This document shows positions 1-42,899 of a stretch of 42,899 nucleotides of DNA, one piece after another. Under the pieces are notes generated by a model that ran no database searches, had not been told where the DNA came from, and saw only the letters and a program-made list of their open reading frames with translations. Position 1 is the stretch's first letter; each line of letters opens with the position of its first letter. The DNA is from Prevotella sp. Its GTDB lineage: Bacteria > Bacteroidota > Bacteroidia > Bacteroidales > Bacteroidaceae. The stretch lies in assembly GCA_017476785.1 (NCBI GenBank), contig JAFUZD010000115.1, positions 1 to 42,899 on the forward strand, read 5' to 3'. The translations under genes were made by a program, and so were the position numbers.

Positions 1-1
1 C

Positions 2-220
2 CGCGACTACCTGATTGTGAAAAAGGACCGGAACCACTCCTACCGCATCAGCGGCTATTTAGGCGACAGCATATTGGTGGAGAGCGACGAGGATTCCGGC
101 TATCAGCAGATATTCCTTAACGGAAAGAAAGGACAGCTGTTTAAGCAGATGCCCGACGGCTACAGCCGCGTGATGAACAGCAGCCGGTTAGGCTTGCAAC
201 GCGTGAAAAGCAATTTTTAG
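2..220 (+). CDS. C-terminal end of an unrecognised protein (5' end outside window)
   Basis: The reading frame is open from base 2 to a TAG at 218-220, giving 72 residues that start RDYLIVKKDRNHSYRIS. It enters from the left edge, so this is only the tail of a longer protein. The tail is rich in Gly, Ser and charged residues and has no membrane segment. I do not recognise the family. A strong hairpin follows directly, consistent with this being the last gene of its transcript. Confidence 0.6.
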   Translation, partial: RDYLIVKKDRNHSYRISGYLGDSILVESDEDSGYQQIFLNGKKGQLFKQMPDGYSRVMNSSRLGLQRVKSNF

Positions 221-235
221 TGACTTTTAGGGACA

Positions 236-283
236 TACAGTGAGAGCCGAGGTAGCGATGATGCTATCCCGGCTCTCACTGTA
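236..283. terminator. Strong hairpin between the partial gene and the hsdS relic
   Basis: Perfect 14-bp arms at 236-249 and 270-283 enclose a partly complementary middle, so almost the whole 48 bases can fold. There is no clear T-run on either side, so intrinsic termination is probable rather than certain. The broken end of the hsdS relic falls inside the right arm (its frame stops at 276-278). The hairpin may therefore mark a rearrangement junction as well as a terminator. Confidence 0.5.
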
Positions 284-1065
284 TCTGCACATTTCTCTGC
301 AAGAGTGGAGCTGCGATATCTTTTGCATTAGAATTTTCTGTGGCTTCAACAATTCCATTACCTCCATATACAGGTATTGTCCCATCCTGTCAGTATAATG
401 GTTTTTCCATTCTTAATCTCAGCAAGTTCCTCAATCGTACCCATTCTCCAGCTTTCTGGTAGATTCTCCTTGCCAATGTTGTCGACACGTTCGGCGTTGC
501 CGCTTCGCTTGACGAAGAACATTGTGCGGCAGAGGGCTTGGGAGGTAGATTCGAGGTCCTGAATCATTTGCCCGTTTAGACGGATGTGGTTGGTCAGCGT
601 TTCGTATTCTGATACGATTTCACGTTGGCGAGTTATAGAGGGGATGGGAAGTTGCACGTCACAATGTTCGTCCCAATCGAACACCTCTCGGACACTGCCG
701 TGAGAATGGAGACGGGCATAGCGGTCAAACTCAGGGCGGCGAAACCACATCATCAAGTATTCTGGCAACAATACATCGTGGTCAATAACCTCAAAAACAA
801 TATAGGTTTGTGAGATAATAGCATCATCACAACTATCCAACAAAGCAGTAGAAACCTTATCGCCACTGCGAGATGCCACAGAGCCGTAAGCAAACTGGTC
901 TCATTCCACAACCTTATAGGCAGACAAATCCGTACCAATGATATTAGCAATGGAGGATATGAACTCCTTCGATATGCTCACGCCCAGCAAGTTCGTAACC
1001 TTTAACTCCCGATTATGAACATTCACCTCTCTAATATAGTTGCCTAAACATTTATATGCTGCCAT
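276..1065 (-). pseudogene. hsdS: hsdS relic: type I restriction specificity subunit
   Basis: Reading leftward from ATG at 1065 gives MAAYKCLGNYIREVNVHNRE, the typical start of an HsdS subunit, which chooses the DNA target of a type I restriction-methylation complex. The frame is broken by a TGA at 901-903, just before DQFAYGS. It then resumes through the first recognition domain and the central helix (residues such as EYLMMWFRRPEFDRY and REIVSEYETL). Near 380 the frame shifts: the old frame ends with CIWR at 358, while the neighbouring frame continues with the recognisable second-domain start IPVYGGNGIVEATENSNAKD and runs to a stop at 276. Most of the second domain is missing. Two independent lesions plus 3' truncation make this a pseudogene. 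No intact hsdR or hsdM is visible in the window. Confidence 0.85.
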
Positions 1066-1129
1066 TTGTTTTAACTTATTTGGCTACAAAGATGGCCATC
1101 TTATACGAAATCGGAGAAATAAGGAGAAG

Positions 1130-1166
1130 AAATTAGAGGAAATTAAGGGGGAATTTCCTCTAATTT
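1130..1166. promoter_or_regulatory. Perfect 15-bp inverted repeat, candidate operator for fic
   Basis: Arms at 1130-1144 and 1152-1166 (AAATTAGAGGAAATT and its exact complement) are separated by a 7-base G-rich spacer. The repeat sits about 13 bases upstream of the predicted -7 box and covers the likely -33 region, the position expected for a repressor site. The Fic protein carries a C-terminal winged-helix domain, so autoregulation is a reasonable inference. Confidence 0.6.
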
Positions 1167-1178
1167 CAGAAAATATTG

Positions 1179-1187
1179 TATCTTTGC
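1179..1187 (+). promoter_or_regulatory. Bacteroidota -7 promoter box for fic
   Basis: TATCTTTGC matches TAnnTTTG(C). It predicts a start of transcription near 1193, which makes the in-frame TTG at 1040 impossible as a translation start and supports the ATG at 1208. Confidence 0.65.
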
Positions 1188-1207
1188 ACCGAGAAAAGGA
1201 CAGAAAG

Positions 1208-2527
1208 ATGAAAGTAGAACCCATACCCGCATTGAATCCACAAAAGCAAGTCGAGGCGATTCAAATGCTTACTAATCAGCAAATGCAGCCACTTTTCCAA
1301 AAGATTAGTAGCGAATATCTATATTGGGACAAAGTAAAGCATATGGCTCCCAAAGGTATAGATAAGCAAGTGTTTTGGCAAGCAGTAAAGATTCAACGTC
1401 TATTGAATGCTCAAGACATTCGGTTTGGTAACTACACGTTTCATTTCACTGTGACAAAAAATATGTTAGCTCTGCTACATAACTTTGATATGAATTTAGG
1501 TGGCAGCTTAGGTACAAAGAGTATTATTCCTGCCACTGACAAAAATTATTATCTGATTAGCTCTATTATGGAAGAAGCCATTGCTTCCAGTCAAATGGAG
1601 GGAGCGTCTACCACACGGCGCATTGCCAAAGATATGCTCCGCAAAAGGCTAAAGCCAATCAACAAGAGTCAGCAGATGATAGTCAACAACTATGAAACTA
1701 TCAGCAAGATTTCAAAGAACAAACTGACAGACTTTACAATAGAGGGGTTGCTTGACATACACCGTTCCATTGCTAACAAGACATTGGACAATGCTGAAGA
1801 TGAAGGCATTTTCCGTAAGAATGATGACATTTTTGTGGTCGATGGTATAACTGGATATGTTGCTCACACGCCACCGTCGTTTACCGAGATTGATGCTATG
1901 ATAAGGGATTTGTGCGAATTTGCCAATAATGACAATAGTGAGAATTTCATTCATCCTATCCTAAAGGGCATCATCATTCACTTTGTCTTGGCATATATCC
2001 ACCCATTTGTCGATGGCAATGGGAGAACAGCAAGGTCTTTGTTTTATTGGTATATGATTAAGAAAGGATACTGGCTGACAGAGTATCTTTCTATTTCAAG
2101 AATCATTTACACCAATAAAAAGGCTTACGAACGAGCCTACCAATACACAGAGAACGACGGAAACGACTTGTCTTATTTCATCCAGTATCATCTGGATGTT
2201 ATGAAGAAAGCATTTGAGGACTTGAAGAAATTCCTGCAACGTAAGATAGACGAGCAACAGAATGTGTTGCGTTTCGTGGGCATCACAAATATCAATGAAC
2301 GCCAAAGATATGTTCTTAAGACAATATCAGAGAACAAACGTACGCTTTTTACCCCTAAAGAACTTGCTACACAGTTCGATATCTCAGCAAGGTCTGCAAG
2401 AACAGACTTGCAGGAGTTGGTAGAAATGGGGTACTTAAGTACGACAAACCTTAATAAAAGGGCAATTGGCTACATTAAGTCAGACCAATTTGAGGAACTA
2501 CTACAAGACCATTCAAAGAAAGAATAG
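1208..2527 (+). CDS. Fic-family AMP-transferase with C-terminal winged helix
   Basis: This 439-residue protein belongs to the Fic family, which usually transfers AMP from ATP to target proteins. The catalytic signature HPFVDGNGR is at about residues 265-273, with His265 as the expected base. An upstream SSQMEG motif (about 127-132) fits the class II inhibitory (S/T)xxxE(G/N) helix that blocks the ATP site, so activity is probably self-restrained. The end (about residues 355-405, containing TPKELATQFDISARSARTDL) is a winged helix-turn-helix that probably binds DNA. The frame extends upstream to a TTG at 1040, but the promoter box at 1179-1187 places the start at ATG 1208. It lies opposite to, and between, two broken type I restriction genes; Fic genes are often seen inside such loci. 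Its substrate is unknown. Confidence 0.88.
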   Translation: MKVEPIPALNPQKQVEAIQMLTNQQMQPLFQKISSEYLYWDKVKHMAPKGIDKQVFWQAVKIQRLLNAQDIRFGNYTFHFTVTKNMLALLHNFDMNLGGSLGTKSIIPATDKNYYLISSIMEEAIASSQMEGASTTRRIAKDMLRKRLKPINKSQQMIVNNYETISKISKNKLTDFTIEGLLDIHRSIANKTLDNAEDEGIFRKNDDIFVVDGITGYVAHTPPSFTEIDAMIRDLCEFANNDNSENFIHPILKGIIIHFVLAYIHPFVDGNGRTARSLFYWYMIKKGYWLTEYLSISRIIYTNKKAYERAYQYTENDGNDLSYFIQYHLDVMKKAFEDLKKFLQRKIDEQQNVLRFVGITNINERQRYVLKTISENKRTLFTPKELATQFDISARSARTDLQELVEMGYLSTTNLNKRAIGYIKSDQFEELLQDHSKKE

Positions 2528-2566
2528 AGGAAATTAAGGGAAGTTTTGGGGGAATTTCCCCTAATT
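2524..2566. promoter_or_regulatory. Second, imperfect copy of the fic palindrome
   Basis: ATAGAGGAAATT (2524-2535) pairs at 10 of 12 positions with AATTTCCCCTAA (2553-2564), and both arms resemble the perfect repeat at 1130-1166. The fic stop codon lies inside the left arm, and the hsdM relic ends 3 bases beyond. It could be a second binding site, a bidirectional terminator, or both. Confidence 0.45.
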
Positions 2567-2568
2567 CT

Positions 2569-2934
2569 TTATATAGAACTATAGCCTAACTTCTCAGAAA
2601 GTGTTTTAAGTTGTTGCTTGCCCTCTTCTTCCTGCATTAAGAGGGCGCTCATTTCTGCTTGTAGCTGGCATATGCGAGTGTCGAAGTACATCTGCTCATC
2701 ACGATTGCAAAACTCGATGTATTTGCAGGGAACGAGACACCAATCTTTCTTCTCAATCTCATCGAGTGTGGCCGAGTAGCAGTATTTGGGCTCGTTGTGG
2801 TAGGTCTGCTCGTGACCCTCACACTGCCAGTTATGGAAGTTCTCTGCTATCTGCTGAATCTGCTCTTGCGAAAACTGGATGTATTTCTTCTCGAACGGCT
2901 CGCCCCATTGGCGCAAGTCCAAAGTTTTGCAGTC
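2569..2934 (-). pseudogene. hsdM: hsdM relic: C-terminus of type I DNA methyltransferase subunit
   Basis: About 120 codons on the minus strand read DLRQWGEPFEKKYIQFSQEQ, then WQCEGHEQTYHNEPKYCYSAT, then a coiled-coil-like tail ending LSEKLGYSSI. This resembles the C-terminal tail of HsdM, after the methylase catalytic domain; the CYSATLDEIEKKDW stretch is the usual SATLDEI-type motif. The frame is closed at 2935-2937, and no NPPF catalytic motif or SAM-binding region is found upstream, so the first three quarters of the gene are gone. The order hsdM', fic, hsdS' matches a type I locus interrupted by a Fic gene. I infer that the relic is not functional. Confidence 0.7.
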
Positions 2935-3371
2935 TTATTCACCCGCTCCCACGTCTGGATGTCTTCCGCTACATCCGTACACACCAGAGCGCGAACTTTT
3001 GGAGTACGCTTGCGTACCTCTTATATATAGATTGGCTCTACCTTTGGTCTCCTTTGTCCGTAAAAAGTATTTCTTTGCCATTATTTTCTGTGCTATACGC
3101 GAGTGCATAAGGCATAAAAAGATGGAACATCCTCAATTCTCTATGACTTTCTTTGAATCCCAAAGAATTCAAAATTTAGTACAACTAACTACTTGATATA
3201 CTGCGATTCTTTAGACTTTTCAAAAATCGCGAAAAATTCAAAGGATAGTCCGAGTTACACCGGACACCCTAAAAAAGAAAGGAATTGACGGAAAGGAAGG
3301 GTAGTTGTTCTGGCGAATGCCACGGCTCTTGCTGCATATGCACGCTACTCTGTGAAAACGTGGCATCGTGG
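2935..3371. other. Intergenic stretch without a supportable gene
   Basis: Short overlapping frames here have no recognisable content and no promoter box before them. The stretch contains small inverted repeats: GTACGC/GCGTAC at about 3002-3015 and ATGCCACG/CGTGGCAT at about 3317-3366. The latter lies just past the end of the next minus-strand gene and could act as its terminator. It is probably debris from the decay of the restriction locus. Confidence 0.4.
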
Positions 3372-3908
3372 TCAGAGGCGATGCTGTAACTGCTTCCGAA
3401 CCCGACGGACAGACGACACGAGGGCAGCCGACAGCGGTTCCTGCTCTAACTGGTCGAGCGTCTGAAGCAGTTCGCCCGACAGCTCAGGATAGAGTTGCAC
3501 TTGTTGGCAGGACAGATGGAGACACACGCTTCGGATGCCTACGGGCACATCGGCGAGCAACAAATGGCCAAGACAAAAGTCAAGGAAGTCGGTACGGACG
3601 GAGGCTGCATCAAACGGCAACCGCAACAGCAACGTCAGTATCAGCCGGCATTTGGTAGTGCTCGCCGTAGACATTGCCTCCGTCATCAGCTGCGAACGGA
3701 AAGGCATCAACTGCTGGTACTTATCACGAGGCAGATACGTAAGCACCCACGCCGCATTGCAGCCAGTCCTCCCATCATCGGCCAGCATCAACTCTATGGT
3801 CTGCTGCAGCAATAGCCCGTCCACCTCGTCGCCCAGCCGAAAGCCCAACAACCTAATGTCTCGCTGGTGCAGCCGTCGGTTCAGCAAATCTCGCAAATCT
3901 TTCTCCAT
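3372..3908 (-). CDS. Hypothetical all-helical (HEAT-like) cytoplasmic protein
   Basis: A 178-residue protein with no signal peptide or membrane segment. It is built of repeated Leu-rich amphipathic helices (for example LLLQQTIELMLADD, CRLILTLLLRLP, SVCLHLSCQQVQLYPELSGE), suggesting an armadillo/HEAT-type helical stack. I do not recognise the family or any catalytic motif. A TAATTTTGC -7 box at 3934-3942 on the same strand supports the ATG at 3908 and a transcript of its own, divergent from the secreted protein at 4096. It could be a protein-protein interaction scaffold, but that is only inference from the fold. Confidence 0.65.
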   Translation of the reverse strand: MEKDLRDLLNRRLHQRDIRLLGFRLGDEVDGLLLQQTIELMLADDGRTGCNAAWVLTYLPRDKYQQLMPFRSQLMTEAMSTASTTKCRLILTLLLRLPFDAASVRTDFLDFCLGHLLLADVPVGIRSVCLHLSCQQVQLYPELSGELLQTLDQLEQEPLSAALVSSVRRVRKQLQHRL

Positions 3909-3933
3909 TGTCCTATCTGATAGCGTTCAGTCT

Positions 3934-3942
3934 GCAAAATTA
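3934..3942 (-). promoter_or_regulatory. -7 promoter box of the HEAT-like gene
   Basis: On the minus strand this reads TAATTTTGC, matching TAnnTTTGC, about 25 bases before the ATG at 3908. Confidence 0.55.
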
Positions 3943-4051
3943 AGGAAAAACGAGCGCAATGCCAAAGGGGATGTTGCATTTCTTTGCAGAGCAACTTCGT
4001 AAAAAAACATAAAAACGGCTGCCGAACCACGCCGAAATGGAAAAGAATGCG

Positions 4052-4060
4052 TAATTTTGC
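4052..4060 (+). promoter_or_regulatory. -7 promoter box of the secreted protein/phosphatase operon
   Basis: TAATTTTGC fits the Bacteroidota consensus and lies 35 bases before the ATG at 4096, giving a short leader. Confidence 0.55.
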
Positions 4061-4095
4061 GCCCAGATTCAATGATTCAAAACAAGAAATAGAGA

Positions 4096-4653
4096 ATGAG
4101 AAAACGACTGCAACTACTGGCGATGAGCCTGCTGCTGTGCATCGCAGCCACCGCCCAGAGCCATACCAAGTTTCTCGGCATCGGGATGGATGAGCCGCTC
4201 GTGCGCTTCGGCGTCTATCTGGAGCAGTGCGGATTTGTGTCAAAAGGCAGTAGCGTGAACGAGCTGGGAATGAAGATTCACACGTTCAGCGGACGGATGT
4301 ACGGCCAAGACAGCACCACTGTTTCGTTTATGCTCAACGGACAGACGGAGGCCATCATTGCCATCTTTGTAGATATGCCCTACTCTGAAGACGGAACCGC
4401 CGTACAAGAATGTTACAAGCAGGTGTTCAACAGCCTATGCGAGCAATATGGTGACGACCCCAACAAAGCACTGATTCTGGACACCAAGCGTCAGGCAGAC
4501 TTTCCGTTCGAGAATGTCGTCGGCCGTTTCTGCGACGGCAATGTCATCTCGCGTATTGAGCGTGCCGATAATGGAGCGGAGCGTGCCTATGGCATTCAGA
4601 TTATATTCCAAGACCCCATCAATGCCCGCGAGGCAAATCAGTCACCATCGTGA
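4096..4653 (+). CDS. Secreted hypothetical protein
   Basis: A 185-residue protein starting MRKRLQLLAMSLLLCIAATA, a clear signal peptide with likely cleavage after AQS or ATA, so it is exported to the periplasm or beyond. There is no lipobox. The mature part has no motif I recognise; it is a mixed alpha/beta sequence with a predicted strand-rich middle (KIHTFSGRMYG, TVSFMLNGQTEAIIAIFVDM). Its stop overlaps the GTG start of the tyrosine phosphatase by 4 bases (GTGA), so the two are translationally coupled and probably functionally linked. The function is unknown. Confidence 0.7.
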   Translation: MRKRLQLLAMSLLLCIAATAQSHTKFLGIGMDEPLVRFGVYLEQCGFVSKGSSVNELGMKIHTFSGRMYGQDSTTVSFMLNGQTEAIIAIFVDMPYSEDGTAVQECYKQVFNSLCEQYGDDPNKALILDTKRQADFPFENVVGRFCDGNVISRIERADNGAERAYGIQIIFQDPINAREANQSPS

Positions 4654-5150
4654 AACAACATCTGCTATTTGTCTGCCTCGGCAACATCTGCCGTTCGCCG
4701 GCTGCCGAGGGCATAATGCGTAGCCTCGTGGAGTCACGCGGACTGTCCGACGATTTCCTCATCGACTCGGCCGGCATCGGCTCGTGGCACGTCGGTCAGC
4801 TACCCGACATCCGGATGCGTCGCTGCGGGCAACAGTACGGCTACACTTTCGACAGCCGTGCCCGCCAACTGCAGCCAGAAGATTTCGACCGCTTTGACTT
4901 CATCATCGTGATGGACGACGAGAACCTTAGCGATGCCCGCCGTGTGGCTCGCACAGAGAAGGGGCGCAGCAAGCTCCGTTCTATGGCCCACTATCTGCGC
5001 AGCCATCCCGGTCAGCTGACGATTCCCGACCCTTACTATGGCTCCGAGCGCGATTTCCACCTCGTTATCGAGCTGTTGGAAGATGCTTGCGAAAGCCTGC
5101 TTGACAGTCTCATCATCGATGCAGGCCGCCCCACCCGCTCCTCATTCTAA
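4650..5150 (+). CDS. Low-molecular-weight protein-tyrosine phosphatase
   Basis: A 166-residue cytoplasmic enzyme of the Wzb/Etp/YwlE type that removes phosphate from tyrosine (or arginine) side chains through a cysteinyl-phosphate. The P-loop CLGNICRS starts at Cys9 and ends with Arg15-Ser16, and the general-acid Asp is in DPYY (127-130). Length and motif order are normal for the family. The start is a GTG that overlaps the stop of the secreted protein. In many bacteria this enzyme counteracts a BY-kinase of capsule assembly. An exopolysaccharide locus starts 3 kb away, but its Wzz has no kinase domain, so the partner kinase, if any, is outside the window. Confidence 0.92.
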   Translation: MKQHLLFVCLGNICRSPAAEGIMRSLVESRGLSDDFLIDSAGIGSWHVGQLPDIRMRRCGQQYGYTFDSRARQLQPEDFDRFDFIIVMDDENLSDARRVARTEKGRSKLRSMAHYLRSHPGQLTIPDPYYGSERDFHLVIELLEDACESLLDSLIIDAGRPTRSSF

Positions 5151-5201
5151 CGAATCGCAAGTGGGCACACCTCCTGTCAGCTGTATCAACGAATCACCTG
5201 A

Positions 5202-5465
5202 TTAGTCGAACAACCTCTTCCAAATCCATAATACGGCTACCGCTCCGGCAACACAGAACACAAAGTTGGTGAGATACCCTTTTCCAAATAGCTCCACATT
5301 CAGCAGGTGACTGATAAATGTCCCGGCATAACTGCCAACAACACCCACGAAAAGGTTCATACAACATCCTTTGCCTTTGCCGCTCATAATGCGATTGGCC
5401 ACGTAGCCTATGAATATACCTGTAAGTATCGGCCACGCTGTGAAATCTGCAATGTGCTCTAACAT
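5202..5465 (-). CDS. GlsB/YeaQ/YmgE-type small membrane protein
   Basis: An 87-residue protein with three hydrophobic segments: PILTGIFIGYVAN, MNLFVGVVGSYAGTFI and FVFCVAGAVAVLWIW. The pattern GIFIGYVANRIMSGKGKG followed by an N-x4-GVVGS segment fits the transglycosylase-associated/GlsB family of stress-linked inner-membrane proteins. No enzymatic activity is established for the family. No promoter box is visible before it, and it starts 66 bases after the stop of the upstream hydrolase gene on the same strand, so it is probably co-transcribed with that gene. Confidence 0.78.
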   Translation of the reverse strand: MLEHIADFTAWPILTGIFIGYVANRIMSGKGKGCCMNLFVGVVGSYAGTFISHLLNVELFGKGYLTNFVFCVAGAVAVLWIWKRLFD

Positions 5466-5531
5466 ATTTCTCTTATCTCTCCTTTTTATTGAGGTTTCCT
5501 TTTGGCACAGGACTGAGCGCCCAAGAACCGC

Positions 5532-7034
5532 CTATTGATTAACAATGCTCGCTATCCATCCGAAAAGCTCATCCAATGCATAGTCACCGCTGTGAGGACG
5601 ATTCCACGCCAACAGGAAATTCACGTCTTTTCCTGCATTTTGGAGCTTCAGCGCGAAATTGACAGGTACAGGGAAAGCCGTGTCGCGGTCTCTTGAGCCG
5701 TGACGGATATACCAATGCTGGGCAACCGTCGTGCCGGGGTCGCCAATGAAGTTCATTGGGTTCATCAGTGTTACCAGCAGATTCGTGCCTTTGGTCAGCG
5801 CCGTGTTGTTCTTCTGGGCGGAGAACTCGGTGAAGTTCACGCTGCTGCCCGTCTCGTCGCCAAACACCTCATTCTCGCCACTGGCATTGCCGATGCCCTC
5901 AATCAGACTGTCGAAAGCAGGTACCCCTTTTAAGGGCTGCGTAGATACGACGTAGTTCAAATATTGCTTCATATCGAGGTCGACGATGTATTCGCCCACC
6001 TGCTTGCCACCCATACCCCCTCTGCGCATCGGGCGGGCACCCATTGGCAGCATACCTCCTGCCGGCATTTGGGGCTTCAGGCCACCAGTCACACCACCAT
6101 TGATCGGTGCAGCAAACATTCCTCCGGCAGAGCTGCTGAACGAGAAGCCGATGCTGTCGGGAATATCGGCACCGGCATTCTTTGCAATCTGCGCCCCACG
6201 GATTATCTCGCTCTTGATATAGTCCAGATAATTGCTGGCATCAAGCGGCGTCCCGTCCTGTCGGCGGAGGTTTAGACTATTCAGGTAAGCAGGAAACAAT
6301 GCGGCCAGCTCCTTGGTGTAAGTCTTGCGGGTATCGTCAAGAGACTGACGGGAGTCCGTCTGTCCATACAGCCACTCATAGGCCATATCCGCGTGCTCAA
6401 GATCGATAATCGGGCAATAGCAGACACTGGCAAACACATCGTCGCGCTCGTCGGCCGCCCCCATCGCACGGAGCAGCAGTGCATAGTTACGGTTATTGCC
6501 TGTGGCACCCATCAATGCTGACATCGCTCCACCCGCGCTTGTACCGTCGGTAATGATACGCTCAGCATCCCCCAGCATCTCCCGGTCGAAGTGGCGCAGA
6601 TAGCGGACAGCGGCCTTCAAGTCGAGAATGCCCTTTGGCGCACGGCCCGTATATACCCCGTTCTGTACGGAGTTGCGTCCACGGCTACCCGGTATCACCA
6701 CGACGTAGCCTTCTTTCAGTGCCCGCCCCGTGGCATCGCCTGCCTGTGGCTGCGCTGCCGGCGAGGCCATATAGCCGCCCACGTAGGTACGCAAGAATAT
6801 CGGAGTCTGCTGGGTGGCACCGTCAGGCACATAGACATTGAGGAACTGGTAGGCAGAATCCTCTACGTTGGTCACATAGAACAGCCGTTCGTAAGCGGTA
6901 TAGCTGACTTTCGTACCATCATAGATGGTCATCGTTTGTCTCACGCCTGCATTATTGTCAAACTGCAACGCACTTTGCGCCCAAGCCCCTAACGACAGAA
7001 AGGCTCCGCACAGAACTGATAAGATTTTCTTCAT
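5532..7034 (-). CDS. Secreted alpha/beta-hydrolase (tannase/esterase-like)
   Basis: About 500 residues beginning MKKILSVLCGAFLSLGAWAQ, a signal peptide. The nucleophile elbow GTSAGG is at about 164-169 (Ser166), preceded by LKAAVRYLRHF, a serine-esterase arrangement. A C-terminal NRPHSGDYALDELFGWI supplies the likely catalytic His, with an Asp probably in HWYIRHGSRDRD. A Gly/Met/Pro-rich insert lies in the middle (about 320-345). The family resembles tannase-like esterases in gut Bacteroidota; the substrate cannot be told from sequence. An in-frame TTG start 33 bases upstream overlaps the promoter box and would lie before the transcription start, so the MKK start is preferred. The start coordinate may be off by one. 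Confidence 0.8.
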   Translation of the reverse strand: MKKILSVLCGAFLSLGAWAQSALQFDNNAGVRQTMTIYDGTKVSYTAYERLFYVTNVEDSAYQFLNVYVPDGATQQTPIFLRTYVGGYMASPAAQPQAGDATGRALKEGYVVVIPGSRGRNSVQNGVYTGRAPKGILDLKAAVRYLRHFDREMLGDAERIITDGTSAGGAMSALMGATGNNRNYALLLRAMGAADERDDVFASVCYCPIIDLEHADMAYEWLYGQTDSRQSLDDTRKTYTKELAALFPAYLNSLNLRRQDGTPLDASNYLDYIKSEIIRGAQIAKNAGADIPDSIGFSFSSSAGGMFAAPINGGVTGGLKPQMPAGGMLPMGARPMRRGGMGGKQVGEYIVDLDMKQYLNYVVSTQPLKGVPAFDSLIEGIGNASGENEVFGDETGSSVNFTEFSAQKNNTALTKGTNLLVTLMNPMNFIGDPGTTVAQHWYIRHGSRDRDTAFPVPVNFALKLQNAGKDVNFLLAWNRPHSGDYALDELFGWIASIVNQ

Positions 7035-7055
7035 CGTCTTTTCAATTTTAATGTT

Positions 7056-7065
7056 GCAAAAGTAC
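7056..7065 (-). promoter_or_regulatory. -7 promoter box of the secreted hydrolase
   Basis: TACTTTTGC on the minus strand, about 22 bases before the MKK start codon. It supports the shorter gene start. Confidence 0.55.
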
Positions 7066-7139
7066 AAAATTTTCTGAAAAGTGAACCAATTCGGACGGAA
7101 AAAGGCACTGCTCTTGGCCGAACTTCAAGCCATTTTCAC

Positions 7140-7148
7140 TAACTTTGC
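7140..7148 (+). promoter_or_regulatory. -7 promoter box of the acetyltransferase
   Basis: TAACTTTGC matches the consensus and predicts a leader of roughly 65 bases if translation starts at 7222. Confidence 0.5.
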
Positions 7149-7221
7149 GCCCTGAAACCGATGATGAATGGTGACGGCGCAAGTGGATGCAAGGTCACCG
7201 AACATAAACAATGTAACTGAT

Positions 7222-7776
7222 ATGACAGAGAAGGAGAAGATGCTGGCTGGCGAAGTTTACTCAGCCGTTGACCCGCAACTTTTGAGCGAACTGATGGAAA
7301 CACGCGAGAAAATACAGGTCTACAACTCGCTGCGCCCCTCAGAGACCAAGAAGATGAAAGCGCTGCTCTATGAGCTGCTGGGGGCTGTGGGCGACGACGA
7401 CATCACCATCAACCAGCCATTCCATTGCGACTATGGCAAGCAGATAAGCGTTGGCAAACGCTTCTTTGCCAATTTCAACTTTACGGTTCTCGACGAAGCC
7501 GCCGTAAACATTGGCGACGATTGCTTCATCGGCCCCAATGTCAGCATCTACACGGCCTGCCACAGCACGGACCCTGTTGAACGGAACACGCGGCAGGAAT
7601 GGGCTCGTCCCGTCAGCATCGGCCATAACGTATGGATTGGCGGCAGCGTTACCATACTGCCCGGAGTGTCTATCGGCAACAATGTCACCATCGGAGCAGG
7701 TTCTGTCGTGGTGCACGACATTCCGTCAGACACCGTGGCCGTCGGCAACCCGTGCAAAGTAATCAAGACATTATGA
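7222..7776 (+). CDS. Maltose/galactoside-type O-acetyltransferase
   Basis: A 184-residue left-handed beta-helix enzyme that moves an acetyl group from acetyl-CoA to a sugar hydroxyl (Maa/LacA family). The N-terminal helical domain begins MTEKEKMLAGEVYSAVDPQL, the family hallmark. Hexapeptide repeats follow (VNIGDDCFIGPNVSI, VSIGHNVWIGGSVTILPGV, IGNNVTIGAGSVV), with the catalytic His in YTACHSTDP and the closing VAVGNPCKVIK. Alternative in-frame ATG codons exist at 7165 and 7168, but they precede the family's conserved start, so 7222 is chosen. It stands alone with its own promoter. Confidence 0.9.
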   Translation: MTEKEKMLAGEVYSAVDPQLLSELMETREKIQVYNSLRPSETKKMKALLYELLGAVGDDDITINQPFHCDYGKQISVGKRFFANFNFTVLDEAAVNIGDDCFIGPNVSIYTACHSTDPVERNTRQEWARPVSIGHNVWIGGSVTILPGVSIGNNVTIGAGSVVVHDIPSDTVAVGNPCKVIKTL

Positions 7777-7838
7777 GCAATGCTTAGCGACCGGAGCACC
7801 GCGCTGCATCTATAACACAGATTTCCGTACACATTGTG

Positions 7839-8236
7839 TGGAGCTGGAGGGAGTCGAACCCTCGTCCGCACGAGGAAACCATACGCTTTCTACACGCTTA
7901 TTCCGGCCTTCATTTTCGTGATGCAACAAGACCCGGACCACCAATTGCATCCTTATCTCTTAAGACTTCACCTACGGGTCAGAGCTCCCCGACGGCTATT
8001 TCCGATTTCCCTGCACCGCTGAACCCGCAAGATTCGGAACAACATCCGCGGAGCGATGTCTCGTTCCCCCGCCTTGCAGGGGAATTAAGCTCGTGATCTA
8101 CTATACTTCGATCAAGCAGCGAGAGCGTACTTGTTTTCGCCAATTAATTGTCCGACCGAATGGATTATGGAGCCTACAGCCGTCGCTCCGCGTGCTTACG
8201 TACCATCTCATCTCGCCGTCAAATCCAGTCAACCCC
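7839..8236 (-). ncRNA. ssrA: tmRNA (transfer-messenger RNA), tag GENKYALAA
   Basis: Transfer-messenger RNA rescues stalled ribosomes. The 5' end (at 8236 reading leftward) is GGGGTTGACTGGATTTGACG, the typical tmRNA start. The 3' end carries GGTTCGACTCCCTCCAGCTCC, a T-arm followed by an acceptor strand that pairs with the 5' GGGGTTG. The CCA end is not encoded. The tag frame at 8141-8112 reads GGC GAA AAC AAG TAC GCT CTC GCT GCT TGA, giving GENKYALAA, ending in the ALAA degradation signal. A length near 400 bases is normal for one-piece tmRNA. The ends are inferred from acceptor pairing and could be off by a base or two. Confidence 0.95.
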
Positions 8237-8262
8237 AAGTATGATGATGTACGGAAATCGCT

Positions 8263-8271
8263 GCAAAGATA
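8263..8271 (-). promoter_or_regulatory. -7 promoter box of tmRNA
   Basis: TATCTTTGC on the minus strand, about 27 bases upstream of the mature tmRNA 5' end, so a short 5' leader would be removed by processing. Confidence 0.6.
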
Positions 8272-8367
8272 AGAATTTATTACGAATAGCAAAGCAAAAA
8301 AAGCGAAAATTAGCGCGTTGGGGGCGCATTTTTCAGCATTCGTGGCCGCTGATTCACAATAATTTCC

Positions 8368-8376
8368 TATCTTTGC
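8368..8376 (+). promoter_or_regulatory. -7 promoter box of the exopolysaccharide operon
   Basis: TATCTTTGC, predicting transcription from about 8383 into the exporter gene at 8450. No further clear -7 box is seen before the tightly packed genes downstream to 18183. Confidence 0.6.
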
Positions 8377-8449
8377 AACAATTTTACGGATTTTGAGTTA
8401 TATATATAATAAGGTAAGATTCAAAGAACAGAAAACTATAATCATCTAT

Positions 8450-10996
8450 ATGAGAAGAGCGATACTGATTGTGATGATGGCAATGTTCTGCTCCGTAGGG
8501 ATGCAGGCACAGTCGTCAATGACCGACCAGCAGGTGATGGCCTTCATCGTGGAGCAGCACGACAAAGGCGTGGAGCAAAGCAAGATAGTGACCCAGCTGA
8601 TGCAGCGTGGCGTCACCGTGGAGCAGATTCGCCGCGTCAGACGCAAATACGAGCGCGAGCAAGGAAACACGGCAGTGGGCGCACGCGACCTGACCACCGA
8701 CGAGCAGACGCGGACGCGAATGCGCGAAAACAATGCCGCAGCCGCCCGCCGCAACGGCAACTACCAGCAGGACCAGCCGCAGGGACAGTACCAGCGCAAG
8801 CGGGCCAAGAAGAAGGGAGCCAAGAACACCTACGACGAGAACGACCCCGAATATATGCAGATGATGGAGGACCTGAACGGATTCGCACCCGACTCTACCC
8901 TACTGCTCGAACAGCAGTATATGGAGATGCGCCGTCGCGAGGACGAAAGCAAGCGTAAGGTCTTCGGCCGCGACATCTTCAACAACGAAGAGCTGTCGTT
9001 TGAGCCGAATATGAACATCGCCACCCCGCAGAACTACCGGCTGGGACCGGGCGACGCCGTATTTGTCGACGTCTGGGGAGCCTCGCAAAAGAGCTTTGAA
9101 AGCACCGTCTCGCCCGACGGCACCATCCTGATAGAGGGCTACGGTCCCGTGGAGGTGGGTGGACTGACGGTAGAACAGGCCAATGCCCGTCTGCGCTCGC
9201 AGGTGGGAGCCCGTTACCAGAGCTCTCAAATCAAGCTGACCGTAGGACAGACCAAGACCATAATGGTCAACGTGATGGGCGAGGTAGTCACGCCGGGCAC
9301 CTACACGCTGTCGGCCTTTGCCACCGTCTTCCACGCGCTCTATATGGCCGGTGGTATCGGCGAAATCGGAACGTTGCGCAACATCAAAGTATATCGCAAC
9401 AACAAGCTCATCACCACCGTCGACATCTACGACTATATCCTCAACGGCAAGCTGACCGGCAACATCCGGCTGGCCGACAACGACGTCATCGTGGTCGGTC
9501 CCTACGACTGTCTGGTCAACATCACCGGTAAGGTGAAACGCCCGATGTTCTACGAGATGAAGCGTTCGGAGAGCCTCAGCACCCTGCTGCAGTATGCCGG
9601 TGGATTCACGGGCGATGCCTACCGCAAGACGGTGCGCGTCATCCGTAAGGCCGGAGCCCAGTTCTCCGTCCACACCGTGGGCGAGTTCGACCTCACGTCA
9701 TTCCGTGTGGAGGACGAAGACTCCGTCAGCGTAGACAGCATCCTGCCGCGCTTCTCGAATATGGTAGAAATCAAAGGAGCCGTATTCCGTCCCGGAATGT
9801 ATCAGCTGGGCGGCAACATACAGACCGTGCGTGCCCTGCTCGAGCAGGCAGAAGGCGTCACCGAAGAAGCCTTCACCGCCCACGGCATTATGCACCGAAT
9901 GAAGCCCGACCGCACGCTGGAAGTGCTGTCGGTCGACATTGCCGGCATCTTGGCAGGCACCGTGAGCGACATCCCGCTGCGCAATGAAGACGTGCTCTAC
10001 GTCCCCACCAAGCACGACCTGCAGGAAGAACAGACACTCACCATCCACGGCGAGGTGCTCTACCCCGGCGTCTATAAATATGCAGACAACGAGAGTCTCG
10101 AAGACTTCATCCTGCAAGCAGGCGGACTGACCGACGCAGCCTCGGTAATGAAAGTCGACGTGGCACGCCGCGTCACCGACCCGAAAGCCGTCACCACGTC
10201 AGACACCATTGCCCGCACCTTCTCCTTCCAGCTGAAAGACGGGTTCGTCATCGACGGCACACCCAGCTTCAAGCTAAAGCCCTATGATGAGGTGTACGTC
10301 CGTCAAAGCCCCGGCTTTTCCAAGCAGCAGAACGTCACGGTAGAGGGCGAAGTGCTCTTCGCCGGAACCTACACACTGGCCAAGAAGAGCCAGCGACTGA
10401 GCGAGATTGTCAAGCAAGCAGGCGGACTGACCAACACCGCCTATGCTAAGGGAGCCCGTCTGGAGCGCACGATGACGCCCGAGGAGAAATTGCGGATGGA
10501 GACGCTGATGAAGATGGCCAAGGCACAGAGTGGAGCCACCGACTCGGTAGACACCAAGAAGCTGGACCTCGGCAACACCTACTATGTGGGTATCAACCTC
10601 GACCAAGCAATGGAGCATCCCGGCAGCGACTACGACATCGTGCTGCGCGAAGGCGACCGTATCATCGTGCCTGAATACAGCGGAACGGTGAAGATCAGCG
10701 GCGACGTGATGTATCCCAACACCGTGGCCTATCGCGAAGGCAAAGGCATCAGCTACTACGTAGACCAAGCCGGTGGATGGGGCGACCGTGCCAAGAAGAG
10801 CCACACCTACATTATTTATATGAACGGCACCGTGGCACAGGCCGGCTATCGCACGAAAGTGCAGCCCGGCTGTGAGATTGTAGTACCGAGCAAGCCCAAG
10901 AGCGGTAAGCTGACGCCCGCCGAGCTCGTAGCCATCGGCTCAGGCACCGCCTCGCTCGCCACAATGATTGCCACCATTGCCAATTTGTTGAAGTAG
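8450..10996 (+). CDS. Polysaccharide export outer-membrane protein with SLBB repeats (Wza-like)
   Basis: An 848-residue protein starting MRRAILIVMMAMFCSVGMQA, a signal peptide without a lipobox. Next comes a helical region (SSMTDQQVMAFIVEQHDKGV) and a Gln/Lys/Arg-rich linker, then the polysaccharide export domain (NYRLGPGDAVFVDVWG). About six SLBB-type beta-grasp repeats follow, recognisable by the VxGEVxxPGxY pattern (VNVMGEVVTPGTY, VNITGKVKRPMFYE, VEIKGAVFRPGMY, LTIHGEVLYPGVY, VTVEGEVLFAGTY, VKISGDVMYP). A hydrophobic C-terminal segment (IGSGTASLATMIATIANLL) could be a membrane helix. It should form the export channel for the polymer made by this locus. It is longer than enteric Wza (about 380 residues) because of extra SLBB units. 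An upstream in-frame start at 8393 would lack a proper signal peptide. Confidence 0.92.
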   Translation: MRRAILIVMMAMFCSVGMQAQSSMTDQQVMAFIVEQHDKGVEQSKIVTQLMQRGVTVEQIRRVRRKYEREQGNTAVGARDLTTDEQTRTRMRENNAAAARRNGNYQQDQPQGQYQRKRAKKKGAKNTYDENDPEYMQMMEDLNGFAPDSTLLLEQQYMEMRRREDESKRKVFGRDIFNNEELSFEPNMNIATPQNYRLGPGDAVFVDVWGASQKSFESTVSPDGTILIEGYGPVEVGGLTVEQANARLRSQVGARYQSSQIKLTVGQTKTIMVNVMGEVVTPGTYTLSAFATVFHALYMAGGIGEIGTLRNIKVYRNNKLITTVDIYDYILNGKLTGNIRLADNDVIVVGPYDCLVNITGKVKRPMFYEMKRSESLSTLLQYAGGFTGDAYRKTVRVIRKAGAQFSVHTVGEFDLTSFRVEDEDSVSVDSILPRFSNMVEIKGAVFRPGMYQLGGNIQTVRALLEQAEGVTEEAFTAHGIMHRMKPDRTLEVLSVDIAGILAGTVSDIPLRNEDVLYVPTKHDLQEEQTLTIHGEVLYPGVYKYADNESLEDFILQAGGLTDAASVMKVDVARRVTDPKAVTTSDTIARTFSFQLKDGFVIDGTPSFKLKPYDEVYVRQSPGFSKQQNVTVEGEVLFAGTYTLAKKSQRLSEIVKQAGGLTNTAYAKGARLERTMTPEEKLRMETLMKMAKAQSGATDSVDTKKLDLGNTYYVGINLDQAMEHPGSDYDIVLREGDRIIVPEYSGTVKISGDVMYPNTVAYREGKGISYYVDQAGGWGDRAKKSHTYIIYMNGTVAQAGYRTKVQPGCEIVVPSKPKSGKLTPAELVAIGSGTASLATMIATIANLLK

Positions 10997-11003
10997 CAAA
11001 AGA

Positions 11004-12098
11004 ATGGAAGATATTAAGAATAAGAATATTGTCAGAGAAATCGACATCGTCGGAGTGGCCAAGCAGATATTTGCCGCCCCCAAATCATTGGCTAAATTCG
11101 TCTGCTTCTTTGCAGTTCTCGGTATCATAGTTGCCCTCAACAAGCCAAAAGAATACACAGCACAAGTGATACTGGCTCCCGAATTGGCATCTGGCGGATT
11201 GGGAATGTCCGAAAGCCTCAGCAGTATGGCATCAACATTTGGCATTGACTTAGGACAGAAATCATCTTACGATGCCATCTATCCCGAGATTTATCCGGAC
11301 ATCTTCGCATCAACCGACTTCATACTGACCTTATTGGACATCAAAGTCCGTCAATTAGACAACGACACAGAGAAGACTTACTACCAACATCTAAAGGAAG
11401 ACAAGAAAACACCATTCTGGAGTTATCCCGGAATATGGCTCAACCGTCTTATTGCCGCTATGATTCCGTCCAGCGATGAGACGGGCGGGAAAGGAATCAA
11501 CCCGTTCCATCTCACCAAAGAGCAAGAAGGAATCTGTGGAGCAATCAGGAATGCCATCAGCTGTATGATTGACAAGAAAACCAGTGTCATCACCATCAGC
11601 GTGACAGACTACGACGCTCAAATTGCAGCCGTATTAGCAGACACATTGCAACATCGGCTGCAGGACTATATCATTGACTATCGGACCAAGAAAGCACGCA
11701 TTGACTTGGATTATTACGAGAAGCTGTATCGCGAAAGCAAATCCGCATACAATAAGGCACAACGCACGTATGCAGCATACGCAGATGCCAACCAAGACGC
11801 CCAGCTGCAAGCATTCATCGCCAAACGGGATGAGTTGGAAAACGAAATGCAAATCAAGTTCAACGTTTACAGCCAAATGGTAACCCAAGTGCAGAATGCG
11901 CAAGCAAAAGTACAAGAAAAGACGCCAGCATTCACCATTATCCAAAGTGCCACTATCCCCAACAGAGCTTCAAGCACGCCGCGCTCTATTGTTGTATTGG
12001 GATTTATCTTCCTCGGATTCTTTGCAAATGCAATCTGGATATTATACCTTAAGCCATTCATCAACAACAGAAAGAAAAAAACTGCGACTGAGGAATGA
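11004..12098 (+). CDS. Wzz-type polysaccharide chain-length regulator
   Basis: A 364-residue inner-membrane protein with a first membrane helix near residues 29-47 (LAKFVCFFAVLGIIVAL) and a second near the end (VVLGFIFLGFFANAIWILYL). The coiled-coil periplasmic domain lies between them, and the Pro-rich turn (ATIPNRASSTPRS) before the second helix is typical of the family. It sets polymer length with the polymerase. There is no Walker-motif tyrosine-kinase domain after the second helix, unlike Wzc-type proteins. Its stop overlaps the next ATG (ATGA), so translation is coupled to the polymerase. Base composition is visibly more AT-rich than in the exporter 8 bases upstream. Confidence 0.88.
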   Translation: MEDIKNKNIVREIDIVGVAKQIFAAPKSLAKFVCFFAVLGIIVALNKPKEYTAQVILAPELASGGLGMSESLSSMASTFGIDLGQKSSYDAIYPEIYPDIFASTDFILTLLDIKVRQLDNDTEKTYYQHLKEDKKTPFWSYPGIWLNRLIAAMIPSSDETGGKGINPFHLTKEQEGICGAIRNAISCMIDKKTSVITISVTDYDAQIAAVLADTLQHRLQDYIIDYRTKKARIDLDYYEKLYRESKSAYNKAQRTYAAYADANQDAQLQAFIAKRDELENEMQIKFNVYSQMVTQVQNAQAKVQEKTPAFTIIQSATIPNRASSTPRSIVVLGFIFLGFFANAIWILYLKPFINNRKKKTATEE

Positions 12099-13231
12099 TT
12101 TATGCAATACCCTATGTGCTGTTGGTCTGCTTTTTTGGAATCGCGGCGTGGAGATTTCATTATGCAGACGATTCCGATATAAGAAATCGAATCACGCTTT
12201 TATGCATCTTTGTATTTGTATTCTTCTTCGGTTTCCGCGGATTCTGCTTTTATGACTGGTATGCATATTATCCAATATTCCTGCAAATAGATTTACATAC
12301 GCTGGATGTTTCAATGCCATACGAGCCGGGATTTTCCCTGCTTATGGCTATCTGCAAGTCTCTTTTCAACAATTATCATTTCTTTATTCTTGTATGCTGT
12401 CTGATTAACACTGTACTTCTCCTCCGCTTTTTTCAGCAGCGCATCAACAACATCCCGCTTGGGCTGATGATTTATATCTGTATGGGAGGATTAGGACTTA
12501 GCACGGATCTCATACGCAATTCCATTTCTATTCTGCTATTCATCAATAGCCTCCAGTACATCGAAGAGCGCAAGCCCATTCCCTTTTTCCTCATTAATGC
12601 AGTGGGAATGACGTTCCATCTCTCTGCTTTTTTCTATTTTCCACTCTATTTCTTCCTCCACCGCAGGTATAGCAAATGGATTTATTTGGCCATATTCGCC
12701 ATTGGCAACCTGATTTATATATTCCATATACCCGTATTCCTTACATTAGTATCTTTCATTGCCGGCATTATCAGTCCGCAATTGAACTACAAGATTATGG
12801 CTTATACGGAGCTTATGCCTTCCGATGGTTTCCGGCTGAGCATCGGCTATTTGGAACGACTGCTCACCGGCATTCTCATATTTTTGTATATCGGGAAACT
12901 TCGGGACATCAGAAAAGACAACGACATCTTCATCAACAGCATTCTGTTGTATTTCGCAATGTTTTTCTTTTTCAGTGAGTTCAAAACGGTTGGCTTGCGT
13001 TTCTCCAATCTCTTCTGCTATGCCTACTGGATATTGTGGATAGACCTGATAAAGTGCTTCGCCATTGAAAACAACCGAAAGCTATTCATCTTCTTCTTGT
13101 CCATTTATTGCGTGCTAAAGATATACGGTTCGACCAACAACATCATTGCGAGATATGACAATGTGCTCATAAATGCACAGCCATTTCACATCCGGGAACA
13201 GATTTTCAATAAGAATTTCAATGACATATAG
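12095..13231 (+). CDS. EpsG/Wzy-like polysaccharide polymerase
   Basis: A 378-residue protein made almost entirely of hydrophobic helices (about 10-11), for example IYAIPYVLLVCFFGIAAW, FFILVCCLINTVLLLRFF and LIYIFHIPVFLTLVSFIAGI. Loops contain the FRGFCFYDWYAYYPIF and YEPGFSLL segments that match the EpsG family, thought to join repeat units on the periplasmic face. It overlaps the Wzz stop by 4 bases and ends 3 bases before the flippase. This and the next genes are AT-rich, typical of the variable core of a polysaccharide locus. Assignment to EpsG rather than classical Wzy rests on these loops. Confidence 0.82.
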   Translation: MIYAIPYVLLVCFFGIAAWRFHYADDSDIRNRITLLCIFVFVFFFGFRGFCFYDWYAYYPIFLQIDLHTLDVSMPYEPGFSLLMAICKSLFNNYHFFILVCCLINTVLLLRFFQQRINNIPLGLMIYICMGGLGLSTDLIRNSISILLFINSLQYIEERKPIPFFLINAVGMTFHLSAFFYFPLYFFLHRRYSKWIYLAIFAIGNLIYIFHIPVFLTLVSFIAGIISPQLNYKIMAYTELMPSDGFRLSIGYLERLLTGILIFLYIGKLRDIRKDNDIFINSILLYFAMFFFFSEFKTVGLRFSNLFCYAYWILWIDLIKCFAIENNRKLFIFFLSIYCVLKIYGSTNNIIARYDNVLINAQPFHIREQIFNKNFNDI

Positions 13232-13234
13232 ACA

Positions 13235-14671
13235 ATGGGATTGAAGCAAAATTTCATATACAGCAGCATTGTGACGGCATCCAACTATGTCTTCCCGCTG
13301 ATTGTATATCCATACATATCCCGTGTACTTGGTGTGTCCAATATTGGAATCTGCAATTTTATTGACAGCATCATCAACTATTTTGTATTTCTCTCTATGC
13401 TGGGAATCAGTGCCGTCGGTATTCGCGAAATTGCCACGGCTCAATCAGACAGGAAGAAGCGCAGTCAAATCTTCTCCAGCATTATCTGCTTAAATTCCAT
13501 TTTCACGCTGATTGCCATTATTGCCCTTATCCTGTGCACCTACTTTATACCCAAGCTGTACCAATACCTGCCAATGATGTATATCGGCATCATCAAGTTG
13601 ATTGGAAACTTCTTAATGTTGGAATGGCTGTACAAAGGTTTGGAGAACTTCAAATACATCACTCAGCGCACCCTATTGATAAAAACTCTGTATGTCATTT
13701 CTATTTTTGTTTTTGTCCACAATGCCAATGACTACACCATCTATTATCTGTTGTCGGCATTGATGGTCTTTGGCAATGCCCTCATTAATGTGGCCTACAG
13801 CAGGCATTTCGTTTCTTTCACGATAACTGGCATAAAAGTCTTCAAATATTTAAAGCCATCAATAACGCTGGGGACATATTGGATTCTTACGGCACTTTAC
13901 ACATCCTTTAACACCATATTCTTGGGATTTACCTCCAATAACGAGCAAGTAGGATTCTACACGACTGCGTCTAAGCTGATGACGATAATCATTGCAGTAT
14001 ACAGTGCTTGGACCAGTGTGGTGATGCCGCGAATCAGTTCAACAATCAGTTCCAATAATACTGCGGAATTCAAGTTACTGATTACCAAATCCATCTCCGC
14101 TCTCCTTACCTTTTCTATTCCTACCATTGTCCTGTCCGTCATTTTCAGTCCTACCATTGTGTATATCATCTCTGGTTCCGGATACGAAGGGGCATATCTT
14201 CCTTCGAGAATCATAATGCCACTCACCTTCATTGTCGGTTATAGCCAGATTCTCATTATGCAAGTTATCATACCTAACAAGAATGACAATCTGCTATTTG
14301 TGATTTCTGCCATTGGAGCCTTTATCGGCATTCTGTCCAACATCATACTCACCCCACATTATATGGCCATTGGAGCAAGCCTTTCGTGGTTCATTTCCGA
14401 AGTCATCGTACTCATTGTTTCCATTTACTTCACCCAGCACCAATTCGATATACAATTCCCGTGGGCGTTGGTCGCCAAGAATGTGGTGGCCTATCTCCCT
14501 GCTACCGTATGTTGCATCTGCATCTATCTGTATCTGCCTTTTGGGAGCATTGCCGACTTCTTTATTGCAGCAATAACGATGGGGGTATATGCTATTGTCA
14601 TACAGTATTGCTTCCTAAAAGAAGAATTCGCGCTCAGCCTTATCAATAAAATTAAAATACGAATAAAATGA
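13235..14671 (+). CDS. Wzx-type oligosaccharide flippase
   Basis: A 478-residue membrane protein with about 12-14 helices, starting MGLKQNFIYSSIVTASNYVF. The N-terminal pattern PLIVYPYISRVLGVSNIG and the mid-protein TILGTYWILTALY-like and LPSRIIMPLTFIVGYSQI segments are typical of the polysaccharide flippase (MOP superfamily), which moves lipid-linked repeat units across the inner membrane. It lies between the polymerase and the acetyltransferase and overlaps the latter by 4 bases (ATGA), so it is part of one translation-coupled operon. Confidence 0.9.
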   Translation: MGLKQNFIYSSIVTASNYVFPLIVYPYISRVLGVSNIGICNFIDSIINYFVFLSMLGISAVGIREIATAQSDRKKRSQIFSSIICLNSIFTLIAIIALILCTYFIPKLYQYLPMMYIGIIKLIGNFLMLEWLYKGLENFKYITQRTLLIKTLYVISIFVFVHNANDYTIYYLLSALMVFGNALINVAYSRHFVSFTITGIKVFKYLKPSITLGTYWILTALYTSFNTIFLGFTSNNEQVGFYTTASKLMTIIIAVYSAWTSVVMPRISSTISSNNTAEFKLLITKSISALLTFSIPTIVLSVIFSPTIVYIISGSGYEGAYLPSRIIMPLTFIVGYSQILIMQVIIPNKNDNLLFVISAIGAFIGILSNIILTPHYMAIGASLSWFISEVIVLIVSIYFTQHQFDIQFPWALVAKNVVAYLPATVCCICIYLYLPFGSIADFFIAAITMGVYAIVIQYCFLKEEFALSLINKIKIRIK

Positions 14672-15399
14672 CATATCTGCTTATTGCCTTATTGCTCGTC
14701 AATATCCTCTTATATTGGGACTATCTCCTATTCATACTGGCTGCACTGCCCATCAGGCACTTCGCCAAACGGCAACGGCTCTCCCGGCAAACATCCGAAA
14801 AGCCCGGGCTGCAGTCTGGCCGTCCCTCCACGGCGAAGCACTGGCTGCGCCGGCGTCTATGGCGATGCTTTACCCAGTACATCCGCTATATAGATCTCCG
14901 TTTGGGAATGTTTCCTTCCATTACGCTCCGCAGGCTTATCTATCGCCACATCTTCCGTTCCCATCTTGGCATAAACGCCATCCTTCACTACGGCACAGAG
15001 ATTAGAAGCCATTGGAATCTGTCTGTCGGCAATCGGAGTATCATTGGCGACAGGGCCTTGCTCGATGCGAGAAACGGCATTTACATTGGCGAGGATGTAA
15101 ACATCAGCAGCGACGTGCAGATTTATACAGAGCAACACGATTATCGCGACCCGGAGTTTCTATGCCAAAGCGATGCCACCTTTGCCGTAAGGATTGACAG
15201 TCGGGTATGGATTGGGCCGCGCGTCACGATACTCCACTCTGTCCACATTGGCGAGGGAGCCGTCATTGCCGCAGGGGCTGTTGTCACGAAAGACGTGCCC
15301 CCCTTCAGCGTGATGGCAGGCATTCCTGCCAAGTGCATCGGTGAGCGTCCACGTCATCTTTCATACGAATTCACAGATAACGATTACTGGTTCTATTAA
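14668..15399 (+). CDS. Membrane-anchored hexapeptide acetyltransferase
   Basis: A 243-residue protein with an N-terminal hydrophobic stretch (LLIALLLVNILLYWDYLLFILAALPI), a basic linker, and a C-terminal left-handed beta-helix (RSIIGDRALLDARNGIYIGE, VRIDSRVWIGPRVTIL, IGEGAVIAAGAVVTKDV). The likely catalytic His is in YTEQHDYRDP. It resembles WcaF/NodL-type O-acetyltransferases that decorate the repeat unit before export. The membrane anchor is less usual for the family and suggests it works at the lipid-linked intermediate. The acceptor sugar cannot be deduced. Confidence 0.85.
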   Translation: MTYLLIALLLVNILLYWDYLLFILAALPIRHFAKRQRLSRQTSEKPGLQSGRPSTAKHWLRRRLWRCFTQYIRYIDLRLGMFPSITLRRLIYRHIFRSHLGINAILHYGTEIRSHWNLSVGNRSIIGDRALLDARNGIYIGEDVNISSDVQIYTEQHDYRDPEFLCQSDATFAVRIDSRVWIGPRVTILHSVHIGEGAVIAAGAVVTKDVPPFSVMAGIPAKCIGERPRHLSYEFTDNDYWFY

Positions 15400-15414
15400 A
15401 TAAGGTATATAGCG

Positions 15415-16311
15415 ATGGAATCCAAAAGCAATCAAACGGTATGCGTCAGCATCATAATGGTCAACTACAACTCTACGCAGCTGCTGATAGAGGCCATCCA
15501 ATCTGTGGTTACCCACACGCACGGGATTTCTTATGAGATTATTATTGTAGACAATGCCTCACCCGACAACGGTGCCGACATTATTGAGGCCCAATTCGGA
15601 GAAGGCGTCAAGCTCATCAGAAGCACTGAGAACCGAGGATTTGGAGCTGCCAACAACATTGGCATTGCCAATGCCAATGGCACTTATCTCTTTTTACTTA
15701 ACCCAGACACGCTGCTGCGGAACAATGCCGTCCTTACTTTCTACCAATACTGCGAAAGTCATCAGCAAGTGCCCATAGGAGCATTGGGATGCATCCTGAC
15801 CAACGAAGAGAGAGAGCCAATCAATTCATTCGGTAGATTCTTAACCCCGGCAAGGATTCTTAGTCACGCGCTCAAGATGTCGCGTCCTCCCCAATTCCAG
15901 CTGACGGACGAACCGTTCACCACAGACTTCATCACGGGGGCTGATTTGTTCATTCCCCGCCGGGTCATTGAAACAATTGGCGATTTCGACCCTGCCTTTT
16001 TTATGTATTGCGAAGAAGCAGACCTCCAATACCGAATGGCGCAGGCAGGATTCCAGCGCATCATTATACCCGGCCCTCAAATCATACACTTCGACGGCGG
16101 CTCATACCAACAGCGGGCCCGCCGGTCAGCCTTACGCAGATACCAACACGACCGAAGCAGATGCCTATACATCAGGAAGCACTATCCTCTTTGGCGGTAT
16201 TTGCTGTTCCGCGTCGCATTCTTTGTTTGCAGGATTCCCGCACTCATCAATCCGCACTACGACCTGCGAAGCAACTTCAAATACTTTCTGTTTCTCATAT
16301 CAATGAAATAA
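15415..16311 (+). CDS. GT2 glycosyltransferase (rhamnosyltransferase-like)
   Basis: A 298-residue GT-A fold enzyme. It has the opening VSIIMVNYNSTQLLIEAIQS, the nucleotide-binding VDNASPDN, the NRGFGAANNIGIANANGTYL segment and the metal-binding region LLNPDTLL (DxD-like NPD), followed by TGADLFIPRRVIETIGDFD and the acceptor-side EEADLQYRM. This combination is typical of WbbL-type rhamnosyltransferases, but the donor sugar is not proven. It starts 15 bases after the acetyltransferase and ends 4 bases before the next gene. Confidence 0.88.
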   Translation: MESKSNQTVCVSIIMVNYNSTQLLIEAIQSVVTHTHGISYEIIIVDNASPDNGADIIEAQFGEGVKLIRSTENRGFGAANNIGIANANGTYLFLLNPDTLLRNNAVLTFYQYCESHQQVPIGALGCILTNEEREPINSFGRFLTPARILSHALKMSRPPQFQLTDEPFTTDFITGADLFIPRRVIETIGDFDPAFFMYCEEADLQYRMAQAGFQRIIIPGPQIIHFDGGSYQQRARRSALRRYQHDRSRCLYIRKHYPLWRYLLFRVAFFVCRIPALINPHYDLRSNFKYFLFLISMK

Positions 16312-16315
16312 GCCT

Positions 16316-17365
16316 ATGAACCGAATTCTTTTCATTGACTACAAACTGGAAGAAGGCCACGTCAACTTCAACCGCATTCACATCAATGCACTGAAAGATG
16401 ACGGATATGCAGTCAGCATTGTGCTCCATCGCGACATTGCCGACCAGCTACCTTTCAATGAATCTGAATATGCCCTCATCCTGCCGCGGCTTTTCAACAA
16501 ACGCCCCGGCCATCCCATCCTAAACCGCATCATCTTCATCCTGACGCTTCTCTATATCAAGCTCCACATCCATTTTCAGGAATATGAGGCCGTGATTGTA
16601 TCGTCGTGCGAAGAAATCAGTTTGGGGCTAATGCCGCTATGCAGGAATATGTACATCATCTGCCACGGCAATGCCAACACACTGGGGAACAGAGTGAAGC
16701 GGTTCTTTATGAACAGACTGGCCAGACACAACTACTTCCTTACACTCAATGAGTATATGGCCGCACCGCTGCGACAAGCCGGTTATCCGTCCACCTACGT
16801 CATTTCACACGGTTGCCTGCCCACGCCCGGCACGCTTCACAACGTTCCCCCCGTCGTCGACCTCAGCCCTTATGCACTGACGCTCTTCCATCCGTCCTCC
16901 AAGACCGACCCGGCATTTCTGAACGAGATATTAGCCGACCCCGGATTCATTTCGTTCATTGAGCAGCAGAACATCCTCATTATTATGCGGTCGGCCGCAC
17001 CTAAGGGAGTGCCGGCAAGCAGCCATATTGTATTCATCCCCTACTATTTGAGCAACCAGCAATATCAAAGCCTGCTGTCACAAGTCGACATTGTCCTCAT
17101 TGCATATCCTGCCGACTTCAAATACCAAGTCAGCGGCATCAGCTACGAATGCATCACTTACGGCAAGCGGCTTCTTGCCTACCAAAAGCCAGCACTCAGC
17201 TACTGCAAGGATTTCTACAATTACGACCCGCTGTTCGCCCATAAGGAGCAACTCTGTGAGCGCCTGACATACCTGATGCATCACGCAGAGGCAAAATGTA
17301 TTGTCACTCCGCAGGACCTGCACCCAGACTATACCGCCGTTTTCAGCAAGACACAAAAGAAATGA
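16316..17365 (+). CDS. Probable GT-B glycosyltransferase
   Basis: A 349-residue soluble protein with two Rossmann-like halves: an N-terminal part (RILFIDYKLEEGHVNFNRIH, VIVSSCEEISLGLMPLC, IICHGNANTLGNR) and a C-terminal part (HIVFIPYYLSNQQYQSLLSQ, DIVLIAYPADFKYQVSGISY, TYGKRLLAYQKP). The late Gly-Ile-Ser-x-Glu-x-Ile-x-x-Gly pattern looks like the nucleotide-sugar site of GT4-like enzymes. Similarity to named families is weak, so this is called by fold pattern and context. Its stop overlaps the next start (ATGA). Confidence 0.65.
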   Translation: MNRILFIDYKLEEGHVNFNRIHINALKDDGYAVSIVLHRDIADQLPFNESEYALILPRLFNKRPGHPILNRIIFILTLLYIKLHIHFQEYEAVIVSSCEEISLGLMPLCRNMYIICHGNANTLGNRVKRFFMNRLARHNYFLTLNEYMAAPLRQAGYPSTYVISHGCLPTPGTLHNVPPVVDLSPYALTLFHPSSKTDPAFLNEILADPGFISFIEQQNILIIMRSAAPKGVPASSHIVFIPYYLSNQQYQSLLSQVDIVLIAYPADFKYQVSGISYECITYGKRLLAYQKPALSYCKDFYNYDPLFAHKEQLCERLTYLMHHAEAKCIVTPQDLHPDYTAVFSKTQKK

Positions 17366-18183
17366 AGTCCATCAGCATCATCATACCGACCTACAAGCCA
17401 CAGGACTTCCTGCGGCAATGCATTCTTTCCATAGCTCAGCAGACACTGGACCATCGGCTGTTTGAGGTCATCATCGTACTCAACGGATGTGAAGAGCCCT
17501 ATCTCACGCAAGTGAGAGAATGGGCCGAGACAGCATTCCACGACATAGAATTCCGCCTCATCCATACCCACCAGCCGGGAGTATCCAATGCACGCAATCT
17601 GGCCATCGATGCCTCTGTCGGCCAATACATATGTCTGATTGACGACGACGACTGGATTTCGCCCGACTATCTGAAAGTGATGCTCGGATATGCATCTGCC
17701 GACAGCATCACTGTATCCGACGTTCAGAACCATTATGACGACCCGAACGTGATTGACCCGGACAATGCCTATCTATCCCGTGCATACCATCAGTTCAAAG
17801 CGGCAGAGCGCATATCCATACTGAAAGGGAAGAGCTTCCTTTCCTCGTCCTGCTGCAAGCTGATTCCCCGCACCGTTGTCGGCAACTTCCGGTTCGACAC
17901 TAAATTCAAGCAGAGTGAGGATGCACTCTTTATGGCCGCCATCAGCAAAAACATTGCTCACGTCATTATTGCGCCCCCCGATGCCGTCTATTATCGCCGC
18001 ATCTGGCCATCATCAGCCGGCCGGTCCTCCTACTCCATTTGGCAACGCTTCTGCCAGATGATGCGTCTCAGCAAGGCATTCCTGCGTATCTGGCTGTCGG
18101 ACATACGCCATTACAGCGCCCCATTCTTTGCCAATCGGGTCGCTGCCGCCATCAAGCGCTTCTTCCTGTTCTGGGGAAAATAG
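17362..18183 (+). CDS. GT2 glycosyltransferase
   Basis: A 273-residue GT-A enzyme starting MKSISIIIPTYKPQDFLRQC, with the nucleotide-binding strand VIIVLNGCEEP, the HQPGVSNARNLAIDASVGQY segment and the metal-binding IDDDDWISPDY. The C-terminal half is basic and aromatic and may contact membrane or lipid carrier. A longer frame starts at 17296 inside the previous gene, but the family start MKSISIII and the 4-base overlap support 17362. It is the last gene of the forward transcript before the reverse-oriented pair. Confidence 0.88.
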   Translation: MKSISIIIPTYKPQDFLRQCILSIAQQTLDHRLFEVIIVLNGCEEPYLTQVREWAETAFHDIEFRLIHTHQPGVSNARNLAIDASVGQYICLIDDDDWISPDYLKVMLGYASADSITVSDVQNHYDDPNVIDPDNAYLSRAYHQFKAAERISILKGKSFLSSSCCKLIPRTVVGNFRFDTKFKQSEDALFMAAISKNIAHVIIAPPDAVYYRRIWPSSAGRSSYSIWQRFCQMMRLSKAFLRIWLSDIRHYSAPFFANRVAAAIKRFFLFWGK

Positions 18184-18200
18184 AAGAGACTCCCTACTTC

Positions 18201-18962
18201 CTACTTTCTGAAGACGGAGGGGAAATGCGTCAGCAGGAACTGACGCACACGATGCTTCCATCCCCAATCGCGCCACGACCCGTCGCACCAGTGCATCAAA
18301 TAGGAATCGGGCGTGCGTGTAGCGGCATTGCCTGCCAATACGGACGAGGGAAAGACGACCATATTCTCCTCCAGCCGTTGCAACTGGTCAACGTACCGGA
18401 ATCCGTGGGGATATAGCAGCCGGGCCATAATGCTGGGATTAATCTCGTCCTCGAACAGCGTGCCGTCGGGACGGATGAAGTGGCGCGTGCCAAAGAAGTC
18501 CATACATTCCTTTACGAAGCTGTTCCCCTCTACTGCCCCATAGGCCGCAGCCAACAAGCCTATTCCTGCAACAGACGTGCCCTGCTGCAAAGGATTTCCC
18601 TGTTCATCGACCTGAAATCGTCCTGCCGTATCATATATTTCTGGATGCAGCTCCACCGCCGTAAAGAAATCATAGTGCAGGAAGTCGTCAAAAGGCTTAT
18701 AGGCCATTACGTCCGTATCCAGATAGATTCCTCCCTCAGTATAAACAGCATAATGCCGGATGTAATCAGAGGCCAAAGACCATTTCTTCTTTTCCAGAGC
18801 CTCTTTCACCCATACCACTGAGTCGACGTCAAAGTTGTTTTCGTCCCATCGCTTCAGTTGGTAGTCGGGCATCACCCGTTTCCAGCTATCTATGCAGCGG
18901 CTTACTGACGGCGAATACTTTCCGCCGCCCAGCCAGACAAAATGTATCGTCTTAGGTATCAT
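18201..18962 (-). CDS. GT32-type glycosyltransferase (OCH1-like)
   Basis: A 253-residue enzyme starting MIPKTIHFVWLGGGKYSPSV, the characteristic opening of glycosyltransferase family 32 (capsular polysaccharide synthesis/OCH1-like). The DxD motif is in GIYLDTDVMAYKPFDDF, preceded by ALEKKKWSLASDYIRHYAVY. It is oriented against the rest of the exopolysaccharide operon and meets the preceding glycosyltransferase tail to tail with a 17-base gap. No -7 box is seen in the 51 bases before it, so it may be read from the promoter of the DUF6078 gene upstream. Confidence 0.88.
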   Translation of the reverse strand: MIPKTIHFVWLGGGKYSPSVSRCIDSWKRVMPDYQLKRWDENNFDVDSVVWVKEALEKKKWSLASDYIRHYAVYTEGGIYLDTDVMAYKPFDDFLHYDFFTAVELHPEIYDTAGRFQVDEQGNPLQQGTSVAGIGLLAAAYGAVEGNSFVKECMDFFGTRHFIRPDGTLFEDEINPSIMARLLYPHGFRYVDQLQRLEENMVVFPSSVLAGNAATRTPDSYLMHWCDGSWRDWGWKHRVRQFLLTHFPSVFRK

Positions 18963-19013
18963 ATAATATATCTGCGCATTTATTCTTTATTGTTTCATAT
19001 CATTTCTTCCCGT

Positions 19014-19466
19014 TCACCACTGCCAGTCGTCCTCCCAGCCATCGTAGCGGGGCTCGGCCGTCCAGCCGCAGTGGCGACAGAGAGCGACGAGGTCGGCCTG
19101 CATAGCGGGCGGAATGAGGCGCCGCCCGTTGTGATACTGGTAGTATATGGTGCGCCCGTAGCGGCCGATGAGGGCATTCTTGATGTCGTGCTCCATACGG
19201 CGGGGCATATCATTGTAGAAGTGCTTCAGCCCACGTGCCATCTTGCACTTGACGGCTTTGCGATAGTGGTGGCAGCTGCCGTCGGCAGTCTGTGGGTGGC
19301 GGGGATTGATGCTGACAATGCTCTGCTGGTCTGTCGGTGCATAGCGGCCTGCGAGCCAGCGCAGGCACTGCCTGTGCAGCGGGCAGCTGTCGACAAAGCA
19401 AAGCAGATAGTGAGGCACTTGGGCGCGAAACGCCGTCTCGTTCTGCTGGATTTGTTTCTCTGTCAT
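19014..19466 (-). CDS. DUF6078 family protein
   Basis: A 150-residue cytoplasmic protein matching the Bacteroidota family I know as DUF6078: an early Cys cluster (CFVDSCPLHRQCLRWLAG), the INPRHPQTADGSCHHYRKAV segment, then MARGLKHFYNDMP, GRYGRTIYYQYHNGRRLIPP and a tail ending YDGWEDDWQW. Conserved Cys and His residues suggest metal binding, but no function is established. The frame stays open upstream to 19706 through low-quality sequence. The promoter box at 19513-19521 and the family's length support the ATG at 19466. Confidence 0.8.
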   Translation of the reverse strand: MTEKQIQQNETAFRAQVPHYLLCFVDSCPLHRQCLRWLAGRYAPTDQQSIVSINPRHPQTADGSCHHYRKAVKCKMARGLKHFYNDMPRRMEHDIKNALIGRYGRTIYYQYHNGRRLIPPAMQADLVALCRHCGWTAEPRYDGWEDDWQW

Positions 19467-19512
19467 TTTCGTGTTCTTGTTTAATGATGGTACTCTGATT
19501 ATTAAGCTGACT

Positions 19513-19521
19513 GCAAAGATA
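19513..19521 (-). promoter_or_regulatory. -7 promoter box for DUF6078/GT32
   Basis: TATCTTTGC on the minus strand, about 46 bases before the ATG at 19466. It is the only box found for both reverse-oriented genes. Confidence 0.55.
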
Positions 19522-19606
19522 ATCAATTCAGAAGCGTTTTGCAAACTTTTAAGGGGAATTTTTTCGCGCTTGCGTCCGTGGCGCAGGCCGTTTATTTTTG
19601 GCGCGC

Positions 19607-19680
19607 AAACAAGCAGTTTGCAGCACAGAAACAAGCAGTTTGCAGTACGGAAACAAACTGTTTGCGCCACAAAAACAAAT
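19607..19680. repeat. 22-bp tandem repeat, about 3.4 units
   Basis: Units at 19607-19628, 19629-19650 and 19651-19672 and a partial unit to 19680 follow the pattern AAACAAGCAGTTTGCAG plus 5 bases. The first two differ at only two positions; the third has diverged. Each unit contains a short inverted repeat (CAAAC/GTTTG), so DNA or RNA could form small hairpins. It lies in the 390-base gap between divergent promoters, and no coding frame is supported there. Confidence 0.75.
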
Positions 19681-19832
19681 CCAGACAGGCAGCCCCGCTG
19701 CCGCAATGTGGCCCAAGCGAGGCACTGCGGGGCACTGACGGAAGGGCAGAACGGCGCGCCCTGCGGGCATCAGGCAGAGGCAGGACAGAAAGAAATCAAC
19801 AGGGAATAGGGCGATTTTCGGAAAATATGTTG

Positions 19833-19841
19833 TACCTTTGC
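19833..19841 (+). promoter_or_regulatory. -7 promoter box of the GT2 gene at 19861
   Basis: TACCTTTGC, about 20 bases before the ATG at 19861. The transcript leader would be only about 13 bases, which rules out the upstream in-frame start. Confidence 0.55.
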
Positions 19842-19860
19842 AGCCAAATTGCAAACAGAG

Positions 19861-20661
19861 ATGACAGACGCACTGGTTTCGATCATAATGCCCACCTACA
19901 ATGCGGGCCGCTTCATAGCGGACAGCATTGAGAGCATATTGGCCCAGACCTATCCCCACTGGGAGCTGCTCATCACTGACGACCACTCCACCGACCCACT
20001 GACGCTGGACACGCTGCGCCGCTACGAAAAGCAGGACGGGCGCATCAATGTGGTCTACCTCACGGAAAACCGCGGACCGGGCTACTCGCGCAACAAGTCG
20101 ATAGAGCGGGCTGCAGGGCGATACATTGCCTTTTGCGACGGCGACGACTGCTGGATGCCCGACAAGCTGGAGCGACAGCTGGCCTATATGGAGGAGCAGC
20201 AGTGCGCACTGTGCTATGCGTCGTACATCCTACGCGACGAGAACGATACCGACCGGGGCATCGTCATCGCTCCGAAGCAGATTACGCTCCGGCAGCTGAA
20301 GCACGACAACAAAGTGGGCTGTCTGACTGCGGTCTACGACACCAAGCGGCTGGGGCAGAAATACTTTATGCCGGCTCTGCGCAAGCGACAGGACTGGGCG
20401 CTGTTTCTCAACATCCTGAAGCAGTGCGGAACGGCCTGCGCCATCACCGACCCACTGGCCTACTACCGCATCCGCCAGCAGTCGGTGTCGAGCAACAAGC
20501 TCGGACTCATCAAATACAACGTGCTGGTCTATCAGAAAGTATTCGGCTATTCGCCGCTGAAAGCGCGCCTCTACTTCACTTTCATCTTCCTGCCTACGCA
20601 CTTCTGGAAACTGCTGCGCAGACAGATTGACAGCTGGCGTTTCTTGAGAAAGAAAAAATAA
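19861..20661 (+). CDS. GT2 glycosyltransferase
   Basis: A 266-residue GT-A enzyme starting MTDALVSIIMPTYNAGRFIA, with DDHSTDPLTLDTL, the NRGPGYSRNKSIERAAGRYI segment, and metal-binding FCDGDDCWMPDKLE. The later QDWALFLNILKQCG is the acceptor-side (ED-like) motif. It resembles EpsE/WfgS-type sugar transferases of exopolysaccharide loci. It has its own promoter and is followed after 77 bases by the initiating transferase. Confidence 0.9.
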   Translation: MTDALVSIIMPTYNAGRFIADSIESILAQTYPHWELLITDDHSTDPLTLDTLRRYEKQDGRINVVYLTENRGPGYSRNKSIERAAGRYIAFCDGDDCWMPDKLERQLAYMEEQQCALCYASYILRDENDTDRGIVIAPKQITLRQLKHDNKVGCLTAVYDTKRLGQKYFMPALRKRQDWALFLNILKQCGTACAITDPLAYYRIRQQSVSSNKLGLIKYNVLVYQKVFGYSPLKARLYFTFIFLPTHFWKLLRRQIDSWRFLRKKK

Positions 20662-20665
20662 ATGA

Positions 20666-20722
20666 GTTTTTTATTCACTCGCGTGCAATAAAACGGAGGT
20701 ATCTGCGTTTTGAATAAAAAAC
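20666..20722. repeat. 12-bp inverted repeat before the phosphoglycosyl transferase
   Basis: GTTTTTTATTCA at 20666-20677 is exactly complementary to TGAATAAAAAAC at 20711-20722. In RNA it would fold as a stem with a 33-base loop. It lies between two genes of the same direction with no clear -7 box, so it may act as an attenuator, a weak terminator or an RNA-stability element. Confidence 0.55.
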
Positions 20723-20738
20723 GTATTCTACGATTCGA

Positions 20739-21371
20739 ATGACCCGAACAACAGATACCCCTTATATAGACGACGGAATGAACGAATTTGAGCGCAACGT
20801 AAAAAGGATTACCGACCTCATCGTGGCCTTGATATGTCTCGTTGTCTTTTCGCCGCTATTCCTCATCTGCTACATTGCCATCAAGCGCGAGGACGGCGGA
20901 CCAGCCATCTTCAAGCAGGAACGCATAGGACGCTTCGGGCGGCCATTCTATATCTATAAGTTCCGCTCAATGCGCGTAGACGCCGAGAAAGACGGCCCTG
21001 CGCTGTATCAGCACGAGAACGACAAGCGAATGACGAAGGTCGGCAAATTCCTGCGCGACCACCATCTGGACGAGCTGCCGCAATTGTGGAACGTGGTGAA
21101 GGGCGATATGGCTTTCGTGGGACCGCGGCATGAACGGAAATACTACATCGACCAGATTATCGAGCGCGACCCGCGCTACGTGTATCTCTATCAGATTCGG
21201 CCGGGCGTAACGTCGTACGCTACGCTGTACAACGGCTACACGGACACGATAGAAAAGATGCTGCGCCGACTGGAGCTGGACCTCTACTACTTGGAGCACC
21301 GCTCGTGGTGGTTTGACATCAAGACGCTGGCGATGACGTTCATCGGCATCGTGTTCGGAAAGAAATTCTAA
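20739..21371 (+). CDS. Initiating undecaprenyl-phosphate phosphoglycosyl transferase
   Basis: A 210-residue monotopic phosphoglycosyl transferase (bacterial sugar transferase family) that moves a sugar-1-phosphate onto undecaprenyl phosphate, the first step of repeat-unit synthesis. It has one N-terminal membrane segment (DLIVALICLVVFSPLFLICYIAI), the GPAIFKQERIGRFGRPFYIY stretch, the YKFRSMR motif, the catalytic Asp-Glu in DHHLDELPQLWNVVKGDMAF, and VGPRHE. It lacks the N-terminal helices of WbaP/WcaJ, so it is a minimal PglC-sized form. A second possible start is ATG 20778 (MNEFERN), which would still keep the whole domain. Confidence 0.92.
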   Translation: MTRTTDTPYIDDGMNEFERNVKRITDLIVALICLVVFSPLFLICYIAIKREDGGPAIFKQERIGRFGRPFYIYKFRSMRVDAEKDGPALYQHENDKRMTKVGKFLRDHHLDELPQLWNVVKGDMAFVGPRHERKYYIDQIIERDPRYVYLYQIRPGVTSYATLYNGYTDTIEKMLRRLELDLYYLEHRSWWFDIKTLAMTFIGIVFGKKF

Positions 21372-21391
21372 TCGGGACTTCTTACTTCTCC

Positions 21392-21835
21392 TTAATACTT
21401 ACGGAAGTGATAGCGGTACTGGCGGTTGTTGAGTACCATCTTCTTGCCGGTCAGCGTCTCAATGCCGAAGCGCTGGTCCAGCTCCTCAAAGCCGAAGGCA
21501 CCTAAATAGTCGTCAGTATGCTCAGTCTTGACATCGCCGGCGGCACGATTGTCGTAGTAGGGGTCGGTGATGATGAGCGAGTCGCGGGTATGGTCGAAGT
21601 GATAGAACACGCCTTTGAAAAGCTGGTTGCGATAGTCCTTCAGATAGGCCAAGTGCATCTGCACGCTGAGAAACAGCAGGGAGTCGCGCATATCGGCCGT
21701 ACCGCCGGTACGCAGTGTGTCCAGTGCCTGCAGTTGCCACATTCCGTCGAGGTCGCCGTTGTCAGATGTCTCGAACACGCTGCACGACGCGGCAACGAGT
21801 GCCGAAAGCATTACGCCACATATCAGTCTCTTCAT
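21392..21835 (-). CDS. Lipocalin-like lipoprotein
   Basis: A 147-residue lipoprotein: signal MKRLICGVMLSALVAASCS with a lipobox-type Ala-Ala-Ser-Cys at residues 15-18. The mature sequence has the strand-rich pattern and DGMWQLQALDTL opening seen in small lipocalin-like proteins of Bacteroidota. The ligand is unknown. Its ATG overlaps the stop of the Wzi-type gene by 4 bases, so it is translated together with Wzi and may assist surface attachment or assembly of the polysaccharide. Confidence 0.72.
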   Translation of the reverse strand: MKRLICGVMLSALVAASCSVFETSDNGDLDGMWQLQALDTLRTGGTADMRDSLLFLSVQMHLAYLKDYRNQLFKGVFYHFDHTRDSLIITDPYYDNRAAGDVKTEHTDDYLGAFGFEELDQRFGIETLTGKKMVLNNRQYRYHFRKY

Positions 21836-23415
21836 CTCTTCTTCTTGATTAAGTTCTTCACCAGTCCGCGCTTGACGACGGTCAGCTGCACACCGCTGTT
21901 CTTTCCATAGGTCTTGCCCCAGTCGGCTCCCACGGCAGCCGCCACCGACCAGCCGAAGAGCGCAGAGCTCTCGGGGAAGGTGTAGGTGGCCTCAGCCATC
22001 AGGTGCTGGCTGTTTTGCGGATTGGCAAAGGGCGCATCGTAAGTACCGAAACCGCGCTGGAGCGTAGCCAAGAGGCGATAGTGCAGATAGTAGGAGGGGT
22101 CGCCGGCCAGTCCGAGGTGGAAGGCATAGAAGCGGTTGTTCTCCATTTTTATCTGCCCGTCGGCGTTGTAGAGCGGCGAGCGGTAGAGCGGGTTACCCAT
22201 CACCTGCCCCCAGTGCTGCCAGCCTGTGTACAGATAATGGTTGTAGTAGTTGTCCAGCCCCGTCAGCTGGTCGCTGAAGCTGGGCGTATGGTCGTGGTAG
22301 ACGGCTCCGCTCTGATACTTGGTGTAGATGTATTCGAAGAGCAGGTTGTTCAGCCACTTGGCTTCCTTCAGCCGCAGGTCCACGCCGAGCATCATATCCT
22401 TTAGGTCGTAGAGCATTATCTTGCGCTTCTTGAAGCGGTTCCAGTTCTCGCCCTCGTCGTATCCGGTCCAGCCCGTCTGCAGCATTGCAGAGTGGTCTTC
22501 AAAGAAGTGCTCGCCATAGATGCCGAGATACCAGCGGTCGTAGTCGAAGTTGAGACGGAACATCCAGCTGCCCAGATGGTTGCCGGCAGCGTTCTTGTAA
22601 TCGGTTTCTACCACGTCGCCGCCACCGGGAACCAGTGCTTTCACCATACCCTTCAGCCCGCCCTGATTCTGAATGACGCTGGCCGAGCCCTGACCGTCTG
22701 GGATATAGGACGAACCGCCGAACTGGCAGGCCATCTCCAAGCCGAGCTCGAGCGAGACGGGGTAGAAACGGTAGCTGTTGCCAATGCGGACGTAGCCGGC
22801 CTTACTGTGATAGAGCGTGCCCTCGGTGTACTTGCTCTGCTGCTGGGTGAAGTGTTTCTGCCACTTGTCGTCGGTGGTCTTGCCGTAAGCGATATGGCCT
22901 TTCAGACTGACCCATCCGTTGGTGAACGGCAGGGCGTAATAGTCGCGCAGGGCCAGCCGCAGCTGCGGAACGGGACGCGCATTGATGCCCAGCGTCTGCG
23001 AACCGGTGCTCAGCTGCTGGTTCTTCAGCTCCAGCGGATACTGCTTGGCGCCGACGGTGAGCACGCCTTTCAGCCAGCGTCCCTCGGCATAGGCCTGCTG
23101 AACGATGAGCCGGCTGGTGTTGTGGTAGGCCACCGCCACGTCCAACCCGTAGCCTACGCCCCACTTACGGTCGGCATCGAACGTGAGCGGACGCTCCACG
23201 GCCGCCCGCAGATAGCCATTCTCCGTCTCGAGCGAGCTCAGGCCGTAGCGGTTGGCGTTGAGCCAAAGCGGTGTGTGGTCGCCCTGCGAGAGCGTCCCCT
23301 GCAGCTCCACGCTGTATGCGAGGCTGTCGGTCAGCGTGCGCCGGTTCTCCTGCGCCAAGACCGGCAGGCTACACATTATTATATATAATATGGCGGCAAT
23401 ATGTCTCATTCTCAT
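21832..23415 (-). CDS. Wzi-type capsule assembly outer-membrane protein
   Basis: About 527 residues starting MRMRHIAAILYIIMCSLPVLA, a signal peptide. The mature protein is a beta-barrel pattern with many alternating aromatic strands (HTPLWLNANRYGLSS, WMFRLNFDYDRWYLGIYGEH, LNNLLFEYIYTKYQSG), characteristic of Wzi family proteins that hold polymer at the cell surface. The in-frame start at 23478 lies before the promoter box; ATG 23415 (or 23409) fits. It faces the initiating transferase gene tail to tail and closes the exopolysaccharide locus. Confidence 0.85.
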   Translation of the reverse strand: MRMRHIAAILYIIMCSLPVLAQENRRTLTDSLAYSVELQGTLSQGDHTPLWLNANRYGLSSLETENGYLRAAVERPLTFDADRKWGVGYGLDVAVAYHNTSRLIVQQAYAEGRWLKGVLTVGAKQYPLELKNQQLSTGSQTLGINARPVPQLRLALRDYYALPFTNGWVSLKGHIAYGKTTDDKWQKHFTQQQSKYTEGTLYHSKAGYVRIGNSYRFYPVSLELGLEMACQFGGSSYIPDGQGSASVIQNQGGLKGMVKALVPGGGDVVETDYKNAAGNHLGSWMFRLNFDYDRWYLGIYGEHFFEDHSAMLQTGWTGYDEGENWNRFKKRKIMLYDLKDMMLGVDLRLKEAKWLNNLLFEYIYTKYQSGAVYHDHTPSFSDQLTGLDNYYNHYLYTGWQHWGQVMGNPLYRSPLYNADGQIKMENNRFYAFHLGLAGDPSYYLHYRLLATLQRGFGTYDAPFANPQNSQHLMAEATYTFPESSALFGWSVAAAVGADWGKTYGKNSGVQLTVVKRGLVKNLIKKKR

Positions 23416-23452
23416 TTCTCCATCAAGCCCCCAAACAACGGGCTCTCCGCGT

Positions 23453-23461
23453 GCAAAGATA
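23453..23461 (-). promoter_or_regulatory. -7 promoter box of the wzi/lipoprotein operon
   Basis: TATCTTTGC on the minus strand, about 38 bases before ATG 23415. Confidence 0.55.
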
Positions 23462-23605
23462 ACGCTTTTTTCTGACAAACGACGTGATTGTAGGGATTTT
23501 CCCCCACCCGATTAGGGAAAATCCTTTGTGACGCTGAAAAAAAATGCGTTCCTTTGCATCAGAGATAATGAAACCAATGTTGAACGAACCAAAATACTTA
23601 CAGCA

Positions 23606-24748
23606 ATGAAGAAGATGATGATAGCCCTGATGGCAATGCTGACGATAGCAGCTACGGCCAACGCAATGAGTTACGAGCAGGCACGCAACGAAGCACTGTT
23701 CCTGACGGACAAGATGGCCTACGAGCTGAACCTGACCGACGAGCAGTATGAGGCTGTTTACGAAATCAACCTCGACTACCTGATGGGGGTGACCAGCTAC
23801 GACGACGTGTACGGTGCCTACTGGGACCAGCGCAATCTGGATATGAGCTATGTGCTGCTCAGCTGGCAGCTGGAGGCTTTCCGCGCAGCCACCTACTTCT
23901 ACCGCCCGCTCTACTGGGATGCCGGCTACTGGCACTTCGGAGTGTACGCCCGCTACCCGCGCCGCGACTACTTCTTCTTCGGACGGCCGGCCTTCTACGC
24001 CTCCTACCGTGGCGGACACAGCTGGCATATGAACGGCGGACGCAGCTGGTATCACGCACGCCGTGACCACTTCCGCCCCGCTCCCGGCCACCATCATTTC
24101 GGAATGCGCGACGGATGGAACCGAGGCGACTTCCGCGGCGGACGGGTAAACCCGGGACACCACAGCTCAACACGCACCACCGTGCACAACAACGGACGCC
24201 CCAACCCTAACGGCGGAATGAACCACGGCAACGGCGGATTCGGCCACAACAACGGACGCGGCAGTTTCGGAGCCAGCCGTAACAATGGAGGCGGGCAGCC
24301 CAACCAGCAGCCGGCAGGCGGCGGACAGCACTCGTTCGGCGGCGGCGGACAGCAGCACAACGGAGGGATGAACGGCGGCAGCGTGAGCAACAGCAACGTG
24401 ATGCAGCGTCAGAGCTCCGTCAGCCAGCAGCGCCAAAGCTCCTTCGGGGCACGCAGCAACGGCTCGGTCAACCAGCAGCACCTCAGCGGCTCGCAGCGTC
24501 AGAGCTCGTTCAGCCAGCAGCGTCAGAGCTCGTTCAGTGCACCGCGCAGCAATGGCAACGTGCAGCGCAGCAACAGCAGCTCATTCAGTGCACCGCGCAG
24601 CAGCGGCAACGTGCAGCGCAGCAACAGCAGTTCGTTCAGCGCACCGCGCAACAGCTCGCACAGCAGCTCGTTCAGCGGCGGCAGCCACAGCAATAGCAGC
24701 CGCTCGTCGGGTGGCAGCCACGGAGGCGGATTCGGCCGGCACAGATAA
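23606..24748 (+). CDS. Secreted low-complexity protein with Spy/LTxxQ-like N-terminus
   Basis: About 380 residues: signal peptide MKKMMIALMAMLTIAATANA, then a short helical domain with LNLTDEQYEAVYEIN, which resembles the LTxxQ motif of Spy/CpxP-type periplasmic proteins. An aromatic, Arg/His-rich region follows (YWHFGVYARYPRRDYFFFGR), then a long tail of Gly, Asn, Gln, Ser and His. The tail contains DNA-level repeats (see 24527-24655). Low-complexity tails of this kind usually mean an extended or adhesive surface region, but no function is known. A start at 23528 is possible in frame; the signal peptide supports 23606. A weaker promoter box (TTCCTTTGC, about 23549) precedes it. Confidence 0.75.
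   Translation: MKKMMIALMAMLTIAATANAMSYEQARNEALFLTDKMAYELNLTDEQYEAVYEINLDYLMGVTSYDDVYGAYWDQRNLDMSYVLLSWQLEAFRAATYFYRPLYWDAGYWHFGVYARYPRRDYFFFGRPAFYASYRGGHSWHMNGGRSWYHARRDHFRPAPGHHHFGMRDGWNRGDFRGGRVNPGHHSSTRTTVHNNGRPNPNGGMNHGNGGFGHNNGRGSFGASRNNGGGQPNQQPAGGGQHSFGGGGQQHNGGMNGGSVSNSNVMQRQSSVSQQRQSSFGARSNGSVNQQHLSGSQRQSSFSQQRQSSFSAPRSNGNVQRSNSSSFSAPRSSGNVQRSNSSSFSAPRNSSHSSSFSGGSHSNSSRSSGGSHGGGFGRHR
24527..24655 (+). repeat. 51-bp in-frame tandem repeat, about 2.5 units
   Basis: Units at 24527-24577 and 24578-24628 and a partial unit at 24629-24655 encode SSFSAPRS(N/S)GNVQRSNS. They are nearly identical at DNA level, so copy number could change by replication slippage while keeping the reading frame. 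Confidence 0.8.
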
Positions 24749-24787
24749 GACAAGACACAAAAGATGGTAAAGAGCATAAAGACGATG

Positions 24788-24820
24788 AAGGGGGCAGACC
24801 AAGTACAGGTCTGCCCCCTT
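24788..24820. terminator. Bidirectional terminator hairpin
   Basis: A perfect 13-bp stem (AAGGGGGCAGACC at 24788-24800, complement at 24808-24820) has a 7-base loop and short A/T runs on both sides. It lies between two convergent genes. Confidence 0.75.
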
Positions 24821-24829
24821 TCCGTATGC

Positions 24830-25342
24830 TTACAGCTCGAGGATGCGCACCTCGGCATTCCCCATCCTCGCTATCTGGTTCATCGGCTTGCCGTAATAGA
24901 CGGCTTGGATGGCTTTATTGATGATGCCGTGACCCACGGCCAGCACGCGCTGCCCGGGATAATGCCTGCACACATAGTCGATAAAGGACCGCGCGCGTGC
25001 CATCAGTGCCTCGAGCGACTCGATATCGTCGGGCCAGACAGCCTCTTTCAGGTCGGGGATGTAACGCCCTGTAAACCCGCCCCAGTCGCGTTCGCGAAGC
25101 AGCGGTGTCGTAGCGACGGGCAGCCCGTGGGACTCGGCAATGATGGCTGCCGTATCGACAGCCCGCTTCAGGTCGCTGGCCACAAAGGCATCGATGGACT
25201 CGGCGGCCAGCTGCTCGCGCAGCTGGATGGCCTGCTGACGGCCGTGCTCGTTCAGCGCGCCCTGCGTCTGTCCCTGCATTATCTGGCGTGCATTGTCCAC
25301 GGTCTCACCGTGGCGCACCAAGTAGAGAGTGGTCTTTTTCAT
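24830..25342 (-). CDS. Histidine phosphatase family protein
   Basis: A 170-residue enzyme of the phosphoglycerate-mutase/histidine phosphatase superfamily. The phosphorylated His is in LVRHGETVDN (Arg10-His11-Gly12-Glu13), the acid residue lies near RERDWGGFTGR, and the second His is in VLAVGHGIINKAI. It hydrolyses a small phosphorylated metabolite; the specific substrate (for example 2-phosphoglycerate, a cobalamin intermediate or a nucleotide) cannot be decided. The start MKKTTLYL is fixed by the family. A -7 box ends only 4 bases before this ATG, so the mRNA may be almost leaderless. Confidence 0.88.
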   Translation of the reverse strand: MKKTTLYLVRHGETVDNARQIMQGQTQGALNEHGRQQAIQLREQLAAESIDAFVASDLKRAVDTAAIIAESHGLPVATTPLLRERDWGGFTGRYIPDLKEAVWPDDIESLEALMARARSFIDYVCRHYPGQRVLAVGHGIINKAIQAVYYGKPMNQIARMGNAEVRILEL

Positions 25343-25346
25343 CGGT

Positions 25347-25355
25347 GCAAAGTTA
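25347..25355 (-). promoter_or_regulatory. -7 promoter box of the histidine phosphatase (near-leaderless)
   Basis: TAACTTTGC on the minus strand, with only ACCG between the box and the ATG. If transcription starts the usual few bases after the box, the leader is 0-2 bases. Confidence 0.5.
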
Positions 25356-25367
25356 GGCACCATCCCT

Positions 25368-25405
25368 GTAACGGCAAAATAAATCGCGATTTATTTTGCC
25401 GTTAC
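25368..25405. promoter_or_regulatory. Perfect 38-bp palindrome between divergent promoters
   Basis: GTAACGGCAAAATAAATCG (25368-25386) is followed directly by its exact reverse complement (25387-25405), with no spacer. It covers the predicted -33 regions of both the histidine phosphatase (minus) and the DUF308 gene (plus), so it is placed to act as a shared operator. As single strand it would form a very stable cruciform or hairpin. Confidence 0.75.
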
Positions 25406-25417
25406 CCCGAATTACGC

Positions 25418-25426
25418 TACCTTTGC
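25418..25426 (+). promoter_or_regulatory. -7 promoter box of the DUF308 gene
   Basis: TACCTTTGC, about 27 bases before ATG 25453 and 12 bases beyond the 38-bp palindrome. Confidence 0.6.
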
Positions 25427-25452
25427 AACAAGAAGCAAAACGAGACAAGCCA

Positions 25453-26142
25453 ATGAAGATACTACAAAGCTCCATCTTTCGCGCCGTCTGTGCACTGATA
25501 GTAGGCGCGCTCATCATTAAGTTTCCCGACGATACGATGCGCTGGCTCACCATCGCCATCGGCATTCTGTTCCTCGTGTCGGGCGTCATTGCACTCATTG
25601 CCTACTGGAACGCACGCCAGCACGCCAGCGAGTACACCATCACCGACAGCGAGGGGCGCATCATCAGCAACGGGCAGCCCACCTTCCCCATCGTCGGGGC
25701 GGGCAGCGTGATTCTCGGTCTGGTGCTCGCACTGACGCCCGCCGCCTTTGCCCACGCACTGATGTACATCCTCGGCGCCGTACTGATTCTGGGCGGCATC
25801 AACCTGCTGATGGCACTCGTCTCGGCGCGCCGCTTCGGCTCGGTGCCACTGGGATTCTGGATTGCACCGTCACTGATTCTGCTCACGGGTCTCTTTGTGG
25901 TCATCAAGCCGATGGAGACGGCCGAGCTGCCGCTCATCATTCTCGGCTGGTGCGCGCTGCTCTACGGCGTCACCGAGATTATCAATGCGCTGAAGATTCA
26001 CGCCATCCGCAAGCAGGCGCGCCGCGTACAGCAGCAGGCTGAGGCACAGCAGGCCGAGGAGATGGCATCGGAGACTGTCGAAGAGGGCGACGTGGAGCTC
26101 ATCGAAGCCCCTCGGCAGGACGACTTCCAGCCAATGATTTAA
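25453..26142 (+). CDS. DUF308/HdeD-like membrane protein
   Basis: About 229 residues starting MKILQSSIFRAVCALIVGAL, with paired hydrophobic hairpins (LTIAIGILFLVSGVIALIAYW, VGAGSVILGLVLALTPAAF, LMYILGAVLILGGINLLMAL, WIAPSLILLTGLFVVIKPM, LPLIILGWCALLYGVTEII). Repeated Gly-rich helix pairs are the pattern of DUF308, the family that includes E. coli HdeD. The cytoplasmic tail is Gln/Glu-rich. The role is unclear; HdeD is linked to acid resistance. It is divergent from the histidine phosphatase across a palindrome, so the two may share control. A frame start at 25396 overlaps the palindrome and is rejected. Confidence 0.82.
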   Translation: MKILQSSIFRAVCALIVGALIIKFPDDTMRWLTIAIGILFLVSGVIALIAYWNARQHASEYTITDSEGRIISNGQPTFPIVGAGSVILGLVLALTPAAFAHALMYILGAVLILGGINLLMALVSARRFGSVPLGFWIAPSLILLTGLFVVIKPMETAELPLIILGWCALLYGVTEIINALKIHAIRKQARRVQQQAEAQQAEEMASETVEEGDVELIEAPRQDDFQPMI

Positions 26143-26340
26143 GGTGGGTTCTATTAATTCTGAGTTTATGTTTATGGTGGATATCTATTCTTTTTATTTC
26201 GGCCGCTTTTTGCTTTTATGCGGTGCAAAATGTCAAGTCGCATCAGTCGTGTAGCCCGCTACACTCCCTCTTTGACTTACATTTTGCCCTCGCCTAAAAA
26301 TCAAAAACCGTCTCGACATAATAAATAGAGCCCACCTTAA
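26139..26340. mobile_element. MITE-like ~200-bp imperfect palindromic element flanked by TTAA
   Basis: The ends TTAAGGTGGGTTCTATT (from 26139) and AATAGAGCCCACCTTAA (to 26340) are complementary at all but one position. Inner arms are also related (GCAAAATGTCAAGTC near 26226 against GACTTACATTTTGC near 26275), and the centre is a perfect GTGTAGC-CC-GCTACAC hairpin at 26249-26264. There is no coding frame. TTAA at both ends could be a target duplication or just part of the terminal repeats. The stop codon of the DUF308 gene lies in the left TTAA. It separates two convergent genes and may also end transcription. Confidence 0.55.
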
Positions 26341-26379
26341 GGGAATCTGCACGAGGATTCAACTCCACCCCTATACGAT

Positions 26380-26413
26380 GAGGGCATCGTCACACGTTGG
26401 TGACGATGCCCTC
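26380..26413. terminator. Hairpin overlapping the end of udk
   Basis: A 14-bp perfect stem (26380-26393 and 26400-26413) with a 6-base loop encloses the udk stop codon. There is no T-run after it on either strand, so termination is possible but unproven. Confidence 0.4.
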
Positions 26414-27004
26414 GATGTATGTCTTGAGGATGTGAATGCCCGTCTTGTTCTCGTGCCCCCACGGGATGATGAGGTCGGCAAACTTCTTGGTGGGCTCGAT
26501 AAACTGGTCGTGCATCGGCTTGAGCACCTTCTCGTAGCGGTCGAGCACCATATCCACCGTGCGTCCGCGCTCCACCACGTCGCGCCGTATGTTGCGAATC
26601 AGGCGCACGTCATCGTCGGTATCGACGAAGATTTTCAGGTCCATCATATCGCGCAGCTTCTTGTAGTGCAGCGTCATAATGCCCTCGAGGATGATGACGG
26701 GCTTAGGCTCCACGTGGATGGTCTCGGGCAAGCGGTTGCTGAGCACGTACGAATAGGTGGGCTGCTCGATGGCCTCGCCGTTCTTGAGCCGCTTGATATG
26801 CTCGGTGAGCAGCTTCCAGTCGAAAGCGTCAGGATGGTCGAAGTTGATGGCGGCGCGCTCTTCGGGCGTCAGGCCCGTCGTGTCGTTATAGTACGAGTCG
26901 AGCGGGACGATGGCTGCGCAGTGGGGAGGCAGCGACTTGGCAATCTTTTTCACGACGGTGGTCTTGCCTGAACCTGTTCCGCCGGCGATTCCGATGATAG
27001 TCAT
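26390..27004 (-). CDS. udk: Uridine kinase
   Basis: A 204-residue cytoplasmic enzyme that phosphorylates uridine and cytidine to the monophosphates in pyrimidine salvage. The Walker A loop GGTGSGKTT is at about residues 8-16, followed by VPLDSYYNDTTGL, NFDHPDAFDWKLL, the PVIILEGIMTL segment (Walker B-like) and RNIRRDVVERGRT, all diagnostic of Udk. It lies 29 bases downstream of the glycosylase-like gene, which is 17 bases downstream of a secreted nuclease gene, so the three form one minus-strand operon. This is a meaningful pairing if the nuclease feeds nucleosides to the cell. Confidence 0.95.
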   Translation of the reverse strand: MTIIGIAGGTGSGKTTVVKKIAKSLPPHCAAIVPLDSYYNDTTGLTPEERAAINFDHPDAFDWKLLTEHIKRLKNGEAIEQPTYSYVLSNRLPETIHVEPKPVIILEGIMTLHYKKLRDMMDLKIFVDTDDDVRLIRNIRRDVVERGRTVDMVLDRYEKVLKPMHDQFIEPTKKFADLIIPWGHENKTGIHILKTYIEGIVTNV

Positions 27005-27033
27005 TTCTTAGTTTTTAGTTTATAGTTCAGAGT

Positions 27034-27618
27034 TTATAGCGGGCCGACGGTCTCGCTGAACATCGGGCGGTAGCAGTCGGCCTTACGCTCCACCCGCATT
27101 GGATAGGCCCGCGATGAGCTGGGCATCCGGTAGAGGCGCATCGGCCGGCCGTCGGTCAGCGTGAAGGCGATGCTGCTGCCCACCTTCGGCTGGGAGATGC
27201 CGTAATAGGCACAGAAGAGGTCGGTGGCTTTCTGGCCCGTGGTGACGGCACTGCGGCACTGCGGTATGCGGGCGAAGAGGGCATCGAGATCGGTGGGGGT
27301 CACCACTTCGAGGTCTTTGTCTGAGGCCGTGCCCGTGGTGCGGCAGACCGCCGTCGCCGTGTCGTAGAGGCCGATGCCGCGCTCGCGCAGCAGCTGTTCG
27401 ATAGCCTCGCGGCGGAAAGTCTTGCGGTCGGCATCCACCAAACGGTCTTTGTCGCCAAAGAAGCACAGGCCGAAGATGCGCCACATGTCATTGGTGAAGT
27501 TGGGATAGAAGAAATCCATCGACCAGCGCTTGCGGGCCGGAGGGAACGAGCCCAGCATCAGCAGGCGCGTTCCCTCCGGCAGGAAAGGTTGCAGCGGATG
27601 GTATTCGGTCTCGCCCAT
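27034..27618 (-). CDS. Uracil-DNA glycosylase superfamily protein
   Basis: About 194 residues. The active-site-like motif LLMLGSFPPARKRWSMDFFYPN near the start and TTGQKATDLF, then MPSSSRAYPM near the end, place it in the uracil-DNA glycosylase superfamily (Bacteroidota type). These are enzymes that remove uracil or hypoxanthine from DNA. There is no signal peptide, so it acts in the cytoplasm. Specificity is not certain: the first motif differs from the classical GQDPY. A longer frame to 27699 would overlap the upstream gene's end, so MGETEYH at 27618 is chosen. It sits between a secreted nuclease gene and uridine kinase. Confidence 0.75.
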   Translation of the reverse strand: MGETEYHPLQPFLPEGTRLLMLGSFPPARKRWSMDFFYPNFTNDMWRIFGLCFFGDKDRLVDADRKTFRREAIEQLLRERGIGLYDTATAVCRTTGTASDKDLEVVTPTDLDALFARIPQCRSAVTTGQKATDLFCAYYGISQPKVGSSIAFTLTDGRPMRLYRMPSSSRAYPMRVERKADCYRPMFSETVGPL

Positions 27619-27635
27619 AACTCCACCGCTGGCTA

Positions 27636-28685
27636 TTAATCTACCGATTTCATCAGATACACCAGCGTGGGCAGGTGGTCGCTGTATCCCTTCAGCCATA
27701 CGCCGCCGGCGTGGGTGCGCTTCATATTGCCCTTATACTTGCCCTCCTGCTGGAACAGATAGTTACGGCGGAAGATCTGGGGCTTCACGTAAGTAAGCGT
27801 CTTGTACTGCTTGGTGTCTTCCACGTCGAGCAGGCTGCGCGAGAGGATAATCTGGTCGAAGAGGTTCCACGCGCCATTGTACATCAGCGTTCCCGTGCCA
27901 CTGTCGTGAATCTTCCACCACGGGTTATAGAGTCCGTCGGGCTCTACCTCGGCCATATCGCGCTTGGCACCCAGTGCCACCGACATCGAGCGGTCGCGCG
28001 GGTCGTCGTTCATATCGCCCATAATGAGAATCTTCACGTTGGGGTCGTCGCGCAGCAACGAGTCTTTCACTGCGCGCAACTGGCTGCCGCCCTCCTCGCG
28101 ATAGAAGCTGCCGGTGAAGCGGCTGGGCAGGTGGTTGACGATGATGGTCACGTGCTCGCCGGCCATCGTGCCGCTGACGGTCAGGAATCCGCGGGTAGCG
28201 CGGTTGCTGTCCTGCGGCAGCTTATATATATAAGGTACGAGCTTCACGTTGCGCACGGTGAACTGCGCCGGGTCGTAGAGCAGTCCGCAGTCCACACCGC
28301 GACGGTCGGGTCCCTCAACGTGTACAAACTGGAAGTTGCGTGCCTTCAGCGGCTTCTGGTTGCACAGGTCCTGCAGGCAGCGGGCATTCTCCACCTCGCT
28401 CACACCGATGGCTGCACAGCCCCGAAGTCCCTTCAGGTCGGTGCCCATCTCGCCCAGCACGCGTGCCATATTGCGCAGCTTGACGGTATATTTCTTCTTG
28501 TCCCACTTGTTCTTGCCCGTCGGCAGGTATTCGTAGTCGTTCTTGCCTTCGTCGTGCTCATAGTCAAAAAGGTTCTCGAGATTGTAGAATCCCACGGCAT
28601 AGACGGCGAGCTTGCGCTCTTGTGCGTTGGCACTGGTGACTCCTACCAGAAGCATCAGTGCGATTAAGGATAGTAGTTTTTTCAT
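27636..28685 (-). CDS. Secreted endonuclease/exonuclease/phosphatase family protein
   Basis: A 349-residue exported enzyme with signal peptide MKKLLSLIALMLLVGVTSANA. The full EEP set of residues is visible in order: FYNLENLFD (Asn), GVSEVEN (metal-binding Glu), VNHLPSRF (Asn-His), LIMGDMNDDP (Asp-x-Asn-Asp) and YSDHLPTL (Ser-Asp-His). EEP enzymes cut phosphodiester bonds; secreted members include DNases, phosphodiesterases and sphingomyelinases. The neighbourhood (a TonB receptor and OB-fold lipoproteins divergent from it, another nuclease, uridine kinase in the same operon) favours nucleic acid. The family start MKKLLSL is chosen over an upstream in-frame codon that overlaps the promoter box. 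Confidence 0.88.
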   Translation of the reverse strand: MKKLLSLIALMLLVGVTSANAQERKLAVYAVGFYNLENLFDYEHDEGKNDYEYLPTGKNKWDKKKYTVKLRNMARVLGEMGTDLKGLRGCAAIGVSEVENARCLQDLCNQKPLKARNFQFVHVEGPDRRGVDCGLLYDPAQFTVRNVKLVPYIYKLPQDSNRATRGFLTVSGTMAGEHVTIIVNHLPSRFTGSFYREEGGSQLRAVKDSLLRDDPNVKILIMGDMNDDPRDRSMSVALGAKRDMAEVEPDGLYNPWWKIHDSGTGTLMYNGAWNLFDQIILSRSLLDVEDTKQYKTLTYVKPQIFRRNYLFQQEGKYKGNMKRTHAGGVWLKGYSDHLPTLVYLMKSVD

Positions 28686-28704
28686 AATGCAAATAAATCT
28701 ATGT

Positions 28705-28713
28705 GCAAATATA
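28705..28713 (-). promoter_or_regulatory. -7 promoter box of the EEP nuclease operon
   Basis: TATATTTGC on the minus strand, about 20 bases before ATG 28685. A second match, TACTTTTGC at 28756-28764 on the same strand, could be a tandem promoter. Confidence 0.55.
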
Positions 28714-28788
28714 GGCATTTCCCACAAGATTCTCGAATGATTTTAGAAAAAATACGCAAAAGTATGCCGTTTTTTAGATTTTATTTTG

Positions 28789-28797
28789 TTACTTTGC
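28789..28797 (+). promoter_or_regulatory. -7-like box of the TonB receptor operon
   Basis: TTACTTTGC, one mismatch from the consensus, about 37 bases before ATG 28834 and within the 148-base gap shared with the divergent nuclease operon. No stronger box is present. Confidence 0.4.
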
Positions 28798-28833
28798 ACC
28801 AAAGAATCTAAATATTAATTAATTTACCAACTT

Positions 28834-31440
28834 ATGCAGACAAAGCTGAAATTAGCTGTGATGGCTCTGTGCATCGCACCATCGGCCTTTGCCCAGACTG
28901 CTGACCAGAAGTCTGAGCAGAATGCCGTATCGAGCGAGCAGGTCTTCACTTTCACTGAAGCACAGCTGGGCGAAGACGACGATATGTCGCAGAATGTGAC
29001 CATCGTCTCGTCGAATCAGAACATCTATGCCTCGCAGGCAGGATATCTGTTCAGCCCCGCGCGCTTCCGCTACCGTGCTTTCAACCAAAAGTACAATGAG
29101 ATTTACATCAACGGCGCCGCAATGAACGACCTCGAGTCGGGGCAGTTCCGCTATTCGCTCGTCGGCGGTCTGAACCAGCAGACCCGCGGCGTGGAGAATG
29201 CATTGCCGTTTGAGAGCAACAACTTCGCAATGTCGGCGATGGGCGGTTCGAACAACTATGACTTCCGCCCCAGCCATCTGGCTACGGGACAGCGCATCAC
29301 GCTGAGCGGAGCCAACCGCAACTACACCCTGCGCGGGATGTACACCTATAACTCGGGCCTCAACGAAAACGGATGGGCCTTCTCGGCCAACCTTACCTAC
29401 CGCTGGGCCAGCCGCGGATATGTAGAGGGAACGTTCTACAATTCGCTGAGTTACTTCTTCGGTGTGGAGAAGCAGTTCAACGAGCAGCACTCGCTCTCGC
29501 TCGTCACGTGGGGCAACCCCACGGAGCGCGCATCGCAGGGTGCATCGACCGACGAGATGTACTGGCTGGCCAACGACCGCTACTACAATCCCTACTGGGG
29601 CTACCAGAACGGCAAGAAGCGCAACTCGCGCATCGTGACCGACTTTGCACCGACTGTGCTGATGACGTGGGACTGGAACATCAACGAACGGCTGAAACTG
29701 ACCACCAGCCTCACCGGACGCTACTCGATGTACAAAGGCACGCGCCTCAACTACAACGACACCGAGAAGCCGCAGGGAGACTACTGGAAGAATATGCCGT
29801 CGAGCTACTATGACGTATGGTACACCGACGACACGAACGGTCGCACCGACGAGGGCTATACCAACTTCTTCCGTGCCCGCGACTATATGATGAGCAGCAA
29901 GCACAACCGCCAGATTAACTGGGACCGGCTGTACTATGCCAACGGCCTCGCCAATCAGGAGGGACGCGACGCTATGTACTACGTGCAGGCCAAGCACATC
30001 GACAACCTGAACCTGACGCTGGCCTCGAGCCTGAAAGCCGACCTGACCAAGCACTCGCTGCTCAACCTCGGCATCCAGCTGGCCACCAATAAGGGAATGC
30101 ACTACAACACGATGGAGGACTTGCTGGGAGCTACCTCGTTCCGCAACATCAATACCTATGCGCTGGGCAACTATGCCATCACCGACCAGCGCGTCTACTA
30201 CGACCTGAACGCCGACCCCAACCAGCAGGTAAAGGAGGGCGACCGATTTGCCTACGACTACAACATCCTCGTAGACCGTGCACAGGCGTGGACCTCATAT
30301 TCCTATGCTAAGGGAGCCGTCAACACCTTCGTGGCCGGTCGCATCGGTGCAGTGAGCATCCAGCGCGACGGCAAGATGCGCAATGGTATGGCAGCCGACT
30401 TCTCGTACGGCAAGAGCGGCACGGCACGCTTCCTCGACGGAGGCGGCAAAGCAGGACTGGCTGCCAAGCTCGGTGCTGGCAACAGCATCTCGCTGGGCGT
30501 GGGCTACGAGCTGAAGGCTCCGCAGGCACAGGCCGCATTCGTGTCGCCTGAAATCAACAACGACTTCGTGGACAACCTGAAGAACGAGAAAGTGTTCAGC
30601 GCAGAACTGGGCTATGCCTTTGAGACTTCGTGGCTGAAGGCCAACATCAACGGCTACTACAGCTACCTGACCGACGTGACCGAGTGGCAGAACTTCTACG
30701 ACGACGATGCACGCTCATTCACCTATGTCTCAATGACTGGCATCAAGAAAGCCTACTACGGACTGGAGTGGGGCTTGAACTTCAAGCTGAACTCGGCATT
30801 CAACATCAAAGCGCTCGGCACCATCAGCGAGGCCAAGAACACCAACAACTCGCGCGTACGTTATATGAATTCTACCGATGCCGACTACTACGACGACATC
30901 GTATATAATAAGAATATGCGCGAGAGCGGCACGCCGTTGTCCATCTACAGCCTCGTGCTGAGCTACCACTCGGGCGGCTGGTTCATCGACCTCAACGGCA
31001 ACTACTACGACCGCATCTACCTCTCCTACTCGCCCAGCTATCGCTACGGCTCCACGCTGGAGAACCGTCAGGCATCGTGGGAGAAGAACGGTAAGGTGGC
31101 TGGCGAGCAGGTCTATGAGACCATCGAAGGCACCAGCGACAAGCGCATCCTGCCCAGCGCCATCGAACAGGCAAAGGGTAAGGGCGGCTTTATGCTCGAC
31201 CTCTCTATCGGCCGCAGCATCTATCTGAAGAAGGGCTCGCTCTCGGTCAACCTGATGATTACCAATCTGCTGAACAACCAGAAGATGGTGACCGGCGGAT
31301 ACGAGCAGAGCCGAAGCAACTACTCGGTGAACGACGACGGTACCATCGGCAATGCCCGCACGTACAAGTTTGACCGCAACCCGATGAAGTATTACGCCTA
31401 TGGAATCAACGGTATGCTGAACATTGCTTATAAATTCTAA
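28834..31440 (+). CDS. TonB-dependent outer-membrane receptor, short form
   Basis: An 868-residue protein with signal peptide MQTKLKLAVMALCIAPSAFA. The plug region is recognisable by YNEIYINGAAMNDLESGQFR and is followed by a long series of aromatic alternating strands ending NGMLNIAYKF, the C-terminal Phe typical of outer-membrane barrels. There is no carboxypeptidase-regulatory-like N-terminal domain and no SusD partner gene follows, so it is not a SusC/D pair. Two lipoproteins with OB-fold-like domains follow at once (gaps of 15 and 51 bases) in the same direction, making them likely surface partners of this transporter. The substrate is inferred to be nucleic-acid derived, from context only. 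Confidence 0.85.
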   Translation: MQTKLKLAVMALCIAPSAFAQTADQKSEQNAVSSEQVFTFTEAQLGEDDDMSQNVTIVSSNQNIYASQAGYLFSPARFRYRAFNQKYNEIYINGAAMNDLESGQFRYSLVGGLNQQTRGVENALPFESNNFAMSAMGGSNNYDFRPSHLATGQRITLSGANRNYTLRGMYTYNSGLNENGWAFSANLTYRWASRGYVEGTFYNSLSYFFGVEKQFNEQHSLSLVTWGNPTERASQGASTDEMYWLANDRYYNPYWGYQNGKKRNSRIVTDFAPTVLMTWDWNINERLKLTTSLTGRYSMYKGTRLNYNDTEKPQGDYWKNMPSSYYDVWYTDDTNGRTDEGYTNFFRARDYMMSSKHNRQINWDRLYYANGLANQEGRDAMYYVQAKHIDNLNLTLASSLKADLTKHSLLNLGIQLATNKGMHYNTMEDLLGATSFRNINTYALGNYAITDQRVYYDLNADPNQQVKEGDRFAYDYNILVDRAQAWTSYSYAKGAVNTFVAGRIGAVSIQRDGKMRNGMAADFSYGKSGTARFLDGGGKAGLAAKLGAGNSISLGVGYELKAPQAQAAFVSPEINNDFVDNLKNEKVFSAELGYAFETSWLKANINGYYSYLTDVTEWQNFYDDDARSFTYVSMTGIKKAYYGLEWGLNFKLNSAFNIKALGTISEAKNTNNSRVRYMNSTDADYYDDIVYNKNMRESGTPLSIYSLVLSYHSGGWFIDLNGNYYDRIYLSYSPSYRYGSTLENRQASWEKNGKVAGEQVYETIEGTSDKRILPSAIEQAKGKGGFMLDLSIGRSIYLKKGSLSVNLMITNLLNNQKMVTGGYEQSRSNYSVNDDGTIGNARTYKFDRNPMKYYAYGINGMLNIAYKF

Positions 31441-31455
31441 AATACACTGACAACA

Positions 31456-32310
31456 ATGAAGACAAGACATTATATCCTTATGGCACTGACTGCACTGCTC
31501 GCAGCATCGTGTATGGACGGCGACTGGGACGCTCCTGAGTCAGTGAAAGGCCAAGCGGCTTACGGCAACCAGAATATACAGGAAACCAACGTCGTCACCA
31601 TTGCCGACCTGAAGAAGCAGTTCGCCAGCGAAATCAGCGGCGGAACAGCCGGAGCCGTGACGACCCCGACGCAAGTGAAGGGCGTGGTGCTGGGCAATGA
31701 CGCCGGCGGCAATCTGTACAGCGAAATCTACATTGCCGACGAGACGGGTGCCATCCAAGTGCGCATCTCGCAGAGCGGACTCTACGGCTATCTGCCCGTG
31801 GGCCAGACTGTGCTCATCGAGCTCAACGGCCTCTACGTGGGCGGCTACGGCAAGCAGCCGCAGATAGGCAATCTCTACAATGGCGGCACCGGACGTATGA
31901 CCCGCTATGAGTGGTACAACCACTTCAAGCTGGTAGGAGCCGAGGACGGCATCCTGAAGACGGTGACACCCATCGAAGTGACCGACATCAGCCAGCTGTC
32001 GCTCGACAACGACGTGTGCAAGCTCGTCACGCTGAAAGGGGTCGAAATTGTAGAAGCCAACGGCACGATGACCTACGCACCCGAGAACCGCAAGCAGTCG
32101 AGCACGCAGAACTATGTGCACAACACGTTCCGGATAAACGGTAAGGCCGTCAGCAGCAGCACGCTCGTGCTCCGCACCAGCACGTTTGCCGACTTTGCTC
32201 CCTCTGTAATGCCCACCGGCAAACTCGATGTCACCGGCATCGCCAGCCGCTTCAACAACACGTGGCAGATTTATCTGCGCACCGAGGCCGACGTGAAGGC
32301 AGCAGAATAA
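31456..32310 (+). CDS. DUF5689 lipoprotein (OB-fold-like)
   Basis: A 284-residue lipoprotein: MKTRHYILMALTALLAASCM with lipobox Cys at residue 19. The mature part starts with an acidic stretch and then VVTIADLKKQFA, KGVVLGNDAGGNLYSEIYIA, DETGAIQVRISQSGLYGY and IELNGLYVGGYGKQPQIG, which together match DUF5689, a Bacteroidota family with an OB-like fold. A second strand-rich domain (KLVTLKGVEIVEANG, STLVLRTSTFADFA, LDVTGIASRFNNTWQIYLR) completes it. OB folds often bind nucleic acid or oligosaccharide. It is encoded directly after the TonB receptor, so it is probably its surface-exposed binding partner. Confidence 0.82.
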   Translation: MKTRHYILMALTALLAASCMDGDWDAPESVKGQAAYGNQNIQETNVVTIADLKKQFASEISGGTAGAVTTPTQVKGVVLGNDAGGNLYSEIYIADETGAIQVRISQSGLYGYLPVGQTVLIELNGLYVGGYGKQPQIGNLYNGGTGRMTRYEWYNHFKLVGAEDGILKTVTPIEVTDISQLSLDNDVCKLVTLKGVEIVEANGTMTYAPENRKQSSTQNYVHNTFRINGKAVSSSTLVLRTSTFADFAPSVMPTGKLDVTGIASRFNNTWQIYLRTEADVKAAE

Positions 32311-32361
32311 AAAAAGATTCGAATATAACTGATACATACTGAAATAAAAACAAAAAACGAT

Positions 32362-34170
32362 ATGAAAAGAATAACAAATCTATTGATTGCGATGACCGTA
32401 ATGGTCTTCACATTCACCAGTTGCGAGGATGTTCCCTCTCCCTTCGGCCACGTCAGTCTGCCCGGAGCCGACGATGACATCTCGGCCATCGAGCCCAGCG
32501 GTACCGGCACCGAAGCTGATCCCTACAACGTACAGGCCATCATCGACATCGTTAAGGCACTTGATGCCGACGTAGATACCGAGCAGACCTACTATGTGAA
32601 GGGTATCGTGACCAACATTCCCGAGGGTAGCAATGGTATTTCCACCAGTTATAACAATGCTACGTTCTACATCTCCGACGACGCTTCGGGCTCCAACAGT
32701 TTCTACGTCTTCCGCTGTAAGGGACTTGGCGGCGGCGACATCACCGACGAGAATTTCCTAAAAGTGGGCGACGAAGTCGTGATTTGCAGCACCACGTGGG
32801 TCAACTATAAGGGCAACACCCCCGAGACCAAGCAGGGCGCAGCCTACATCGTATCCATCAACGGCAGCACAGAGGCTGGCGGCGGTGGTGAGACTCCGTC
32901 GGGCGCAGCAACAGGTAGCGGCACCGAGGCCGACCCATTCAACGTACAGGCCATCATCGACAAAGTGAGTGCACTTGACGCCGACGCTGCACTGACCGAG
33001 ACCTACTACGTGAAAGGTATCGTAACCAACATTCCCGAGGGTAACTATGGTATTTCGGCCAGCTACAACAATGCCTCGTTCTACATCTCTGACGACGCTT
33101 CGGGCTCCAACAGTTTCTACGTCTTCCGCTGTAAGGGACTTGGCGGCGGCGACATCACCGACGAGAATTTCCTAAAAGTGGGCGACGAGGTGGTCATCTG
33201 TAGCACCTCGTGGGTCAACTATAAGGGCAACACCCCTGAGACTTCGACGGGCGCAGCCTACATCGTATCTATCAACAGTAATGGTGGCGGCGGCAATGAC
33301 CAGCCCAGCACGGGTAATGCAGGAACGCTGGAGAAGCCGTTCACACCCGCAGAGGCCAATGCCTTTGTTTCGGCTCTTGCTGCAGACCAGAATTCTGCTG
33401 AGGACTATTATATCAAAGGTAAAATCATCGATATTACGGATAATAATCAGTTTGGTACGCAATACGGCAACTGTACTTTCTACATCTCGGCCGACGGCAC
33501 AGACAGCGGTGAGAAATTCTATGTGTTCCGCACCCTCTACTTGGGCAACGTGAAATACACTGACGACTCTTGGGCCAAGCCGAAAGCTGGCGACGAAGTG
33601 ATTATCTGTGGCAAAGTGGTAAATTATCGTGGCAACACGCCTGAGACGGTACAAAACCAGAGCTACATCTACTCTCTCAACGGTCAGACATCAGCCAATA
33701 GCGGTGGCAATGGCGGTGGCAACGACCAGCCCAGTACGGGCGGAAGCATAAGCGTTAGCGCTACAGATATGGGATTCACAGCACAAGCAGTCGCTACTTC
33801 GTACACGATGACCGACGGTACAATTCTTACGTTTGGGAAAGGCGGAGGCAGCAATGATCCCAAATATTATGACGGCAACTATGCTTCCGTGCGTATGTAT
33901 GCAAAGAACACGTTGACGATTACTTCAAGTAAAACCATTACGAAAGTTGTCATCACAACTACCGAGGGCAATGGATCGACAAAGTACAATGGCAATGATA
34001 CTGCTTATGCAGAAGGAGGTTCGACTGTCAATATCAAGAAAAACAGCGATACCGAAGTGGAGTTCTCCGGACTTAGCGCCAAAACCGTCAATATTGTAAA
34101 CGAGCACTCTACTGCGAGTGGTGGCACCCAGCTACGTGTGAAAGCTATCGAGATTACTTACGCACAATAA
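32362..34170 (+). CDS. Lipoprotein with three OB-fold-like repeats and a C-terminal beta domain
   Basis: A 602-residue lipoprotein with Cys21 in FTSC. Three repeats follow at roughly residues 47-175, 185-315 and 325-450, each opening with a (G/A)xxADP(Y/F)NVQAIID-type or related start, then YYVKGIVTNIPEG, NNA(T/S)FYISDDASG and GDEVVICSTxWVNYKGNTPET, the strand order of an OB-like nucleic-acid-binding fold. Gly/Ser/Asn linkers separate them. The C-terminal domain (about 465-602; DGTILTFGKGGGSNDPKYYD, TITKVVITTTEGNG) is of a type seen on secreted Bacteroidota nucleases and binding proteins. Repeats 1 and 2 share a 98-bp identical stretch. Probably a multivalent surface binder serving the TonB receptor. 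Confidence 0.75.
   Translation: MKRITNLLIAMTVMVFTFTSCEDVPSPFGHVSLPGADDDISAIEPSGTGTEADPYNVQAIIDIVKALDADVDTEQTYYVKGIVTNIPEGSNGISTSYNNATFYISDDASGSNSFYVFRCKGLGGGDITDENFLKVGDEVVICSTTWVNYKGNTPETKQGAAYIVSINGSTEAGGGGETPSGAATGSGTEADPFNVQAIIDKVSALDADAALTETYYVKGIVTNIPEGNYGISASYNNASFYISDDASGSNSFYVFRCKGLGGGDITDENFLKVGDEVVICSTSWVNYKGNTPETSTGAAYIVSINSNGGGGNDQPSTGNAGTLEKPFTPAEANAFVSALAADQNSAEDYYIKGKIIDITDNNQFGTQYGNCTFYISADGTDSGEKFYVFRTLYLGNVKYTDDSWAKPKAGDEVIICGKVVNYRGNTPETVQNQSYIYSLNGQTSANSGGNGGGNDQPSTGGSISVSATDMGFTAQAVATSYTMTDGTILTFGKGGGSNDPKYYDGNYASVRMYAKNTLTITSSKTITKVVITTTEGNGSTKYNGNDTAYAEGGSTVNIKKNSDTEVEFSGLSAKTVNIVNEHSTASGGTQLRVKAIEITYAQ
32677..32774 (+). repeat. 98-bp exact repeat, copy 1
   Basis: Identical to 33091-33188, 414 bases (138 codons) downstream, inside the OB-repeat lipoprotein gene. 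It covers the codons from DDASGSNSFYVF through NFLKVGDE. The flanking sequences have diverged, so this looks like recent copying or gene conversion between repeats. Confidence 0.9.
33091..33188 (+). repeat. 98-bp exact repeat, copy 2
   Basis: Second copy of 32677-32774, in the same reading frame within the second OB-like domain. Confidence 0.9.
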
Positions 34171-34197
34171 TCCATCACATAAGCAAGCAAGCCTATC

Positions 34198-34233
34198 AAG
34201 AGCAGCTCCTCGATGCGGGAGCTGCTCTTTTTT
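34198..34233 (+). terminator. Terminator of the TonB receptor operon
   Basis: AAGAGCAGCTCC (34198-34209) pairs with GGAGCTGCTCTT (34218-34229) around an 8-base loop and is followed by a run of six T. This is a textbook intrinsic terminator, 28 bases after the stop of the OB-repeat gene. Confidence 0.85.
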
Positions 34234-34295
34234 CGATTTCCCCCACCCTCGCCAATAATCCCCGAAAGCCGCAAGCCATCAGGAGTGACAGAAGC

Positions 34296-34412
34296 GATGG
34301 GGCTGATGGGACTAATGGGGCCGATAGGGCTTATAAGACTTATAGGACTAATGAGACTTATGAGTCCTATGAGACTTATAGGCCCTATAAGTCCTATAAG
34401 ACCTATAAAAAA
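34296..34412. repeat. 9-bp degenerate tandem repeat array, about 13 units
   Basis: Consecutive 9-base units such as GATGGGACT, GATAGGGCT, TATAAGACT, TATAGGACT, AATGAGACT, TATGAGTCC and TATAAGTCC run without a break. The unit is close to its own reverse complement (TATAGGACT against AGTCCTATA), so both strands look alike and many hairpins are possible. It lies just after an operon terminator and before the four-helix-bundle gene; reading it as protein gives only a GLMGLM/RLIGLM repeat, which I do not believe is coded. Confidence 0.8.
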
Positions 34413-34466
34413 GCTAAAAAAACGTAAAATCTGCTCTACAAATTTGGTCTACTGCCTCATTGTGCG

Positions 34467-34474
34467 TACTTTTG
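34467..34474 (+). promoter_or_regulatory. -7 promoter box of the four-helix-bundle gene
   Basis: TACTTTTG, matching TAnnTTTG, 24 bases before ATG 34499. Confidence 0.5.
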
Positions 34475-34498
34475 ATTCAAATTCAACCGATGCTTGCT

Positions 34499-35056
34499 AT
34501 GAAAAAGGAAAACAATGACTTTCTGCCACAAAAGGGTAACTACCGAGGATTGTTGGTCTACCAAAAGGCAGAATGCATATATGACATCACCTACTATTTC
34601 GCCCATCAATATCTGGAGAAAAGCGATCGCACGATAGACCAGATGGTACAGGCAGCACGCTCGGGTAAGCAAAACATTGCAGAGGGCAGCGCGGCATCGA
34701 GCACTTCACGGGAGACGGAGCTTAAACTGATGAATGTAGCTAAGGCCAGCTTGCAAGAATTACTGGTCGACTACGAGGACTTTTTGCGCGTCAGAGGGCT
34801 GTGTCAGTGGAGCAGCAGCGATCCACGCTATCAACAGACGCGCAATGTATGCAAGCAGCATAACGACTCGGCTTTTTATCGTGAGGCCATAGCCCAGCGC
34901 ACGGCAGAGACCACTGCCAACATCGCCATCACACTAATTCACCAGACCGACACGATGATGCGCCGCCTGATAGAACGCCTGAAGGCAGATTTTCTAAAGC
35001 AGGGTGGCATCCGCGAAGAGATGTCAAGAGCCCGCCGCGAACTGCGAGGGTGGTAG
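34499..35056 (+). CDS. Four-helix-bundle protein (S23/IVP-like)
   Basis: A 185-residue cytoplasmic helical protein of the 'four helix bundle'/23S rRNA intervening-sequence protein type. Typical features are YRGLLVYQKAECIYDITYYF at the start, RTIDQMVQAARSGKQNIAEG, and ELKLMNVAKASLQELLVDYE. The family is common in Bacteroidota, often without known function; members were first seen inside rRNA intervening sequences. No rRNA is present here. The C-terminal basic extension (RREELSRARRELRGW-like end) may contact RNA. ATG 34499 is preferred over ATG 34490 and an upstream alternative start because of the family's MKKE-type start. Confidence 0.82.
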   Translation: MKKENNDFLPQKGNYRGLLVYQKAECIYDITYYFAHQYLEKSDRTIDQMVQAARSGKQNIAEGSAASSTSRETELKLMNVAKASLQELLVDYEDFLRVRGLCQWSSSDPRYQQTRNVCKQHNDSAFYREAIAQRTAETTANIAITLIHQTDTMMRRLIERLKADFLKQGGIREEMSRARRELRGW

Positions 35057-35119
35057 CCAGAGCAATGGGGAAGTAAGAAGAAAATCGGGGAATTATTTGG
35101 CGGGTTCGGAAATTCTTCG

Positions 35120-35128
35120 TACCTTTGC
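35120..35128 (+). promoter_or_regulatory. -7 promoter box of rpmE2
   Basis: TACCTTTGC, giving a leader of about 50 bases before ATG 35184. Confidence 0.6.
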
Positions 35129-35183
35129 ATCCGCTTTTATGCGCAAATAACAAATAACTATTTATATTTTAGAGAATTAAACA

Positions 35184-35438
35184 ATGAAAACAGGTATTCA
35201 TCCAGAAAACTATCGCCCCGTCGTATTTAAGGATATGTCCAACGGCGATATGTTCCTCTCGCGTTCTACCGCCAAGACCAATGACACGGTAGAATTCGAA
35301 GGCGAAACTTACCCGGTGGTAAAAATCGAAATTTCAAGCACCTCTCACCCCTTCTATACGGGTAAGAGCAAGCTGGTCGACACAGCTGGTCGCGTAGACA
35401 AGTTTATGAGCCGCTACGGTAAGGCTGCGAAGAAATAA
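35184..35438 (+). CDS. rpmE2: 50S ribosomal protein L31 type B
   Basis: An 84-residue ribosomal protein: [20 protein letters not shown], then [20 protein letters not shown] and [16 protein letters not shown]. It contains no cysteine, so it is the zinc-independent (type B) form, which in other bacteria replaces the zinc form under zinc limitation or is the only copy. It has its own promoter and is followed by a terminator. Confidence 0.96.
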
Positions 35439-35463
35439 CGATATTTCACCGAAGAAAAGATTC

Positions 35464-35512
35464 AAAAGGCGCACCCGCGGTAGTTGCATATGCCACGGAG
35501 AGCGCCTTTTTT
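35464..35512 (+). terminator. Terminator after rpmE2
   Basis: AAAAGGCGC (35464-35472) pairs with GCGCCTTTT (35502-35510), the inner CCGCGG/CCACGG extend the stem imperfectly, and a T-run follows. Confidence 0.7.
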
Positions 35513-35558
35513 AGTAACCAACCGCACAGAAACCCCAAACAAAAGAAAGCCTATAGTT

Positions 35559-36572
35559 ATGAAACGAATCCACCAACTACTTCTCATCGCAGCAGCGGTC
35601 TTGACGATGACAGCCTGCGGCGGCGACGACGAGCAGATTATCCACGGTGCCAAGCCCATTGACAACAGTGGCACCAACAGCAATAGCAACGGAGGCAGCA
35701 ACGGACAGAGCGACAGCAATGGACAGAGCGACAGCGACGAGGGCGGGACTACCGACCTCAGTACCTACACCAGCCGCTATGAGTTCCCGGCACTGCGGGG
35801 CGGAAAGAGCGAAGTCATCGTCCACACCACGGGCGACGACGAGATGACCTATGCCATCGAGTGGGATCACGAGCTGCGCGCCCAGCGCTGGACCTGCTTC
35901 GAGATTTACGCCAGCAACCGCATCAAGAAATGGAGCCGCGGCGATTGGAAAGGCGCTACGTGGAACGGACGCACGTGGACGGGCGACCCCTTCCAGCACG
36001 ACCCGCTGGTGCCGTCGAGCGAGCAGCCGCCGGTGTCGGGTGAGTTCAGCGGCAGCTATTACCCCGGCGGCGGGCGCAACGACTACTACCAGCGCGGCCA
36101 TATCTGCGCCTCGGAAGACCGTGTCTATTCGCAGGACGCCAACGGACAGACATTCTATATGACCAATATGATGCCGCAGGTAGGCAACTTCAACGGCAAG
36201 CTGTGGGCCAAGCTCGAGACGCAGGTGCGCACGTGGGGCGCACTGGCCGACACGCTCTACGTCTGCAAAGGCGGCACCATCGACCGCGACGACCAGATTC
36301 TGGACCGCACCAAGAGCGGCTTCATCGTGCCGCGCTACTTCTGGATGGCCCTGCTCAGCAAGAAAGGCGACACGCTGAAGGCCATCGGCTTCTGGATGGA
36401 GCATCTGAACGAAGACCACCAGAGCGACCCGCTGAGCGGCTACGTGGTCAGCATCGACGAACTGGAACGGCTCACGGGGCTCGACTTCTTCTGCAACCTG
36501 TCAGATGCCCTCGAGTCGTCGCTCGAATCGGCCTCGAAGAATCAGATGGTCAGCGAGTGGAATCTCTATTAA
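35559..36572 (+). CDS. DNA/RNA non-specific endonuclease lipoprotein (NUC1 family)
   Basis: A 337-residue lipoprotein: MKRIHQLLLIAAAVLTMTAC with lipobox Cys20, then an acidic linker of Asn/Ser/Gly/Asp repeats (about 36-65). The NucA/Serratia-type nuclease domain has the catalytic His181 in YYQRGHICASEDR and the metal-binding Asn in MTNMMPQVGNFN, followed by WAKLETQVRTW and SGYVVSIDELERLTGLDFF. Enzymes of this family cut single- and double-stranded DNA and RNA without sequence preference. The lipid anchor should place it on the outer membrane, possibly facing outside. It lies 1.4 kb after the TonB receptor operon. A longer frame from 35484 overlaps the L31 terminator and is rejected. Confidence 0.92.
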   Translation: MKRIHQLLLIAAAVLTMTACGGDDEQIIHGAKPIDNSGTNSNSNGGSNGQSDSNGQSDSDEGGTTDLSTYTSRYEFPALRGGKSEVIVHTTGDDEMTYAIEWDHELRAQRWTCFEIYASNRIKKWSRGDWKGATWNGRTWTGDPFQHDPLVPSSEQPPVSGEFSGSYYPGGGRNDYYQRGHICASEDRVYSQDANGQTFYMTNMMPQVGNFNGKLWAKLETQVRTWGALADTLYVCKGGTIDRDDQILDRTKSGFIVPRYFWMALLSKKGDTLKAIGFWMEHLNEDHQSDPLSGYVVSIDELERLTGLDFFCNLSDALESSLESASKNQMVSEWNLY

Positions 36573-36610
36573 GCACCGGCCTCACAGTCGAGAGCAGCCG
36601 GCATACACGC

Positions 36611-36650
36611 GAGCGGGGCTTGCATCGCAATGATGCAAGCCCCGCTCTTT
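36611..36650. terminator. 16-bp perfect terminator hairpin
   Basis: GAGCGGGGCTTGCATC (36611-36626) and its complement (36632-36647) enclose a 5-base loop, followed on the plus strand by TTT. It ends the nuclease transcript and may also end a minus-strand RNA that starts near 36844. Confidence 0.8.
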
Positions 36651-36844
36651 CATAACTACTAACCGTCTATACTACTTGGTTAAACCTTTATGTCACGTGT
36701 CCGTTGCTCACGCAACCCTTTCTTTTCCTAAAATTAACACTCTTCTTCCTTAAAATCTGCTGAATACACTTTGTTGTCTTCTTTCTATGCTTCCCCTACG
36801 GTTTCCATCCTCTCAGATTTTCCGCAGCGGTGTCCGTATCGGAC
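36611..36844 (-). ncRNA. Candidate structured small RNA, about 230 bases
   Basis: A TATATTTGC -7 box at 36848-36856 on the minus strand has no open reading frame after it longer than 16 codons. The predicted RNA starts with a TGTCCG/CGGACA hairpin (36831-36845) right at its 5' end, has an 8-bp long-range helix (36752-36759 with 36814-36821) and a GTTGC-GTGA-GCAAC hairpin (36703-36716), and reaches the strong hairpin at 36611-36647. I could not match it to 6S, SRP or another known family by eye. It is a prediction from promoter, structure and terminator only. Confidence 0.4.
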
Positions 36845-36847
36845 ATT

Positions 36848-36856
36848 GCAAATATA
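36848..36856 (-). promoter_or_regulatory. Orphan -7 box, minus strand
   Basis: TATATTTGC on the minus strand without a following gene. It would drive the candidate RNA at 36611-36844. Confidence 0.45.
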
Positions 36857-36963
36857 CGACGAAAAGCCACTTCGTCTCACTGCCGTAGGTCGAAATCTTT
36901 TAAATCGTTTGTATTTTTGACTTATATCAATCCTGCAAAAAATCAAAAAATAGCCCTTAAACG

Positions 36964-36981
36964 TTTGGCGGTAACGCCAAA
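36964..36981. promoter_or_regulatory. Inverted repeat over the -33 region of the peroxidase promoter
   Basis: TTTGGCG-GTAA-CGCCAAA, perfect 7-bp arms with a 4-base spacer, ending 6 bases before the -7 box. It is well placed for a repressor or activator of the redox operon. Confidence 0.5.
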
Positions 36982-36987
36982 TATTCG

Positions 36988-36996
36988 TATCTTTGG
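36988..36996 (+). promoter_or_regulatory. -7 promoter box of the gpx/trxB operon
   Basis: TATCTTTGG fits TAnnTTTG and gives a leader of about 30 bases before ATG 37031. Confidence 0.55.
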
Positions 36997-37030
36997 CCTG
37001 AATATTCAACATTCACCAATCAACATTAAA

Positions 37031-37582
37031 ATGAAAACAGTTTACGAATTCTCTGTCAAAGACAGAAAAGGAAAAGAAGTGTCGCTCAAAGAGTATGCCA
37101 ACGAGGTGCTGCTGATTGTCAACACCGCCACCAAGTGCGGTTTCACCCCCCAGTACGACGAGCTGGAGAAGCTCTACGAGCAGTATCATAGCCGCGGATT
37201 CGAGATTCTCGACTTCCCCTGCAACCAGTTCGGCCAGCAGGCTCCCGGCACCGACGAGTCCATCCACGAGTTCTGCAAGCTGAACTTCGGCACGGAGTTC
37301 CCCCGCTTCAAGAAGGTGAAGGTCAACGGCGACGATGCCGACCCGCTCTACAAGTTCCTGCAAGAGCAGAAGGGCTTTGCCGGCTGGGATATGAGCCATC
37401 CCATCGCCCCCATCCTCGAGGATATGCTCTCGAAGGCCGACCCTGACTACAAGCAGAAGCCCGACATCAAGTGGAACTTCACCAAGTTCCTCATCAACAA
37501 GAAGGGACAGGTCGTGGCCCGCTTCGAGCCGACGGAGAAGATAGAGAACATTGCCGCACAAATTGAAGCACTCTTGGACTGA
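37031..37582 (+). CDS. Glutathione peroxidase family (thioredoxin-dependent type)
   Basis: A 183-residue cytoplasmic peroxidase. The catalytic triad is complete: Cys36 in NTATKCGFTPQYD, Gln66 in DFPCNQFGQQ and Trp148 in DIKWNFTKFLI. It uses Cys, not selenocysteine. A second Cys (FCKLNFG, about residue 82) is in the right region to act as the resolving Cys for reduction by thioredoxin, as in most bacterial members. The stop codon overlaps the trxB start by one base (TGATG), so the reductase is made together with it. A longer in-frame start at 36830 lies before the promoter and is rejected. Confidence 0.93.
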   Translation: MKTVYEFSVKDRKGKEVSLKEYANEVLLIVNTATKCGFTPQYDELEKLYEQYHSRGFEILDFPCNQFGQQAPGTDESIHEFCKLNFGTEFPRFKKVKVNGDDADPLYKFLQEQKGFAGWDMSHPIAPILEDMLSKADPDYKQKPDIKWNFTKFLINKKGQVVARFEPTEKIENIAAQIEALLD

Positions 37583-38511
37583 TGAAGACGAAATGCTTGA
37601 TTATCGGCAGCGGACCGGCCGGCTACACAGCAGCCATCTATGCCTCACGGGCTAACCTGAGCCCCGTGGAGTACAGCGGGATGCAGCCCGGCGGCCAGCT
37701 GACACAGACCACTGAGGTGGAAAACTTCCCCGGCTATCCGCAGGGCGTAGACGGCAACCAGATGATGATGGAGCTGCGCGAGCAGGCCGAGCGTTTCGGC
37801 ACCGACATCCGCGACGGCGAAATCGTAAAGGTGGACCTCAGCAGTGCGCCCTATAAGGCTACGGCCGACGACGGGACGGAGATTGAAGCTGACACCGTCA
37901 TCATTGCCACGGGAGCCTCGGCCAAGTATCTGGGACTCGACGACGAGAAGAAGTACAGCGGTCAGGGCGTTTCGGCCTGTGCCACGTGCGACGGATTCTT
38001 CTACCGCAAGAAGACCGTGGCCGTAGTGGGCGGCGGTGACACCGCGTGCGAGGACGCACTCTACCTGAGCCAGCTGGCCAGCAAAGTCTACCTCATCGTG
38101 CGCAAGCCCTATCTGCGCGCCTCGCAGGTGATGCAGGAGCGCGTGAAGCAGACGGCCAACATCGAGATTCTCTTCGAGCACAACACCATCGGCCTCTTCG
38201 GCGAGAACGGTGTCGAGGGTGCCCACTTGGTGAAGCGCAAGGGCGAGCCCGACGAGCAGCTGGTCGACATCCAGATTGACGGTTTCTTCCTCGCTATCGG
38301 CCACAAGCCCAACACCGACATCTTCCGTCCGTGGCTGGAGACCGACGAGACGGGCTATCTGAAGAAGATTGACGGTACGCCCCGCACCCGCATCCCCGGC
38401 GTGTTCGTTGCCGGCGACTGCGCCGACCCCGTCTATCGCCAAGCCATCACCGCGGCAGGCACTGGCTGTCAGGCTGCCATCGAGGCCGAGCGCTATCTGC
38501 TGGAGCAGTGA
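37582..38511 (+). CDS. trxB: Thioredoxin reductase
   Basis: A 309-residue flavoprotein that reduces thioredoxin with NADPH. The FAD-binding loop GSGPAGYTAAIYASRA is at about residues 9-24, the redox-active CATC at 133-136 is followed by DGFF, the NADPH loop is VVGGGDTACEDALYL, and the C-terminal FAD motif is GVFVAGDCADPVYRQAI. Length and motif spacing are normal. Being coupled to the peroxidase, it probably supplies the electrons for peroxide removal through thioredoxin. Confidence 0.95.
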   Translation: MKTKCLIIGSGPAGYTAAIYASRANLSPVEYSGMQPGGQLTQTTEVENFPGYPQGVDGNQMMMELREQAERFGTDIRDGEIVKVDLSSAPYKATADDGTEIEADTVIIATGASAKYLGLDDEKKYSGQGVSACATCDGFFYRKKTVAVVGGGDTACEDALYLSQLASKVYLIVRKPYLRASQVMQERVKQTANIEILFEHNTIGLFGENGVEGAHLVKRKGEPDEQLVDIQIDGFFLAIGHKPNTDIFRPWLETDETGYLKKIDGTPRTRIPGVFVAGDCADPVYRQAITAAGTGCQAAIEAERYLLEQ

Positions 38512-38550
38512 CCCCCAGAACAGAGAACGCCAACACCCAATAAAAACAAG

Positions 38551-38580
38551 AAAGCCCCGCTGTCTCAGCGGGGCTTTTTG
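38551..38580. terminator. Terminator after trxB
   Basis: AAAGCCCCGCTG (38551-38562) pairs with CAGCGGGGCTTT (38566-38577) around a 3-base loop, followed by T residues on the plus strand. It is near-symmetrical and could also stop a minus-strand transcript. Confidence 0.85.
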
Positions 38581-38650
38581 TCTCAATACTTAAAAAAAAC
38601 TAAATTAATCAACCATAAACCTTAACCATTAAAAATGCGTTGTCCTTTCA
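38551..38650 (-). ncRNA. Candidate small RNA, about 100 bases
   Basis: A TACCTTTGC -7 box at 38656-38664 on the minus strand is followed about 75 bases later by the hairpin at 38551-38577. Only a 6-codon frame (MVKVYG) lies between. Promoter plus terminator without a gene suggests a small RNA, read opposite to trxB and ending in the shared hairpin. It is a prediction without structural match. Confidence 0.35.
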
Positions 38651-38884
38651 CTGTTGCAAAGGTAATACAAGCCGCGGAATATCAAGTCGACTATCCGTCA
38701 TTAAAGGTTTGTTTTCCGTTAATCTGACGATTTTTAAACCCAAAATCACCGAAAACAAACCTTTTCAGCCCCATTTTGGCCCCTTTTAATACTTTTTTTG
38801 ACCCCTTTCGGTCGTTTTTCGGCAGGAAAAGCGTAACTTAGCGGCAGAAAGGACGACGCACAGTGCGTCACAGATTAACGATAA
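38581..38884. other. Intergenic region before the hybrid regulator
   Basis: About 300 AT-rich bases without a coding frame. It holds the minus-strand -7 box at 38656-38664, a run of poly-T/poly-C segments (38700-38830), a variant -7 box TAACTTAGC at 38834-38842 on the plus strand, and a GACGCAC-A-GTGCGTC palindrome at 38855-38869 in the leader of the regulator gene. No remnant of a sensor domain is seen. Confidence 0.45.
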
Positions 38885-40570
38885 ATGAACCTTAACACGC
38901 TCATCCTGCTGGCAGCCCTCGTGATAATGGTGGTGGTTTTCTTTGTTGCAAGATCACTCTACCACCGCAGTATGCGTATCCGCAACCGGTTGCAGATGAG
39001 CACCATCTTCACCAACATCACCCACGAACTGCTCACGCCGCTCACCATCATATCCGCCTCCGTGGAGCATCTGCGCGAGACGGAGCCCAAATATGCCTAC
39101 GACTACGATATGATGCAGCTCAACATCGACCGCGTGGTGCGCCTGTTGCAACAGATGCTCGAAACCAGCAAGTCGCAGGCCGGCGAGCTGAAGCTGCTCG
39201 TCAGCAACGGCGACGTGATGACCTACATCCGCGAGACGGCGCGTTGCATAGAGCCACTGATGGCTAAGCGAGGGCTGACGTTCTCCATTCGCTGCCAGCC
39301 GGAGAGTATGATGGGGTGGATAGACACCGACAAGCTGGACAAGATTATCTTCAACCTGCTGTCCAATGCTGCCAAATACACCGGCGAGCAGGGAAAGGTG
39401 ACGCTCGACGCCGTCACCAACCGTGCCTACGACCACGTCACCATCCGCGTCAGCGACAACGGACCCGGCATCCCGAAGGAGAGGATGAAACGGCTGTTCC
39501 AGCGCTTCTACGACGGCGACTACCGCAGTGCGCAGACCATCGGCACGGGCATCGGACTGGCCCTGACGCGCGACCTCGTCTATCTGCACGGCGGCACCAT
39601 CAGCGTAGAGAGCACCGAGGGAAGCGGCACCACCTTCATCGTAGAGCTGCCCATCGGCAAAGAAGCCTTCTCGCCCACGCAGATTGACGAGAAAAACCAG
39701 ATTAAAATCAACATCCCGCAGACCACCATCCTCGACTTCGAACGCCACGAACAGGAGGCCGAGCAGCGGTCAGGGAACCAGAAGACCACCGACGAGGATG
39801 CCTATAAGATACTCATCGTTGAAGACAACATCGAGCTGCTCGTGCTGATGAAGCAGCTGCTGCAAAGCCGCTACCACATACTGACCGCCACCAATGGCCG
39901 CGAGGCACTCGACGTGATTCACGCCAACGACCTCGACCTCATCATCTCCGACGTGATGATGCCAGAGATGGACGGCAACGAACTGACGGCTAAGGTGAAG
40001 CTCGACCCCGACTACAGCCACCTGCCCATCATTCTGCTCACCGCCCGTACACAGGAGAAAGACCGCAACGAGGCCCTGCTCATCGGAGCCGATGAGTATA
40101 TGATGAAACCCTTCAAGATGGGCGACTTGCAGCTACGTATCGACAACATCATTGCCAACCGCCAGCGCATCCAGCGCGACTACCAGAAGCAAACCGTAGA
40201 GGAGACCCACAAGAAAACCACGGCCAGCCCTACGCCCGACAACGAGTTCCTGCGCCGCGCCATCGAATGCGTCAATGCCCATCTGGCCGACGGCGACTAC
40301 GACCGCGATGCCTTTGCCGCCGATATGGGTGCCAGCCCGTCGACTCTCTACAACAAGCTACGTTCGATGACGGGGCTCAGCGTGTCCAGCTTCATCCGCG
40401 ACATCCGCATCAAGGCGGCCTGTCGGATGGCCCACGAGGTGGCAGGCATCCGTGTGAGCGACCTCGCCTATGCCGTAGGCTTCAAAGACCCCAAGTATTT
40501 TGCTACCATCTTCAAGAAGGAGATGGGCATCCAGCCCAAAGAATATATTGAACGGGCGCAAGCTGAGTGA
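38885..40570 (+). CDS. Hybrid histidine kinase/response regulator/AraC regulator without periplasmic sensor
   Basis: A 561-residue one-protein two-component system. There is one N-terminal membrane helix (about 5-25), then the kinase dimerisation domain with His47 in TNITHELLTPLTII, the ATPase domain (N-box FNLLSNAAKY, DNGPGIP, GTGIGLAL), a receiver domain with Asp356 in DLIISDVMMPEMDG, and a C-terminal AraC-type helix-turn-helix (YNKLRSMTGLSVSSFIRDIR, FKDPKYFATIFKKEMG). Bacteroidota HTCS proteins normally carry a large periplasmic beta-propeller and Y_Y_Y sensor before this part and exceed 1,200 residues. Here nothing precedes the membrane helix, so the input signal must come another way. 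The H-box has Leu where Arg is usual (HELLTP). Confidence 0.92.
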   Translation: MNLNTLILLAALVIMVVVFFVARSLYHRSMRIRNRLQMSTIFTNITHELLTPLTIISASVEHLRETEPKYAYDYDMMQLNIDRVVRLLQQMLETSKSQAGELKLLVSNGDVMTYIRETARCIEPLMAKRGLTFSIRCQPESMMGWIDTDKLDKIIFNLLSNAAKYTGEQGKVTLDAVTNRAYDHVTIRVSDNGPGIPKERMKRLFQRFYDGDYRSAQTIGTGIGLALTRDLVYLHGGTISVESTEGSGTTFIVELPIGKEAFSPTQIDEKNQIKINIPQTTILDFERHEQEAEQRSGNQKTTDEDAYKILIVEDNIELLVLMKQLLQSRYHILTATNGREALDVIHANDLDLIISDVMMPEMDGNELTAKVKLDPDYSHLPIILLTARTQEKDRNEALLIGADEYMMKPFKMGDLQLRIDNIIANRQRIQRDYQKQTVEETHKKTTASPTPDNEFLRRAIECVNAHLADGDYDRDAFAADMGASPSTLYNKLRSMTGLSVSSFIRDIRIKAACRMAHEVAGIRVSDLAYAVGFKDPKYFATIFKKEMGIQPKEYIERAQAE

Positions 40571-40591
40571 TGGGCACTCGCGGATGGCCTA

Positions 40592-42007
40592 TCACCTCTT
40601 ACCACACACCATCAGACCGACAAACGTAATCAGGCCGTTGAGCATCAGCAACTCATAGCCGAAGCGATAGCCCGTCGTGGCAGCCACCAGCTGGTCCAGT
40701 GCATAGCACACCAGCGGCGAGGCGACGCAGATATAGGGCGTATAGCGGTCGGCGGTAGCCCGGCGGGTGAACAGCCCAAAGGCAAAAAGCCCCAGCAGCG
40801 GACCGTACGTGTAGCTGACCAGCGTATAGATGGCATCGATGATGCTGGTGGAATTGACAGCACGAAACAGCAGGATGAACACAACGAAGACGCAGGCCAC
40901 GCCCAGATGCACCCTACGGCGCAGCCGCTCGTCGTCAGGCCGCTCGCAGATGTCTACGCAGAAGCTCGTGGTGAGCGACGTCATTGCCGAGTCGGCACTG
41001 GAGAACGAGGCCGCCACGATGCCGATGGTGAACAGCACCACCACCGCACTGCCCAGCCGCCCCGTGGCGGCAAACATCGGCAGCAGCTCGTCGCCGGCCG
41101 ACGGCAGTGCAATGCCCGTCTTCCCAGCCAGCAGCACCAGCAGCACGCCCAGTGTCAGAAACAGCAGATTGACCGGCACAAAAGCCACTCCATACGTACA
41201 CATATCTTTCTGCGCCTCGCGCAGCGAGCGGCAGGTCAGGTTCTTCTGCATCATATCCTGATCGAGCCCCGTCATCACGATGACGATGAAGATGCCGCTC
41301 ACAAACTGCTTCCAGAAGTTCTGGCGCGACACCCAGTCGTCCACGACGAAGACGCGCGACATCGGGCTGTCGGCTACGGCACGTGCCGCCTGTCCCACCG
41401 ACATCCCCATCTCTGTGGCCACCTTATATATAATAAGCAGCAGGGCGGCATAGAGGCAGGTGGTCTGCAGCGTGTCGGTCCACACCAGTGTCTTGATGCC
41501 GCCACGCCTCGTATAGAGCCATATCAGCCCCACCATTGCCGCCTCCGTGACGACAAAGGGCACGCCCAGTGCCCCGAAGACAAACCGATGGAGCAGCATA
41601 CACACCACGTAGAAGCTCACCGTGGCACGAACCGTCTTGGACAGCAGGAAAAACGAGGCTCCCGTCTTATAGGCCCGGTGCCCCAGCCGCTGCCCCAGAT
41701 AGGCATAGATGGAGGTCAGGTTCTGGCGGTAATAGAGCGGCAGCAGCACAAAGGCCACCGCCACATAGCCCAGCACGAATCCGAGGCAGGTCTGCAGATA
41801 GGTCATATCCATCCGCATCACCATCCCCGGCACCGAGACGAACGTGACCCCCGACATAGAGGCACCCACCATTCCGAAAGCCACCATATACCACGGTGAG
41901 CGTCGCTCGCCCCGATAGAACGTGTCGTTGGTGGCGCGCCGGCTCGTCATCCGGCTGACGGCGAAGAGTACCGCGAAATAGACCAATATCGTCAATACTA
42001 TCATCAT
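40592..42007 (-). CDS. Sodium:solute symporter (SSS family)
   Basis: A 471-residue inner-membrane transporter with about 13 helices, starting MMIVLTILVYFAVLFAVSRM. The pattern SPWYMVAFGMVGASMSGVTF at residues 37-56, then GFVLGYVAVAFVLLPLYYRQ, GGIKTLVWTDTLQTTCL, MTGLDQDMMQKNLTCRSLRE and ASFSSADSAMTSLTTSF, is diagnostic of the SSS family (solute/Na+ symport, PutP/SGLT type). The solute is not predictable; Bacteroidota members carry sugars, sialic acid or organic acids. It converges on the hybrid regulator with a 21-base gap. A -7 box ends only 8 bases before the first ATG, so the leader is very short. Confidence 0.9.
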   Translation of the reverse strand: MMIVLTILVYFAVLFAVSRMTSRRATNDTFYRGERRSPWYMVAFGMVGASMSGVTFVSVPGMVMRMDMTYLQTCLGFVLGYVAVAFVLLPLYYRQNLTSIYAYLGQRLGHRAYKTGASFFLLSKTVRATVSFYVVCMLLHRFVFGALGVPFVVTEAAMVGLIWLYTRRGGIKTLVWTDTLQTTCLYAALLLIIYKVATEMGMSVGQAARAVADSPMSRVFVVDDWVSRQNFWKQFVSGIFIVIVMTGLDQDMMQKNLTCRSLREAQKDMCTYGVAFVPVNLLFLTLGVLLVLLAGKTGIALPSAGDELLPMFAATGRLGSAVVVLFTIGIVAASFSSADSAMTSLTTSFCVDICERPDDERLRRRVHLGVACVFVVFILLFRAVNSTSIIDAIYTLVSYTYGPLLGLFAFGLFTRRATADRYTPYICVASPLVCYALDQLVAATTGYRFGYELLMLNGLITFVGLMVCGKR

Positions 42008-42014
42008 AACGCCT

Positions 42015-42023
42015 GCAAAGGTA
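42015..42023 (-). promoter_or_regulatory. -7 promoter box of the symporter
   Basis: TACCTTTGC on the minus strand. Only 7 bases separate it from the ATG at 42007; a second ATG follows at once. Confidence 0.55.
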
Positions 42024-42113
42024 GCCCTTTTCTGGCAAAAAACCGCCTCGAACGGCTGTTTTCAGCACGTCATATACGCCAACCGCCACGCCCGAGAAGC
42101 CACACCGCGGGAG

Positions 42114-42197
42114 AATTCTCGCGAGAATTCCGGAAATTCTCGCGTAAATTTTCAAAATTCTCGCGAGAATTTTCGAAATCCCCGCGCAGATTTCACA
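42114..42197. repeat. 21-bp tandem repeat of palindromic CGCG units (4 units)
   Basis: Units begin at 42114, 42135, 42156 and 42177. Units 1 and 3 hold the perfect palindrome AATTCTCGCGAGAATT (extended to 18-20 bp), unit 2 AATTCTCGCGTAAATT, and unit 4 is degenerate (AATCCCCGCGCAGATT). The centres are exactly 21 bases apart, that is two helical turns, so proteins bound there would sit on one face of the DNA. The last unit overlaps the predicted -33 region of the trpB2-like gene. Confidence 0.75.
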
Positions 42198-42206
42198 ATA
42201 AATCCG

Positions 42207-42215
42207 TATCTTTGC
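42207..42215 (+). promoter_or_regulatory. -7 promoter box of the trpB2-like gene
   Basis: TATCTTTGC, about 40 bases before ATG 42255. Confidence 0.6.
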
Positions 42216-42254
42216 AGTCATTGAGTGACTAACCAAAAACATCCAACAGGCCCT

Positions 42255-42899
42255 ATGACACGACAAAAGAAGTTTATCCTCACCGAGGAACAGATTCCCA
42301 CACAATGGTATAACATTCAGGCCGATATGCCCAACAAGCCGCTGCCGCCGCTCAACCCTGCCACCAAGCAGCCGCTGACGGCCGACTACCTGAGCCACAT
42401 CTTCGCTGCCGAGTGCTCGCGGCAGGAACTGGACGTGGAGAATGCGTGGATTGACATTCCCGAAGAAGTCATCGAGAAGTACAAATATTACCGCTCTACC
42501 CCACTCGTTCGCGCCTATGCGCTGGAAGAGGCACTGGGCACGCCGGCTCACATCTACTTCAAGAACGAGAGCACCAACCCGCTGGGCTCGCACAAAATCA
42601 ACTCGGCCCTGCCGCAGTGCTACTACTGCAAGCAGGAGGGCACCACCAACGTGACCACCGAGACCGGTGCCGGACAGTGGGGCGCAGCACTCAGCTACGC
42701 CGCCAAGATATTCGGACTCGACGCCGCCGTCTATCAGGTGAAGATTTCAATGCAGCAGAAGCCCTACCGCTCCAGCATTATGCGCACCTTCGGCGCCGCC
42801 GTCACTGGCTCGCCGTCGATGTCGACCCGCGCCGGCAAGGACATCCTGACCAAAGACCCCACCCACCCCGGTTCGCTGGGCACCGCCATCAGCGAAGCC
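42255..42899 (+). CDS. TrpB2-type tryptophan synthase beta chain (5' part; runs off window)
   Basis: The first 215 residues of a PLP enzyme that joins indole and serine to make tryptophan. It starts MTRQKKFILTEEQIPTQWYN and has IDIPEEVIEKYKYYRSTPLV, YFKNESTNPLGSHKINSALP with the PLP lysine at residue 114, and TETGAGQWGAALSYAAKIFG. The N-terminal extension and GSHKINSA sequence fit the TrpB2 group, which usually works without TrpA. There is no trpA or other trp gene in view. The frame is open to the right edge. Confidence 0.9.
   Translation, partial: MTRQKKFILTEEQIPTQWYNIQADMPNKPLPPLNPATKQPLTADYLSHIFAAECSRQELDVENAWIDIPEEVIEKYKYYRSTPLVRAYALEEALGTPAHIYFKNESTNPLGSHKINSALPQCYYCKQEGTTNVTTETGAGQWGAALSYAAKIFGLDAAVYQVKISMQQKPYRSSIMRTFGAAVTGSPSMSTRAGKDILTKDPTHPGSLGTAISEA

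Follow-up and report, generated by a model that had tools for sequence, protein, structure and literature searches.

Organization of the locus

The window, the whole 42,899-nucleotide stretch of Prevotella sp. DNA that was analysed, contains two divergent gene units. One encodes an EEP-family nuclease, a UDG-like protein and a uridine kinase (udk), and the other a TonB-type receptor, a DUF5689 lipoprotein and an OB-repeat lipoprotein; a NUC1 nuclease lies downstream, beyond a terminator. All of the named genes were located where the original prediction had placed them. The features are as follows.

26390..27004, minus strand: udk, uridine kinase (equivalog NF004018, 289 bits); genus-level neighbour
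27034..27699 (start may be 27618), minus strand: UDG-like protein, tentative (TIGR04274, 37.8 bits, below the cut-off of 80 bits)
27636..28685, minus strand: EEP-family enzyme, exported; core partner (PF19580, E 7e-92)
28834..31440, plus strand: TonB-type outer-membrane receptor (homology to the L204 receptor; Plug matches in relatives)
31456..32310, plus strand: DUF5689 lipoprotein (PF18942, E 2e-65)
32362..34170, plus strand: lipoprotein carrying three OB-like repeats, followed by a C-terminal stretch (repeat analysis)
34198..34229, plus strand: terminator-like hairpin, end of the receptor operon (13 pairs, then a T run)
34460..35056, plus strand: four-helix-bundle protein, outside the system (TIGR04258 and TIGR02436 above cut-off; own promoter-like match)
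35184..35438, plus strand: ribosomal protein L31 type B, outside the system (NF002462, 128.8 bits; own promoter-like match)
35559..36572 (likely start 35559), plus strand: NUC1 lipoprotein nuclease, probable functional partner on a separate transcript (PF01223, E 5e-42)

The signal peptide of the EEP enzyme suggests an internal ATG as its start, which gives the coordinates listed. Seven of its positions (N49, E111, E113, D238, N240, D350 and H351), which we take to be the catalytic ones, are invariant in 10/10 aligned homologues, in agreement with the complete active site that had been predicted. The UDG-like protein has no Pfam match and stays below the TIGR04274 cut-off, and therefore its family label is tentative; the gene unit with EEP and the identity of udk both held.

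The window receptor itself gives no Pfam match (E up to 0.1). Among the 14 members of the receptor alignment (A4), the TonB Plug domain is matched by 11 and the TonB barrel by three at the same threshold. No SusD family match was found among the nine proteins scanned at the locus, and the receptor is without a SusD partner, as predicted. The DUF5689 gene follows on the same strand after a gap of 15 bp. Its product was correctly predicted to be a lipoprotein of this family, with a lipobox-like motif that is also seen in the OB-repeat and NUC1 proteins. The three repeats of the OB-repeat lipoprotein were recovered as residues 47–172, 185–306 and 320–445. Their OB identity is weakly supported, by a Pfam tRNA_anti-codon match at E 0.008, below the cut-off, and a DUF6359 profile match at 78% probability. 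A profile relation between these repeats and DUF5689 was discarded as unsupported (7% probability). Sequence searches gave no solved relative for the DUF5689 and OB-repeat proteins at E up to 1, nor for EEP and the receptor at E up to 0.01. NUC1 aligns with the nuclease 2o3b, including the RGH motif, and the PF01223 match, this alignment and the lipobox-like motif bear out the lipid-anchored nuclease of the original prediction.

The terminator-like hairpin lies directly 3′ of the OB-repeat gene, in a region where the count of such sites is not enriched (4 observed vs 9.2 in shuffles). Matches to the promoter consensus used for the scan, which we take to be that of Bacteroidetes, number 8 in the window vs 0.43 expected. 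Among them are matches upstream of the four-helix-bundle gene (34443) and of L31 (35096), and no exact match stands upstream of the receptor or EEP gene. Because of the hairpin and the separate promoter matches, NUC1 probably lies outside the receptor operon and was rejected as a member of it, which justifies the caution first expressed about its membership. NUC1 is nevertheless more than a stray neighbour and a probable functional partner: it neighbours the core in 12/14 loci of the window's genus, and in a locus of another family (L052) it immediately precedes EEP, receptor and DUF5689, all on one strand.

Conservation of the core and its Riemerella counterpart

The core, in which the EEP gene is divergent from the receptor gene and DUF5689 follows the receptor, is present in 14/14 same-genus loci, all selected on DUF5689, and in 78/80 named Flavobacteriia loci (DUF5689 80/80, EEP 78/80). 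Among 20 loci taken across the class, DUF5689 was found in 19 and EEP in 14. Confinement of the neighbourhood to this strain, which would have refuted the original prediction, was put to the test and not borne out. The receptor was found in 240/246 genomes of one family, and 3/13 same-genus genomes of at least 90% completeness have no DUF5689 match.

In the window's genus an OB-type third gene follows DUF5689 in 14/14 loci. Only in this genus do udk (14/14), UDG (11/14) and L31 (12/14) neighbour the core. None of the OB-repeat lipoprotein, NUC1, udk, UDG and L31 was found in the stretches of the 80 Flavobacteriia loci, 62 of which cover 9.5 kb or more on either side. UDG, udk and L31 were accordingly rejected as core members. 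The same 80 stretches contain no comEC near the receptor. In a Riemerella-like genus (six genomes), comEC is about 4.4 kb from the receptor in three genomes, 12 kb in one, and on different contigs in the remaining two.

Natural transformation of Riemerella anatipestifer requires both the receptor gene RA0C_RS04915 and the DUF5689 gene RA0C_RS04920: markerless deletion of either reduces transformation below detection, and other surface-gene deletions of the same screen, e.g. RA0C_RS09840, have no effect (PMC8459023). Receptor homologues were reported in Flavobacteriaceae only, and Flavobacterium johnsoniae, with all homologues present, was yet not transformable under the conditions tested (PMC8459023). 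Mutants of R. anatipestifer in tonBA and tonBB transform less, and the tbfA mutant does not; the tonBB mutation also affects iron uptake, to which the authors attribute its effect. A literature search, with most subscription journals and bioRxiv outside its reach, found only PMC8459023 on DUF5689 and RA0C_RS04915, and no genetics on these genes besides the loss of transformation.

A homologous arrangement was found at locus L204, in a genome of 2,164,087 bp, where the order is recA, four genes, comEC, three genes of which the last is EEP, receptor and DUF5689. This spacing equals that of RA0C_RS04870/04895/04915/04920, with the EEP nuclease beside the receptor. The domains agree with the table of the paper (PF13620; DUF5689 plus a DUF5017 match of 23.6 bits, the model cut-off being 28.8). 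The DUF5689 protein matches the NCBIfam 'M949_1556 family lipoprotein' with 599 bits (cut-off 475) and has a choice-of-anchor-J domain, as PMC8459023 states. From its gene order and domains, L204 would thus be a Riemerella locus.

Compared with their L204 homologues, the window receptor shows 26% identity over 808 aa (E 2e-75), the EEP enzyme 31% (E 1e-53) and the DUF5689 protein 31% (E 2e-31), all being single-comparison E-values. In a clade test the window receptor groups with the RA0C_RS04915-type receptor, with the paralogues apart, and it scores higher on the DUF5689-linked copy than on the paralogue in 9/9 loci matching both. The window receptor is therefore likely to be the counterpart of RA0C_RS04915 rather than of a paralogue, and its DUF5689 lipoprotein that of RA0C_RS04920, as judged from sequence. 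By gene count in L204, the EEP gene would correspond to RA0C_RS04910; it lies outside the Riemerella deletion set.

The two loci resemble each other in the homologous receptor, the DUF5689 gene directly after it and the divergent EEP gene upstream. They differ in that the window receptor is without CarboxypepD_reg, the window DUF5689 protein is without DUF5017 and choice-of-anchor-J, and the window adds a separate OB-repeat lipoprotein, NUC1 and udk, at an identity of 26–31% for the shared proteins. CarboxypepD_reg matches 13/14 members of A4, the window receptor being the exception, and DUF5017 matches 12/30 members of alignment A3 at E up to 0.01. Both domains were treated as accessory rather than defining. 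In the search for solved relatives, the matches of the class-wide profiles are mostly to such accessory N- and C-terminal domains, CarboxypepD-like and choice-of-anchor-like.

Competence genes and related systems

The window genome, whose assembly is 89% complete, contains ComEC, DprA and a 3-HHH protein (G000:C35, C84, C107). ComEC was found in 29/30 genomes, mostly with the module. One genome of 99% completeness (G025), whose locus L051 reads EEP-receptor-DUF5689, has no ComEC match, and in two others (G031 and G154) the module is present and the ComEC frames are interrupted by stops. The module is therefore not tied to an intact ComEC. Furthermore, ComEC is kept in 22/23 genomes taken as lacking the pair, and HHH_3 proteins in 32/32 genomes searched. 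The joint presence of the pair and ComEC or HHH proteins was consequently rejected as evidence, because both are also kept where the pair is not. The 'lacking' set, composed of 11 genomes without a DUF5689 match and another 12 without a receptor match (six candidates scored per genome), is imperfect, since a weak DUF5689 match (41–65 bits) is present in 5 of the latter 12.

In competence based on a type IV pilus and PilQ, DNA is delivered to a ComEA-like HHH protein and ComEC. The window system would deliver DNA to the same two proteins. It differs in that secretin (PF00263) was found in 0/10 genomes searched, with 6/14 controls positive, and the outer-membrane step would belong to a TonB-type receptor. 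According to the available part of a 2024 paper, competence of Porphyromonas gingivalis needs a ComEA-like HHH protein and ComEC, and how DNA crosses the outer membrane of this species is described there as unclear (PMC11532111). Both proteins are also part of the proposed window route. A word search of a 2025 review of natural transformation found none of the words Riemerella, Bacteroid-, Flavobacter-, Porphyromonas and TonB (PMC12236230).

The second known system to be compared is the SusCD-type polysaccharide-utilisation locus. Such loci combine a TonB-type receptor and SusD with surface lipoproteins and degrading enzymes. The window locus shares the receptor type, the lipoproteins at the surface and the degrading enzymes, encoded in adjacent units. 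In contrast, the nine proteins scanned there include neither SusD nor a glycan enzyme, and the partner that stays constant belongs to the EEP family.

A candidate DNA importer and its alternatives

We favour, with slightly more confidence than doubt, the reading that the locus encodes this organism's form of a DNA importer found in the class Bacteroidia, which would act at the outer membrane, be energised by TonB and serve transformation. The DUF5689 lipoprotein would bind extracellular DNA at the surface, helped in the window's genus by the OB-repeat lipoprotein, and the EEP enzyme, perhaps together with the NUC1 lipoprotein, would nick or trim the bound DNA. The TonB-energised receptor, which may itself conduct DNA, would then pass it into the periplasm, from where the ComEA-like HHH protein and ComEC would take one strand to the cytoplasm. 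DprA and RecA could recombine the incoming strand, and degraded material could feed salvage through udk. By analogy with Riemerella, the same function may be expected in the window's genus. Nucleic-acid capture and uptake is supported by the Riemerella deletion phenotypes and by the finding that EEP, receptor and DUF5689 are linked across the class. Hence the surface system originally predicted to capture and import extracellular nucleic acid is supported, and its likening to a feeding locus is a rival reading.

Several observations weigh against an importer. The functional evidence comes from Riemerella, of another order than the window's, and does not extend to EEP; the non-transformable F. 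johnsoniae and the ascription of the tonBB effect to iron belong here, as do the ComEC state of G025, G031 and G154, the low identity, the two missing accessory domains and the three genus genomes without DUF5689. The near-universal receptor of one family would also fit a general nutrient function.

More broadly, a dedicated TonB receptor with DUF5689 and EEP may replace the pilus and secretin in Bacteroidia, also in the window's order beyond Flavobacteriaceae, a tentative proposal against which we lean slightly. The present analysis adds the EEP partner, an extension to bacteria outside Flavobacteriaceae, and the OB-repeat and NUC1 proteins as further components. How DNA passes the outer membrane of these bacteria in the absence of a pilus is described as unsettled in the available part of PMC11532111. 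The locus names a three-gene core for it, EEP and the two known essential genes, and thereby opens pilus-free uptake to a direct test in another order. Should the importer reading be correct, it would account for a route of gene transfer and might help genetic work on species that resist manipulation.

Three other readings were weighed. The unit may be narrow, comprising receptor, DUF5689 and EEP only, in which case the OB-repeat lipoprotein, NUC1, udk, UDG and L31 would be functionless genus-level synteny. This is rather unlikely, an estimate that overlaps the other readings and is not additive with theirs. It agrees with the Flavobacteriia stretches, which contain none of the five, and with the hairpin and promoter matches that set NUC1 apart, but fusions with DUF5689 are seen for the OB repeat in L048 (iE 7e-26) and for DUF6359 in L039, and NUC1 adjoins the core in L052.

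A serious rival to the DNA importer, though an unlikely one, is a nutritional locus for nucleic acids, in which nucleases at the surface degrade DNA or RNA, the resulting fragments or nucleosides enter through the receptor, uridine is salvaged by udk, and transformation, in bacteria that show it, is a by-product. A pair of exported nucleases whose active-site positions are conserved, udk in every same-genus locus, the widespread receptor and the modules of G025, G031 and G154 would all suit it, and secreted nucleases reclaim extracellular DNA in a biofilm, according to the available part of PMC11458576. However, the genetics that was found for these genes consists solely of the loss of transformation, SusD is missing from the nine proteins scanned, udk and UDG (like L31) are genus-level features seen in 0/80 Flavobacteriia loci, and the literature search found no growth or regulation data for nucleic acid.

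Finally, that the true role of the receptor and DUF5689 is uptake of an unrelated ligand or upkeep of the envelope, with transformation lost indirectly, is improbable: the tonBB mutant also affects iron uptake, no solved relative reveals the type of ligand and profile matches are mostly to accessory domains, but both markerless deletions cause complete loss where those of RA0C_RS09840 and other surface genes are without effect, and an EEP-family enzyme is the constant partner in 78/80 loci.

Gene layout and proteins of the locus

The original prediction described a surface system that, like a polysaccharide-utilisation locus, captures, digests and imports extracellular nucleic acid. Its candidate locus (26390..36572) is real, with two divergent units and a NUC1 gene further downstream:

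Minus strand: EEP nuclease, UDG-like protein and udk, divergent from the receptor unit
Plus strand: TonB-type receptor, DUF5689 protein and OB-repeat lipoprotein, divergent from the EEP unit
3′ of the OB-repeat lipoprotein, in order: terminator-like hairpin, four-helix-bundle gene, ribosomal protein L31, NUC1 lipoprotein nuclease

The spacing is 15 bp from the receptor gene to the DUF5689 gene and 51 bp from there to the OB gene. The window receptor alone matches no Pfam family, and a TonB Plug domain is matched by 11 of the 14 members of its alignment (E up to 0.1). The OB protein consists of three repeats of about 125 residues each. Because repeats 1 and 2 (window 32500-32877 and 32914-33279) share 312 of 360 bases, the sequence suggests a recent duplication; the number of repeats also differs among relatives of this lipoprotein. 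The OB label is a plausible assignment. Acidic residues following the lipobox cysteine may mark the lipoproteins here for surface export. Low-complexity near-repeats (CTTATAGGACTAATGAGA-like) occupy window 34280-34410, in the gap that separates the hairpin from the four-helix-bundle gene.

Other loci combine the same domains differently: an OB repeat is fused behind DUF5689 in L048, DUF5689, DUF6359 and DUF5017 form a single chain in L039, and DUF6359 lies on the third gene in L034. Since the domains are shuffled in this way, the comparison supports membership of the OB gene in the system. DUF5689 is also matched in the Bacillus subtilis control genome, by a protein which may be the nuclease YhcR.

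Elsewhere in the window's genome (L122:7302-10562, on G000:C28), a lipoprotein-like protein carries a cysteine-rich CXXX tail and one OB-type domain resembling the third repeat of the window's lipoprotein (36% identity). Its neighbours are two maturases, one a CXXX-repeat radical SAM enzyme (TIGR04115, 633 bits), the other of the CXXX repeat family (TIGR04119, 227 bits), and the group is a modified-peptide system sharing the OB-type module.

Conservation of the EEP, receptor and DUF5689 genes

Of 40 genomes searched, 21 have a DUF5689 match, counting that of the window, as do 10 of 13 same-genus genomes of at least 90% completeness; three nearly complete same-genus genomes gave no match. The remaining 20 genomes with a match contributed one DUF5689 locus apiece, giving 14 from the genus and 6 from the order. 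In all 14 genus loci, for which DUF5689 was the selection criterion, a divergent EEP gene adjoins the receptor and the third gene is of OB type (one weakly, 82 bits); udk is found in 14, UDG in 11, and L31 and NUC1 in 12 each. Among the six order loci, the receptor is seen in five (L049 being cut by the contig end) and EEP in three, and in L052 NUC1, EEP, receptor and DUF5689 are consecutive on one strand. One same-genus genome (G008, 90% complete) lacks matches to both DUF5689 and ComEC, possibly through joint loss or assembly gaps.

With the L040 receptor as query, 40 of 148 genomes of the phylum matched at E up to 1e-30, among them that of the window; the scoring was limited to six candidates per genome, so genomes without a match are soft misses. 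Apart from the window's genome, 21 genomes scored high, and 20 of them have DUF5689 next to the receptor; in G056 it lies apart on another contig (G056:C9:183303-183968; L097, L121). Twenty of these 21 loci were annotated (L119 was left out), with DUF5689 after the receptor in 19 and a divergent EEP gene in 14. Among named genomes, a scan with a Chryseobacterium-type query, biased to Flavobacteriia, places DUF5689 3′ of the receptor in all of the best 80 of 571 relatives (in three the longest DUF5689 ORF overlaps the receptor end), with EEP divergent in 78 and absent in L196 and L202. NUC1, udk, UDG, L31, OB and ComEC are matched in 0 of these 80 fetched stretches; in 62 of the 80, the sequence extends 9.5 kb or more both ways. 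The predicted co-occurrence holds for EEP, receptor and DUF5689 and, in these 80 stretches, not for udk, NUC1 and OB. The receptor is present in 240 of 246 genomes of one family, and the genomes whose receptors are 99-100% identical to Chryseobacterium records share the class of the window's genome, which is probably a Prevotella-like member of Bacteroidales, and differ in order.

Relationship to transformation genes of Riemerella

In the literature we found DUF5689 mentioned in one paper only, which screened transposon mutants of Riemerella anatipestifer for natural transformation (PMC8459023). According to that paper, RA0C_RS04915 is an outer membrane protein with a carboxypeptidase-regulatory-like domain, RA0C_RS04920 carries DUF5689 and DUF5017, and the two form a predicted operon; markerless deletion of either abolishes transformation, and the authors propose that DNA is bound by RS04920 and conducted by RS04915. 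They report receptor homologues in Flavobacteriaceae only. The receptor-DUF5689 pair is already published for that family; as far as the literature found goes, the present analysis contributes its nuclease partner, a layout shared across the class and its occurrence in the window's order.

A single genus of the Chryseobacterium-like family contributes six small genomes whose receptor is 63-68% identical to the Chryseobacterium-type query; three of the six have a ComEC match ~4.4 kb from it. One such locus, L204, reads recA, dinB-like, three succinate-dehydrogenase-like genes, comEC, a 145-aa gene, carboxyltransferase, EEP, receptor and DUF5689 (Pfam identifies recA, comEC, carboxyltransferase, EEP and DUF5689; the dinB and sdh labels are read from the starts of the proteins). 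Its gene-count spacing equals the steps between RA0C_RS04870, 04895, 04915 and 04920, and we infer that it is the Riemerella locus holding the counterparts of RA0C_RS04915/04920. By this numbering EEP would be RA0C_RS04910, which the paper mentions only as the upstream gene in a check of transcription (PMC8459023).

Over most of their length, the window and L204 proteins are 26% (receptor), 31% (DUF5689) and 31% (EEP) identical. In a FastTree phylogeny the window receptor clusters with DUF5689-linked copies, including that of L204, and eleven paralogues stand apart. In all nine loci where the window receptor hits both kinds, its score is 2.3- to 3.9-fold higher for the linked copy than for the paralogue, and in L159 it matches the linked copy only.

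CRISPR adaptation genes adjoin the proposed DNA import genes of the Riemerella-like genome, where Pfam identifies cas2 and cas1 immediately 3′ of the receptor-DUF5689 operon (L204:18491-19718). At a similar place in L205 (18211-19501) is an ORF with a cas9-like start, judged by eye on a fragment without a Pfam match.

A proposed role in DNA uptake and the nutritional alternative

A nucleic-acid substrate, as originally predicted, is supported, and the best supported process is DNA uptake for transformation. Genes for ComEC, DprA and a protein that matches HHH three times and begins with a hydrophobic stretch are present in the window's genome, and a secretin is matched in 0 of 10 genomes searched, the window's included (its assembly is 89% complete). 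Riemerella TonB mutants show reduced transformation; the authors put the tonBB part of this down to iron (PMC8383284). From these observations we propose that a TonB-driven importer would carry DNA, while EEP and NUC1 may make DNA ends or trim. NUC1 may instead serve feeding, because a surface nuclease without specificity could just as well break DNA down.

Nucleic-acid feeding is likewise a possible role for the whole module of EEP, receptor and DUF5689. G025, 99% complete, carries the module (L051) and has no ComEC match, and the ComEC frames of module-bearing G031 (L052) and G154 (L102) are interrupted by stops. The module can therefore occur in genomes that seem unable to transform through ComEC. 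Genomes missing the receptor-DUF5689 pair carry ComEC and HHH genes just as often, and Flavobacterium johnsoniae reportedly has homologues yet did not transform under the conditions tested (PMC8459023). Together with the same-genus genomes lacking a DUF5689 match, this evidence makes a nutritional role plausible beside the better supported DNA uptake for transformation, and both may be real uses of the module.
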